Origin: Lachnospiraceae bacterium UBA1818
GTDB taxonomy: Bacteria > Bacillota > Clostridia > Lachnospirales > Lachnospiraceae
Assembly (NCBI GenBank): GCA_904419285.1
Contig: CAJFQZ010000031.1
Span: 1 to 39,431, forward strand
DNA length: 39,431 bases
Direction of reading: 5' to 3'
The first letter of the stretch is position 1. Each line of letters starts with the position of its first letter. The position numbers and the translations under genes are program-made. This document shows positions 1 to 39,431 of the stretch, in pieces. The notes beneath the pieces are model-generated. The model worked only from the letters and a program-made list of their open reading frames with translations. It had not been told where the DNA came from and searched no databases.

Positions 1-1
1 C

Positions 2-79
2 TGGAAATATAATCTTGATGATATAGATGTATCTGAAGAGGTTATCGTTGACACATTGCCGATCAAAAAGTCCAGTTAA
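2..79 (+). CDS. C-terminal fragment of an unknown protein (cut by window edge)
   Basis: An open frame enters from the left edge and runs for 25 codons to a TAA at 77-79. The visible end is acidic, then lysine- and serine-rich (it ends IKKSS). No family is recognisable in so short a piece. It would converge on the minus-strand small gene whose stop lies at 76-78, which fits a gene end, but a chance open frame of this length is also possible. Confidence 0.3.
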   Translation, partial: WKYNLDDIDVSEEVIVDTLPIKKSS

Positions 80-234
80 TTATCGAACGATGTACTAGGT
101 TCGTTTTTCTTATTATCATACAGTTTGTTAAAGTATTTCAGTAAGTTGTATAAAATAGCATTTATCCTAGAAATATCTGGTGTGTCAGATTCAACAGCGT
201 TTTTTATTTTTCCCTTTAAATCCATACTTTTCAT
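76..234 (-). CDS. small 52-aa protein downstream of the lipoprotein
   Basis: The frame starts at ATG 234 (or at an internal ATG at 225, which has better spacing to the AGGCGG stretch just upstream) and ends at TAA 76-78. The product is highly charged, lysine- and asparagine-rich, with no membrane segment; the middle (DISRINAILYNLLKYF) could form an amphipathic helix. It begins 8 bases after the stop of the lipoprotein gene on the same strand, so it is probably the last gene of the sigma factor-lipoprotein operon. I do not recognise the family. Function is unknown; coding status rests on the ribosome binding site, the position and the intact frame. Confidence 0.45.
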   Translation of the reverse strand: MKSMDLKGKIKNAVESDTPDISRINAILYNLLKYFNKLYDNKKNEPSTSFDN

Positions 235-242
235 TCCGCCTA

Positions 243-1376
243 TTAGTCGATTAAATTATCCGGGGAGAATGTCCACTCTCCTTCATATGGTGTGATATAA
301 TAGTCCCTAAAATCTTGTAATGATTCAAAACCTATAAACCCAACACCTTCTGTTCCCGTACAGAAATAATTTTCACCAGATACACCAGACCAGTATGAAT
401 ATGATCCATCCGGCATCCATGGATTCGGATCATAACTTAATTTTCCATTTGAGTCAACCATTACGTTCGAAAACATCACGGAGTAATAATAATCAAACGT
501 TCCATCTGGATTTGAAGCATTTATCTTATAGATAAGATAGACCTCGTTCCGAGGAGCTGCAGTTGTGCCTGTGGTATTCGTAGCAACGACGCAGCTGTCA
601 TAATCATAATTATTGACTGAATATCCATCTGTTCCCAGGCTGTCCGTCATCTGCTGTTTCATGTCTTCGATGCAGGATTCCGCTTCCTGTTTTAATTCAT
701 TTAGCCCTTCATCTGGTATTTCCTCAGGCGATGCCGGATATATATCTAACCCTTCAACTGTATATTCGCATGTATCGGACTCAGGGATCACACCGTAGCT
801 TCGGATACAGAATTCCTCCAGGCTTGCGCCGTCTCCTTCGTATGATGCAGTGATTGTAATAGTATCACCGTTTCTAATTCCTCGGTCTTTTGACAAAGTA
901 TAAGTGATATTGTCATAGCCACCGACTACTGCATATGAGCCATCGGATCCATATTCCAAAGATATTCCTTCGAAGAGATCTACTTTCTTCGGCTCTTCCA
1001 GTCCTTCAACTGTCACCTTCCAGCTGTCACCACTATCCTGTGTTAGTTGATAATCATACCCATCCAGTATTCCATCGTCATAAAGTATTGTAACTGTGAT
1101 CTCATCGCCGTTAGACAGACCTTCATCCGGTGAAAGTGAAACATCCACACCATCTTCTACAGCTATTGCCAAACTGAGCGCGGCTTCCTCGCTGCAGTTA
1201 TCTGCGAGCCAGTCTTCAAGCTGTTCATAATCACAGGAAGCATAGCCATATCCACCATCCGCACCGGTATACTCCAGTGTGATAAGTTCTTCTAAATCGA
1301 TCTTTTCTTTACTGCTGCAGCCAGCCAGTAACAGCGCACCTCCTGCGCAGATTAGTAATTTCATACATTTTTTCAT
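243..1376 (-). CDS. putative lipoprotein with repeated extracellular domains
   Basis: The 377-aa product starts with a short basic N-terminus, a hydrophobic stretch and a lipobox ending LLLAGC, so it should be lipid-anchored on the outer face of the membrane. Two tandem segments of about 75 residues follow (about 30-130 and 130-230). Each has an aromatic/Gly-rich strand (GGYGYASCDY; GSYAVVGGYDN), a middle motif of the type NGDEITVT / NGDTITIT and an end of the type VEGL. This indicates duplication of one beta-rich domain. The C-terminal part (about 240-377) is different and Tyr/Ser-rich. The gene lies 56 bases after the tethered sigma factor gene on the same strand and probably shares its transcript, so it may be a partner or an output of that sensor. 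No enzyme motif is visible and the role is unknown. Confidence 0.8.
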   Translation of the reverse strand: MKKCMKLLICAGGALLLAGCSSKEKIDLEELITLEYTGADGGYGYASCDYEQLEDWLADNCSEEAALSLAIAVEDGVDVSLSPDEGLSNGDEITVTILYDDGILDGYDYQLTQDSGDSWKVTVEGLEEPKKVDLFEGISLEYGSDGSYAVVGGYDNITYTLSKDRGIRNGDTITITASYEGDGASLEEFCIRSYGVIPESDTCEYTVEGLDIYPASPEEIPDEGLNELKQEAESCIEDMKQQMTDSLGTDGYSVNNYDYDSCVVATNTTGTTAAPRNEVYLIYKINASNPDGTFDYYYSVMFSNVMVDSNGKLSYDPNPWMPDGSYSYWSGVSGENYFCTGTEGVGFIGFESLQDFRDYYITPYEGEWTFSPDNLID

Positions 1377-1432
1377 GCCATCGTCCTTCCTTTCTTATTT
1401 TTTGCTAATATGACTTTTATGACGATATATTT

Positions 1433-3559
1433 TTACAGTTCTGTCCAGTCAAACGTGCTTAAGTCTATTGTCTCGTAGGATGAAAGGATATTATCAACCT
1501 CGGCTTTTGTGCTTGCAGCCCCGTCAACTGTGTACTCTCCCCAGTTTGATTCAACTGTCTGAAGCAATTCTATGGAACTATTCCCCATCTTATAGAATTC
1601 GTAAATGTGCGCATCTGCTCCTCCGCTTCCTGTCCTTTTTATAATCCCTCCGTTACATATTTCGACGATATTTCGGTATCCACCGGGAAGTACTAATTCA
1701 GGCTGGTTATCATGAAGCGCTAGTATATCTACGATATTGGGCTGCTCATTGCCCTCGTAGTCTGTATATGATTCAATTATGATCAATTCATCTGTACCGT
1801 TTTCATCAATATCAGACAGGGTATAATAGTACTTATTTCCAGAACCCCTCACAAAAAGGCCACTTTCATCTATATAAGATGTACCTGCTGGTGTATTCCA
1901 AATGCCTGACTCAGTCATGTTGATCGTCGAGTCATAAATAGCCCTGTTTCCGTTAAGTATATTGCTGTACTCATTGATTACAGTAGCGTATACAGAGCTG
2001 TCGAGGTTGGTGGCTTCTGTTTGCTCAGATGTGGTTCCGGGTAAATCTGAGTTGTTATCGCTTTGCAGGAACAGCCCCAGATCGTCTTTCCCGTATGCAG
2101 CATTAGTGTGCTCTTGAAATTCTTCAGTAAATGTATCTTGATCGACGGGCTCACCGTTTATGAGATACTCATATTCAAAGTTCAGCCCATCATCCGCGAT
2201 ACCTGTCATGTTTATGTCGAATGTATCTTCAGTTTCTTTAGTCCCATCGTATGAAACCCTTATGTATTCTTTATCCGTGCCGGCATCGCCTTGCAAAGTG
2301 GTCTCAACCCAGACTGCAGTTTCATCAGAATTATATGTAACATGGATTCCCATGCCGTCTGTATCTACAGAAGATCTTTCCTTGTATTCATCATATGTGA
2401 TACCGTAGTATTCCCAATCCTCTACGTATACGGAAGCCATTTCGATTGATGTGAGAAGCTGGGCAGCACCCTCACGGTAGGTATATAAACTAAATTCCTT
2501 ATCATTTGATAATATAGCCAGCTCATCAATTCCATCCTTATTGAGATCGATGAGGTGGCAATACTGCAGTAAGATGCTGCTACCGTTATCCATCCCCTGC
2601 AGAAGCGCTCTGTAAGCCTCCATGGCATTATCGTTAGTGTCCTGCTGCTCAGCTGTTTCAGTTACAGCATCTGGCTTTGTTTGATCTTTATCTCCTGAAT
2701 TTCCATTTAATCGGTATATCCCATATGCTGCGCCGCTGATAACGGCAACAAGCGTTATGCCGCTGATTATCTTTACTACTACGCCTTTCCCAGCAGCTCC
2801 GCCGGCCGCTTTCGCTGAAGCTGCCACTTTACCTGCTGTACTTCCTGCAGCAGATGAACCTGCAGATATGTTGGTTATATTTGCAAGCACTGCCGGATCC
2901 AGCTCCATTGCCATTGTATCCATTTTCTGTAAAAGGAAAAGGAAGAATCCAATTGGCGCAATCCCGTGCAGCTTGATATTTTCCCGTTTTTCAACTTGTT
3001 CAATTTTATTCTTTATACTCACTCTTCCATTATGGAGCCGCGTTTTAACAGTTGCTTCCGGGATTCCCAATGCCTGGGCAATCTCTTTTATGCTCATTTC
3101 CAGATAATAAAACATTGTCACAGTAGTCCGCTGACGGTCTGGTAATGAATCTAAGATTTCTTTAAAGATACGCGTTATTTCAGCATCATCCATCACTGCT
3201 TCGGGCTGATTGGATTTGTCCTGGTCTTCGGCTTCTTCAATGGGATTATTCTTTTCATCTGAATCCACAGAAAACAGCACCGGCTTTTTCTTTTTTAAGT
3301 AATCTAAGGTTACATTCCTTGCTATTGCCTTAACCCAGGCGCTATATTTAGACGGTTCCTTTAAATTTAGCAGGTTTTCCAGTGATTTGATGTACGTATC
3401 CTGGAGCAGGTCCATTACGGTATCTTCGTCTGACTTTATCATACATTTGATCGTCAGATACACCTGGCGATATGAATATCTGTAAAGTTCGGCAAATGCT
3501 CCCTGGTCCCCTTTCTGGGCAGCAATAACCCAGCCAGGATTAAATTCCTTTTTTTCCAT
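1433..3559 (-). CDS. ECF-type sigma factor fused to a membrane helix and extracytoplasmic domain
   Basis: The 708-aa product is far longer than a usual ECF sigma factor (about 160-200 aa). Residues about 15-95 match sigma region 2 (AFAELYRYSYRQVY, then LLQDTYIKSLENL and ARNVTLDYL). Residues about 135-190 match region 4 with its helix-turn-helix (LPDRQRTTVTMFYYLEMS, IKEIAQALGIPEATVKTRL). An Ala/Gly/Ser-rich linker leads to one membrane helix at about 261-285 (IISGITLVAVISGAAYGIY). The remaining roughly 420 residues should be outside the cell and hold two acidic loops of the DxNxDG type (DLNKDGIDEL near 340; DIDENGTDEL near 600), as in calcium-binding repeats of secreted proteins. The start is supported by AGGAGAG five bases upstream. 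Sigma activity and signal sensing would sit on one polypeptide. The lipoprotein gene follows in the same operon. Confidence 0.85.
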   Translation of the reverse strand: MEKKEFNPGWVIAAQKGDQGAFAELYRYSYRQVYLTIKCMIKSDEDTVMDLLQDTYIKSLENLLNLKEPSKYSAWVKAIARNVTLDYLKKKKPVLFSVDSDEKNNPIEEAEDQDKSNQPEAVMDDAEITRIFKEILDSLPDRQRTTVTMFYYLEMSIKEIAQALGIPEATVKTRLHNGRVSIKNKIEQVEKRENIKLHGIAPIGFFLFLLQKMDTMAMELDPAVLANITNISAGSSAAGSTAGKVAASAKAAGGAAGKGVVVKIISGITLVAVISGAAYGIYRLNGNSGDKDQTKPDAVTETAEQQDTNDNAMEAYRALLQGMDNGSSILLQYCHLIDLNKDGIDELAILSNDKEFSLYTYREGAAQLLTSIEMASVYVEDWEYYGITYDEYKERSSVDTDGMGIHVTYNSDETAVWVETTLQGDAGTDKEYIRVSYDGTKETEDTFDINMTGIADDGLNFEYEYLINGEPVDQDTFTEEFQEHTNAAYGKDDLGLFLQSDNNSDLPGTTSEQTEATNLDSSVYATVINEYSNILNGNRAIYDSTINMTESGIWNTPAGTSYIDESGLFVRGSGNKYYYTLSDIDENGTDELIIIESYTDYEGNEQPNIVDILALHDNQPELVLPGGYRNIVEICNGGIIKRTGSGGADAHIYEFYKMGNSSIELLQTVESNWGEYTVDGAASTKAEVDNILSSYETIDLSTFDWTEL

Positions 3560-4736
3560 TTTTTCTCTCCTGTGTGTAATAATAAATAGGTGTTAAATAA
3601 CTAAAATTGTATATTGTGATTTTTGTTTCTGTCTTATTGACGAATCAGATAACAGAAAGGTTCATTACAATTTGGGGAAAAATAAAAACATGGAAATCCG
3701 GAAAGACAAATAAAACTCCATCCGTGGTTATCCATGTTTCCCTCCCCTTTTATCCTTCTATTTATACTATACTGATTTTATCGGCTGTTTCAATAGAAAG
3801 CACGCAAGTTTAATCAACAAGTAAAAAAAACCGCGCAAAGCACTGTAACCTTATGAAGTCGCTACAGTAAAACCTTCATCTGTATTCCCAGTACATGCTC
3901 TGCTTACGTTCTTCAAGTTAATAAAATAGGGGAAAATTATACACTTTTTCCTTAAATTCAAAGATGTATTCATATTCAATTATTGGGATCTCGTAGTAAT
4001 TTTGTCACTTTCCAAAATTATATTAATGCTTTCAATCTCACGGATAAAACTATCATCATTTTTCTACAGGATGTGATTCAGGCAGGATTCTCCGAACAGG
4101 ATCTAGGAAAAGTAGTTCACCGAATCATACTCCTCGTTCATCAACAATACCGGCGACATTTAGTTTGTGGATGCAAGGAACAAAGGGGTAATATCCAACC
4201 TTACCACACGCATATTTTTATGGAACATAAAAAAGCGTGTAAATTTGAAGTAACAGAATGAGAAGCAGCAGTTTTAATATTAAGGGTATTATAGAGATAC
4301 AATGGGGAAGAATATAGCTGCCATAAAAGAGAATATTCAGATACAACTGAAAGGCGATTCAAAATATGCTCAAAGAACATCAGTACGGTACATGGGAACG
4401 TGCACAGGTGAGGCGGCGAAGAAACACAAAAAGTAATCATTTCGGAGAGATAGTAAGAAAATAAAACAAAACAACAAGCCCAGCTCAGAGGATGGCTCAG
4501 ACGCTCGGATATGATTATGCTTTAAGTGATTTTTTCTTTCAGCGTGCTATTCAATCGATTACTTAAAAAACTCGGTCCTACTTCGGTTTGTAAAGATTCC
4601 CTTAGAGCACATCCTCAAAAATTCGTTCAGGCGCAGAACTGCACATGACGCTAATGCAACTTTTTCCTCTTATTATAAGAGCTTAGAAGTGAGATTGAGA
4701 TGCTGTTTTGCCATTTTCCTACTATTTATCTGTCTA
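3560..4736. other. 1.2-kb AT-rich stretch without a convincing gene
   Basis: No intact recognisable gene is present. Several short open frames on the plus strand (for example 3983-4261, and shorter pieces to about 4570) are interrupted by stops, lack good ribosome binding sites and match no family I know. Base composition is AT-rich, unlike the core genes that begin at 4737. The likely reading is decayed DNA, possibly old mobile DNA, between an accessory operon and the conserved chromosome. The promoter of the sigma factor gene should lie at the left end of this stretch, but no clear -35/-10 pair stands out. Confidence 0.5.
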
Positions 4737-4919
4737 TCATACAAACTGATTCCTGTCCTTATCATATTCATAATCGATCATCTTCAGCTTATCCGTGATC
4801 TCCTTCTGATCCGCCTGCATATCCTCGCACAGCGCCTCAAGACTCGGATAGAAGTCCCTGAGCTTTGTGTTGACGACGCTTAAGAGGATCACGGGATCTC
4901 CCGGGAGTCCTGTATACAT
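4737..4919 (-). CDS. DUF4250 small protein
   Basis: This 60-aa protein carries the family signature: GDPVILLSVVNTKLRDFYPS near the start, an acidic middle helix, then IDYEYDKDRNQFV at the end. DUF4250 proteins are short cytoplasmic proteins of unknown function in clostridia. The ATG is preceded by AAGGAG at good spacing. That site lies inside the last codons of the cyclo-ligase gene, so the two genes overlap by about 30 bases and are probably translationally coupled. Confidence 0.85.
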   Translation of the reverse strand: MYTGLPGDPVILLSVVNTKLRDFYPSLEALCEDMQADQKEITDKLKMIDYEYDKDRNQFV

Positions 4920-5488
4920 TGTATCATCTCCTTTTCTGTAAAAATGATATCCGGCCGGATGTCGTACGGCCCGGACGGTATGCGCTCAGCGATCTGGACG
5001 GAAAAAGCGATCGCCGCCCGTCCCGCCTGAGGGTGAGAGGCAAGATATGTATCGTAGAAGCCGCCGCCGTATCCGAGGCGGTTCCCCATCCGGTCGAAGG
5101 CGGCTCCGGGCAGGATGATCAGCGCGTCTTTCGCGGGCACGGCTTCTGTCCCCGCTCTGCCTTCCGGCTCCGGGATCCCCCTGTATCCGGGGGAAAGTTC
5201 CTCCATGCTGCTGATATAGTAGAATTCCATCCTGCGCTCGCCGGTCACTTTCGGAACCGCTGTTCTCTTTCCGAGACGGAGAGATTCCGCGATGATCCGG
5301 GAGGTATCCGCTTCGCTTCCGTAAGAGGCATAGCAGAAGATCTCCCGCGCCGCCTGATAAAGGGCACAGGAAAAGAGCCGCTGTGCGATCCCGGCTTCTG
5401 CATGCTGTCTTATGCCGGGAGGCAGAGCCGCTCTTTCCTTCAGCTTAATCCGCCTAATTTCCTTTTTTGCTGCTTCCGTATTTTTCAC
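4889..5488 (-). CDS. 5-formyltetrahydrofolate cyclo-ligase
   Basis: The 199-aa product matches the 5-FTHF cyclo-ligase (methenyltetrahydrofolate synthetase) family in length and motifs. It has an N-terminal basic segment typical of the family, a central stretch LIILPGAAFDRMGNRLGYGG and the signature GYGGGFYDTYL used in ATP and folate binding. The enzyme converts 5-formyl-THF to 5,10-methenyl-THF with ATP in the cytoplasm, returning stored folate to one-carbon metabolism. The start is a GTG inside the end of the DUF896 gene (about 35 bases overlap) with only a weak ribosome binding site, which suggests translational coupling. It forms a three-gene unit with DUF896 upstream and DUF4250 downstream. 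Confidence 0.93.
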   Translation of the reverse strand: MKNTEAAKKEIRRIKLKERAALPPGIRQHAEAGIAQRLFSCALYQAAREIFCYASYGSEADTSRIIAESLRLGKRTAVPKVTGERRMEFYYISSMEELSPGYRGIPEPEGRAGTEAVPAKDALIILPGAAFDRMGNRLGYGGGFYDTYLASHPQAGRAAIAFSVQIAERIPSGPYDIRPDIIFTEKEMIQCIQDSREIP

Positions 5489-5678
5489 CGAGATTCACAA
5501 CCGTTCCGTCTTTTTCTTCAATATCAATATTATTGAGCTGGCTGCGCAGATTGCGTCTGACCAGTTCCAGATATTCCTGACGGAGGATCTTCTGTTCCTT
5601 CCGCTCTGCGTCCGTCAGTCCCTCCGCCTTTGACTTTCTGTATAATTCATTGATACGGTCTATCTTCTGTTTTTCCAT
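5454..5678 (-). CDS. DUF896 (YnzC-like) small protein
   Basis: This 74-aa protein begins with the family pattern IDRINELYRKSKAEGLTDAE, continues with EQKILRQEYLELVRRNLR and ends in a polar tail. DUF896 proteins such as Bacillus subtilis YnzC are short helical-hairpin proteins of the cytoplasm; the family has been linked to the SOS response in Bacillus, but its biochemical role is not settled. It is the first gene of the DUF896 / cyclo-ligase / DUF4250 unit and overlaps the next gene. Confidence 0.9.
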   Translation of the reverse strand: MEKQKIDRINELYRKSKAEGLTDAERKEQKILRQEYLELVRRNLRSQLNNIDIEEKDGTVVNLGEKYGSSKKGN

Positions 5679-5750
5679 TTAATAACACTCTTTCCTTTCA
5701 AAAGCTATACCGCATTATACACTATTCCGCAGGATTCGTCCAGAGCCTTG

Positions 5751-6113
5751 TCAGCTTGAATAGTTTTCAAGGAAGGCATACAATTCTTCTGCAGTCTCAA
5801 CATATTTTCCCTTTATGATCTCCTGCTGTACTTCTTCCGGAAGGTCTGTGAGCGGAATTTCGGTAAGCTCATAGATCGTTGTTTTATCACTCAGATATAC
5901 AGCCACATATCCGTAAAGTCCACACAGATAATATCCATCCTCCTGAACCGCATCTCCTTCCGTGGAAATACTCTCTGTCGTCGGTACTTCCTCTTCCGCC
6001 CTTGCCTCCTGCCTGTCCATCACATGGCGGTAGCTGATCTGATAGCCCGCAGTGAGCAGTACAACGGCGAGCAGAAGGACAGAAAAAAAGCCAATCACGT
6101 ATTTTGTCTTCAT
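5751..6113 (-). CDS. BofC C-terminal-like membrane-anchored protein
   Basis: This 120-aa protein has one N-terminal membrane segment or uncleaved signal (VIGFFSVLLLAVVLLTAGY), a short acidic linker, and a C-terminal domain of about 60 residues (YYLCGLYGYVAVYL, TIYELTEIPLTDLPEEVQ, ending YAFLENYSS). The pattern resembles the C-terminal domain of the sporulation protein BofC, and similar small proteins are common in Lachnospiraceae. In Bacillus, BofC modulates SpoIVB signalling; transferring that role here would be inference. AAGGAGG precedes the ATG. It follows the flippase gene by about 50 bases on the same strand, probably in one transcript. Confidence 0.7.
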   Translation of the reverse strand: MKTKYVIGFFSVLLLAVVLLTAGYQISYRHVMDRQEARAEEEVPTTESISTEGDAVQEDGYYLCGLYGYVAVYLSDKTTIYELTEIPLTDLPEEVQQEIIKGKYVETAEELYAFLENYSS

Positions 6114-6160
6114 GAGGAATCCCCTCCTTTTTCAATACAGTATTGGCTTTTTTCGATATT

Positions 6161-7855
6161 TTATTCAGCTTCTGCCTTCGCCTCTGGAAGGAGATGCAGT
6201 TTTTTACAGTATTTCAGAAGTCTGACACCCATCGGAAGATCCTTGATATCCTCTTCTGAAAGTGTCCCCAGCCGGAGGACCGCCACGATATACACTGCCA
6301 TAGCGACAAGAATAGACAGTACTGCCGGAATGAATCTTCCGCCGATCACCAGGGCAAGCAGAGAGTGCACTCCGAAGGTGACGATTCCCATGACCGCCGC
6401 GGCGATAAACGGTTTTACAAACGTATGTATGACGTCGATCCGGTATCCGCTGACTTTCCTGATCTTGATCTGGTTCAGGATACACATGCACAGGGAGAAG
6501 ACGATATTTCCTCCAACCAGCGCATAGACGTTCATGCGGAAGACCGTCATCATGATACAGAACGCTGCCAGATGTACGACGAGGGAGATGCCCGCGTTCT
6601 TTGCCGGCGCTGTCATACGGTTAAGGCCGTGCAGGATAGAGTTGGACACGGATGACAGTCCGTAAAGCACGACCACGATAGAACCCATCATGAGCAGCTG
6701 AGCCGGAGTGGCGCTGTCGTCGTTGTAAAGCAGCACCATGATCGGTGACGCCAGGACAAAGTAACCTACGCAGCTCGGGATCGCGATGAGCATGGTGAGA
6801 CGCAGCGTCTGGTTGATCTTATCGTTGACCTGCTGCTTCGTTCCATTTGCGACCGCGGCCGTCAGGCTCGGGACGACAGAGGCTCCGAGGGCATTCGCGA
6901 TCGCCATCGGAACATTGATCAGCGTGTCATATTTTCCGGTATAGATTCCCTGCAGGGCCATATACTCTTGTTCTACATACCCCTGGGAACTCATGATATG
7001 GTTAAATATCGTCAGGTCGATGATCTGATTGATATTATAGATCGCAGTGCTGAATACGATCGGGATCGCCGTGAAAAGAAGAGCTTTCAGAAGAGAAGAA
7101 TAACTCTCCACTCTTTTCGTCCTGTCATGCTTCAGCTGCCTGCGGATACCTCCGCGGTACAGCCAGAGAACGAACAGGACAAAAAGAAGGCCCGCAAGAG
7201 AACCCATGACAGTTCCAAGTGTGCTTCCTGCCGCTCCGTATGCCGGTCCCAGCAGCTCTTCTCCGGACGCCTCGCCAGCCCGCGTACCGATGCCGATCAG
7301 AACGCTGGCGCCCACAATGCTTACGACCGCATTCACGACCTGCTCAAGGATCTGGGAGATCGCAGTCGGGACCATGGTGCCAAGCCCCTGGAAATATCCG
7401 CGGATGACCGCCATCACTGCCACGATCAGCAGTCCCGGGGCCAGCACCCGGAGTGCATACACACTCAGAGGGGAACGCATCGCATAAGTGGAGATCGCGC
7501 CTGCCCCGAAAAAGATCGCCAGTGAGATCACCAGTCCCAGAGCCACTGCGAATGCCAGTGAACAGAGGAATACACGGAATGCGTTCCTTCTCTGCCGTAC
7601 AGCCATCCTCGCTGAGACAAGCTTGGAAACCGCGGTAGGGAGACTGAACGATGAGAGCATCAGCGCGATCGCGTAGACCTGATAGGCATAGCCGTAAAAT
7701 CCGTTTCCTTCATCGCCCAGTATATTGGTCAGCGGGATCCTGTACACGACGCCGATGATCTTTGTGAGGACCGCAGCCGCGGCCAGGATTGCTCCCTGCA
7801 CAATATAATCATCTTTTTTAGATCCCGTTTTTGTATTCTTAGGTGTTTCAGCCAT
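6161..7855 (-). CDS. SpoVB/MurJ-like polysaccharide flippase (MOP superfamily)
   Basis: The 564-aa polytopic protein has about 14 predicted membrane helices. It opens with a polar Lys/Thr-rich tail and a first helix with the family pattern GAILAAAAVLTKIIGVVYRI followed by PLTNILGDEGNGFYGYAYQV. Length and pattern match the SpoVB/YtgP/YkvU group of the MOP superfamily, which moves lipid-linked sugars across the membrane. Members act in spore cortex formation (SpoVB) or in vegetative peptidoglycan synthesis; sequence alone does not decide which. AAGGAGG sits upstream of the ATG. The BofC-like gene follows, which fits a sporulation link. Confidence 0.9.
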   Translation of the reverse strand: MAETPKNTKTGSKKDDYIVQGAILAAAAVLTKIIGVVYRIPLTNILGDEGNGFYGYAYQVYAIALMLSSFSLPTAVSKLVSARMAVRQRRNAFRVFLCSLAFAVALGLVISLAIFFGAGAISTYAMRSPLSVYALRVLAPGLLIVAVMAVIRGYFQGLGTMVPTAISQILEQVVNAVVSIVGASVLIGIGTRAGEASGEELLGPAYGAAGSTLGTVMGSLAGLLFVLFVLWLYRGGIRRQLKHDRTKRVESYSSLLKALLFTAIPIVFSTAIYNINQIIDLTIFNHIMSSQGYVEQEYMALQGIYTGKYDTLINVPMAIANALGASVVPSLTAAVANGTKQQVNDKINQTLRLTMLIAIPSCVGYFVLASPIMVLLYNDDSATPAQLLMMGSIVVVLYGLSSVSNSILHGLNRMTAPAKNAGISLVVHLAAFCIMMTVFRMNVYALVGGNIVFSLCMCILNQIKIRKVSGYRIDVIHTFVKPFIAAAVMGIVTFGVHSLLALVIGGRFIPAVLSILVAMAVYIVAVLRLGTLSEEDIKDLPMGVRLLKYCKKLHLLPEAKAEAE

Positions 7856-7888
7856 AAATGTCCTCCTTCAGCTGCAGCAGAGCCTGTC

Positions 7889-8386
7889 CTACCGCAGGAT
7901 GTTTACCTTCTGCATGATCGCGCGCTGCCTTTCTTCCATCACAAGGCGCTCTTCCTCTTCCATATGGTCATAACCGAAGAGATGAAGCATGCTGTGCGCG
8001 ATGAGAAATGCATATTCCCGTTTCGGGGAGTGCCCGTACTGTTCCGCCTGTGAGAGCACTTTGTCTTTCGAGATGACGATATCGCCCAGCAGCAGTTCGC
8101 CCGATTCCGGATCGAAGAGATCATCGCTCTCTTCATCGATGCAGGAGAATTCTCCAGGCGTATCGTATTCCACCATCGGAAATGACAGTACATCCGTGGG
8201 GCGGTCGATCTGGCGGAATTCCAGGTTCATCTTATGGATCTCCTCGTCTGTGGTGAGGAGAAGGTTCACTTCCGCCTCATAGGGGCACTGTTCCAGCTCG
8301 AGCGCCGCCTCCACAACGAGCCGGGCCGTCTCCTCCACATTAAAAGGCAGGGTCACGCTGCCTTCTTCTTCGATAAAAATGTTCAT
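7889..8386 (-). CDS. ybeY: endoribonuclease YbeY (rRNA maturation factor)
   Basis: The 165-aa product carries the family's zinc-binding signature HSMLHLFGYDH (H-x3-H-x5-H) near residue 130. The preceding segments (MNLEFRQIDRPTDVLSFPM, LLGDIVISKDKV) are also typical. YbeY is a single-strand-specific endoribonuclease needed for 16S rRNA 3' end maturation and ribosome quality control. The ATG overlaps the stop of phoH by four bases (ATGA), and the phoH-ybeY pair is a conserved gene order in Firmicutes. Confidence 0.97.
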   Translation of the reverse strand: MNIFIEEEGSVTLPFNVEETARLVVEAALELEQCPYEAEVNLLLTTDEEIHKMNLEFRQIDRPTDVLSFPMVEYDTPGEFSCIDEESDDLFDPESGELLLGDIVISKDKVLSQAEQYGHSPKREYAFLIAHSMLHLFGYDHMEEEERLVMEERQRAIMQKVNILR

Positions 8387-9372
8387 GCTTTTCTCCTCCT
8401 GCCCTTTGATGCCGCAGACTTCTTCTCGTACTCTTCATATGCCTTGACGATTTTCTGTACAAGCGGATGACGGACAACGTCCTTGCTTGTCAGCGTACAG
8501 ATGCTGATATCCTCAAGTCCTTTTACAACTTTCACCGCGACGTCCAGCCCGGAGACAGCTCCCGCGGGAAGATCCTTCTGAGTGGAATCTCCGGTGATGA
8601 CGACCTTGGATCCGAATCCGATCCTGGTGAGGAACATCTTCATCTGTGCAGGGGTTGTGTTCTGCGCCTCGTCAAGGATGATAAATGCATTATCCAGAGT
8701 CCGGCCTCTCATATAGGCAAGGGGCGCGACCTCGATCAGGCCTTTCTCGGAGTTTTTCAGAAAGCTCTCTGCTCCCATGATCTGGTAGAGAGCGTCATAG
8801 AGGGGACGAAGATACGGATCGATCTTGCTCTGAAGGTCCCCGGGGAGGAATCCCAGCTTCTCTCCCGCCTCGATCGCCGGGCGTGTCAGGATGATTCTGC
8901 CCACCTCGTTCCTCTTAAATGCGGTGATCGCCATCGCCATGGCAAGATAGGTCTTGCCTGTTCCCGCCGGTCCGAGACCGAAGGTGATCATTCCATCCCG
9001 GATGGCGTCCACGTACCGCTTCTGCCCCAGCGTCTTCGGCTTGATCGGCTTTCCCTGCAGTGTGTGGCAGATCAGGTCCTTGTCAATGGCAACAATCCCT
9101 TCTTCCTGGTCTTCAAACACAAGAGAGATCGCGTAGTCCACATTTTGTTCTGTAATAGTATTTCCGCGTTTTGACAGCTCGACAAGCTGATTGAGGATAC
9201 GGAGCACTTTATGCGCCGCCGCATCCTCTCCGACGATCTTTGTTTTCCCGTCTCGTGCGATCAGTGTGACATGAAATGTTCTTTCAAGTTTTTTTGCATA
9301 TGCGTCAAACTGACCGAACACATTTGCCTCATGTTCGGCCGGTATATCAATCATCAGTTCCGACAGACTCAT
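8383..9372 (-). CDS. PhoH family ATPase
   Basis: The protein of about 329 aa has a PhoH-type P-loop ATPase domain: Walker A GPAGTGKT near residue 145 (numbered from the ATG), the family motif ILTRPAIEAGEKLGFLPGDL, and Walker B FIILDEAQNTTP. An N-terminal region of about 110 residues resembles the KH-like RNA-binding part seen in PhoH proteins. PhoH proteins are putative RNA helicase/nuclease-associated ATPases; the link with YbeY suggests rRNA processing. The ATG at 9372 is chosen over an upstream in-frame TTG at 9390 because AAAGGA sits at good spacing before it. It overlaps yqfD upstream by about 26 bases and ybeY downstream by four, so the four genes form one operon. Confidence 0.95.
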   Translation of the reverse strand: MSLSELMIDIPAEHEANVFGQFDAYAKKLERTFHVTLIARDGKTKIVGEDAAAHKVLRILNQLVELSKRGNTITEQNVDYAISLVFEDQEEGIVAIDKDLICHTLQGKPIKPKTLGQKRYVDAIRDGMITFGLGPAGTGKTYLAMAMAITAFKRNEVGRIILTRPAIEAGEKLGFLPGDLQSKIDPYLRPLYDALYQIMGAESFLKNSEKGLIEVAPLAYMRGRTLDNAFIILDEAQNTTPAQMKMFLTRIGFGSKVVITGDSTQKDLPAGAVSGLDVAVKVVKGLEDISICTLTSKDVVRHPLVQKIVKAYEEYEKKSAASKGRRRKA

Positions 9373-10603
9373 CCTGTTCTTTCCTTTCAATCGTTAATAT
9401 TTCCGTGTCGGCTTCTTTTGTAATGCGCTGGTTCAGATATACGCTTCCTGAAGCGCCGGCAGAATCCGCACCTATGTGTATTTTAACACTATTCTCACGG
9501 ATTTGAATACCTTTTTCCTCCAATTCGTTGCAAAACCGCCTGAAATTAAGGGTCAGTTTCTGCTGGATCTCCTCTTTTGTATACTTTTTTTCCTGAAATC
9601 CGTAAGATTTTACTCGCTCGAATCCAAAGGAGACCGGCAGATAAAAGTTTTCTCCGATCTTGATCTGCCTCTCTTTCGACGCAGTCTCACTGTGTTCAAA
9701 TGAATTGCTGACCGTTCCGGCGGATATGGTCCAGTCGAAAAAACGGACATACCAACGGTATCTCTTTTTCCCGTCGTAGATCTTATCCTGCCAGGTCAGA
9801 GGAATGCTGTCCGCGTATTCGATCTGGGTATCGGCAAAAACATCTGCATCGGACCGCTGATACTGGTATCCGGCGACCTCTCCGCTGTCGTCAAGCACTT
9901 CGATCCTCCCTGACACAAGGAGGTCTCCCGCTTTTACCGTATCGCCGGCATGGACCTGGGGCACGCCTGAACGGGTCACGATCTGTGTGATCACGCCGTC
10001 TGTCTCAGCGATCAGGTCTGTAGGATGCTCTTCCCCTGATCCGTCATCAGTATCTTCCCGGAATGTATCTTCATTTTCTTTGATCTGGACCTTCAGCCTG
10101 CTTCCGTCGATGGACGCAGAGACCCAGACAATGTCATTATATTCTCTGCGGATTTCCTTTACGATATCCGCGCAGCTGATCCGGCTTTTAAGCATAAACG
10201 GCGCAACGCCCTGCGAATCAAGGAATTCAGTAAGAGTTTCATCCGGCCATCGCTGATTTCCCTCAAAATGAATGTCCCATATGAACAGGGAATAGATCTT
10301 CAACAGAATGATACAGAGAATAAGGCTGATGAAAAAAAGCTTTCTCTTCTCATAGCGCTTCAGGAAGAACGGAAATCCGCATCGGTCCAGGATCACCGCC
10401 CTGGTATGCGTCTTGCGGGTAAAAGGACGTATCTTCCGGAAGCCGGAGAGGCTCATGTACATCTCATAGGCATTCCCGGCAGGTGTAAGCCCCCAGATAA
10501 AAATATGATGAAAACAGCACAGGTTGAGGAAGCGCTCCGGCGAATACCCCTCCACGCGGATCTTCACGTACCCTCTCAGATATCGGATGAGCGAACGGAT
10601 CAA
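9347..10603 (-). CDS. yqfD: sporulation protein YqfD
   Basis: The 418-aa protein fits the YqfD family. It has an N-terminal cytoplasmic part of about 85 residues, a membrane helix at about 88-110 (LFFISLILCIILLKIYSLFI), then a long outer part with strand-rich segments (VWVSASIDGSRLKVQIKEN, a DLIAETDGVITQIVTRSG stretch like a barrel-sandwich/lipoyl-type fold). YqfD is made in the mother cell under sigma-E during sporulation, where it has been linked to engulfment and forespore-mother cell structures. The start overlaps the yqfC stop by four bases. yqfC-yqfD-phoH-ybeY is the conserved clostridial and bacillar order. Confidence 0.93.
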   Translation of the reverse strand: MIRSLIRYLRGYVKIRVEGYSPERFLNLCCFHHIFIWGLTPAGNAYEMYMSLSGFRKIRPFTRKTHTRAVILDRCGFPFFLKRYEKRKLFFISLILCIILLKIYSLFIWDIHFEGNQRWPDETLTEFLDSQGVAPFMLKSRISCADIVKEIRREYNDIVWVSASIDGSRLKVQIKENEDTFREDTDDGSGEEHPTDLIAETDGVITQIVTRSGVPQVHAGDTVKAGDLLVSGRIEVLDDSGEVAGYQYQRSDADVFADTQIEYADSIPLTWQDKIYDGKKRYRWYVRFFDWTISAGTVSNSFEHSETASKERQIKIGENFYLPVSFGFERVKSYGFQEKKYTKEEIQQKLTLNFRRFCNELEEKGIQIRENSVKIHIGADSAGASGSVYLNQRITKEADTEILTIERKEQDESVGTDD

Positions 10604-10887
10604 TCTTCTTTCCTCCCGTCAATAAATTCAAGGGTATGCACCGCTCCGGTGACCTTCATCTCATCATTTGTATAGTATTCGATCTGCAGCCGTTTCCCGG
10701 TGAGTCTGATCTGTCCGCTCTTTGTCTGGACGCGGATCAGGGTGTCCGTATATTCTATGATTCCCCGGTAGTTTTCAATACTCACTTCATTTCTCCCGAG
10801 CATTGTGACGACCGATGCGCCCAGAACAACGTCTTTCGGCATACTTGCAGCTGATGCCAGCTTCTCTCTGATCTGTTCCTTTCCCAT
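10600..10887 (-). CDS. yqfC: sporulation protein YqfC
   Basis: The protein of about 95 aa matches the YqfC/YabP fold family: PKDVVLGASVVTMLGRNEV, then IENYRGIIEYTDTLIRVQT, then GKRLQIEYYTNDEMKVTG. YqfC is sigma-E controlled in Bacillus and works with YqfD. The ATG at 10887 is preferred to an in-frame ATG at 10902, because the longer version would start inside the terminator hairpin of the upstream gene and its extra five residues are not family-like. The ribosome binding site of the short version is weak (GTGTGG), so the start is not certain. Confidence 0.92.
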   Translation of the reverse strand: MGKEQIREKLASAASMPKDVVLGASVVTMLGRNEVSIENYRGIIEYTDTLIRVQTKSGQIRLTGKRLQIEYYTNDEMKVTGAVHTLEFIDGRKED

Positions 10888-10932
10888 AAAAATGCCACAC
10901 ATACGCCTTTTATAGTCAGTATATGTGCGGCA
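10888..10932 (-). terminator. intrinsic terminator after the nucleoside phosphorylase gene
   Basis: On the minus strand an 11-bp stem (arms 10922-10932 and 10893-10903, one G-U pair) with an 18-base loop is followed by five T residues at 10888-10892. It lies 26 bases after the stop of pdp and directly before the yqfC ATG. Confidence 0.75.
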
Positions 10933-10947
10933 CTTTCTGTCCTATGC
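10918..10947 (-). promoter_or_regulatory. candidate sigma-E promoter for yqfC-yqfD
   Basis: On the minus strand GCATAGG at 10941-10947 and CATATACT at 10918-10925 are separated by 15 bases. CATATACT fits the Bacillus sigma-E -10 pattern CATAYAHT, and the -35 side is a partial match. yqfC is a known sigma-E gene in Bacillus. The site overlaps the terminator hairpin of the upstream gene. The assignment is by eye. Confidence 0.4.
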
Positions 10948-10958
10948 CTGATGGATAT

Positions 10959-12263
10959 TTAGTAAATGATCTCTTTGATCAGAGGAGAAACCGGCGGTTT
11001 GCGGTCCGTGAATTCGTAGGCTGCCAGGAGCCTTTTCTTTGCTTCTGAGAGCTTCTCCGGGTCAGAGGCGTGGATGACGGCTAGAGGATCCCCCTTCTTT
11101 ACCTTGTCGCCTTTCTTTCTGCAGAGCACAAGCCCGACGCTTAAGTCGATGGAGCTCTCCTTCGTCTCTCTTCCGCCTCCCAAGAACAGGCAGATCCTGC
11201 CGATCTCTTCCGTGCGGATATCCCTTACGAAGCCGTCCGTCTCTGCGCAGACCGTCTCCTGATATGCCGCAGAAGGCAGACGCTCCGGATGTTCTGCCTC
11301 TTCCGGATCACCGCCCTGTGCTTTGATAAAGGACTTGAATACTTCAAACGCGCGCCCGGTATCAAGCGCTTCTTTAAGAAGACGCTCTGCTTCTTCCATG
11401 CTTCCGGCTCTTCCCGCCTTGACTGTCATCAGCGATCCGAGGACAAGGACCAGTTCCTCCAGGTCCTTCGGTCCATGTCCCTTCAGCGTACTGACTGCCT
11501 CCTTTACCTCCAGGGCGTTCCCTACGGCAAAGCCGAGAGGCTGATCCATATCAGAGATCACGGCGGAGACGTCCTTCCCCGCAAGCTTTCCGATACTGAC
11601 CATTTCCCTGGCGAGAGCTCGTGCATCCTCAAGGGATTTCATGAATGCTCCGTCGCCGGTCTTGACATCCAGCACAATGCCGTCGGCGCCGGACGCCAGC
11701 TTCTTGCTCATGATGCTGGAGGCGATAAGAGACATCTGATCCACAGTGCCCGTCACATCTCTGAGTGCATACAGCTTTTTATCCGCCGGGGCAAGATTTG
11801 CAGTCTGTCCTGCGATCGCAATATGGATCGTATTGACATTCCGGATGAACTGCTCCGGGGTCAGGTCCGTGTGAAAACCTGTGAAGCTCTCCAGCTTATC
11901 GATCGTTCCGCCGGTGTGCCCCAGCCCTCTTCCCGACATTTTTGCCACAGGGACGCCGAGAGATGCAACAAGCGGGGCAAGTACAAGAGACGTCTTGTCC
12001 CCGACTCCGCCGGTGCTGTGCTTATCCACCTTGATTCCATGGATCGCGGAGAGATCTAGTACGTCTCCGCTGTGAGCCATGGCAAGAGTAAGATCCTTCG
12101 TCTCTTCGTCTGTCATTCCGACAAAGCAGACTGCCATCATCATAGCGGACATCTGGTAGTCCGGTATTCTTCCGTCAGTGTACTCCCGGATCATCCAGTC
12201 GATCTCGTCCTTCGCAAGCGCTCCTCCCCGTTTCTTCTTCACGATAAGATCATACATGTTCAT
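10959..12263 (-). CDS. pdp: pyrimidine-nucleoside phosphorylase
   Basis: The 434-aa product is a thymidine/pyrimidine phosphorylase: N-terminal alpha domain (MYDLIVKKKRGGALAKDEI), phosphate-site signature KVDKHSTGGVGDKTS at about 80-95, GRGLGHTGGTIDKLES, and a C-terminal domain with the biotinyl-like turn GDPLAVIHA. It cleaves uridine, thymidine or deoxyuridine with phosphate to base plus (deoxy)ribose-1-phosphate, for salvage and pentose use. Length agrees with Pdp of Bacillus and clostridia. The ATG at 12263 has AAGGAGG eight bases upstream, so a longer in-frame version to 12287 is unlikely. A terminator follows at 10888-10932. Confidence 0.95.
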   Translation of the reverse strand: MNMYDLIVKKKRGGALAKDEIDWMIREYTDGRIPDYQMSAMMMAVCFVGMTDEETKDLTLAMAHSGDVLDLSAIHGIKVDKHSTGGVGDKTSLVLAPLVASLGVPVAKMSGRGLGHTGGTIDKLESFTGFHTDLTPEQFIRNVNTIHIAIAGQTANLAPADKKLYALRDVTGTVDQMSLIASSIMSKKLASGADGIVLDVKTGDGAFMKSLEDARALAREMVSIGKLAGKDVSAVISDMDQPLGFAVGNALEVKEAVSTLKGHGPKDLEELVLVLGSLMTVKAGRAGSMEEAERLLKEALDTGRAFEVFKSFIKAQGGDPEEAEHPERLPSAAYQETVCAETDGFVRDIRTEEIGRICLFLGGGRETKESSIDLSVGLVLCRKKGDKVKKGDPLAVIHASDPEKLSEAKKRLLAAYEFTDRKPPVSPLIKEIIY

Positions 12264-12312
12264 CGATTCCGCCTCCTTACACTGCATTTTGATAGTTTAC
12301 ATTGCTGGTTGT

Positions 12313-12612
12313 TTACTCGTAATCCAGACATGCCCGTTCTGTGACGAACGGACGCACATAAGTGTCAGCGACAGCCACATGTGCCGGATGAGAGCCGTAG
12401 ACAGCCACATCCTCAGCTTTCTCCAGCGTCGTCACGAGAGCCATGTCATGAGTGCTGGACGGGAGCGGCTCTTCGACAAATTCTGCGGTAAGCAGTCCGG
12501 GAACCTTCCCGACAAGGCCTTCCAGATTTTCCTTCATTGCTCTTTTCAGCTCCGGTTTCTGCTCCTCAGCGATCTCCGGTTTGAATTTCCACATAACGAT
12601 ATGATGTACCAT
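12313..12612 (-). CDS. Dabb (stress-responsive A/B barrel) domain protein
   Basis: The 99-aa protein starts with the family hallmark MVHHIVMWKFKPE, followed by a helix of charged residues and the strand pattern HDMALVTTLEKAEDVAVYGS HPAHVAV. Dabb proteins are small dimeric alpha/beta barrels; some are enzymes in plant or polyketide metabolism, but bacterial stand-alone members have no settled role. GGAGG precedes the ATG. It lies 49 bases upstream of pdp on the same strand and may share a transcript. Confidence 0.88.
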   Translation of the reverse strand: MVHHIVMWKFKPEIAEEQKPELKRAMKENLEGLVGKVPGLLTAEFVEEPLPSSTHDMALVTTLEKAEDVAVYGSHPAHVAVADTYVRPFVTERACLDYE

Positions 12613-12760
12613 ATTCTGTATCCTCCATAAACATTTTTTTCAGCTTTCTACATTATAGCGGAAATTTGCCGGGAATAAAAGGACTTATATTCTTGAAGAG
12701 GAGACATAGATACAAATGGCTGTAGACAAGTATCAAACATTTTGATTGAAGCCATAAATC

Positions 12761-13276
12761 TCATCCTCTGAAATTCTTGCCGTAACAGTAATAGGAAAAG
12801 CCAAGAGCTGAAGCGAACAGAATGACTGCAATTCCCAGCGATACTGCAAGTCCCGCCCATCCATACTCCAGCAGAGCCCAGCGAAAGACCCCCAGGCTGC
12901 AGATAATGAAGATCAGGGCAGGCAGAGCGATGATAGACAGGAGGCGGTATCTGCGGTATTTCTTCTCCGACATTCCGTCGGGAATATAGTCCTCCGGGTG
13001 CAGCATCTCACAGTGGATCACAATACCAAAACGTGAGGAGGTCCGGTACGCGCGGTATTCAATTCCGTCGATCAGCATCCGCGGAGACAGGCTCTCCTTT
13101 GTGATGACAAGATTGAGATCGTTCTGTCTGGCATATTTCAGAAGTTCTTCTGTGAATTTCTCCGGCGTGTCGCACCGGTCATCCGGCATGAAGGAAAACT
13201 CCCGTTCTGCCTCTGAACGTACGACTGCAGAATAATCGCTGTGTTCTTTTAAGGTTTTCATACTTATCTTTCTCAT
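12761..13276 (-). CDS. putative membrane protein with N-terminal cytoplasmic domain
   Basis: The 171-aa protein has a polar N-terminal region of about 110 residues, with a stretch of alternating strands (LNLVITKESLSPRMLIDGIE, FGIVIHCEMLHPED), and two C-terminal membrane helices at about 112-132 and 137-160. I do not recognise the family. GAGGG precedes the ATG. It appears monocistronic and lies behind a promoter with a long spacer and a palindrome (13328-13358), so it may be controlled by a dedicated regulator. Confidence 0.65.
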   Translation of the reverse strand: MRKISMKTLKEHSDYSAVVRSEAEREFSFMPDDRCDTPEKFTEELLKYARQNDLNLVITKESLSPRMLIDGIEYRAYRTSSRFGIVIHCEMLHPEDYIPDGMSEKKYRRYRLLSIIALPALIFIICSLGVFRWALLEYGWAGLAVSLGIAVILFASALGFSYYCYGKNFRG

Positions 13277-13327
13277 AATGATCCCTCTTTTCCGATTTGA
13301 TCAGCACATTTACTGTTTACACTTTAA

Positions 13328-13358
13328 CTTATAAGGTATATACCTTGTATAAGGTCAA
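13328..13358 (-). promoter_or_regulatory. promoter with 19-bp spacer and palindromic operator
   Basis: On the minus strand TTGACC (13353-13358) and TATAAG (13328-13333) are 19 bp apart. The spacer contains the perfect 14-bp palindrome AAGGTATATACCTT (13333-13346). Overlong spacers around a dyad are typical of promoters activated by MerR-family regulators. A shorter reading (TTATAA with an 18-bp spacer) is also possible. It drives the gene starting at 13276. Confidence 0.5.
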
Positions 13359-13376
13359 GAGGTATCTGATAATTTT

Positions 13377-14177
13377 CTACGATTTTCTTTTTCGGATCCA
13401 GAAAAACCAGATCAGGAACAAGGCAAGGAGGATCACCACTGCAGTCGGAACGACGATCAGCCAGATCTGTGAAATAGAGCGATCCTTCAGTTCAGCGATC
13501 CTGGCAAGCTGAGCTTCATCTGCTGCCTGTGCAGGATACATTTCATGCACTTCTCTCTGCGGAATCTCTGTGTTGTTCATATCCGAGAGACAGACCCAGA
13601 TATCACGCGTGCCACAGTAATAATAAGTATAGCCCCACAGTCGTCCGTCAGGATCATCAAAAAAGGTGGTCAGCTCGAGAGGATCAGAAAACCGCATCGC
13701 TTCGTCCACAGCATTTCCGGACTCGGGATAGGACCATTGAACAGCTTCTGTTCCTGCGGGAATGCTGAACGGGGTTCCCTCATAGATCTCCGCCTCATGA
13801 TCTGCCATGAATTCATCCGAGGTATAAGGCAGCAGCAGATCCGACATGAGGACCCACTGGTCTTCGCCCGGTGCAAGTCCCCATTGGATCCCGTCGTCAT
13901 CGGTATATACAAAGGATATATATACCATCTCCCCTGCGTCAGGTCCATCTTTTCTGAACAGAGAATCAGGAGTACTCCAGAAAACGGTATCGTCCGATGC
14001 GGTGGCAGCGCGGTTCAGATAAGTGCACTCCTCTCTGTGCCGGGAATAGAAGCTGTTCGTCGGTTCCATGATCAGATCCGCCTTTACACTAGCAGCAGAA
14101 AGTGCGAAGATGCACAGGAAAGCCGCACAAAAGCGCCGGCACCATCTGGCGCGCATACTATAAGTTCTGTTCCTCAT
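13377..14177 (-). CDS. secreted/membrane-anchored protein with C-terminal membrane helix
   Basis: The 266-aa product has an Arg-rich N-terminus and a signal peptide (FCAAFLCIFALSAASVKA), an outer region of about 190 residues, and a C-terminal membrane helix (WLIVVPTAVVILLALFLIWF) with a basic stop-transfer tail (WIRKRKS). The outer part begins with a pattern (NSFYSRHREECTYLNRA) and two later repeats around VYTDDDGIQWG and FFDDPDGRLWGYTYYY that look like SH3-type strands. I recognise the type (type I membrane protein) but not its function. AGGGGG precedes the ATG. It lies 67 bases downstream of the Nim-like gene. Confidence 0.7.
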   Translation of the reverse strand: MRNRTYSMRARWCRRFCAAFLCIFALSAASVKADLIMEPTNSFYSRHREECTYLNRAATASDDTVFWSTPDSLFRKDGPDAGEMVYISFVYTDDDGIQWGLAPGEDQWVLMSDLLLPYTSDEFMADHEAEIYEGTPFSIPAGTEAVQWSYPESGNAVDEAMRFSDPLELTTFFDDPDGRLWGYTYYYCGTRDIWVCLSDMNNTEIPQREVHEMYPAQAADEAQLARIAELKDRSISQIWLIVVPTAVVILLALFLIWFFWIRKRKS

Positions 14178-14244
14178 TTCAATCCCCCTTTTTTATCTGT
14201 TTTTATTGAAATCTTTTTTAATCCTTTCCTGCCATATCATCCGA

Positions 14245-14763
14245 TTACTTCCGTGTCATGTCAGCCTGCTTCTTTTTCCTCTCTTTTCCTGTAAAATGCG
14301 TTACGTCAATACAGTATACGCCGGTCCTTTCCAGCATCTCCGGCAGAAATTCAATCTCCGCATCCGGCGCGGTATGCTTCATGATCCTGGTAAGCCCGTG
14401 GATCTTCTCCTGCTCCTCTGCCAGTTCGCGGACTGTGCCGGTTCCCATAATGCTTCGGTAAGCATAGGAATAGCTGCAGGTATAGTCTCCGGTGATGACC
14501 TCGTGCATATAGTCCATCTCAATTGCGACAGACGGATTCTGAGAAAATGCTTCCGCCTTCCGCCCCTCTCTCGCGCCATGGATGTAAAGGGTGAGTCTCA
14601 GCCCGTCTCCGCAGTCGTCGAGATCATAGCCGTAGTTCACGGGAACGATGAACATTCCCTCCGAGTCTGTAAGTCCGATCCGTACGACATCGCAGGCTTC
14701 AATGATTTCCATAAGGATGCTCTTATCCTGTATCTCTCTCTTTTTCAGTCTCATCTCTCTCAT
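14245..14763 (-). CDS. pyridoxamine 5'-phosphate oxidase-like flavoprotein (Nim-like)
   Basis: The 172-aa protein has the split-barrel flavin-binding fold of the NimA/PNPOx-like group: an N-terminal helix MRLKKREIQDKSILMEIIE, then VVRIGLTDSEGMFIVPVNYG, LYIHGAREGRKAEAFSQNP and VAIEMDYMHEVI, and a central SIMGTGTVRELAEEQEK. Members bind FMN or related cofactors; NimA-type proteins can reduce nitroimidazoles, but most homologues have no proven substrate. AAGGAGG sits six bases before the ATG. It follows the DUF3592-like gene by 15 bases. Confidence 0.88.
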   Translation of the reverse strand: MREMRLKKREIQDKSILMEIIEACDVVRIGLTDSEGMFIVPVNYGYDLDDCGDGLRLTLYIHGAREGRKAEAFSQNPSVAIEMDYMHEVITGDYTCSYSYAYRSIMGTGTVRELAEEQEKIHGLTRIMKHTAPDAEIEFLPEMLERTGVYCIDVTHFTGKERKKKQADMTRK

Positions 14764-14778
14764 AAAGTTCCTCCTTAC

Positions 14779-15408
14779 TCACAAGTTCAGAAATAAATTC
14801 AGTATCATCAGGACAAGCACCGCTGTGACGATGATCTGACCGATCCGTCCGTTCCAGGGATGCGCCTCCTCAAATTCTCTGGAGCAGTCGAAAAGATCCG
14901 GGTCACTCCGGTGCACCTTCCACTGAAAGTCCTCCAGGTAATGCTTCCATCCGCTTTTATCTGTATAGACTTTGACTTTGTTTGAGCGCAGATAGCGGTG
15001 GATCGGACGCCTGTATCCCTGACTCTGGATCGAGGTGGTGATGCCTGTACTGGGATCAGTCATCTCGACATTAAGATAATAGTATCTTCTGTAGCTCAGA
15101 TGGCTGTGCCTTCCCGGGGTATAATGCGGGACGTCCTGACGGGTAACCCCGACGATCCTGCCGTACGCGGCATTGCCCAGCGCGACTGCGTCTGCGCGCT
15201 GCCTTCTGTAAAACAGGGCGCGGCGTATTTTCGTGAACATCTGATACAGCGGCAGAAGTCCCGCTGCCACAAATAAAAGCATCTCTGTCTGAAAACCGTT
15301 CCCGGCGATCGAAATACCGATCGTGCCGTACCACAGAATGGCGAACAGTATAGTAAAGGACAAACCGCCTGTCTCTTCCTCCGCCGGACGAATCTTTCGT
15401 TTTATCAT
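14779..15408 (-). CDS. DUF3592-like membrane protein
   Basis: The product of about 209 aa has two adjacent membrane helices near the N-terminus (FTILFAILWYGTIGISIAG; MLLFVAAGLLPLYQM), a cytoplasmic or outer beta-rich middle (AYGRIVGVTRQDV, YYLNVEMTDPSTG, VKVYTDKSGWKHYLED) and a last membrane helix (IIVTAVLVLMILNLFL). The middle resembles the DUF3592 pattern of strands ending in a short 'kVyydp'-like motif. Start ATG 15408 is chosen because AAAGGAG lies ten bases upstream. It is the first gene of a small minus-strand group with the Nim-like flavoprotein. Confidence 0.65.
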   Translation of the reverse strand: MIKRKIRPAEEETGGLSFTILFAILWYGTIGISIAGNGFQTEMLLFVAAGLLPLYQMFTKIRRALFYRRQRADAVALGNAAYGRIVGVTRQDVPHYTPGRHSHLSYRRYYYLNVEMTDPSTGITTSIQSQGYRRPIHRYLRSNKVKVYTDKSGWKHYLEDFQWKVHRSDPDLFDCSREFEEAHPWNGRIGQIIVTAVLVLMILNLFLNL

Positions 15409-15555
15409 GATATGTAATCTCCTTTTGCCATGAGCATGCCGAATCAAAGTCTGTACAGGCTCTGCTGAATATGATCATATATTCACTGCTCTTGATTTTC
15501 CTTTATCGTACTCCCTGTACGGCACAAAATCAAGAAGCGGCTGCTGTCTTCATAT

Positions 15556-15912
15556 CTACGACAGCAGTGAAAGGAGCACTCCGGTTCCCCAGGATACGAG
15601 GTTCAGAACAACTGACAGCTTCCACGGACTCCGGCACGGAATCTCTTCTGCGTCCATGGACGCCCGAAATAAAAGCCCTTCTGCCGCGAACACGAGGAGT
15701 TCCACGCAGACCTGGGAGGCTAGTTCAGACAGCGGCGTAAAACTGTACAGAAAAAGATACAAAAGCACAGCTGCAGGATTGGTCGCTGTATTCACAAGGA
15801 AAAGCAGGAGATAGTTTTTCTTTCCTCGGATTCCGAGTACATATGCTGTAATACTTTCGATCAATACGGTAAGCAGCCAGGACAGAAAAAGGTTCTGCAG
15901 TATCACCGTCAT
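15556..15912 (-). CDS. small polytopic membrane protein
   Basis: The 118-aa protein is almost entirely hydrophobic, with about four membrane helices (LFLSWLLTVLIESITAYVLG; LLLFLVNTATNPAAVLLYLF; LASQVCVELLVFAAEGLLF; LSVVLNLVSWGTGVLLSLL). The start at ATG 15912 has GAGGAGG seven bases upstream. It follows the MFS gene by 22 bases and is probably cotranscribed. No family or function is recognised. Confidence 0.7.
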   Translation of the reverse strand: MTVILQNLFLSWLLTVLIESITAYVLGIRGKKNYLLLFLVNTATNPAAVLLYLFLYSFTPLSELASQVCVELLVFAAEGLLFRASMDAEEIPCRSPWKLSVVLNLVSWGTGVLLSLLS

Positions 15913-15934
15913 AGCCAGCCCTCCTCTTCTTCCT

Positions 15935-17044
15935 TCAATCCACTGTCTTCCTTCCCGGCCTTTTTCTGAGAGCATATGCGAGAAGGAACAGGGAGATCAG
16001 AGCAAACACAGAATAATACAGCGGATGCCTCATCCCCTCTGTCATTCCGGTATAGACAGGCAGAAATCCCAGGTACAGTGCAAAGGTAAGCAGTCCGAAC
16101 GCGGCGCCGGAATTCCCGGGAAGTCTCCGGTATAATTCGTACAGGGTGACCGGCATCGTCATATTAAAGAACAGAACGCCTGAAAGCCCTGCTGCGGGAA
16201 ATCCTGAGAAAGCCAGCAGTACAGCTGCTGCTCCCAGGGAACAGACTGATGCCCAAAGACTCCCCATCCGATCTGCCGCAAATCCGCCAAGACACTTTCC
16301 AAGGAAGATCATACAGGTAAGGAGAACCCCTGTCCTCTGCCCGTCATTCCAGTCAAAGGAAAACAGAAGCCCGTCAAAAGAACGGAGCACAACAACAAGG
16401 ACAAGGCATGCAGCAGGAAGAAAAAATTCCCCGGTCAGCCCTCCTCTGTCCCGTGGGAGCACCGCGGCATGCTCTGCAGAATTCCCGTGCATACCCGTGC
16501 CGTGACATCTTCTGCACACAAGAAAGAGAAGGGCACACAGGAGGATAAGAATACATCCCGCCAAGATTCTCCCGCCCTCAGACAGAGGAACGAGGGCTCC
16601 GGCAAAAATCCCGACAGCTCCGGTGGAGACGAAAAGCCCGGACGGCCATGCCTTTCCCTCACTTTTCTCCAGAAGATCTGAGCCGGTTCCCACATGGAAC
16701 ATGGCGTTTCCGGCGCCGCACAGAAGGACGAGAGGCAAATGCCCAATCCCCGGCAGCAGCGCCGCACCGCAGAAAAGACATCCTGTCCCCGCTGTAATAA
16801 GTCTGGCATTGTCCTGCAGCAGGCGGCCCATTGCTCCTGCCCTGCCAGCCATTCTCTGTGCACAAAGGGCGTCCAGCAGTATCCCCAGCGGGAGCTGCGC
16901 GGCGAAGGCAAGAAAATTGTACAAGAAAAGCAGAAAAAACCAGGATCCGTTTTCAATGAGCTGATGTGTGATCAGCCAGGCGCACAGAAAGTCAATAAAG
17001 AAATGGCTGACAGACGCCCAGGCAAGAGTTTTCTTTTCTCTCAT
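15935..17044 (-). CDS. MFS-type transporter
   Basis: The 369-aa protein shows about 10-12 membrane helices. Near the first helices it has SHFFIDFLCAWLITH and LPLGILLDAL, which fits the motif-A region of major facilitator proteins between helices 2 and 3. The middle has a long loop rich in charges (about residues 185-205), as expected between the two six-helix halves, and the second half repeats the pattern (LGKCLGGFAADRMGS). It resembles drug-efflux type members, but the substrate cannot be read. No other transport component is nearby apart from the small membrane protein downstream. Confidence 0.75.
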   Translation of the reverse strand: MREKKTLAWASVSHFFIDFLCAWLITHQLIENGSWFFLLFLYNFLAFAAQLPLGILLDALCAQRMAGRAGAMGRLLQDNARLITAGTGCLFCGAALLPGIGHLPLVLLCGAGNAMFHVGTGSDLLEKSEGKAWPSGLFVSTGAVGIFAGALVPLSEGGRILAGCILILLCALLFLVCRRCHGTGMHGNSAEHAAVLPRDRGGLTGEFFLPAACLVLVVVLRSFDGLLFSFDWNDGQRTGVLLTCMIFLGKCLGGFAADRMGSLWASVCSLGAAAVLLAFSGFPAAGLSGVLFFNMTMPVTLYELYRRLPGNSGAAFGLLTFALYLGFLPVYTGMTEGMRHPLYYSVFALISLFLLAYALRKRPGRKTVD

Positions 17045-17159
17045 AACGTGCCCCTTTCAAAGTAGTCTTATCTGTTAGATACTCTGTAAAGCAGTTTTGA
17101 TGCATTCCTGCTTCTTTTTTATATTTTTGTTGTTTCACGGAGCTGTGACTGCGCCAGGA

Positions 17160-18209
17160 TCAGTCTTCCCTGGTCTCACAGAAGCGGAAGCGGATCGTAA
17201 AACCTGCTCCGTATTCAGATTCTGCCGAGACCTCGATCTCCAGATCGTCCGCCATCTTACGGACCAGATACAGCCCCATGCCGGTGGATTTTCGTCCGCT
17301 CTCTCCTGTCTCTGAACAGAATCCTTTGTCAAAAATAAAAGGAAGATCCTGTTTCATCACGCCGATCCCATTGTCTGTCACAGACAGCAGGACGGACCTG
17401 CCGTCTTCTGCATGCTCTGCGGTGATCTGAAGCCTGGATTCTGTCCCGTCTGTTTTTCTGTATTTCACTGCATTGGAGATCACCTGTCCGAGCAGAAAGA
17501 GCAGCCCTCTTCTGTCCGTAAAAACGCAGCTGTCGTCATATGTCTCCGTCACCTGAAATCCATATGCCTGCAGAAAAAAACGGTGCTCTTCCAACGCTTC
17601 AGAGCAGCATTCCGCCAGGGAAAGGTGCTCCATCACATAATCTTTGTGATCTGCTTTCAGTCTGGAATAATAAAGGATCTGTTCCACATACCGCTGAATC
17701 TGAATCTGCGAACAGTTCAGCCTTGTGCGGACTCCTTCCGACATTTCATCACTTCGGCTGTCCAGCATCAGAGTAATCAGAGACAGCGGCGTCTTGATCT
17801 CGTGAGCCCAGGACTCTATATATTCCTCATATCCTCTCCGCTCCATTCTTTCTTCTGAAAGTTTTACCGCTTCGGCTTCAAGCAGCTTTGAAGTCTTTCT
17901 GATCTGCCTCTGTTCCCGGCCGTTCACTGCCTCTGCCGCCTGCTCTGTATGAAACGGATCCGGACTGTCCAGGAAATCAGTGTACAGCCTCTCACGCCTT
18001 TTCTCTCTTCTGTAGAGCAGAAAAACAGTGCAGATACATACAGCGGCTGATGAGAAAAGCAAAAGCCCGGACAGCAGGCGGAAGAGCCGGATGTCGGCCA
18101 GCCAGAGAAAGAGTGCGCAGAGGCCGTCAGTCAGCAGAAGAGTGAAAAACCAGACTCTGTATTCCAGAAGGATCTCAAAGATCCGTTTTTCCTTTCCCGG
18201 TTCATTCAT
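17160..18209 (-). CDS. BceS-like sensor histidine kinase
   Basis: The 349-aa kinase has two N-terminal membrane helices with almost no outer loop (about 13-33 and 38-62), the hallmark of intramembrane-sensing Bce-type kinases. It then has the phosphoacceptor motif HEIKTPLSLI (His about 137), the N box ISNAVKYRK, G1 DNGIGV, the F box and G2 STGMGLYLVRKM. In Bce systems such a kinase takes its signal from the partner ABC transporter permease rather than from a sensory domain of its own. The gene overlaps the response regulator stop by eight bases and is the last gene of the four-gene operon. Confidence 0.93.
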   Translation of the reverse strand: MNEPGKEKRIFEILLEYRVWFFTLLLTDGLCALFLWLADIRLFRLLSGLLLFSSAAVCICTVFLLYRREKRRERLYTDFLDSPDPFHTEQAAEAVNGREQRQIRKTSKLLEAEAVKLSEERMERRGYEEYIESWAHEIKTPLSLITLMLDSRSDEMSEGVRTRLNCSQIQIQRYVEQILYYSRLKADHKDYVMEHLSLAECCSEALEEHRFFLQAYGFQVTETYDDSCVFTDRRGLLFLLGQVISNAVKYRKTDGTESRLQITAEHAEDGRSVLLSVTDNGIGVMKQDLPFIFDKGFCSETGESGRKSTGMGLYLVRKMADDLEIEVSAESEYGAGFTIRFRFCETRED

Positions 18210-18888
18210 TGTACTTCCCTCCCCCTTTTATAAAACGATATCCTTTTCCTCTTACTGTCTCAATATGACCGGCAAGCCCAAGTCCGGTAAGAGTCTTCTT
18301 CAGACGGGTCATATTTACCTGAAGCGCATTTTCATCGATATACTCAGAGGTTCCCCAAAGCGCGGCGCACAGAGCCTCCTTTGCCACAGTCTCATCCGTA
18401 TGAGCCATCAGCTCACCAAGGATGGTCCCCTGATTCTCTGCCAGAAGGACGGACCGTCCCTGCAGGAAAAGAGTATGTGTGTTCCTGTCATAACGGAAAC
18501 TTCCTCCATCAAGAACATTCCGGTTGACTTCATACCGCCTCAGCAGGTTCTCGATTCTCGCCAGAAGTCGCTCACTCCGGCATGGCTTTGTGAGAAATTC
18601 ATCTGCGCCAATCCCCAGCGCATGGACTTCGTCTTTCAGTGTGTCTCTTGAAGTAAGGATGAGCACAGGACCTATTCCTCTCTTTTTCAGTTCTCCGCAG
18701 ATATCAAATCCGCTCCTAACAGGAAGATTCACGTCAAGAAGGACGAGATCCGGCTCCTGCCGGATGATCTCGTCCGCTGTATGTTCAAATGTCTGAAGAG
18801 TATACGCTTCATATCCCTGTCTCTCAAGGATCCGCGCCAGCTCTTCTCTCATAAATGGTTCGTCTTCCGCGATCACGATCTTTTTCAT
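18202..18888 (-). CDS. BceR-like response regulator (OmpR family)
   Basis: The 228-aa regulator has a receiver domain (acidic pair DE near residue 9, phosphoacceptor Asp in LVLLDVNLPV near residue 53, Thr/Ser in LILTSRD, Lys in FLTKPC) and a C-terminal winged helix with LQVNMTRLKKTL and VRGKGYRF. It should bind DNA as a phosphorylated dimer and activate the transporter operon; a TTACA-N5-TGTAA site lies at 21756-21770. Its ATG lies about 62 bases inside the end of the permease gene, an unusually long overlap, and its own end overlaps the kinase start. Confidence 0.94.
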   Translation of the reverse strand: MKKIVIAEDEPFMREELARILERQGYEAYTLQTFEHTADEIIRQEPDLVLLDVNLPVRSGFDICGELKKRGIGPVLILTSRDTLKDEVHALGIGADEFLTKPCRSERLLARIENLLRRYEVNRNVLDGGSFRYDRNTHTLFLQGRSVLLAENQGTILGELMAHTDETVAKEALCAALWGTSEYIDENALQVNMTRLKKTLTGLGLAGHIETVRGKGYRFIKGGGKYNE

Positions 18889-20935
18889 AAGCTAGCCTGC
18901 TGTTTAAATGTACGACTGCTTTCATGTACACATATTCTATCACAGCGACAGAAGCGATGACAACAAGGCCGGAGATCAGAAACGTAAGGTCTCCGCTTCC
19001 GATCCGGCTGCCTGTCATTCCGACGATAAGAGAAGGCAGCCCAAAGATACTGTTTATGACAGCGGCCGCGAGCGGCAGAAGGAAATACCACCGTACCTGC
19101 TGTTCCGCAGAAGTACAGAGCATATCATACCCGGCTCCGAGAAATGTGAGGATCCGGACTCTCTCTCCGGTCCTTCTCTGGTGCATGAGAAACTGTACGG
19201 AGAGTACTGTATTGGCGATCACGAAAAAGATCACCGCCAGATAAATAGTCAGATAGGACGACGCCACACGGTAGAAAAGCTGCCGCCCCATGCTCTGAAG
19301 ATAGCTCTCATATTCCAGATTGGAATCCTGAAGCAGCTCATTTACTGTATACACTGCCTGCATCATGCCGTGTTCTTCCACGTAATCCTTTCGCAGCATG
19401 ACATTCCAGTAGGAACTCTCGCTGGGACTTTTGAGTTTCTCGTAGAGTTCATCCGGCACAATGAGGGAATGGCTCAGCGAAATGATCCGGTCCGCCACCA
19501 GAGGCTCCGTGCATACAGTGCCATATACCCTATAGTCGGCTCCATCAATCTTCACCATGGGATCTTCAGCGAGGATCTTTTCCAGTCCCGAGATGCCGAC
19601 AGTTACAATGCTCTGCGGATTATTATACAGAGCGATCTCATCGGCATCCAGGTGGAGCGGCTCCTTTCCCTCTGCTTTCAGCACATTGTTATATCCGGAC
19701 AGTGCGATCAGATAGGGCTCTTCATAATACGTAAGGTTGGACTCCAGATACAGCCTCTCATCCTGATCTTCCAGCCCGGAAGCCGCGTCGATCAGCGCTC
19801 CGAAATCGATGTCGTGGACATATGCCTTCATGTCTTCCTCTGTATCGTCGAAAGGGATCGCAGCCGTATAGAGAAGAGCGCAGCGCATCTCATATGGTTC
19901 TTCCAGATACGCATCAGCGCCGGTTTCCTTCAGAGCTCTTTCTACGTCCCCCTTATCCCCATAAAAGGTAAAATCCGCACTGTGAACCGTTGACTGGTCC
20001 GACAGCGTATCTGCAGCGGAGATCCCATATCCCAGAAAGCAGAACGCTGCGAGAAACAGAAGCGATGAGATCACAAGAGGCTTCCAGTGAAGAGAGACCT
20101 GTTCTGTGAGCTGACGCGCTGTAAAAATGCCAAGCCCTTTCTGTCTTCCTTTCCAGACTCTCTCAAGAAAGGGCCCCAGACCATAAAAGGCGAGGAACAT
20201 GCCGACAATACCGATCACCACAGTGAGGCACATAGCATTGATCGAAGACCAGGAAGTACCGGAGATGGCAGCTGCATAGGCCGCTCCCAGACAGAGCAGT
20301 CCGCCCATGAGAAAAATGCCGTTTCGGATCCTGCCGGAAGCCCTCTCATTTTCTCCCTCCTCATCCTGAAAATAATACAGGATCTCCCTGCGCACCATCT
20401 TTCCGCTCAGCAGGGCGAAGGCGGCAAGCTTGATGCCGGCGAATCCGGCAGCAGTCAGAAGAACAGCTCCCGGCGAAAATGTAAATTGATGTCCGATAAT
20501 ACCGAGTCCAACAACCTTGGAAGTGATCATGCTGATCATCTCAGAGAGAAAGACAGCGATCGGGATCCCAATCAGCAGCGAGGCAAGGCTGTTCCAGATA
20601 TCCTCGGCAAGAAGGAGAAGGAAGAGTCTGCGCCGCTTCATCCCGAGCATCAGCAGGACGCCGAATTCATATTTTCTTCGCTGGAGCTGATACAGTCCGG
20701 AAAAATATACAAGGAAAAACAGAAAAAGCAGGGATACTCCGTAGAACACCGGAAGCATTGCGAGCAGCTTCTGCACGGCATCGCTTTCCATAGTCTTAAG
20801 AAACACGATGACATCCTGATTCTCTAAGGAGAGGAAGATATAAAACGCAATGATGGAGACGATAAGGGACACAAAGAAGATCCCGTTTTCCCGCCATGTC
20901 TTTCTGCCGTTTTTTCTGACAAGTTCAAAGAACAT
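18824..20935 (-). CDS. BceB-like FtsX-family ABC transporter permease
   Basis: The product of about 703 aa has the BceB architecture: four N-terminal membrane helices, further helices to about residue 320, a large extracellular domain of about 220 residues (about 335-570) between helices, and a last group of three to four FtsX-type helices near the C-terminus. Such permeases recognise peptide antibiotics such as bacitracin or lantibiotics bound to lipid II cycle intermediates, and form a complex with the kinase. The start ATG at 20935 is supported by GGGAGGAGG eight bases upstream. It overlaps the ATPase gene by 11 bases. The C-terminal tail is very basic and overlaps the start of the response regulator gene. 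Confidence 0.92.
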   Translation of the reverse strand: MFFELVRKNGRKTWRENGIFFVSLIVSIIAFYIFLSLENQDVIVFLKTMESDAVQKLLAMLPVFYGVSLLFLFFLVYFSGLYQLQRRKYEFGVLLMLGMKRRRLFLLLLAEDIWNSLASLLIGIPIAVFLSEMISMITSKVVGLGIIGHQFTFSPGAVLLTAAGFAGIKLAAFALLSGKMVRREILYYFQDEEGENERASGRIRNGIFLMGGLLCLGAAYAAAISGTSWSSINAMCLTVVIGIVGMFLAFYGLGPFLERVWKGRQKGLGIFTARQLTEQVSLHWKPLVISSLLFLAAFCFLGYGISAADTLSDQSTVHSADFTFYGDKGDVERALKETGADAYLEEPYEMRCALLYTAAIPFDDTEEDMKAYVHDIDFGALIDAASGLEDQDERLYLESNLTYYEEPYLIALSGYNNVLKAEGKEPLHLDADEIALYNNPQSIVTVGISGLEKILAEDPMVKIDGADYRVYGTVCTEPLVADRIISLSHSLIVPDELYEKLKSPSESSYWNVMLRKDYVEEHGMMQAVYTVNELLQDSNLEYESYLQSMGRQLFYRVASSYLTIYLAVIFFVIANTVLSVQFLMHQRRTGERVRILTFLGAGYDMLCTSAEQQVRWYFLLPLAAAVINSIFGLPSLIVGMTGSRIGSGDLTFLISGLVVIASVAVIEYVYMKAVVHLNSRLAYEKDRDRGRRTIYERRAGADP

Positions 20936-21701
20936 TCGCTCCGCCTCCTCCCAGCTGCGCCATGACATCTGTGATGCGCTCATAGAATTCCTGCCTCGTC
21001 TCTGTGTCCTGCTTTCTCCTGAGTTCATGAAAGATCACACCGTCTTTAAGGATCAGGATCCTGGAGCAGAAGCTCGCTGCATCCGGATTATGCGTGACCA
21101 TGAGTATCGTTCTCTTCTGCTCATCGTTCAGTTTTTTCAGTTCCTCAAGAAGCGCCCTCGCATTCTTCGAGTCCAGCGCACCCGTCGGCTCATCAGCGAG
21201 TATGACCGAAGGATTGAGGATCAGGGCGCGCGCCGCGGCGATCCGCTGCCGCTCTCCGCCCGACATCTGATAAGGGTATTTATCCAGGATCCTGTTCAGC
21301 CCCAGATATTCCGTGATCCTCCGGATTCTGTTCTCGCTCTCCTGCTTCTTCATTCCATGGATCGCTGCCGGCATAAGGATATTTTCTCTCCCGGTAAGAT
21401 TGTCCAGCAGCTTAAAGTCCTGGAACAGATACCCCATCTTCTTTCCACGGTATTCCATCTGCTGCTTTTCATTGAAAGCGGCAATATTGACCCCTTCCAG
21501 ATAGATCTCACCCTCTGTGGGACGTACGATCGAGGCGATACAGTTCAGAAGTGTTGTCTTGCCGCTTCCCGACGGCCCCATGATGCCGACGAATTCGCCC
21601 GGCAGTACATAGAATGAGATGCCGTCCACAGCCCTGGTAAGATTTTCCCCTTTTCCGTAATATTTCTTCAATGATCTGATATCAAGAATCTTTTTATCCA
21701 T
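20925..21701 (-). CDS. BceA-like ABC transporter ATPase
   Basis: The 258-aa ATPase has Walker A GPSGSGKTT, Q-loop GYLFQDFKLLDNLTG, signature MSGGERQR, Walker B VILADEPTGALDS and H-loop MVTHNPDAA. The sequence fits the MacB/LolD/BceA group, which pairs with FtsX-type permeases. ATG 21701 is preceded by GGGAGG eight bases upstream. It is the first gene of the ATPase-permease-regulator-kinase operon, behind a TATAAT promoter and a dyad that may be the regulator site. Confidence 0.95.
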   Translation of the reverse strand: MDKKILDIRSLKKYYGKGENLTRAVDGISFYVLPGEFVGIMGPSGSGKTTLLNCIASIVRPTEGEIYLEGVNIAAFNEKQQMEYRGKKMGYLFQDFKLLDNLTGRENILMPAAIHGMKKQESENRIRRITEYLGLNRILDKYPYQMSGGERQRIAAARALILNPSVILADEPTGALDSKNARALLEELKKLNDEQKRTILMVTHNPDAASFCSRILILKDGVIFHELRRKQDTETRQEFYERITDVMAQLGGGGANVL

Positions 21702-21725
21702 ACAAAAAGCCTCCCTTCGGCTTTT

Positions 21726-21771
21726 ATTATAGCTTCCGGGAGGCCGGATGAACACTTACAATCCGTGTAAG
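21726..21771 (-). promoter_or_regulatory. promoter of the Bce-type operon with candidate response-regulator site
   Basis: On the minus strand a perfect -10 TATAAT (21726-21731) is preceded by 17 bases and a poor -35 (TGTTCA, 21749-21754). Directly upstream lies the dyad CTTACA-N5-TGTAAG (21755-21771). Bce-type regulators bind inverted repeats of the type TNACA-N4-TGTAA in other Firmicutes; the spacing here is one base longer. A weak -35 next to such a dyad fits activation by the operon's own regulator. Confidence 0.6.
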
Positions 21772-21776
21772 GTTTC

Positions 21777-22766
21777 CTATGCCTGTTTCTGCTGTTCTCT
21801 CTCCTGCGGATAAACAAGCCCCCACTGTCCGCGCAGCTGGTCCATGATCCTCATGACTTCGATACTGTCGTCAAGAGGCATGGAAGTACTCTCTTTCTCT
21901 CCGGCACGGACCGCTTCCATGCATTCAAGTACTTCGTATTCGTATCCGCTGATCTGGTCCGGCACTTCCGTCTTCTTGATAAGTCTGTCCTCTGTATCAT
22001 AGACCGAGATACTCTGCGGATTATTGATGTTTTCTACGATGATGTAGCCTTTCTCACCGTAAAAAATTCCTTTCCGATCGGATCTGCCGTAGATATCATG
22101 GGTCAGCACCGCCATGCGCCCGCTGCGGAAAAAGATGGTAATAGATTCCATCCCGTCCACGCCCGTGTCTGTCATACGGACAGAGGATTCAATCCGCTCA
22201 ATGTCTGTACCGAAATGCATCAAAGCAAAATTAAGACCATATACGCCGATATCCAGAAGGGCTCCTCCTGCCAGCTCCGGCCTCATGATCCGCTCTTTCC
22301 GAGTAATCGGATAGGAAAGGTTGGCTGTCAGTACAGAGATATCTCCTATGATCCCGCTGTCGATGATCTCCTGGATCATATGCCTGGACGGCATATATCT
22401 TGTCCAGATCGCCTCTGCGGCAAAGACCTGCTCCTGCCTGGCAAGCGCTTTGATCCGTTCTGCCTCCCCCGCGTTCAGAGTAAACGACTTCTCACAAAGA
22501 ACCGGCTTTTTATGACGGATGCACAGTTCCATGTTTTCATAATGGCAGGAATGGGGCGTGGCAATATAGATCAGTTCTACTTCCGGATCCTCACACAGCT
22601 CCTCATAGCTTCCGTAAGCCTTGTCAAACCCGTATTCCCGGGCAAATTTTTCTGCTCTTTCAAGAGTGCGTGAAGCGGCAGCGTAACACTCCGCCCCGTC
22701 CATCTTTCTCAGTGTATCAGCGAATGTCTCCGCCATGGCTCCGCAGCCTAAAATCCCGATTTTCAT
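21777..22766 (-). CDS. Gfo/Idh/MocA family oxidoreductase
   Basis: The 329-aa protein begins with the dinucleotide-binding strand and glycine loop (MKIGILGCGAMAETFADTL). It then has the family motif ELIYIATPHSCHYENM and the substrate-site segment KPVLCEKSFTLN, in which EKP is replaced by EKS. The C-terminal half gives the usual beta-sheet domain (GALLDIGVYGLNFALMHFG). Family members oxidise or reduce sugars, inositols or dihydrodiols with NAD(P); the substrate is not predictable. It appears to stand alone, ending just before the Bce operon promoter. Confidence 0.93.
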   Translation of the reverse strand: MKIGILGCGAMAETFADTLRKMDGAECYAAASRTLERAEKFAREYGFDKAYGSYEELCEDPEVELIYIATPHSCHYENMELCIRHKKPVLCEKSFTLNAGEAERIKALARQEQVFAAEAIWTRYMPSRHMIQEIIDSGIIGDISVLTANLSYPITRKERIMRPELAGGALLDIGVYGLNFALMHFGTDIERIESSVRMTDTGVDGMESITIFFRSGRMAVLTHDIYGRSDRKGIFYGEKGYIIVENINNPQSISVYDTEDRLIKKTEVPDQISGYEYEVLECMEAVRAGEKESTSMPLDDSIEVMRIMDQLRGQWGLVYPQEREQQKQA

Positions 22767-22796
22767 AACAGCCTCCTTACATTGATTTCTGAATAT

Positions 22797-23441
22797 TTAT
22801 CTGACTTCGTCTTTTTTGTCCAGCTTTCTGACTGCCCACGCGATGAAAAGGCCGCCTGCAAGATTTCCCGCGGTCACGCATCCGAGTACTTTGATAACAG
22901 ACAGAGCTTCTGCCCCAAAATACAGCGCGTAGCAGGACAGATAAAACATATCGGCTACGATATGCTCAAACCCGCAGAATACAAATGCTGTGATAAAGAG
23001 CCACACATAGAAGATCTGCCCGAAAGATCCCTGCTCCTGCTTCGCGCCGATCAGGACCGCAAATGCGACGAAACATGCGCAGAGAATGCCGAGAAGAAAA
23101 AGACTCTGCGGGGTATCACTCAGTTTTGTCTCCGCTATCGTTTTTACAGAATTGCTGATGACGGTCTCGAATCTCGTGAAGTATACGATAAGCGCGGCGG
23201 CCAGTGTGCCAAGCCCGTTCCCGATCCAGGAGATTCCGATATCCGTCCAGTGATATTTGTGGTCGTATACCATCAGCGGGCATACTCTTGTTATAAGCAT
23301 ATTGTGCAGGTTCAGGACAAGAAAAATGCCTGTTGCAAAAAGCATGCTTCCGATCAATGTGTTCGGTACAGACAGATAGACCATCGCTCCCATTGCGATA
23401 AATATTCCCGCCATAATACTGCTGACCCATTTTCCCTTCAT
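22797..23441 (-). CDS. formate/nitrite transporter (FNT) family channel, compact form
   Basis: The 214-aa protein is shorter than the usual 250-280 aa but shows FNT landmarks: the first helix with AGIFIAMGAMVYLSV, the re-entrant part LFATGIFLVLNLHNMLITRV, and the fifth-helix signature GFEHIVADMF, in which the His is the central pore residue (the family usually has GFEHxVANM; here Asn is replaced by Asp). Six membrane helices can be drawn. FNT proteins are pentameric channels for formate, nitrite or hydrosulfide; the substrate here is open. CGGAGG precedes the ATG. A long inverted repeat lies upstream at 23511-23533. Confidence 0.85.
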   Translation of the reverse strand: MKGKWVSSIMAGIFIAMGAMVYLSVPNTLIGSMLFATGIFLVLNLHNMLITRVCPLMVYDHKYHWTDIGISWIGNGLGTLAAALIVYFTRFETVISNSVKTIAETKLSDTPQSLFLLGILCACFVAFAVLIGAKQEQGSFGQIFYVWLFITAFVFCGFEHIVADMFYLSCYALYFGAEALSVIKVLGCVTAGNLAGGLFIAWAVRKLDKKDEVR

Positions 23442-23510
23442 AGATACTCTTCCTCCGGTATGTTATTTTTTTCACATGCCTTCCTATTCTACTAGAAGAG
23501 ACGACGGATT

Positions 23511-23533
23511 TCAATTCTTTTTATAAGAATTGA
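23511..23533. repeat. inverted repeat upstream of the FNT gene
   Basis: TCAATTCTT and AAGAATTGA form a perfect 9-bp dyad with a 5-base loop, in the space between the HAD gene stop and the FNT start. There is no T tract in the minus direction after it, so an operator is as likely as a terminator of the HAD gene. Confidence 0.45.
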
Positions 23534-23588
23534 GAAATGATGAGAATAAGTCTCAGCAGACCCTGGAATCTCGATAAAATCCTGGGTT

Positions 23589-24320
23589 CTATGACAAAAG
23601 AATCTTTCTGATCTGTTCCATGTCCATCTGCGGTAATACATAGTCCGCATCCGGCGCATCCTCAGCGGGCGAAATGTCCGAGTGCACATAAACTGTCCCG
23701 AGTCCTGCGCGCTTTGCCCCTTCGATATCACAGATCCCGTCGTTACCCACCATGACCGCTCTCTCCGGGTCAATGCCGCAGGTGTCGATCAGCTTCCGGA
23801 AAAACTTCAGATCCGGCTTCTTGCACCCTTCATCCGATGAGATAAAGATACCGTCAAAATACTTTGTGATCCCGAGCGCGTTCATCTCATATTCCGTGAA
23901 GATCCGCTGGGCGTTTGAGAGAAGATAGATCTTCCTGCCGCTCTCCTTCACGGCTGAGAGCATCTCTTCCGTTCCATCGTACAGACGGATAAACTCCATA
24001 GACAGAATACGGAAGAACTGTCCTGCGTGGCGGACCAGCGGTTCATCCGGAGCAATCCCTTTTTCTTCAAACAGCGCACGGAAGACCTCTTCGATCCGGA
24101 TCTCCGGAAACGCCTCATGGGAATCCCGCCGCAGCTCTTCATGTCCCGCGGTCATTTCTCCGGTCAGCCTTTTGTAAGAACGGGCAAGTTCCTCCGGCGT
24201 GTAAAAGGCGCCGTAAAATGCATAGAACAGGGACAGCTTCTCCCACAGTTCTTCTTTGTTCTCATCCGTACGGATATCCACCAGTGTTCCATACAGATCA
24301 AAAATACATGTATCGTACAT
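23589..24320 (-). CDS. HAD-superfamily hydrolase (YjjG/phosphoglycolate phosphatase-like)
   Basis: The 243-aa protein has the four HAD motifs: CIFDLYGTLVD (Asp nucleophile), YLLSNAQ (Ser/Thr), CKKPDLKFFRKL (Lys) and AVMVGNDGICDIEGAKRAG (acidic pair). The second acid of motif I is Tyr (DLYGT), as in several HAD-IA pyrimidine-nucleotidase-like members. An alpha-helical cap lies between motifs I and II. It should be a small-molecule phosphatase; the substrate is unknown. Confidence 0.92.
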   Translation of the reverse strand: MYDTCIFDLYGTLVDIRTDENKEELWEKLSLFYAFYGAFYTPEELARSYKRLTGEMTAGHEELRRDSHEAFPEIRIEEVFRALFEEKGIAPDEPLVRHAGQFFRILSMEFIRLYDGTEEMLSAVKESGRKIYLLSNAQRIFTEYEMNALGITKYFDGIFISSDEGCKKPDLKFFRKLIDTCGIDPERAVMVGNDGICDIEGAKRAGLGTVYVHSDISPAEDAPDADYVLPQMDMEQIRKILLS

Positions 24321-24379
24321 GAAATTCCTCCTGCTGGGTTAGATTCATATTATCAGGGCATGTCTGCCACTTGTTCCTT

Positions 24380-25393
24380 TTACAGAAAGGTCTTGTAATC
24401 TTCATAATTCTTGGCAAGCAGTTCCGGTGTGTTGAGCCCATACGGACATTTCTTCATGCACTGTCCGCAATGGAGGCATCCCTCGATCTTCTTCATCTTC
24501 TCCTGCCATTCCTCTGAGAGCCACCCTTCCTGCGGCGCTCTTCTGAGCATCAGGCTCATCCTTGCGCAGTTGTTGATCTCAATCCCTGCCGGACACGGCA
24601 TACAGTATCCGCACCCTCTGCAGAAATCCCCGGAGAGCTGCATCTTATCCGCCTCGATCTCCTGAAGGAGCGCCTCGTCAAGCTGCGGAGGACAGGTCTG
24701 ATAGGATAAAAACTCATCCAGTTCAGACTCTCTCTGCACACCCCAGATCGGCGCTACATGAGAGAACTGGGGCTGCGCCATATAGGCATATGCCGCAGCT
24801 GAATTGTGGATCAGACCGCCGGAAAGTCCCTTCATGGCAATGAATCCCATTCCTGCCGCCTTACATTTTTCTACGATCTTCAGATCTGCGTCCGCCGCCA
24901 GATAGGAGAACGGGAACTGAAGTGTCTCATACAGTCCGGACGCTATGGCTTCTTCCGCAACGGCGATCCTGTGGTTCGTGATGCCGATATGACGGATCTT
25001 TCCCTGCTTCTTTGCCTCCAGCGCCGCGTCGTACAGACCTGACTCATCCCCTGGTTTCGGGCAGAATGCCGGATTGTGGAACTGATAGATATCAATATAG
25101 TCCGTTTTCATCTTAGACAGACTTTCTTCCAGGTCTTTCCAGAATCCATCTGCTGTCTGCGCCATCGTCTTTGTGCTGATGATGATCTTATCTCTTGTAT
25201 ATTCGAACGCTGCCCCAATCTTCTCCTCACTGTCTGAATAGGCGCGCGCCGTGTCAAAATAATTGATCCCGTTATAGAACGCCTTCTGGAGGAGATATAC
25301 TGCATCCTTTTTTGTGATGCGCTGGATCGGGAGCGCACCGAATCCGTTTTTGTTTACCTCAAGTCCTGTTTTTCCCAAGATCACTCTATCCAT
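24380..25393 (-). CDS. aldo/keto reductase with C-terminal 4Fe-4S domain
   Basis: The 337-aa protein has an AKR barrel (start RVILGKTGLEVNKNGFGALP; active-site DTARAYSDSEEKIG with the Tyr; Lys in IISTKTM; YQFHNPAF with the His) and a C-terminal ferredoxin-like region. The latter has two cysteine sets, CRGCGYCMPCP near 260 and CLHCGQCMKKCPYG near 315. Such fused reductases are common in anaerobic clostridia and may take electrons from ferredoxin as well as NAD(P)H. The substrate is unknown. Confidence 0.93.
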   Translation of the reverse strand: MDRVILGKTGLEVNKNGFGALPIQRITKKDAVYLLQKAFYNGINYFDTARAYSDSEEKIGAAFEYTRDKIIISTKTMAQTADGFWKDLEESLSKMKTDYIDIYQFHNPAFCPKPGDESGLYDAALEAKKQGKIRHIGITNHRIAVAEEAIASGLYETLQFPFSYLAADADLKIVEKCKAAGMGFIAMKGLSGGLIHNSAAAYAYMAQPQFSHVAPIWGVQRESELDEFLSYQTCPPQLDEALLQEIEADKMQLSGDFCRGCGYCMPCPAGIEINNCARMSLMLRRAPQEGWLSEEWQEKMKKIEGCLHCGQCMKKCPYGLNTPELLAKNYEDYKTFL

Positions 25394-25461
25394 TTTCTGT
25401 ACCTCTCTGTCTGTGTTTTGTTTATCGTTTGGCTGCTGAAAATTCTGCCGCCTCTGTCGTC

Positions 25462-26064
25462 TTAATATCCCATCTCGCTCATTTCTTTCTGAACGGACGC
25501 TTCGCAGGAGCGCATTGCAAGGATTGTCTTCTCAAACAACTCATTCAGCTCCCAGCCGAGCCTTTCCGCTCCGGTCTTTATGACGTCCCTGGAGCATCCA
25601 GCCGCAAAGCGCTTGTCCTTGAACTTTTTCTTTACACTGGACACTTCCATATCCATTACGCTCTTGGAAGGTCTCATCAGCGCGGCAGCCCAGATCAGTC
25701 CGGTCAGTTCATCTGCCGCAAAGAGTACCTTCTCCATCTCATGCACCGGCTCTTTGTCGCTGCATATTCCATATCCGTGGGAACAGACTGTATAGATCAT
25801 ATCCTCGCCCACGCCGCCTTTCTCAAGAAGCTCCGGTGCTTTCTGGCAGTGTTCCTCCGGATACATCTCAAAATCGATATCGTGAAGAAGTCCGCTGATT
25901 GCCCAGTAATCCGCTTCATCACCGTATCCCAGCTCATTCGCATACCACCGCATCACTCCTTCCACGGTGAGCGCGTGCTGGATGTGAAATGCCTCCTTAT
26001 TGTAAGTCCTCAGCAGTTCCAGTGCCTGTTCTCTTGTGATCCTGCTTGTTCTCATTTTCGTCAA
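25462..26064 (-). CDS. HD-domain hydrolase
   Basis: The 200-aa protein carries an HD metal-binding pattern: HALTVEGVMRWYA, then the HD pair in ISGLLHDIDFEMYPEEH, a later His (YTVCSHGYG) and an Asp. It resembles the small stand-alone HD proteins annotated as HDIG-type hydrolases in clostridia. Metal-dependent phosphohydrolase activity on a nucleotide is expected, but no substrate can be named. It seems to be transcribed with its own ribosome binding site (AGGAGG) 69 bases upstream of the aldo/keto reductase gene. Confidence 0.88.
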   Translation of the reverse strand: MTKMRTSRITREQALELLRTYNKEAFHIQHALTVEGVMRWYANELGYGDEADYWAISGLLHDIDFEMYPEEHCQKAPELLEKGGVGEDMIYTVCSHGYGICSDKEPVHEMEKVLFAADELTGLIWAAALMRPSKSVMDMEVSSVKKKFKDKRFAAGCSRDVIKTGAERLGWELNELFEKTILAMRSCEASVQKEMSEMGY

Positions 26065-26149
26065 TCCTCCTGAAGTTTATTGTATGTTAGCGATTCCTGC
26101 AGTGCCAAAATTCCGTGTTTCAGCTTGATGAAGGCACTGCATGGAAAAA

Positions 26150-26707
26150 TCAATATGGCTTGCACAGGATCTCATGGATCCTGGTGTCAAGGATCGTATG
26201 GGTGTATGCCGGAGTCAGCACGATCGCCGAATCCGCGCCGCCTCCGGAGCCTCCGACAGAAATGACCGGTTTTCCATACGGAACTGCTCCTGCATCCAGA
26301 GCCATTGTCGCACACTCCACTCCTACCTTCACTCCCTGTGAAAACATCCTCAGAGTATGCGCCATGATCTCGATCGGTCCCTGTCCGTGAAACCGGTTTG
26401 AAAAGCTGCGTTCCGCACCGCTCAGCGCATGTGCCGCTGTAACGACCTTCACACCTTCTGCTTCCAGCTCCCCGCGCAGTGCCTCAGGAAACTCATTCCT
26501 GCCGGGCTGCTTCATCCCGTACACAGATGTGACAACAACGACAGGAACAACGGATCCCCTATCTTTCAGAATCCGGATCAGATCTTTGGCTGTGCTCCCT
26601 GAGTTGGACGCGATCACGATCGCTGCGTCCAGGCTTTCTGCCTTATCGACTGCGATCTGCAGTGTTTTCTCTGTATTTCCCCTTCCTGGTTTTTCAAATA
26701 GAATCAT
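26150..26707 (-). CDS. pyruvate kinase alpha/beta-domain-like protein
   Basis: This 185-aa protein resembles the C-terminal alpha/beta domain of pyruvate kinase without the catalytic barrel. It has GRGNTEKTLQIAVDKAESLD, IVIASNSGSTAKDLIRILKD, VVVVTSVYGMKQPGRNEF and a Gly-rich end (VISVGGSGGGADSAIVLTPA). Stand-alone proteins of this kind are known in Firmicutes and archaea and have no proven function; the domain usually forms the regulatory effector site in pyruvate kinase. Confidence 0.85.
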   Translation of the reverse strand: MILFEKPGRGNTEKTLQIAVDKAESLDAAIVIASNSGSTAKDLIRILKDRGSVVPVVVVTSVYGMKQPGRNEFPEALRGELEAEGVKVVTAAHALSGAERSFSNRFHGQGPIEIMAHTLRMFSQGVKVGVECATMALDAGAVPYGKPVISVGGSGGGADSAIVLTPAYTHTILDTRIHEILCKPY

Positions 26708-26979
26708 AGTTCATCCTCCAATCCATTATGATTCTGTATCTGACATGATACCTGAGATTTCTCTTTTTCAGTTCTGCGTTCAGAAGAACAATGTCTTTAT
26801 ATTGAATTTCCATGATCTGCATGACACCCCTTGTTCTCCGTATAAATTGTTTCAGCGGGACAGATGTCTCTGCCCGCTGAAATTGCATCGTTTTCGATAA
26901 TGATCTCCTCTGTTATTATATTCCTTATCCGTGTCCTGGACAAGAGGCTTTCCTTATCTTTGCACAGCATTTCATATCG

Positions 26980-27375
26980 TTATTTTTCCATGGATACAGT
27001 CATGTCTCGAATCTCATCCTTTGAGATCACAGCGCTGCCGAACGGACGCATTGCCAGAGCCATAAGCTTCATAGGATTATCATCCGCCGCCACACGGTTG
27101 GAACTGATCTTCCCGCATCTGAGGCACCGGTGGATGACCGCCCATTCTCCGCTCTTTCTGACCCAGACTCCAATCGGTTCCATACGACCGTGACAGTCTG
27201 ATTCGCGATCCCCCGGCTCGAGGATCCCGCCGCATTCGTTTCCTTCTCTGTCTTCTTCGTGGATGGCCAAGAGGCAGTTGGGACAGTGGTCTGGTTCTTT
27301 GCCCTGCTCTTCTGCCGGCATTGTCCATCCGCAGTTCAGGCATCGATATGTGTCTGTATTTTCTTTTCCTTTCAT
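26980..27375 (-). CDS. RNHCP-domain zinc protein
   Basis: The 131-aa protein is built of zinc-binding cysteine pairs: CLNCGWTMP at the start, then DHCPNCLLAIHEED (the motif that names the RNHCP domain, here PDHCPNC), CHGRMEPIGVWVR and VIHRCLRCGKISSNRVAADDNP, which is typical of the family end. RNHCP proteins are small, soluble and of unknown function. ATG 27375 has AAAAGGGG at good spacing. It lies behind a leader of about 390 bases with a five-codon reading frame and two intrinsic terminators, so expression is probably set by attenuation. Confidence 0.88.
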   Translation of the reverse strand: MKGKENTDTYRCLNCGWTMPAEEQGKEPDHCPNCLLAIHEEDREGNECGGILEPGDRESDCHGRMEPIGVWVRKSGEWAVIHRCLRCGKISSNRVAADDNPMKLMALAMRPFGSAVISKDEIRDMTVSMEK

Positions 27376-27406
27376 GGCTGTATTTCCCCTTTTCGTTTTT
27401 GGCATA

Positions 27407-27440
27407 ATAAAAAAGGATAACTCATCACTCTGAGTTATCC
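27407..27440 (-). terminator. second leader terminator before the RNHCP gene
   Basis: On the minus strand a perfect 10-bp stem (GGATAACTCA / TGAGTTATCC, arms 27431-27440 and 27415-27424) with a 6-base loop is followed by a run of six T and further TATT. It lies only about 30 bases before the ATG, so it controls read-through into the gene rather than ending another gene. The ACTCA arm could also pair with the TGAGT of an upstream leader hairpin. Confidence 0.75.
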
Positions 27441-27561
27441 GCATACCTGTACTGCTGTTATCATGCTCTGACAATGAATGATACCCAAGACTCACACATG
27501 AGTCCTGACGCAGGAAACGGGTCAGTCTCAGCTGACAGAATCTATATCCGAATCTCTGCGC

Positions 27562-27589
27562 AAATAAAAGAAGCCGGAATACTCCGGCT
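27562..27589 (-). terminator. first leader terminator before the RNHCP gene
   Basis: On the minus strand AGCCGGA-GTAT-TCCGGCT (27572-27589) is followed by TCTTTTATTT. No gene lies between the upstream promoter (27771-27799) and this hairpin except the five-codon frame at 27723-27740, so it is a leader attenuator. Confidence 0.75.
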
Positions 27590-27722
27590 GTACTTTCCAA
27601 TTATTTCCGGGCACAGCTGATAAAACTGCCCGAAAAGCCAGCCTGATGATCCTATCCGCAAACAGGTACGACAAAAGAATCCATCGTAATTACTTAAGAT
27701 GAGAAAAACTATTGTCCTTATG

Positions 27723-27740
27723 TTAGCGAATAGCCGACAT
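27723..27740 (-). CDS. five-codon leader reading frame (MSAIR)
   Basis: ATG TCG GCT ATT CGC TAA is preceded by a near-perfect ribosome binding site (AGGGAGG, seven bases from the ATG) and begins about 24 bases after the predicted transcription start. Two terminators follow before the RNHCP gene. A very short, strongly initiated frame ahead of terminators is the layout of translation-coupled attenuators. That ribosomes act as the sensor here is inference. Confidence 0.5.
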   Translation of the reverse strand: MSAIR

Positions 27741-27770
27741 CAAGCCACCTCCCTTACTTTTGCTTTCTCC

Positions 27771-27799
27771 ATGATAGCACATGAAGCATATCGTGACAA
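27771..27799 (-). promoter_or_regulatory. sigma-A-type promoter of the RNHCP leader
   Basis: On the minus strand TTGTCA (27794-27799) and TATCAT (27771-27776) are separated by exactly 17 bases. Initiation near 27764 would give a leader of about 390 bases before the ATG at 27375. Confidence 0.65.
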
Positions 27800-27876
27800 G
27801 CCCTGAAATTCGCAGCTTTCAATTTCATAATCTTCCGGCTGCTGTGAGCAGCAACATGTGACACAGTACATTTATA

Positions 27877-28332
27877 TTACATTCCTTTGTATTCATCTAA
27901 AAGGTATTTCCTGTTCAATATATCATAAATTTCTATAAAAGGCACAGAATCCATATAAATCCACCGTTCTATATATGTTGGAGTTATCTCAAACAGAACT
28001 TCATTTTCCAGAAGTGAATACCTTTTATATGAGTCAGGAAAACATTTCTGAAATTTTTCAAGGAATTCATTATTTTCTAACGGGCAGCCGATTTCTTTGC
28101 ATCGCCCTTCAATCTGGATATTCTCGATACAAAGTGAAACATTCGGATTAAGTGAAAGCTGTCTGTATTTTCGGAATGTTCTGTCCGTCTGAAAATAAAA
28201 CCGCCCGTCTATTTGTATCACACTCATCATCCTTGACGATACCATATTGTTCTCGGCTGTGGACAGGACCATTTTCTTTGATGTTCCGAATTGATTAATT
28301 AATTCACTGTATTTTTCGTTGAATAAACTCAC
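27877..28332 (-). CDS. pyridoxamine 5'-phosphate oxidase-family protein
   Basis: The protein of about 151 aa has the split-barrel flavin-binding pattern: MVLSTAENNMVSSRMMSVIQ, GRFYFQTDRTFRKYRQLSLN and NVSLCIENIQIEGRCKEIG, with a C-terminal segment ending in a tyrosine-rich tail. Members bind FMN or F420-like cofactors and reduce or bind small molecules; no substrate is predictable. Two GTG starts are possible (28347 and 28332); 28332 is chosen because GAGG lies nine bases upstream. It follows the zinc alcohol dehydrogenase gene closely on the same strand. Confidence 0.85.
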   Translation of the reverse strand: MSLFNEKYSELINQFGTSKKMVLSTAENNMVSSRMMSVIQIDGRFYFQTDRTFRKYRQLSLNPNVSLCIENIQIEGRCKEIGCPLENNEFLEKFQKCFPDSYKRYSLLENEVLFEITPTYIERWIYMDSVPFIEIYDILNRKYLLDEYKGM

Positions 28333-28360
28333 AGGGATTATCCTCACTTTCTAAAACAGA

Positions 28361-29401
28361 TCACGGTCTTACCGCATATTTTATGACATGATCTTTTTTC
28401 TTCTCAAACACATCATACGCATCCATAATTTTATCCAGTCTGCACCGGTGTGTGATGAGAAAATCAGCGTTCAGTTTTCCGCATGCAGTCAGATCCATGA
28501 TCTCCTGGCAGTAACTGCCGTCCACACCGCCTGTCTTAAACACCAGATTCTTTCCATACATATCAGGAAGAGGAAGTACCTGCGGCTCTTCATACATTGC
28601 CACAACTACCACAACAGCATTGGGACGCGCGATCTTCCAGGCAGTCTGGAAGGTATCTTTACCACCTGCGACTTCGAACACTGTATCAGCGCCTCTTCCA
28701 TCCGTAAATGTCCGGATTACTTTCTCCGGATCATCTCTGCCCGGAATAAGGGTGATGTCTGCCAGCCCTCTTTCCCTTGCGAGATTCAGCCTGAATTCGT
28801 CCGTATCGATCGCAATGATCTTCGCCGGCGTATATAATCTGGCGCACAGCATAGTACACAGCCCGGTCGGTCCTGCGCCGATCACCGCTACGGTGTCTGC
28901 AGGCTTTATCTCCCCGATCTTCGCCGCCCAGTATCCGGTGGAGAGAATGTCTCCGTTAAAAAGGGCCTGCTCATCTGTCACATTGTCGGGTATGACCGTA
29001 AGTCCGTTGTCTGCAAACGGAATCCGCACATACTCTGCCTGTCCGCCGTCAATGCGGCAGCCCAGCGCCCATCCGCCGTGCTCATCTGTACAGTTATTTA
29101 CATAACCGCGCTTACAGAAAAAGCACTCTCCGCAGAATGTCTCCACATTCACAGCCACCCGGTCCCCCGGTTTTACTTTTTTCACAGCATTTCCGACCTC
29201 AACGACACGTCCGACAAATTCGTGCCCGAGGATCGTACCGGGAACCGCTCTCGGCACCGCTCCGCGTTTAATGTGAATGTCGCTGGAGCAGATCGTGGTC
29301 AGCGTCACCTCCACGACCGCATCCCTTTCATCCAGAATAGCCGGCATGGGACGGTCTTCCAGAGCGATCTCGCCGTTTCCCTTATAAACTACTGCTTTCA
29401 T
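28361..29401 (-). CDS. zinc-dependent medium-chain alcohol dehydrogenase
   Basis: The 346-aa enzyme has the MDR fold: catalytic-zinc residues in TTICSSDIHIKRG and GHEFVGRVVEVG, structural-zinc cysteines in the lobe CGECFFCKRGYVNNC, and the nucleotide site VAVIGAGPTGLCTMLCARL followed by an acidic residue (IAIDTDEFRL) that suggests NAD preference. Relatives include sorbitol, threonine and secondary-alcohol dehydrogenases; the exact substrate is unknown. AAGAGGTGAGAG precedes the ATG. Its promoter overlaps that of the divergent sstT. Confidence 0.93.
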   Translation of the reverse strand: MKAVVYKGNGEIALEDRPMPAILDERDAVVEVTLTTICSSDIHIKRGAVPRAVPGTILGHEFVGRVVEVGNAVKKVKPGDRVAVNVETFCGECFFCKRGYVNNCTDEHGGWALGCRIDGGQAEYVRIPFADNGLTVIPDNVTDEQALFNGDILSTGYWAAKIGEIKPADTVAVIGAGPTGLCTMLCARLYTPAKIIAIDTDEFRLNLARERGLADITLIPGRDDPEKVIRTFTDGRGADTVFEVAGGKDTFQTAWKIARPNAVVVVVAMYEEPQVLPLPDMYGKNLVFKTGGVDGSYCQEIMDLTACGKLNADFLITHRCRLDKIMDAYDVFEKKKDHVIKYAVRP

Positions 29402-29433
29402 AAATCTCTCACCTCTTGAATCATACTGAGCAC

Positions 29434-29462
29434 ATTATATAATTATTTTGCTTCAAAAACAA
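29434..29462 (-). promoter_or_regulatory. promoter of the alcohol dehydrogenase gene
   Basis: On the minus strand TTGTTT (29457-29462) and TATAAT (29434-29439) are 17 bases apart, 33 bases or so before the ATG at 29401. It overlaps the divergent sstT promoter, so the two may interfere. Confidence 0.55.
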
Positions 29463-29477
29463 GAACTGTGCTATACT
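29448..29477 (+). promoter_or_regulatory. promoter of sstT
   Basis: TTGCTT (29448-29453) and TATACT (29472-29477) are separated by 18 bases, about 35 bases before the sstT ATG. Confidence 0.5.
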
Positions 29478-29517
29478 AGCCATGTTGAAAAAATAGAAAA
29501 AGACAGGAATGAGAAAA

Positions 29518-30735
29518 ATGAAGAAAATAATCAAAAAGTGGAATGAGATCAGTCTGGTCAAAAGAATCATCTGCGGACTGGTCATAGGAATCATACTCGG
29601 GCTTACTGTCCCGCAGGCATCGGTGATCGGCCTGCTCGGCGATCTGTTCGTCGGCGCCCTTCGGGCTGTCGCCCCGCTTCTGGTGCTGTTCCTTGTGATG
29701 GGCGCTTTATCCCATCAGAGAGAAGGCAAAAAGAGTAATATGAAACGGGTCATCTTTCTTTATCTGCTTGGCACATTTCTTGCCGGATGTGTGGCCGTTG
29801 CCGCAAGTTTCCTGTTCCCGGTCACGATCACTCTGACGGAAACATCTGCCGAAGCGGCTGCTCCCAGCGGGATCGGCGAAGTTCTTAACAGTCTTCTGAT
29901 GAGCATCGTCTCCAATCCGGTAGACGCCCTTGCCAATGCAAATTATCTCGGCATCCTGGCATGGGCAGTGCTGCTTGGCATTGCTCTGAGAAAAGCCAGC
30001 GATGGGACAAAAAATTCAATCATGCAGATTGCAGACGCTTTTTCAACGATCGTGCAGTGGATCATAAGCTTTGCTCCGTTCGGCGTGCTCGGTCTTGTAT
30101 TCAGTACGATCTCCGAACAGGGGCTTTCCTCCCTTCTCGGATACGGAAAGCTGATCCTGCTTCTGGTTGGCAGCATGGCATTCGTCTCATTTGTAGTCAA
30201 CCCTCTGATCACGTTTGCCGGCATCCGGAAGAATCCTTATCCTCTCGTCCTCAAATGTCTGAAAGACAGTGGCATTACCGCATTCTTCACAAGGAGCTCT
30301 GCGGCTAATATACCGGTCAATATGAAGCTCTGTGAGGAACTGGGGCTGGATCGGGATACTTATGCTGTATCGATTCCGCTCGGTTCAACGATCAACATGG
30401 GCGGCGCCTCAGTCACGATCTCTGTACTGACTCTGGCGGCGGTCCATACGCTCGGGATATCCGTTGATTTTCCGACCGCCATCATCCTCTGCATCCTCTC
30501 TGCTGCCAGCGCCTGCGGGGCATCCGGCGTTGCGGGTGGTTCACTCCTCCTCGTGCCTCTTGCATGCAGTCTGTTCGGCATCCCGGATGACATTGCCATG
30601 CAGGTGGTCGGAACGGGCTTTATCGTAGGGGTTATTCAGGATTCCTGCGAGACGGCGATCAATTCATCCACAGATGTGCTTTATACTGCTGTTGCCGAGC
30701 TGTCGCAGAGGAGAAAAAGTGAACAGCACGATTAG
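29518..30735 (+). CDS. sstT: sodium:serine/threonine symporter SstT
   Basis: The 405-aa transporter belongs to the dicarboxylate/amino acid:cation symporter family and fits SstT in length (E. coli 414 aa). It has eight or more membrane helices and the family features: the substrate-loop motif [20 protein letters not shown], the sodium and substrate helix [20 protein letters not shown], and the hairpin [20 protein letters not shown]. SstT imports serine and threonine with sodium. ATG 29518 is preferred to 29509 because AGGA then has proper spacing. A strong terminator follows at 30765-30810. Confidence 0.92.
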
Positions 30736-30764
30736 GCATCTTCTCAATAAAGGTATTACACAGA

Positions 30765-30810
30765 AAAAGAATCTCCGGCTGTATGTTTCATACATTCCGG
30801 AGATTCTTTT
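30765..30810. terminator. bidirectional terminator between sstT and the convergent gene
   Basis: AAAAGAATCTCCGG and CCGGAGATTCTTTT form a 14-bp perfect stem with a loop that itself can fold (GTATG / CATAC). The A and T runs in the arms make it usable on both strands; it ends sstT and the gene at 30828-31277. Confidence 0.85.
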
Positions 30811-30827
30811 CCAGTGGTTTTGAAAAA

Positions 30828-31277
30828 TCATTCAACTATCTGCAGCAGTTCTTCTATGAACCGGGACGGATTTTCCAGTACATATGGTCTGTCATTCACT
30901 GATATGCTGCCTGTATTTGAAACGATCACAGAACAGACAAGTTCTGAACCCTCATACATAAAAATATCAATCAGCTGGTCTCCTGTTTCAGATAAAGTTC
31001 CATCTGAAATCAAAAAAGTAGAAAGTGTTCTTCTATATGTATACTGCTGAAACAGATTGATGATACTTTGCTCCTGTTCTTTAGTCAGATCATTATAACT
31101 TTCGGAATCCATGTACGGCTCTCCGTTTTGAACCCCCATTGAAATCTGCGTGAGCAGGATCTCCTGCTCATCATTTACCAGATCGGACATTCTCAGCGGA
31201 CGAAAGTACACGAATACTGCTGCCAGAAATAGAATTATTATTACAATCACTACTGCTTTATAACGTGCTTTTTTCAT
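30828..31277 (-). CDS. membrane-anchored protein of unknown function
   Basis: The 149-aa protein has an N-terminal membrane anchor (AVVIVIIILFLAAVFVYF) after a basic start, and an outer domain of about 120 residues with alternating polar strands (EEILLTQISMG-like start, TLSTFLISDGTLSETGDQL, IDIFMYEGSELVCSVIV). ATG 31277 is chosen for GGGGGAG six bases upstream. The pattern resembles small anchored domains often found as single genes in Lachnospiraceae; the family is not recognised. Confidence 0.65.
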   Translation of the reverse strand: MKKARYKAVVIVIIILFLAAVFVYFRPLRMSDLVNDEQEILLTQISMGVQNGEPYMDSESYNDLTKEQEQSIINLFQQYTYRRTLSTFLISDGTLSETGDQLIDIFMYEGSELVCSVIVSNTGSISVNDRPYVLENPSRFIEELLQIVE

Positions 31278-31432
31278 ATTCTTCTCCCCCTTATGCATGT
31301 ATAACCGCAGAACATACTGAAAGAACATAATAATTGATTTTCGACAAAGTTATTCTATTTTTTCTCTATTATAGCATCCGTACATTCCCCTGTCAGTTGC
31401 TTTCTTGAATATTCTGAGGTTTCAAATCGTTA

Positions 31433-31453
31433 TTCCGAAAAATTTCCGAAAAC
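31433..31453 (+). repeat. two 9-base direct repeats with 11-bp period upstream of the riboflavin operon
   Basis: TTCCGAAAA occurs at 31433-31441 and again at 31444-31452, start to start exactly 11 bp. The pair lies about 12 bases upstream of the -35 of the ribU promoter. OmpR/PhoB-type winged-helix proteins bind such tandem, same-face repeats; the second gene of this operon encodes a protein with that domain. Binding is inference. Confidence 0.5.
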
Positions 31454-31464
31454 ATCACGGATCA

Positions 31465-31494
31465 TTGCCTGTCTGAACAATCTGATGATATAAT
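31465..31494 (+). promoter_or_regulatory. promoter of the riboflavin uptake operon
   Basis: TTGCCT (31465-31470) and TATAAT (31489-31494) are 18 bases apart. Initiation near 31501 gives a leader of about 100 bases before the ribU ATG. Confidence 0.6.
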
Positions 31495-31499
31495 CAATC

Positions 31500-31580
31500 A
31501 GACAATAAAATAGAAGTGTCTTCGCAGTATTCTCTGCTGCTTACAGCACCTGAAAGGCATTTCTTTTTAGGTGCTGTTTT
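31500..31580 (+). promoter_or_regulatory. leader with alternative hairpins and terminator (attenuator candidate)
   Basis: The leader can form AGACA/TGTCT (31500-31521), GCAG/CTGC (31524-31537), TGCTG-CTTA-CAGCA (31535-31548) and a terminator-like stem ACAGCACCT / AGGTGCTGT (arms 31543-31551 and 31569-31577) followed by TTTT. The third hairpin uses the left arm of the terminator and the last bases of the second hairpin, so only alternate folds are possible, as in transcription attenuators. The sequence does not match the FMN riboswitch. The ligand or factor is unknown. Confidence 0.5.
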
Positions 31581-31600
31581 ATGTCATGGAGGGATTTAAT

Positions 31601-32245
31601 ATGAACGGCAAGACAAAAAAACTCACAACGATTGCTATGCTCTGTGCTATTACTTACGTTGTAATGGCCGTTGGAAGAATACCTGTTGTTCTATTTATGA
31701 AATATGATCCGTCAGATGTCATTGTCGCTCTGAGCGGATTTATCTGGGGACCGACAACTTCCTGTATCGTATCAGTTGCCGTAGCGGTAATTGAAATGAT
31801 TACAGTCAGTGAAACAGGAATTTGGGGCTGCATTATGAATATTATACAGACGCTCTCATTTGCATGTACTGCAGCTGTGATTTATAAGAAAAAGCACACC
31901 TTGGCTGGCGCAGTCAGTGGTCTGGCAGCAGGGTGGATCATAGCCACAGCTGTTATGCTGCTGTGGAATTATCTTGTGACTCCCATTTATATGGGATATC
32001 CGCGAGAGGCTGTTGCCGAAATGTTAGTTCCGGTTTTTCTTCCATTCAATTTGTTAAAGGGCGGATTAAACGCGGCTTTTACATTTTTACTTTATAAACC
32101 TGTAGTTACTGCATTAAGAAAGAGCGGTTATGTTTCCACGGTGGAGAATGGAACCAGACGCAGGCACACAGGGCTTATCCTGCTGGCACTGTTGATCATT
32201 ATTACCTGCATACTTTTTCTTTTGTCAATGAATGGGATAATTTGA
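31601..32245 (+). CDS. ribU: RibU-like riboflavin ECF transporter S component
   Basis: The 214-aa protein has about six membrane helices and the S-component pattern of the RibU group: a basic start, LTTIAMLCAITYVVMAVGRI, then the substrate-site motif FMKYDPSDVIVALSGFIWGP, and near the end FNLLKGGLNAAFTFLLYKPV. RibU binds riboflavin and hands it to the shared ECF energising module (EcfA, EcfA', EcfT), which is not in this window. The start at 31601 has GGAGGG seven bases upstream. It is followed nine bases later by the kinase-regulator fusion, which supports flavin as the substrate. Confidence 0.8.
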   Translation: MNGKTKKLTTIAMLCAITYVVMAVGRIPVVLFMKYDPSDVIVALSGFIWGPTTSCIVSVAVAVIEMITVSETGIWGCIMNIIQTLSFACTAAVIYKKKHTLAGAVSGLAAGWIIATAVMLLWNYLVTPIYMGYPREAVAEMLVPVFLPFNLLKGGLNAAFTFLLYKPVVTALRKSGYVSTVENGTRRRHTGLILLALLIIITCILFLLSMNGII

Positions 32246-32254
32246 GGATTGAAA

Positions 32255-32953
32255 ATGGGTACAACCGACAAAATAAGGACAATTTATACAACAATGACAG
32301 GATCCGTCATATATGGCCGCGGTATTGGAAAACACGTAGGAACGCCTACCGCAGATCTTAGGGTTAAAGATCAGACAAAGCTGCCGGAAATAGGTGTATA
32401 CACTTCGAAGATCATTTTATGCGATTATATTTTTTATGGCGTAACACACATAGGTATGCGCCCTACGCTTGATACTGATAAAAGAATTTCTATAGAGACG
32501 CATATATTAAATTTTGATAAGGAGATTTACGGATGTACTATTACAATAGAACTGTATCAAAAGATCAGGAACATTATAAAGTTCGAAAATCTCTCCCTGC
32601 TTCTGGAACAGATCAAAGATGACTGCCAGACTGCACAGAAATACTGGGGAATAAATAATCCGCCTGCTCAACTGTTAATGAATAAAGGAACTCACCGTGT
32701 TACACTCGATGGACAGGATATATATTTAACGGTTAAGGAATTCGACGTTCTGTATTTGCTTTATTCAAACCCGTCAGTTTCCTTTACGAAAGAACAAATC
32801 TATAGAGCTGTGTGGAATGAACTGCCTGTGGGCAGATGCCATGCTGTAGAAAATACAGTATTTCAGATCAGAAAAAAGATCAAGTCCGTTCTTCATAGTC
32901 AGGATTATATTAAAACGATCGCAGGATACGGATACAAATTCAACTCCTGGTAA
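32255..32953 (+). CDS. riboflavin kinase domain fused to OmpR-type winged-helix DNA-binding domain
   Basis: The 232-aa protein has two domains. Residues about 14-131 match the riboflavin kinase (flavokinase) fold: GSVIYGRGIGKHVGTPTAD (metal/ATP loop), LPEIGVYTSK, HIGMRPTLDTDKRISIETHI with the expected catalytic Glu at 81, IYGCTITIEL, and KIRNIIKFENLSLLLEQI. The normal PTAN motif reads PTAD (Asp34). There is no FAD synthetase domain. Residues about 147-230 match the trans_reg_C winged helix: LTVKEFDVLYLLYSNPSVSF, KEQIYRAVWNE, VENTVFQIRKKI and IAGYGYKF. ATG 32255 has GAGG seven bases upstream. The gene follows ribU by nine bases. A flavin-binding transcription factor for the operon is the natural reading. 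It recalls RibR of Bacillus (kinase plus RNA-binding domain) and archaeal RbkR (DNA-binding plus CTP-dependent kinase), but with a different domain combination. Confidence 0.9.
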   Translation: MGTTDKIRTIYTTMTGSVIYGRGIGKHVGTPTADLRVKDQTKLPEIGVYTSKIILCDYIFYGVTHIGMRPTLDTDKRISIETHILNFDKEIYGCTITIELYQKIRNIIKFENLSLLLEQIKDDCQTAQKYWGINNPPAQLLMNKGTHRVTLDGQDIYLTVKEFDVLYLLYSNPSVSFTKEQIYRAVWNELPVGRCHAVENTVFQIRKKIKSVLHSQDYIKTIAGYGYKFNSW

Positions 32954-33043
32954 TGTCTGCACTGTCATAAAAATCAGCAGGGACGCGCTGAGCAGCCCTG
33001 TAAATGCAGAAATACTTTCGATTTGTTCTAAAGAAATATGCCT

Positions 33044-33418
33044 TTATTTGCAGCCTGTTCTTATATATTCTATCAGTGTTTCTACATCATCAAAATCGTC
33101 GTAGTCACCATTTATGCCGTCGCGGTGATAAACAACTCCATTCTTCTCATTCCTTTCAAGGCAGTCTAAGAGATGCTCTTCGCCATATCTTCTGACAAAC
33201 TCAGTAAAAGCATACGGCTTTATTTTCCCTAATAATCCTTTTCTGCATTTTTCATTACACTCATAGCAATGTGAAATTTTTTTGGAAATTGAGCATTTTC
33301 TGTTTTCACACCAGTCCTTATCCGGACATTCCCCTGAATCACAGCCATGGCATGTCGTATTTTCAGAACATAAGCAGCAGGCAAGACCGCATCGTGCAAT
33401 ACCTAACTCTCTTCTCAT
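33044..33418 (-). CDS. DUF3795 cysteine-rich protein
   Basis: The 124-aa protein has the DUF3795 pattern: IARCGLACCLCSENTTCHGC at the start, a run of further cysteines (CENRKC, HCYECNEKC) and a C-terminal helical region with FVRRYGEEHLLDCLERNE. The cysteines suggest metal or Fe-S binding; the family function is unknown. It faces the riboflavin operon tail to tail. Confidence 0.88.
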   Translation of the reverse strand: MRRELGIARCGLACCLCSENTTCHGCDSGECPDKDWCENRKCSISKKISHCYECNEKCRKGLLGKIKPYAFTEFVRRYGEEHLLDCLERNEKNGVVYHRDGINGDYDDFDDVETLIEYIRTGCK

Positions 33419-33447
33419 AGTGATTCCTCCAAATTATTAATCTGCAA

Positions 33448-33726
33448 TTATTTTTCTGCTGTTCCCCAATCGACAACTATAGATAAACTGATTCCTATGC
33501 CGGCACAAAGCAGCAGTACTCCTATTATTTTTTTATGCATTATTTGGCGCAGTCCCGCTATAACCAATACTAAGGCAAGTATTATAGATAATCCTGAAAA
33601 GAGTTTCCCCAATTTTCCCTTTTTATGATTAAAATACTCTTTTCTTTTTTCACTTAGTTTATTTTCTGCTCCAAATCCAATAAGACCTTCAATAAGAGCT
33701 TTTATAATATCTTTAATAAGTTCCAT
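33448..33726 (-). CDS. small membrane protein
   Basis: The 92-aa protein has an amphipathic N-terminal part (MELIKDIIKALIEGLIGFG), a lysine-rich loop, and two C-terminal membrane helices (LFSGLSIILALVLVIAGL; IIGVLLLCAGIGISLSIVV). ATG 33726 has AGGAGG six bases upstream. No family is recognised. It lies in a group of short minus-strand genes. Confidence 0.6.
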   Translation of the reverse strand: MELIKDIIKALIEGLIGFGAENKLSEKRKEYFNHKKGKLGKLFSGLSIILALVLVIAGLRQIMHKKIIGVLLLCAGIGISLSIVVDWGTAEK

Positions 33727-33793
33727 GATGCTCCTCCTGTTATACTGCGAGTTTGAAGATGTTCCAAGTTCAGATAAAACTATATTACTTTTA

Positions 33794-34054
33794 TCACAAC
33801 ACACTTTTGACTAAAGACGCTGCCTTTTCAAAGTCCTTTTTATGAACATAGATTTTATATTCATAAGAATAGTTTGGATTTATCCCAAAACTGCCAGTGT
33901 GAGCTCTCCTGTTTCCAAGAACCGGTGCAGTCTCAGGATTTGTAGTTTTTACAATATAATCAATACCATTTTGAGAAAGAATATCACATATTTTAGCCTG
34001 ACGATTCATTTCCATCGTTATAAACAGCTCTTTACGATTCAATACTGTAATCAT
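33794..34054 (-). CDS. DUF2007-like small protein
   Basis: The 86-aa protein shows the layout of the putative signal-transducing DUF2007 family: an initial strand, a helix NRQAKICDILSQNGIDYIVK, a variable loop, and a last strand-helix pair YEYKIYVHKKDFEKAASLVK. Members are short cytoplasmic proteins of unknown role, related in fold to PII-like domains. AAGGGGCGG precedes the ATG. Confidence 0.65.
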   Translation of the reverse strand: MITVLNRKELFITMEMNRQAKICDILSQNGIDYIVKTTNPETAPVLGNRRAHTGSFGINPNYSYEYKIYVHKKDFEKAASLVKSVL

Positions 34055-34100
34055 GCATTTTCCGCCCCTTTCAACTTTTGCGTGACAACTCCCGGTTTAT

Positions 34101-34229
34101 CTATCTTCTTCTATTTTTCCATTTTTTCCACTTCTTGTTCATCTTGCTTGTCCATTTATTTATCCACGGCTCTGATAATAGTTCTATGATACTTGCTATA
34201 AACTCAACCACAAAATCAGGCATACTCAT
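34101..34229 (-). CDS. small 42-aa protein with basic tail
   Basis: A frame of 42 codons starts at ATG 34229 (or an ATG two codons later, better spaced from GGAG) and stops at TAG 34101-34103. The N-terminal half is hydrophobic and acidic (PDFVVEFIASIIELLSEPWI); the C-terminal half is made of Lys, Trp and Asn (KMNKKWKKWKNRRR). Such small proteins with a short membrane-associated helix and a basic tail occur in clostridial genomes. It is placed in line with the DUF2007-like gene 46 bases downstream. Confidence 0.45.
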   Translation of the reverse strand: MSMPDFVVEFIASIIELLSEPWINKWTSKMNKKWKKWKNRRR

Positions 34230-34304
34230 CCCACTCCAAAATGCCAATCTATTGATGCTCTAATTATAACAAATTCCTCTTTAATCCACCACTCTCTGCT
34301 AAGA

Positions 34305-34337
34305 AAAATTCCAGGAGAAATACTCTCCTGGAATTTT
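34305..34337. terminator. bidirectional terminator
   Basis: AAAATTCCAGGAGA and TCTCCTGGAATTTT form a perfect 14-bp stem with the loop AATAC. The A/T ends of the arms give short U tracts on either strand. It ends the minus-strand transcript that comes from the DUF1648 pseudogene. Confidence 0.8.
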
Positions 34338-34444
34338 CATATAGCCATTTCAATTTCCTCCTAGAATTTTTACATATTATACGACTATATCGGTAATTAC
34401 AATGCAGCGCTTCACCTTCATATCACCTCGCTAAAAATTGATAA

Positions 34445-34784
34445 TTAAGCCGCCGTGATTATTCTGATCTCTGACAGCAAAAACAAAACGACAAATGCAA
34501 GAACGACAATATAGTATGTAATTACACTATTTCCATATTTCGGTATAGCAGCAAAGCTTTCCCGCACACCTCATAGACTAAAAACCAGCAGAAAAATAAG
34601 CTGCATAACAGGAAAGAGAAAAAGCCAAAATTTGGGGGGCGTATGAATCTACAATATCATTGTCAAAATGAATTGGTATTTGCTCCGGAAGAAACACAAA
34701 AAATATAACTGAAATGAGTAATGTGGCGGCGAATACGATCCATGATCCCCTGTTGTTATACAATATTTTGAATAGTAATTTCAT
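34445..34784 (-). pseudogene. DUF1648 (SdpI-like N-terminal) membrane protein, broken
   Basis: The first 50 codons read as a DUF1648 protein: a membrane helix (WIVFAATLLISVIFFVFLP), then the motif EQIPIHFDNDIVDSYAP. At a run of six C residues (minus strand, near 34635-34645) the frame is lost. Removing one C restores PKFWLFLFPVMQLIFLLVF, the expected second helix. That frame then meets one TGA after VFSL and continues as GVRESFAAIPKYGN and a third helix (YYIVVLAFVVLFLLSEI) to TAA at 34445. One frameshift and one stop in an otherwise coherent protein of about 112 aa point to recent inactivation or, for the homopolymer, a sequencing error. Confidence 0.7.
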
Positions 34785-34790
34785 AACTAA

Positions 34791-34982
34791 TCACCTCTGT
34801 ATTCTAATCATTTTAAACATTCCCGGGCCGTTCCATTCACAAGGTCTTTCTTCAAATCCCTTTTTCTTGTAAAACAAGAGTGCAGTATCTTGTTTTTTAT
34901 GCGCAAACTTGCTTCTATATGCATAATCCAATGTCTTGAAAACGGCATTTGTATGAGCCCCCTGATATCTTTGCCGCATCAA
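34791..34982 (-). pseudogene. C-terminal fragment resembling a GNAT acetyltransferase
   Basis: The 63-codon frame ends with a pattern common at the end of GNAT enzymes (DTALLFYKKKGFEERP, then MFKMIRIQR). The acetyl-CoA binding region that should precede it is absent: the frame begins just after the MFS stop codon. It therefore looks like a remnant whose front part was lost when the neighbouring MFS gene arrived. A short independent gene cannot be excluded. Confidence 0.4.
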
Positions 34983-35022
34983 TAATCAATAAGTCTGATT
35001 GCATTTTTATCATTACATAATA

Positions 35023-36300
35023 TCAACAGTCATTTAATTTCTGTATTTTTTTGCTATGCAGAGACAAAATACTCATGGCGAAGCCACAAACTCCCGTACA
35101 TAAAAACATAACAGCCATGCCGCTGCCTGCACCATTTCCCACAAGTATTTCTAAAAAAGACACAATACCAGTCTTAGAGCACATAAAAGGCTCAAATATA
35201 TAATCAGCCAAGTATCCTCCCAAAAGAATACCAAAAGGGATTGTGCTGTATTGGACAGCATTTCTCACAGCAAATACTCTTCCTTGAATATTTTCAGGAA
35301 TCCTTTTGTAGAGTATTACGTTCTGTTCTGCCATAATAAACGGAATTGGCAAGCTTGCGGCAAAAGCGGCAAACGACCAGAAAAATACATTTCTGCCAGT
35401 TGCCATTATCAAATCACCAAGCAAAAAGGATACTGCGGCAGAAATATAAATCATATTTGCTTTTTTCTTGCTTTCTTTTTTTATAGAAACAAGCAGGCCG
35501 CCAATGATTCCACCGATGCCCATACATGCATTTACAATTCCTAATACAACATTGTTTCCTGAACTTCTTGATAAAATCATAGGAGATAATATATTTTCAT
35601 AGGTCAGCCGAGAAAAAAAGTTTAACACTGCCATCGTAAGCATAATATGCAAAATCCCAGTTTCATTTTTCAAAAAATGAAATCCAGTCATTATTCCCTC
35701 AAATGGAGATGTGAACTTCTCTCTTATGATCTGTTCCGGTATATGGATCAAAAATAGAAGAACACAAAAGGCTGCGGCAAAACTCGACAAATCAAACAGC
35801 AAAATCAGCGGCAGACCACCTGCTGAGAAAAGCACAGCAGCCAGCATTGGACTGAATACAACGATTAAATTGCTGGAAAAAGAGTTCATTCCGCTTACAT
35901 TAGTCAGTTTATTCTTTGGTACAATTTTGGCTATTGCCACAGAAGATGCCGGCTGTTGAAATGCCGTAGTTGTTCCTGCAACAGCATTAAAAATATAAAT
36001 ATACCCTGCTGAAAGAGTTCCTGTCATTGAAAACACCAGAATAAGCAGTGAAGCCAGTGCAGCGATACTGTCTGCGGCAAGCATAATACATTTTTTACGA
36101 TGACTATCAACAAACGTACCGACAAATATACTTATCAAAATATATGGCACATAGTTACAAAATGACATGATTGAAACTGAAAGCGCTGAACCCGTCTGCT
36201 CGTACGTCCATAAAATAAGAGCAAATGCAGTCATGGAACTTCCTAACTGTGAAATACTTTGACTCACCCATAAAACTATATATCTTTTAAAATTTCCCAT
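35023..36300 (-). CDS. MFS efflux-type transporter (Mef-like)
   Basis: The 425-aa protein has 12 predicted membrane helices. Its N-terminus (WVSQSISQLGSSMTAFALIL, then TYEQTGSALSVSIMSF and VGTFVDSHRKKCIMLAAD) matches the macrolide-efflux/enterobactin-exporter branch of the MFS, with motif A FVDSHRKK. A drug or small-molecule export role is likely; the substrate is open. Three TGTACA motifs, two in a long dyad, lie in front of the gene, so a repressor-type control is likely. The regulator gene next to it seems degraded. Confidence 0.88.
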   Translation of the reverse strand: MGNFKRYIVLWVSQSISQLGSSMTAFALILWTYEQTGSALSVSIMSFCNYVPYILISIFVGTFVDSHRKKCIMLAADSIAALASLLILVFSMTGTLSAGYIYIFNAVAGTTTAFQQPASSVAIAKIVPKNKLTNVSGMNSFSSNLIVVFSPMLAAVLFSAGGLPLILLFDLSSFAAAFCVLLFLIHIPEQIIREKFTSPFEGIMTGFHFLKNETGILHIMLTMAVLNFFSRLTYENILSPMILSRSSGNNVVLGIVNACMGIGGIIGGLLVSIKKESKKKANMIYISAAVSFLLGDLIMATGRNVFFWSFAAFAASLPIPFIMAEQNVILYKRIPENIQGRVFAVRNAVQYSTIPFGILLGGYLADYIFEPFMCSKTGIVSFLEILVGNGAGSGMAVMFLCTGVCGFAMSILSLHSKKIQKLNDC

Positions 36301-36341
36301 TGAATTTTCTCCAATCTAATTCTTATTTTTTCAGAATAAAA

Positions 36342-36416
36342 TTGTACAAAATCCAATGCTCGGCGAAAATTAACTCTGTACAAATGTCGCCTTATCACCA
36401 GATTTTGTACAGAGTT
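36342..36416. promoter_or_regulatory. repeated TGTACA motifs and 13-bp inverted repeat before the MFS gene
   Basis: AACTCTGTACAAA (36372-36384) and TTTGTACAGAGTT (36404-36416) are perfect inverted copies 19 bases apart. A third copy of the core, TTGTACAAAAT, lies at 36342-36352, closer to the MFS start. The layout suggests an operator with several half sites, or a regulatory hairpin in the leader. No T tract follows, so a terminator is unlikely. Confidence 0.5.
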
Positions 36417-36490
36417 GATTGCTTAATTCGATTATTCTATGACATAAACACAGCATTTTAGCACCTCCTACTACATTTTCTATTATACAA

Positions 36491-36682
36491 CTATTTTTCT
36501 GCCTGCTCAATCATCCTTTCCGCCAACTGTCGTAACAAGTCGGCGGTTCTGTCACCCATTGTCGCAGTCTGCCCGATTTGCCCGGCGGTCATCGCCATTA
36601 TATAACACAAAAATAAAGAGTATTCTCGGTTATTTGCTCTTCCGGGGAAAATTTGTTTGTCATAGAGGATAATGCCCTTCAA
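36491..36682 (-). pseudogene. possible C-terminal remnant of a regulator
   Basis: The 63-codon frame ends in an amphipathic helix (TADLLRQLAERMIEQAEK) like the C-terminus of a TetR-type regulator, and has a Met/Gly-rich helix before it. No DNA-binding part is present and no ribosome binding site is clear. Its place upstream of the efflux gene fits a lost local regulator. The assignment is weak. Confidence 0.25.
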
Positions 36683-36701
36683 ATTTGAATATGTTAAGAT
36701 G

Positions 36702-36736
36702 CGTTGCTTGTGGCAACGGGCAATTCCGACTACAAT
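36702..36736 (+). promoter_or_regulatory. promoter with overlapping dyad for the XRE regulator
   Basis: TTGTGG (36708-36713) and TACAAT (36731-36736) are 17 bases apart. The -35 is covered by the dyad CGTTGC-TTGTG-GCAACG (36702-36718), a likely operator, perhaps for autoregulation by the product of the gene at 36772. Confidence 0.55.
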
Positions 36737-36771
36737 AACGGTAACGAAGGAAAGAAAGGAGACGATTTCTA

Positions 36772-37281
36772 ATGCTCAACGAAAATATTAAAGCGATCAG
36801 AAAATCAAAAGGACTTTCACAGCAGGAGCTTGCTGTCAAGCTGAACGTCGTGCGGCAAACAGTTTCTAAATGGAAGCAGGGACTGTCGGTTCCTGATTCT
36901 GCTATGTTAATCTCCATATCGCAGGCGCTTGAAACGCCTGTGAGTACGCTGCTTGGAGAAACTGTTAATGAAACGGAGGCTGATAACATAAAAGCCATTT
37001 CTGAAAAATTGGAAGTGATAAATTGGCAGCTGGCACAAAGGGAAAATACGAGAAGAAAAATTATCCGCTGGCTGTTTATTTCAATATGTGCAGTCACAGT
37101 AATGATTTCTGCAGCCTTAATAATATTAAAGAGTCCTTATTTGGAGTGGGATTATAGTGACCCTGAAACCGCTGTCCTTGGAGTGGCGTTTCACTCATTT
37201 GAATGGCTGTTTGTCAGAGCAGCACCGATTATCTTTATTATTGCGATCATTGGAATTTACTTGACACGGAAGAAAAAATAA
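36772..37281 (+). CDS. XRE-family regulator with membrane helices
   Basis: The 169-aa protein has an N-terminal Cro/C1-type helix-turn-helix (IRKSKGLSQQELAVKLNVVR, QTVSKWKQG, LISISQALETPVSTLLGE), then a charged linker with coiled-coil character, and two C-terminal membrane helices (WLFISICAVTVMISAALIIL; AAPIIFIIAIIGIYL). Such membrane-anchored XRE proteins are common in Firmicutes and often control a neighbouring transporter or self-regulate; the trigger is unknown. AAGGAG lies ten bases before the ATG. Confidence 0.9.
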   Translation: MLNENIKAIRKSKGLSQQELAVKLNVVRQTVSKWKQGLSVPDSAMLISISQALETPVSTLLGETVNETEADNIKAISEKLEVINWQLAQRENTRRKIIRWLFISICAVTVMISAALIILKSPYLEWDYSDPETAVLGVAFHSFEWLFVRAAPIIFIIAIIGIYLTRKKK

Positions 37282-37310
37282 AATCATGTGCTGCTGGCAT
37301 CGCACGTTTA

Positions 37311-37376
37311 TTATAAACTGCCTTTAATCGTTCCTCCATTCAGATGAATAACCTGTCCTGTCATATAAGATGAATC
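37311..37376 (-). pseudogene. 3' remnant of a short-chain dehydrogenase/reductase gene
   Basis: On the minus strand an isolated 21-codon piece reads SSYMTGQVIHLNGGTIKG and then ends in TAA. This matches the conserved C-terminal motif of SDR enzymes such as FabG (S-x-Y-x-TGQ-x-x-x-x-x-GG). Nothing of the rest of the gene is found upstream, so only the end has survived. Confidence 0.6.
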
Positions 37377-37387
37377 TTATGCAAAAT

Positions 37388-37429
37388 CACAAAAGGCGTA
37401 CCATCATTTTCATGAGTATGCCTTTTGTG
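37388..37429. terminator. terminator hairpin
   Basis: CACAAAAGGCGTAC and GTATGCCTTTTGTG form a 14-bp stem (one G-T pair) with a 14-base loop; T-rich sequence follows on the plus strand and A-rich precedes it. It can end the cotJ operon on the minus strand and the XRE gene on the plus strand. Confidence 0.65.
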
Positions 37430-37448
37430 TATTTCTTTATTTATATCG

Positions 37449-38060
37449 TCATGTTTTTATCATTTTCTTGTCAAATTCCGGATTAATATAATAATAATTC
37501 TTCTCTTCCAGTTTTTCTTTTGTCTTTTCCAGCGCCTCCCCGAATCTCTGGAAATGGACGATTTCTCTTGCCCTTAAGAACTTCAGTGGTTCCCGTACTT
37601 CCGGTTCCGGAATCATACGAAGCAGATTATCATAAACGGTACGGGCTTTTTGTTCTGCCGCCAGATTCTCTGTCAGGTCGGTGACAGCATCCCCCTTTGA
37701 TTGAAATTCAACTGCCGAAAATGGCAAAGCGGACGCCGCCTGAGGCCAGATTCCCGTCGTATGATCAATATAATAAGCGTCAAAACCTGCTGTCTTAGCC
37801 TCTTCGATCGTGAGATTTTTCGTAAGCTGATACACCATGGCACAAATGATCTCCATATGCGCCAGTTCCTCTGTACCAATATCTGTCAAAAGGCCGCCTA
37901 CAGATTTAAGGGGCATAGTGTATCGCTGTGAAAGATACCGCATGGATGCCGATAGCTCTCCATCCGGTCCTCCATACTGACTGATGATAAGCTGTGCTGT
38001 CTTAGGACAGGTCTTTGTAATCCGCACAGGATACTGAAGTCTTTTCTCATAAATCCACAT
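37449..38060 (-). CDS. cotJC: spore coat protein CotJC (manganese catalase family)
   Basis: The 203-aa protein has the manganese-catalase ferritin-like fold with its metal ligands in recognisable helices: GTEELAHMEIICAMVYQL (Glu and His), an Asn/Glu-rich AEQKARTVYDNLLRM, and REIVHFQRFGEALE. The start MWIYEKRLQYPV is the typical CotJC start. Coat proteins of this type occur in the outer coat of Bacillus and clostridial spores and may degrade peroxide. The ATG overlaps the cotJB stop (TGATG), with GGAGGGG upstream. Confidence 0.95.
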   Translation of the reverse strand: MWIYEKRLQYPVRITKTCPKTAQLIISQYGGPDGELSASMRYLSQRYTMPLKSVGGLLTDIGTEELAHMEIICAMVYQLTKNLTIEEAKTAGFDAYYIDHTTGIWPQAASALPFSAVEFQSKGDAVTDLTENLAAEQKARTVYDNLLRMIPEPEVREPLKFLRAREIVHFQRFGEALEKTKEKLEEKNYYYINPEFDKKMIKT

Positions 38061-38314
38061 CAGCAGTCCCCTCCTTCCCACGGAGCCGGTCCTTCCTGCC
38101 AGCAGTAACAGGCAGATGAAGTCTCCTTTTCATAGAATTCCGCCATACAGTCCATAGTCAGAGGATAGAAATCTGCCGCAAAGTCTGACATCAGTTTTTT
38201 CCTTTGACAAAGAATATTTTTCAGCATTTCCAGAGCCTCCCGATCTTCCGGGTGTGTATCCAGATACAATCTCAGATCATCCATCACGAAACTTACCTGC
38301 TGAATTTCCGTCAT
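38060..38314 (-). CDS. cotJB: spore coat protein CotJB
   Basis: The protein of about 84 aa matches CotJB: VSFVMDDLRLYLDTHPEDRE, then a helical part, FAADFYPLTMDCMAEFYE and the end CYCWQEGPAPWEGGDC. In Bacillus the cotJA-cotJB-cotJC operon is sigma-E controlled and the proteins interact. The start at 38314 fits the family length, but no clear ribosome binding site precedes it. The frame is open for at least 70 codons further upstream (an ATG at 38407 would give 115 aa), and the extra part may be a remnant of cotJA, which is otherwise missing. Confidence 0.85.
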   Translation of the reverse strand: MTEIQQVSFVMDDLRLYLDTHPEDREALEMLKNILCQRKKLMSDFAADFYPLTMDCMAEFYEKETSSACYCWQEGPAPWEGGDC

Positions 38315-38533
38315 TTTTTCATTACATTTCTGCTCTTCCGAGCTCTTTAAAAAATTTTCGGAAGAAGACAATGATGTCGGAATATGGTCGGCTGCAAAAA
38401 AAGGCATTAAGCTTATTTCATAAAATAATTCAACTCCTGGCTGTGAACCAAAATACGGCTTTGTGGGAGAAGTTTCTTTTGCCAGATGGGTTAGGATTGG
38501 ATGGTCATAATGATCTGTGGAAAAATTTTGTGT

Positions 38534-39148
38534 TTAACAAATAATTTCCTGTCTTTCTCCTCTAATTAATACCGTTTGGCCATCAGCCAGTTCAATCAGA
38601 TTGTCATTTACTATTTCTCCACATGGACATCCTTTTTCAGCATGTGGAAGTAATGGATTTATTAAATAGGATAAACCATCAGCAAAGTTTCCTGCAGCGA
38701 CCATGCTCCCGGCGCTGATTCCCAGATATACTAAACCATTCTCTACCGCTTGTTTTAATGGACCCGAAAATCCTGTTCTGTTTATTTCATCCAAAAGGGT
38801 TCTGGCATTTCCACCGCAAAATGCAATTATGTCATATTGGTTAAGTTCTGAAACACTCATTAAACGCAGCTGTACAGGTACATCACTAACATAAGCTGAA
38901 TATGTTCTTTTATACCCGTCAGAAAGCAAATATGTCAAATTATATATAAGAATATTATTCATGGGAATCCCCATACTCATAAGCCTTTCCATACATACAA
39001 TAATGCCTTCCCTCGCATTATCATTTCCGATCGCGGCAGATGGAACCAAAATTGCTTTAGTATTAATCGGTTCTTTCCTGATGCATTCCCAAAATAATTC
39101 GGTAGTCTTTTCATTTAAGCCACCAGAACTCAAAAAAAGGGTTCTCAT
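38534..39148 (-). CDS. peptidase E-like (S51) class I glutamine amidotransferase-fold protein
   Basis: The 204-aa protein shows the peptidase S51 pattern: a start LFLSSGGL, a Gly-rich strand DIIAFCGGNARTLLDEI and the nucleophile elbow VYLGISAGSMVAAGN, in which the Ser is the expected catalytic residue. Peptidase E cleaves Asp-X dipeptides; many clostridial members lack proof of substrate. GAGGAG precedes the ATG. It is a single gene on the minus strand. Confidence 0.88.
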   Translation of the reverse strand: MRTLFLSSGGLNEKTTELFWECIRKEPINTKAILVPSAAIGNDNAREGIIVCMERLMSMGIPMNNILIYNLTYLLSDGYKRTYSAYVSDVPVQLRLMSVSELNQYDIIAFCGGNARTLLDEINRTGFSGPLKQAVENGLVYLGISAGSMVAAGNFADGLSYLINPLLPHAEKGCPCGEIVNDNLIELADGQTVLIRGERQEIIC

Positions 39149-39224
39149 TAAGATTCTCCTCTCTGTCTACCTTATCTTTCTTCATTATATCATTCGTTTA
39201 CTTCTCTGTCATTTTCTTTCTTGC

Positions 39225-39264
39225 ATATAAAAAAGAGAGCAGATGACCTCTCCCCACTCTCTTT
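39225..39264 (-). terminator. terminator of a gene entering from the right
   Basis: On the minus strand AAAGAGAG and CTCTCTTT form an 8-bp stem followed by TTTT and TATAT. It probably ends a minus-strand gene beyond the right window edge. The rest to 39431 shows no coding frame that I can support. Confidence 0.5.
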
Positions 39265-39431
39265 CCAACACTATTCATATTCTATTACTTTACACCATAT
39301 CACACCCAAATGCAAAAGCCGCATTTATTTATGATACGGCTCTCCATAACATATCTAAATGAGGTTTAATGAAAATTAACAATAATAACTTATCTCTCCA
39401 AAATATGTAAACCATTTCTGAATAATATCAG

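Follow-up and report, generated by a model that had tools for sequence, protein, structure and literature searches.

A riboflavin kinase fused to a PhoB-like winged helix, encoded after ribU behind a conserved direct repeat, suggests a flavin-sensing gene switch in gut Clostridia

How might a riboflavin importer be kept under flavin control where no recognisable FMN riboswitch precedes its gene? In Firmicutes the flavin control of ribU is usually ascribed to such riboswitches (see, for example, the accessible part of PMC12934955). The question arises from a stretch of 39,431 nucleotides of Lachnospiraceae bacterium UBA1818 (contig CAJFQZ010000031.1), which we call the window, and in which a sequence-only reading had noticed a ribU-like gene followed by a fusion of a riboflavin kinase and a winged helix. 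It had proposed that the kinase domain binds riboflavin or FMN, and that the winged helix controls ribU in place of the riboswitch. We think that the comparison of this locus with its relatives suggests an enzyme turned into a gene switch that senses vitamin B2, from the presence of a matching site at its own promoter in dozens of them. The features on which the argument is built are collected in Table 1.

Table 1. Features of the ribU-fusion locus, with positions counted in the window
Feature	Position	Strand	Basis
Candidate operator: TTCCGAA (31433-31439), AAAT, TTCCGAA (31444-31450); direct repeat, 11-bp period	31433..31450	+	
Predicted sigma-70 promoter: -35 TTGCCT (31465-31470), -10 TATAAT (31489-31494), 18-nt spacer	31465..31494	+	
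Leader, apparent FMN-riboswitch leader remnant: both flanks present, aptamer missing	31501..31600	+	alignment with the leaders of loci L042-L044
Hairpin resembling an intrinsic terminator, apparently a leftover of the riboswitch expression platform	31543..31577	+	alignment, fold
ribU-type ECF S component, 214 aa (ATG 31601, stop 32243-32245)	31601..32245	+	frame, Pfam, profile against solved RibU
Riboflavin kinase-winged helix fusion protein, 232 aa (ATG 32255, stop 32951-32953)	32255..32953	+	frame, Pfam, AlphaFold2, Foldseek
Flavokinase domain, residues 12-130; PTAD instead of PTAN, catalytic Glu81 kept	32288..32644	+	Pfam, alignment
OmpR/PhoB-type winged helix, residues 153-229; recognition helix HAVENTVFQIR	32711..32941	+	Pfam, alignment, Foldseek

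The two genes are as the sequence-only reading had described them, a RibU-like S component and, nine bases later (GGATTGAAA), a single frame joining kinase and winged helix; frames, Pfam and the RibU profile all confirm this. An RBS-like GGAGGG at 31588 precedes the ATG of the S component, and the longer frame starting at GTG 31571 is less likely. The protein matches ECF_trnsprt in Pfam (E 3.7e-17), and a profile made from it and seven relatives (8 sequences) retrieved three chains from the PDB (5kbw, E 1.3e-20; 5kc0, 2.1e-20; 3p5n, 2e-17) and no other at E up to 0.1. By its full-domain similarity to solved RibU the S component is of the RibU type, and riboflavin transport is its predicted function. 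Near the operon, on the opposite strand (27877-28347), a pyridoxamine-phosphate-oxidase-like protein is encoded; a gene of this kind tracked ribU expression in C. scindens, according to the portion of PMC12934955 that is accessible.

In the fusion protein, Pfam recognises Flavokinase (PF01687; E 8e-33, 113.8 bits against a cut-off of 19.6) and, in the same frame, Trans_reg_C (PF00486; E 1.4e-17, 63.9 bits against 26.2); the sequence-only reading had put the two domains at about residues 14-131 and 147-230. Pfam gave these two domains only, with no receiver domain bearing a phospho-acceptor Asp, and by domain content the protein is not a two-component response regulator. Its AlphaFold2 model (mean pLDDT 86) is weak at residues 1-10 and 21-30, and the pTM of 0.60 leaves the relative placement of the two domains unfixed; Foldseek matched the model to riboflavin kinases and to CovR/PhoB-type DNA-binding domains, including the PhoB-DNA complex 1gxp. 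A fusion created from two genes by a sequencing error is ruled out by 34 relatives that align across both domains (38-60% identical), so that the claim of a single gene stands. The further claim, that no studied protein is known to combine a flavokinase with a winged helix, agrees with what we found in the open-licence literature, whose accessible portions held no published account of such a fusion; it is not mentioned in the main text, as far as accessible, of PMC4418817, PMC7478625, PMC6593275, PMC12542839 or PMC5428420.

How widespread is this arrangement, and does it keep company with flavin genes? A protein scan of named genomes kept at least 80 loci, at least 47 of them fusion-like (L043-L089). 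Among the matches listed, the carriers are mostly Lachnospiraceae, and further ones are Faecalibacterium, Pseudoflavonifractor, Flavonifractor plautii, Angelakisella, Sedimentibacter and an Erysipelotrichia bin. A match was found in 228 plasmid records, of which one among the matches listed, from Subdoligranulum variabile (L042), reached at least 80% coverage; around its fusion copy lie further short OmpR-type winged-helix proteins (3308-3820, 6825-7259 and 11218-11652). The 51 loci that we examined are the window, 48 found by protein (the 47 and the plasmid record) and two family genomes, L159 and L160, found through the repeat discussed below (the box); the other 49 were found without the box. 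RibU is encoded upstream of the fusion in 46 of the 51 (43 of the 48 found by protein, with the window, L159 and L160), as a fragment in L064 and in shortened form in L071. Three loci (L053, L057 and L059) have the box and the fusion, followed by ribD, in place of an upstream ribU; ribE is identified in L053, ribBA and ribH in L059, and L057 and L059 are almost identical. The remaining two, L078 and L087, have neither ribU nor box. The expected link between homologues and flavin genes is supported on comparative grounds, by uptake upstream or by riboflavin synthesis downstream. Within the genus, 7 of 58 genomes (the own one counted) carry the full or nearly full fusion, with ribU directly upstream in each; in the same-genus genome G028 the fusion frame is broken in the wing.

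A stand-alone protein of 114 residues, whose winged helix is 66% identical to that of the fusion, is encoded at 4893-5237 in L090-L093; the same length and identity are found in Ruminococcus faecis, Eubacterium ramulus, Blautia glucerasea and a Lachnospiraceae bin. The exact box is absent from G009, the one genome with this stand-alone protein that was searched.

If the winged helix controls ribU, a site for it should be conserved at the promoter, and the sequence-only reading had named 31420-31500 as the region to examine for binding. Alignment of the promoters yielded TTCCGAA-N4-TTCCGAA, a candidate operator inside that interval, whose first base in the window is also the first base of the finding as originally delimited. 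The exact box stands upstream of the operon in 44 of the 51 loci (42 of 49 without L159 and L160, which were found through it). At 16 other spacings (periods 8-10 and 12-24) the TTCCGAA pair was found in 0 of the 51 loci, and both strands of the 493 kb of loci contain no further box of period 11 and a single stray pair at period 24. The position relative to the promoter is equally regular: the TTG of the -35 lies 14 nt past the box in 44/44 exact-box loci, and the best -10 is at a 17-nt spacer in 41 of them (18 nt in the window), while the 14-nt linker and the promoter spacer have diverged in sequence. In L047, L049 and L056 a third, weaker repeat extends toward the -35. The loci with no exact box are L045 (where the contig begins inside the riboswitch), L064 and L071 (both rearranged), L078, L087 and two with near-boxes, L082 having CTCCGAA in both halves and L086 a different final base. 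The 51 loci share ancestry, and their boxes are not independent observations; with this in mind, the conservation of the box and its constant distance from the promoter support the proposed control of ribU by the winged helix on comparative grounds. Another candidate operator, the inverted repeat TGTCTGA...TCAGACA (about 31470-31505), was rejected, since inspection by eye did not show it conserved in relatives.

We then have to consider whether the box belongs to this operon or to a larger regulon. In its own genome of 2.77 Mb the exact box has no second copy; one mismatch brings two further box-like sites, both within open frames, and two mismatches raise the total to 46, against 19 in the reversed control. 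In the genus there are 17 exact boxes in 13 of the 58 genomes (reversed control, 1), nine at promoters of the ribU-fusion locus (the fusion is present in 7 of these loci and 2 are decayed) and eight in open frames of other genes. Two same-genus loci, L140 and L142, are decayed ribU-fusion copies with the exact box retained. When 397 family genomes were scanned for the box together with the promoter, 11 matches were obtained (reversed control, 0), all of which precede ribU and the fusion, namely the window and ten others, eight already known from the protein scan and two new. In the relatives' own genomes (42 of the 47 named-genome loci, the other five lying in genus genomes scanned separately), exactly one box-TTG site was found in 35 of 42 and two in none, with 0 in the control; the seven genomes without such a site are those of the seven loci without an exact box. 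In a class sample of 391 genomes the box-promoter scan matched the window alone, so that outside the family either the unit is uncommon or its promoter varies; members outside Lachnospiraceae came from the protein searches. A single box-promoter per genome fits, on this comparative evidence, a regulator that has its own operon as one clear target. Since many OmpR-type winged helices are encoded in these genomes, one could suppose that another response regulator binds the box and that the fused winged helix acts elsewhere. However, the box-promoter occurs solely before the ribU-fusion operon in the scanned genomes, it accompanies the fusion gene to ribD genes, and in genus genomes that lack the fusion every exact box lies within another gene or at a decayed ribU-fusion locus; we regard this supposition as highly improbable.

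The relation to the riboswitch proved to be less simple than first proposed. No FMN riboswitch (RF00050) was found in the window at the Rfam gathering score. For 31330-31650 the Rfam search was relaxed to E up to 10; it returned three sub-threshold, chance-looking matches and no FMN riboswitch, so that a concealed riboswitch, or an RNA of another known family, was dismissed for this interval. The window leader (fold z -5.3) aligns at both ends, terminator included, with the riboswitch leaders of L042, L043 and L044, and to judge from this alignment it looks like a leader that lost its aptamer; the leftover hairpin may still damp transcription into ribU. In L159 about half an aptamer is left, under the Rfam score. 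An FMN riboswitch at the gathering score precedes the operon in 26 of the 51 loci, and in 24 it occurs together with the exact box, behind box and promoter, so that double control by box and riboswitch appears to be common among the loci. On a tree of 49 fusion proteins (without L071 and L086, and with a possible long-branch pair, L084 and L088) the presence or absence of the riboswitch changes ten times, at least five of the changes being forced by well-supported branches, which indicates a riboswitch that turns over repeatedly beside a persistent box. The idea that the protein replaces the riboswitch is therefore tenable locally, for the window, and finds no support as a general rule.

From the computed evidence (the fusion, its gene linkage, a box conserved at a constant distance from the promoter and present with it once per genome, and the riboswitch-like remnant) we infer the binding of the box by the fusion protein, the ligand, activation rather than repression, and the active ligand state. 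We consider it probable that the fusion is a one-component autoregulatory flavin sensor, whose winged helix would act on the box of its own operon, most likely as an activator. The bacterial-type riboflavin kinase domain would bind riboflavin or FMN (and ATP or ADP), and the PhoB-like winged helix, as a dimer or tandem pair, would occupy both TTCCGAA repeats. Their centre lies about 59 bp above the likely transcription start (expected near 31501), from where transcription would most likely be activated. Without flavin the protein would most likely hold the box and turn on its target, which is usually ribU and in a few species riboflavin synthesis; once flavin binds, the protein would leave the box. 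An FMN riboswitch, where present downstream, would serve as a second, post-initiation brake. In the window's species, with the aptamer missing, the protein would be the only recognisable flavin control of the ribU-fusion operon.

A box upstream of the -35 suits an activator of the PhoB/OmpR class, for which this is the usual position; a site there could serve repression as well. Activation at scarce flavin is favoured because the box and the fusion stand before biosynthesis genes in three loci. It may be asked whether the sensor activates instead with riboflavin bound (substrate induction, a positive feedback on uptake), the riboswitch, where present, stopping an excess of FMN. The activator-like position of the box is compatible with this, and in the 24 loci where they coexist box and riboswitch could read opposite signals. 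However, the riboflavin-synthesis genes of three species (L053, L057, L059) stand behind box and fusion in loci without any Rfam riboswitch, and there induction by the product would lead to a runaway; moreover, the aptamer is missing in the window. We therefore think substrate induction rather unlikely, and prefer a sensor that is active when free of flavin.

Is the kinase domain still an enzyme? The Asn of PTAN is present in 46 of 50 fusion sequences and the catalytic Glu in 48 of 50 (L086 being left out of the residue counts). PTAN is replaced by PTAD in the window, L079 and L084 and by PAAG in L088 (Flavonifractor plautii), and the Glu by Lys in L084 and Gly in L089. In CaFADS, the FADS of C. 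ammoniagenes, no FMN was produced once T208, N210 or E268 had been changed to Ala or Asp, E268D leaving traces of FAD, according to the accessible part of PMC2573891. The window protein is a flavokinase by sequence, and its kinase activity is doubtful; because it has PTAD, and replacement of that site prevented FMN production in the studied enzyme, its kinase may be mainly a sensor. One might still argue that the fusion is first of all a working riboflavin kinase, trapping imported riboflavin as FMN, with a winged helix that autoregulates on another signal or on none. The largely intact PTAN and Glu agree with this, as does the place of the kinase gene directly after the importer gene. Against it, the own genome contains another flavokinase frame, as long as a RibF (350 aa), the window has PTAD, and L079, L084, L088 and L089 retain winged helix and exact box despite their altered kinase residues. 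We judge a primarily enzymatic role distinctly unlikely.

A sensor in which the winged helix matters most would agree with the pattern of conservation. Residues E199, N200, T201 and R206 of the recognition helix are invariant in 50/50, and mean pairwise identity is 84% in the recognition helix, 62% in the winged helix and 53% in the kinase (48 sequences, without L071, L086 and L043). We read this as a sign that selection acts on the DNA-binding switch and that catalysis by the kinase domain is sometimes dispensable. Two loci are worn: in L088 (4974-5654) the kinase domain is strongly worn, with winged helix, box and riboswitch conserved, and in L043 (5001-5747, Clostridium sp. Marseille-P3244) the wing frame is broken, with box and riboswitch intact.

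As for the flavin supply, lumazine synthase had no match in the own genome (94% complete; the control was found in 14/14 genomes), so the species probably must import riboflavin. The genome also has two EcfT/CbiQ (PF02361) matches, as expected of a genome with an ECF energising module, and a second RibU-like S component with an FMN riboswitch in front, so that the ribU-fusion operon is probably not the sole uptake route.

More generally, we lean slightly towards a scenario in which an enzyme domain was captured as the input of a PhoB-like one-component activator, giving a flavin switch of patchy distribution in gut Clostridia that has a single target, uptake or synthesis genes, and is often in series with an FMN riboswitch; the aptamer would have been dropped and the protein kept in lineages including that of the window, and the kinase would be non-catalytic in some. 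If true, this would set beside the riboswitch a second control, by a DNA-binding flavokinase whose candidate operator is defined to 18 bp; it would go some way to explaining how a species that is probably auxotrophic for riboflavin manages without a riboswitch at its ribU-fusion operon, and would add a flavin-responsive promoter part. The loci form a natural series, from box with riboswitch through half an aptamer to a missing one, and along it control by RNA may give way to control by protein.

It remains to place this protein among known systems. RbkR, reportedly described by Rodionova et al. in 2017 as an archaeal riboflavin kinase and regulator whose DNA-binding domain controls riboflavin genes, has its HTH at the N-terminus, joined to an archaeal kinase that depends on CTP. 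The fusion would resemble it in combining a riboflavin kinase with a DNA-binding domain, the enzyme serving as sensor, and differs in having an N-terminal bacterial flavokinase (PF01687) and a C-terminal PhoB-like winged helix. With the OmpR/PhoB response regulators, whose sites are usually 11-bp direct repeats, it shares the DNA-binding domain (Trans_reg_C), whereas a flavokinase domain stands where the receiver domain would be. RibR of Bacillus subtilis, a monofunctional flavokinase that binds RNA and acts on the FMN riboswitch (according to the accessible part of PMC12542839), is likewise a flavokinase with a regulatory part directed at riboflavin genes; in the fusion, however, the flavokinase is joined to a winged helix of a DNA-binding type, and the site proposed for it is a DNA repeat upstream of the promoter. 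Finally, in C. scindens two ribU genes rise at low riboflavin, each with an FMN riboswitch upstream (PMC12934955, in its accessible part). Our loci resemble such riboswitch-controlled ribU genes of Firmicutes in the type of transporter and, in 26 of 51 cases, in the riboswitch too; they differ from them in the window by the missing aptamer, and by an extra candidate layer of control by protein and DNA.
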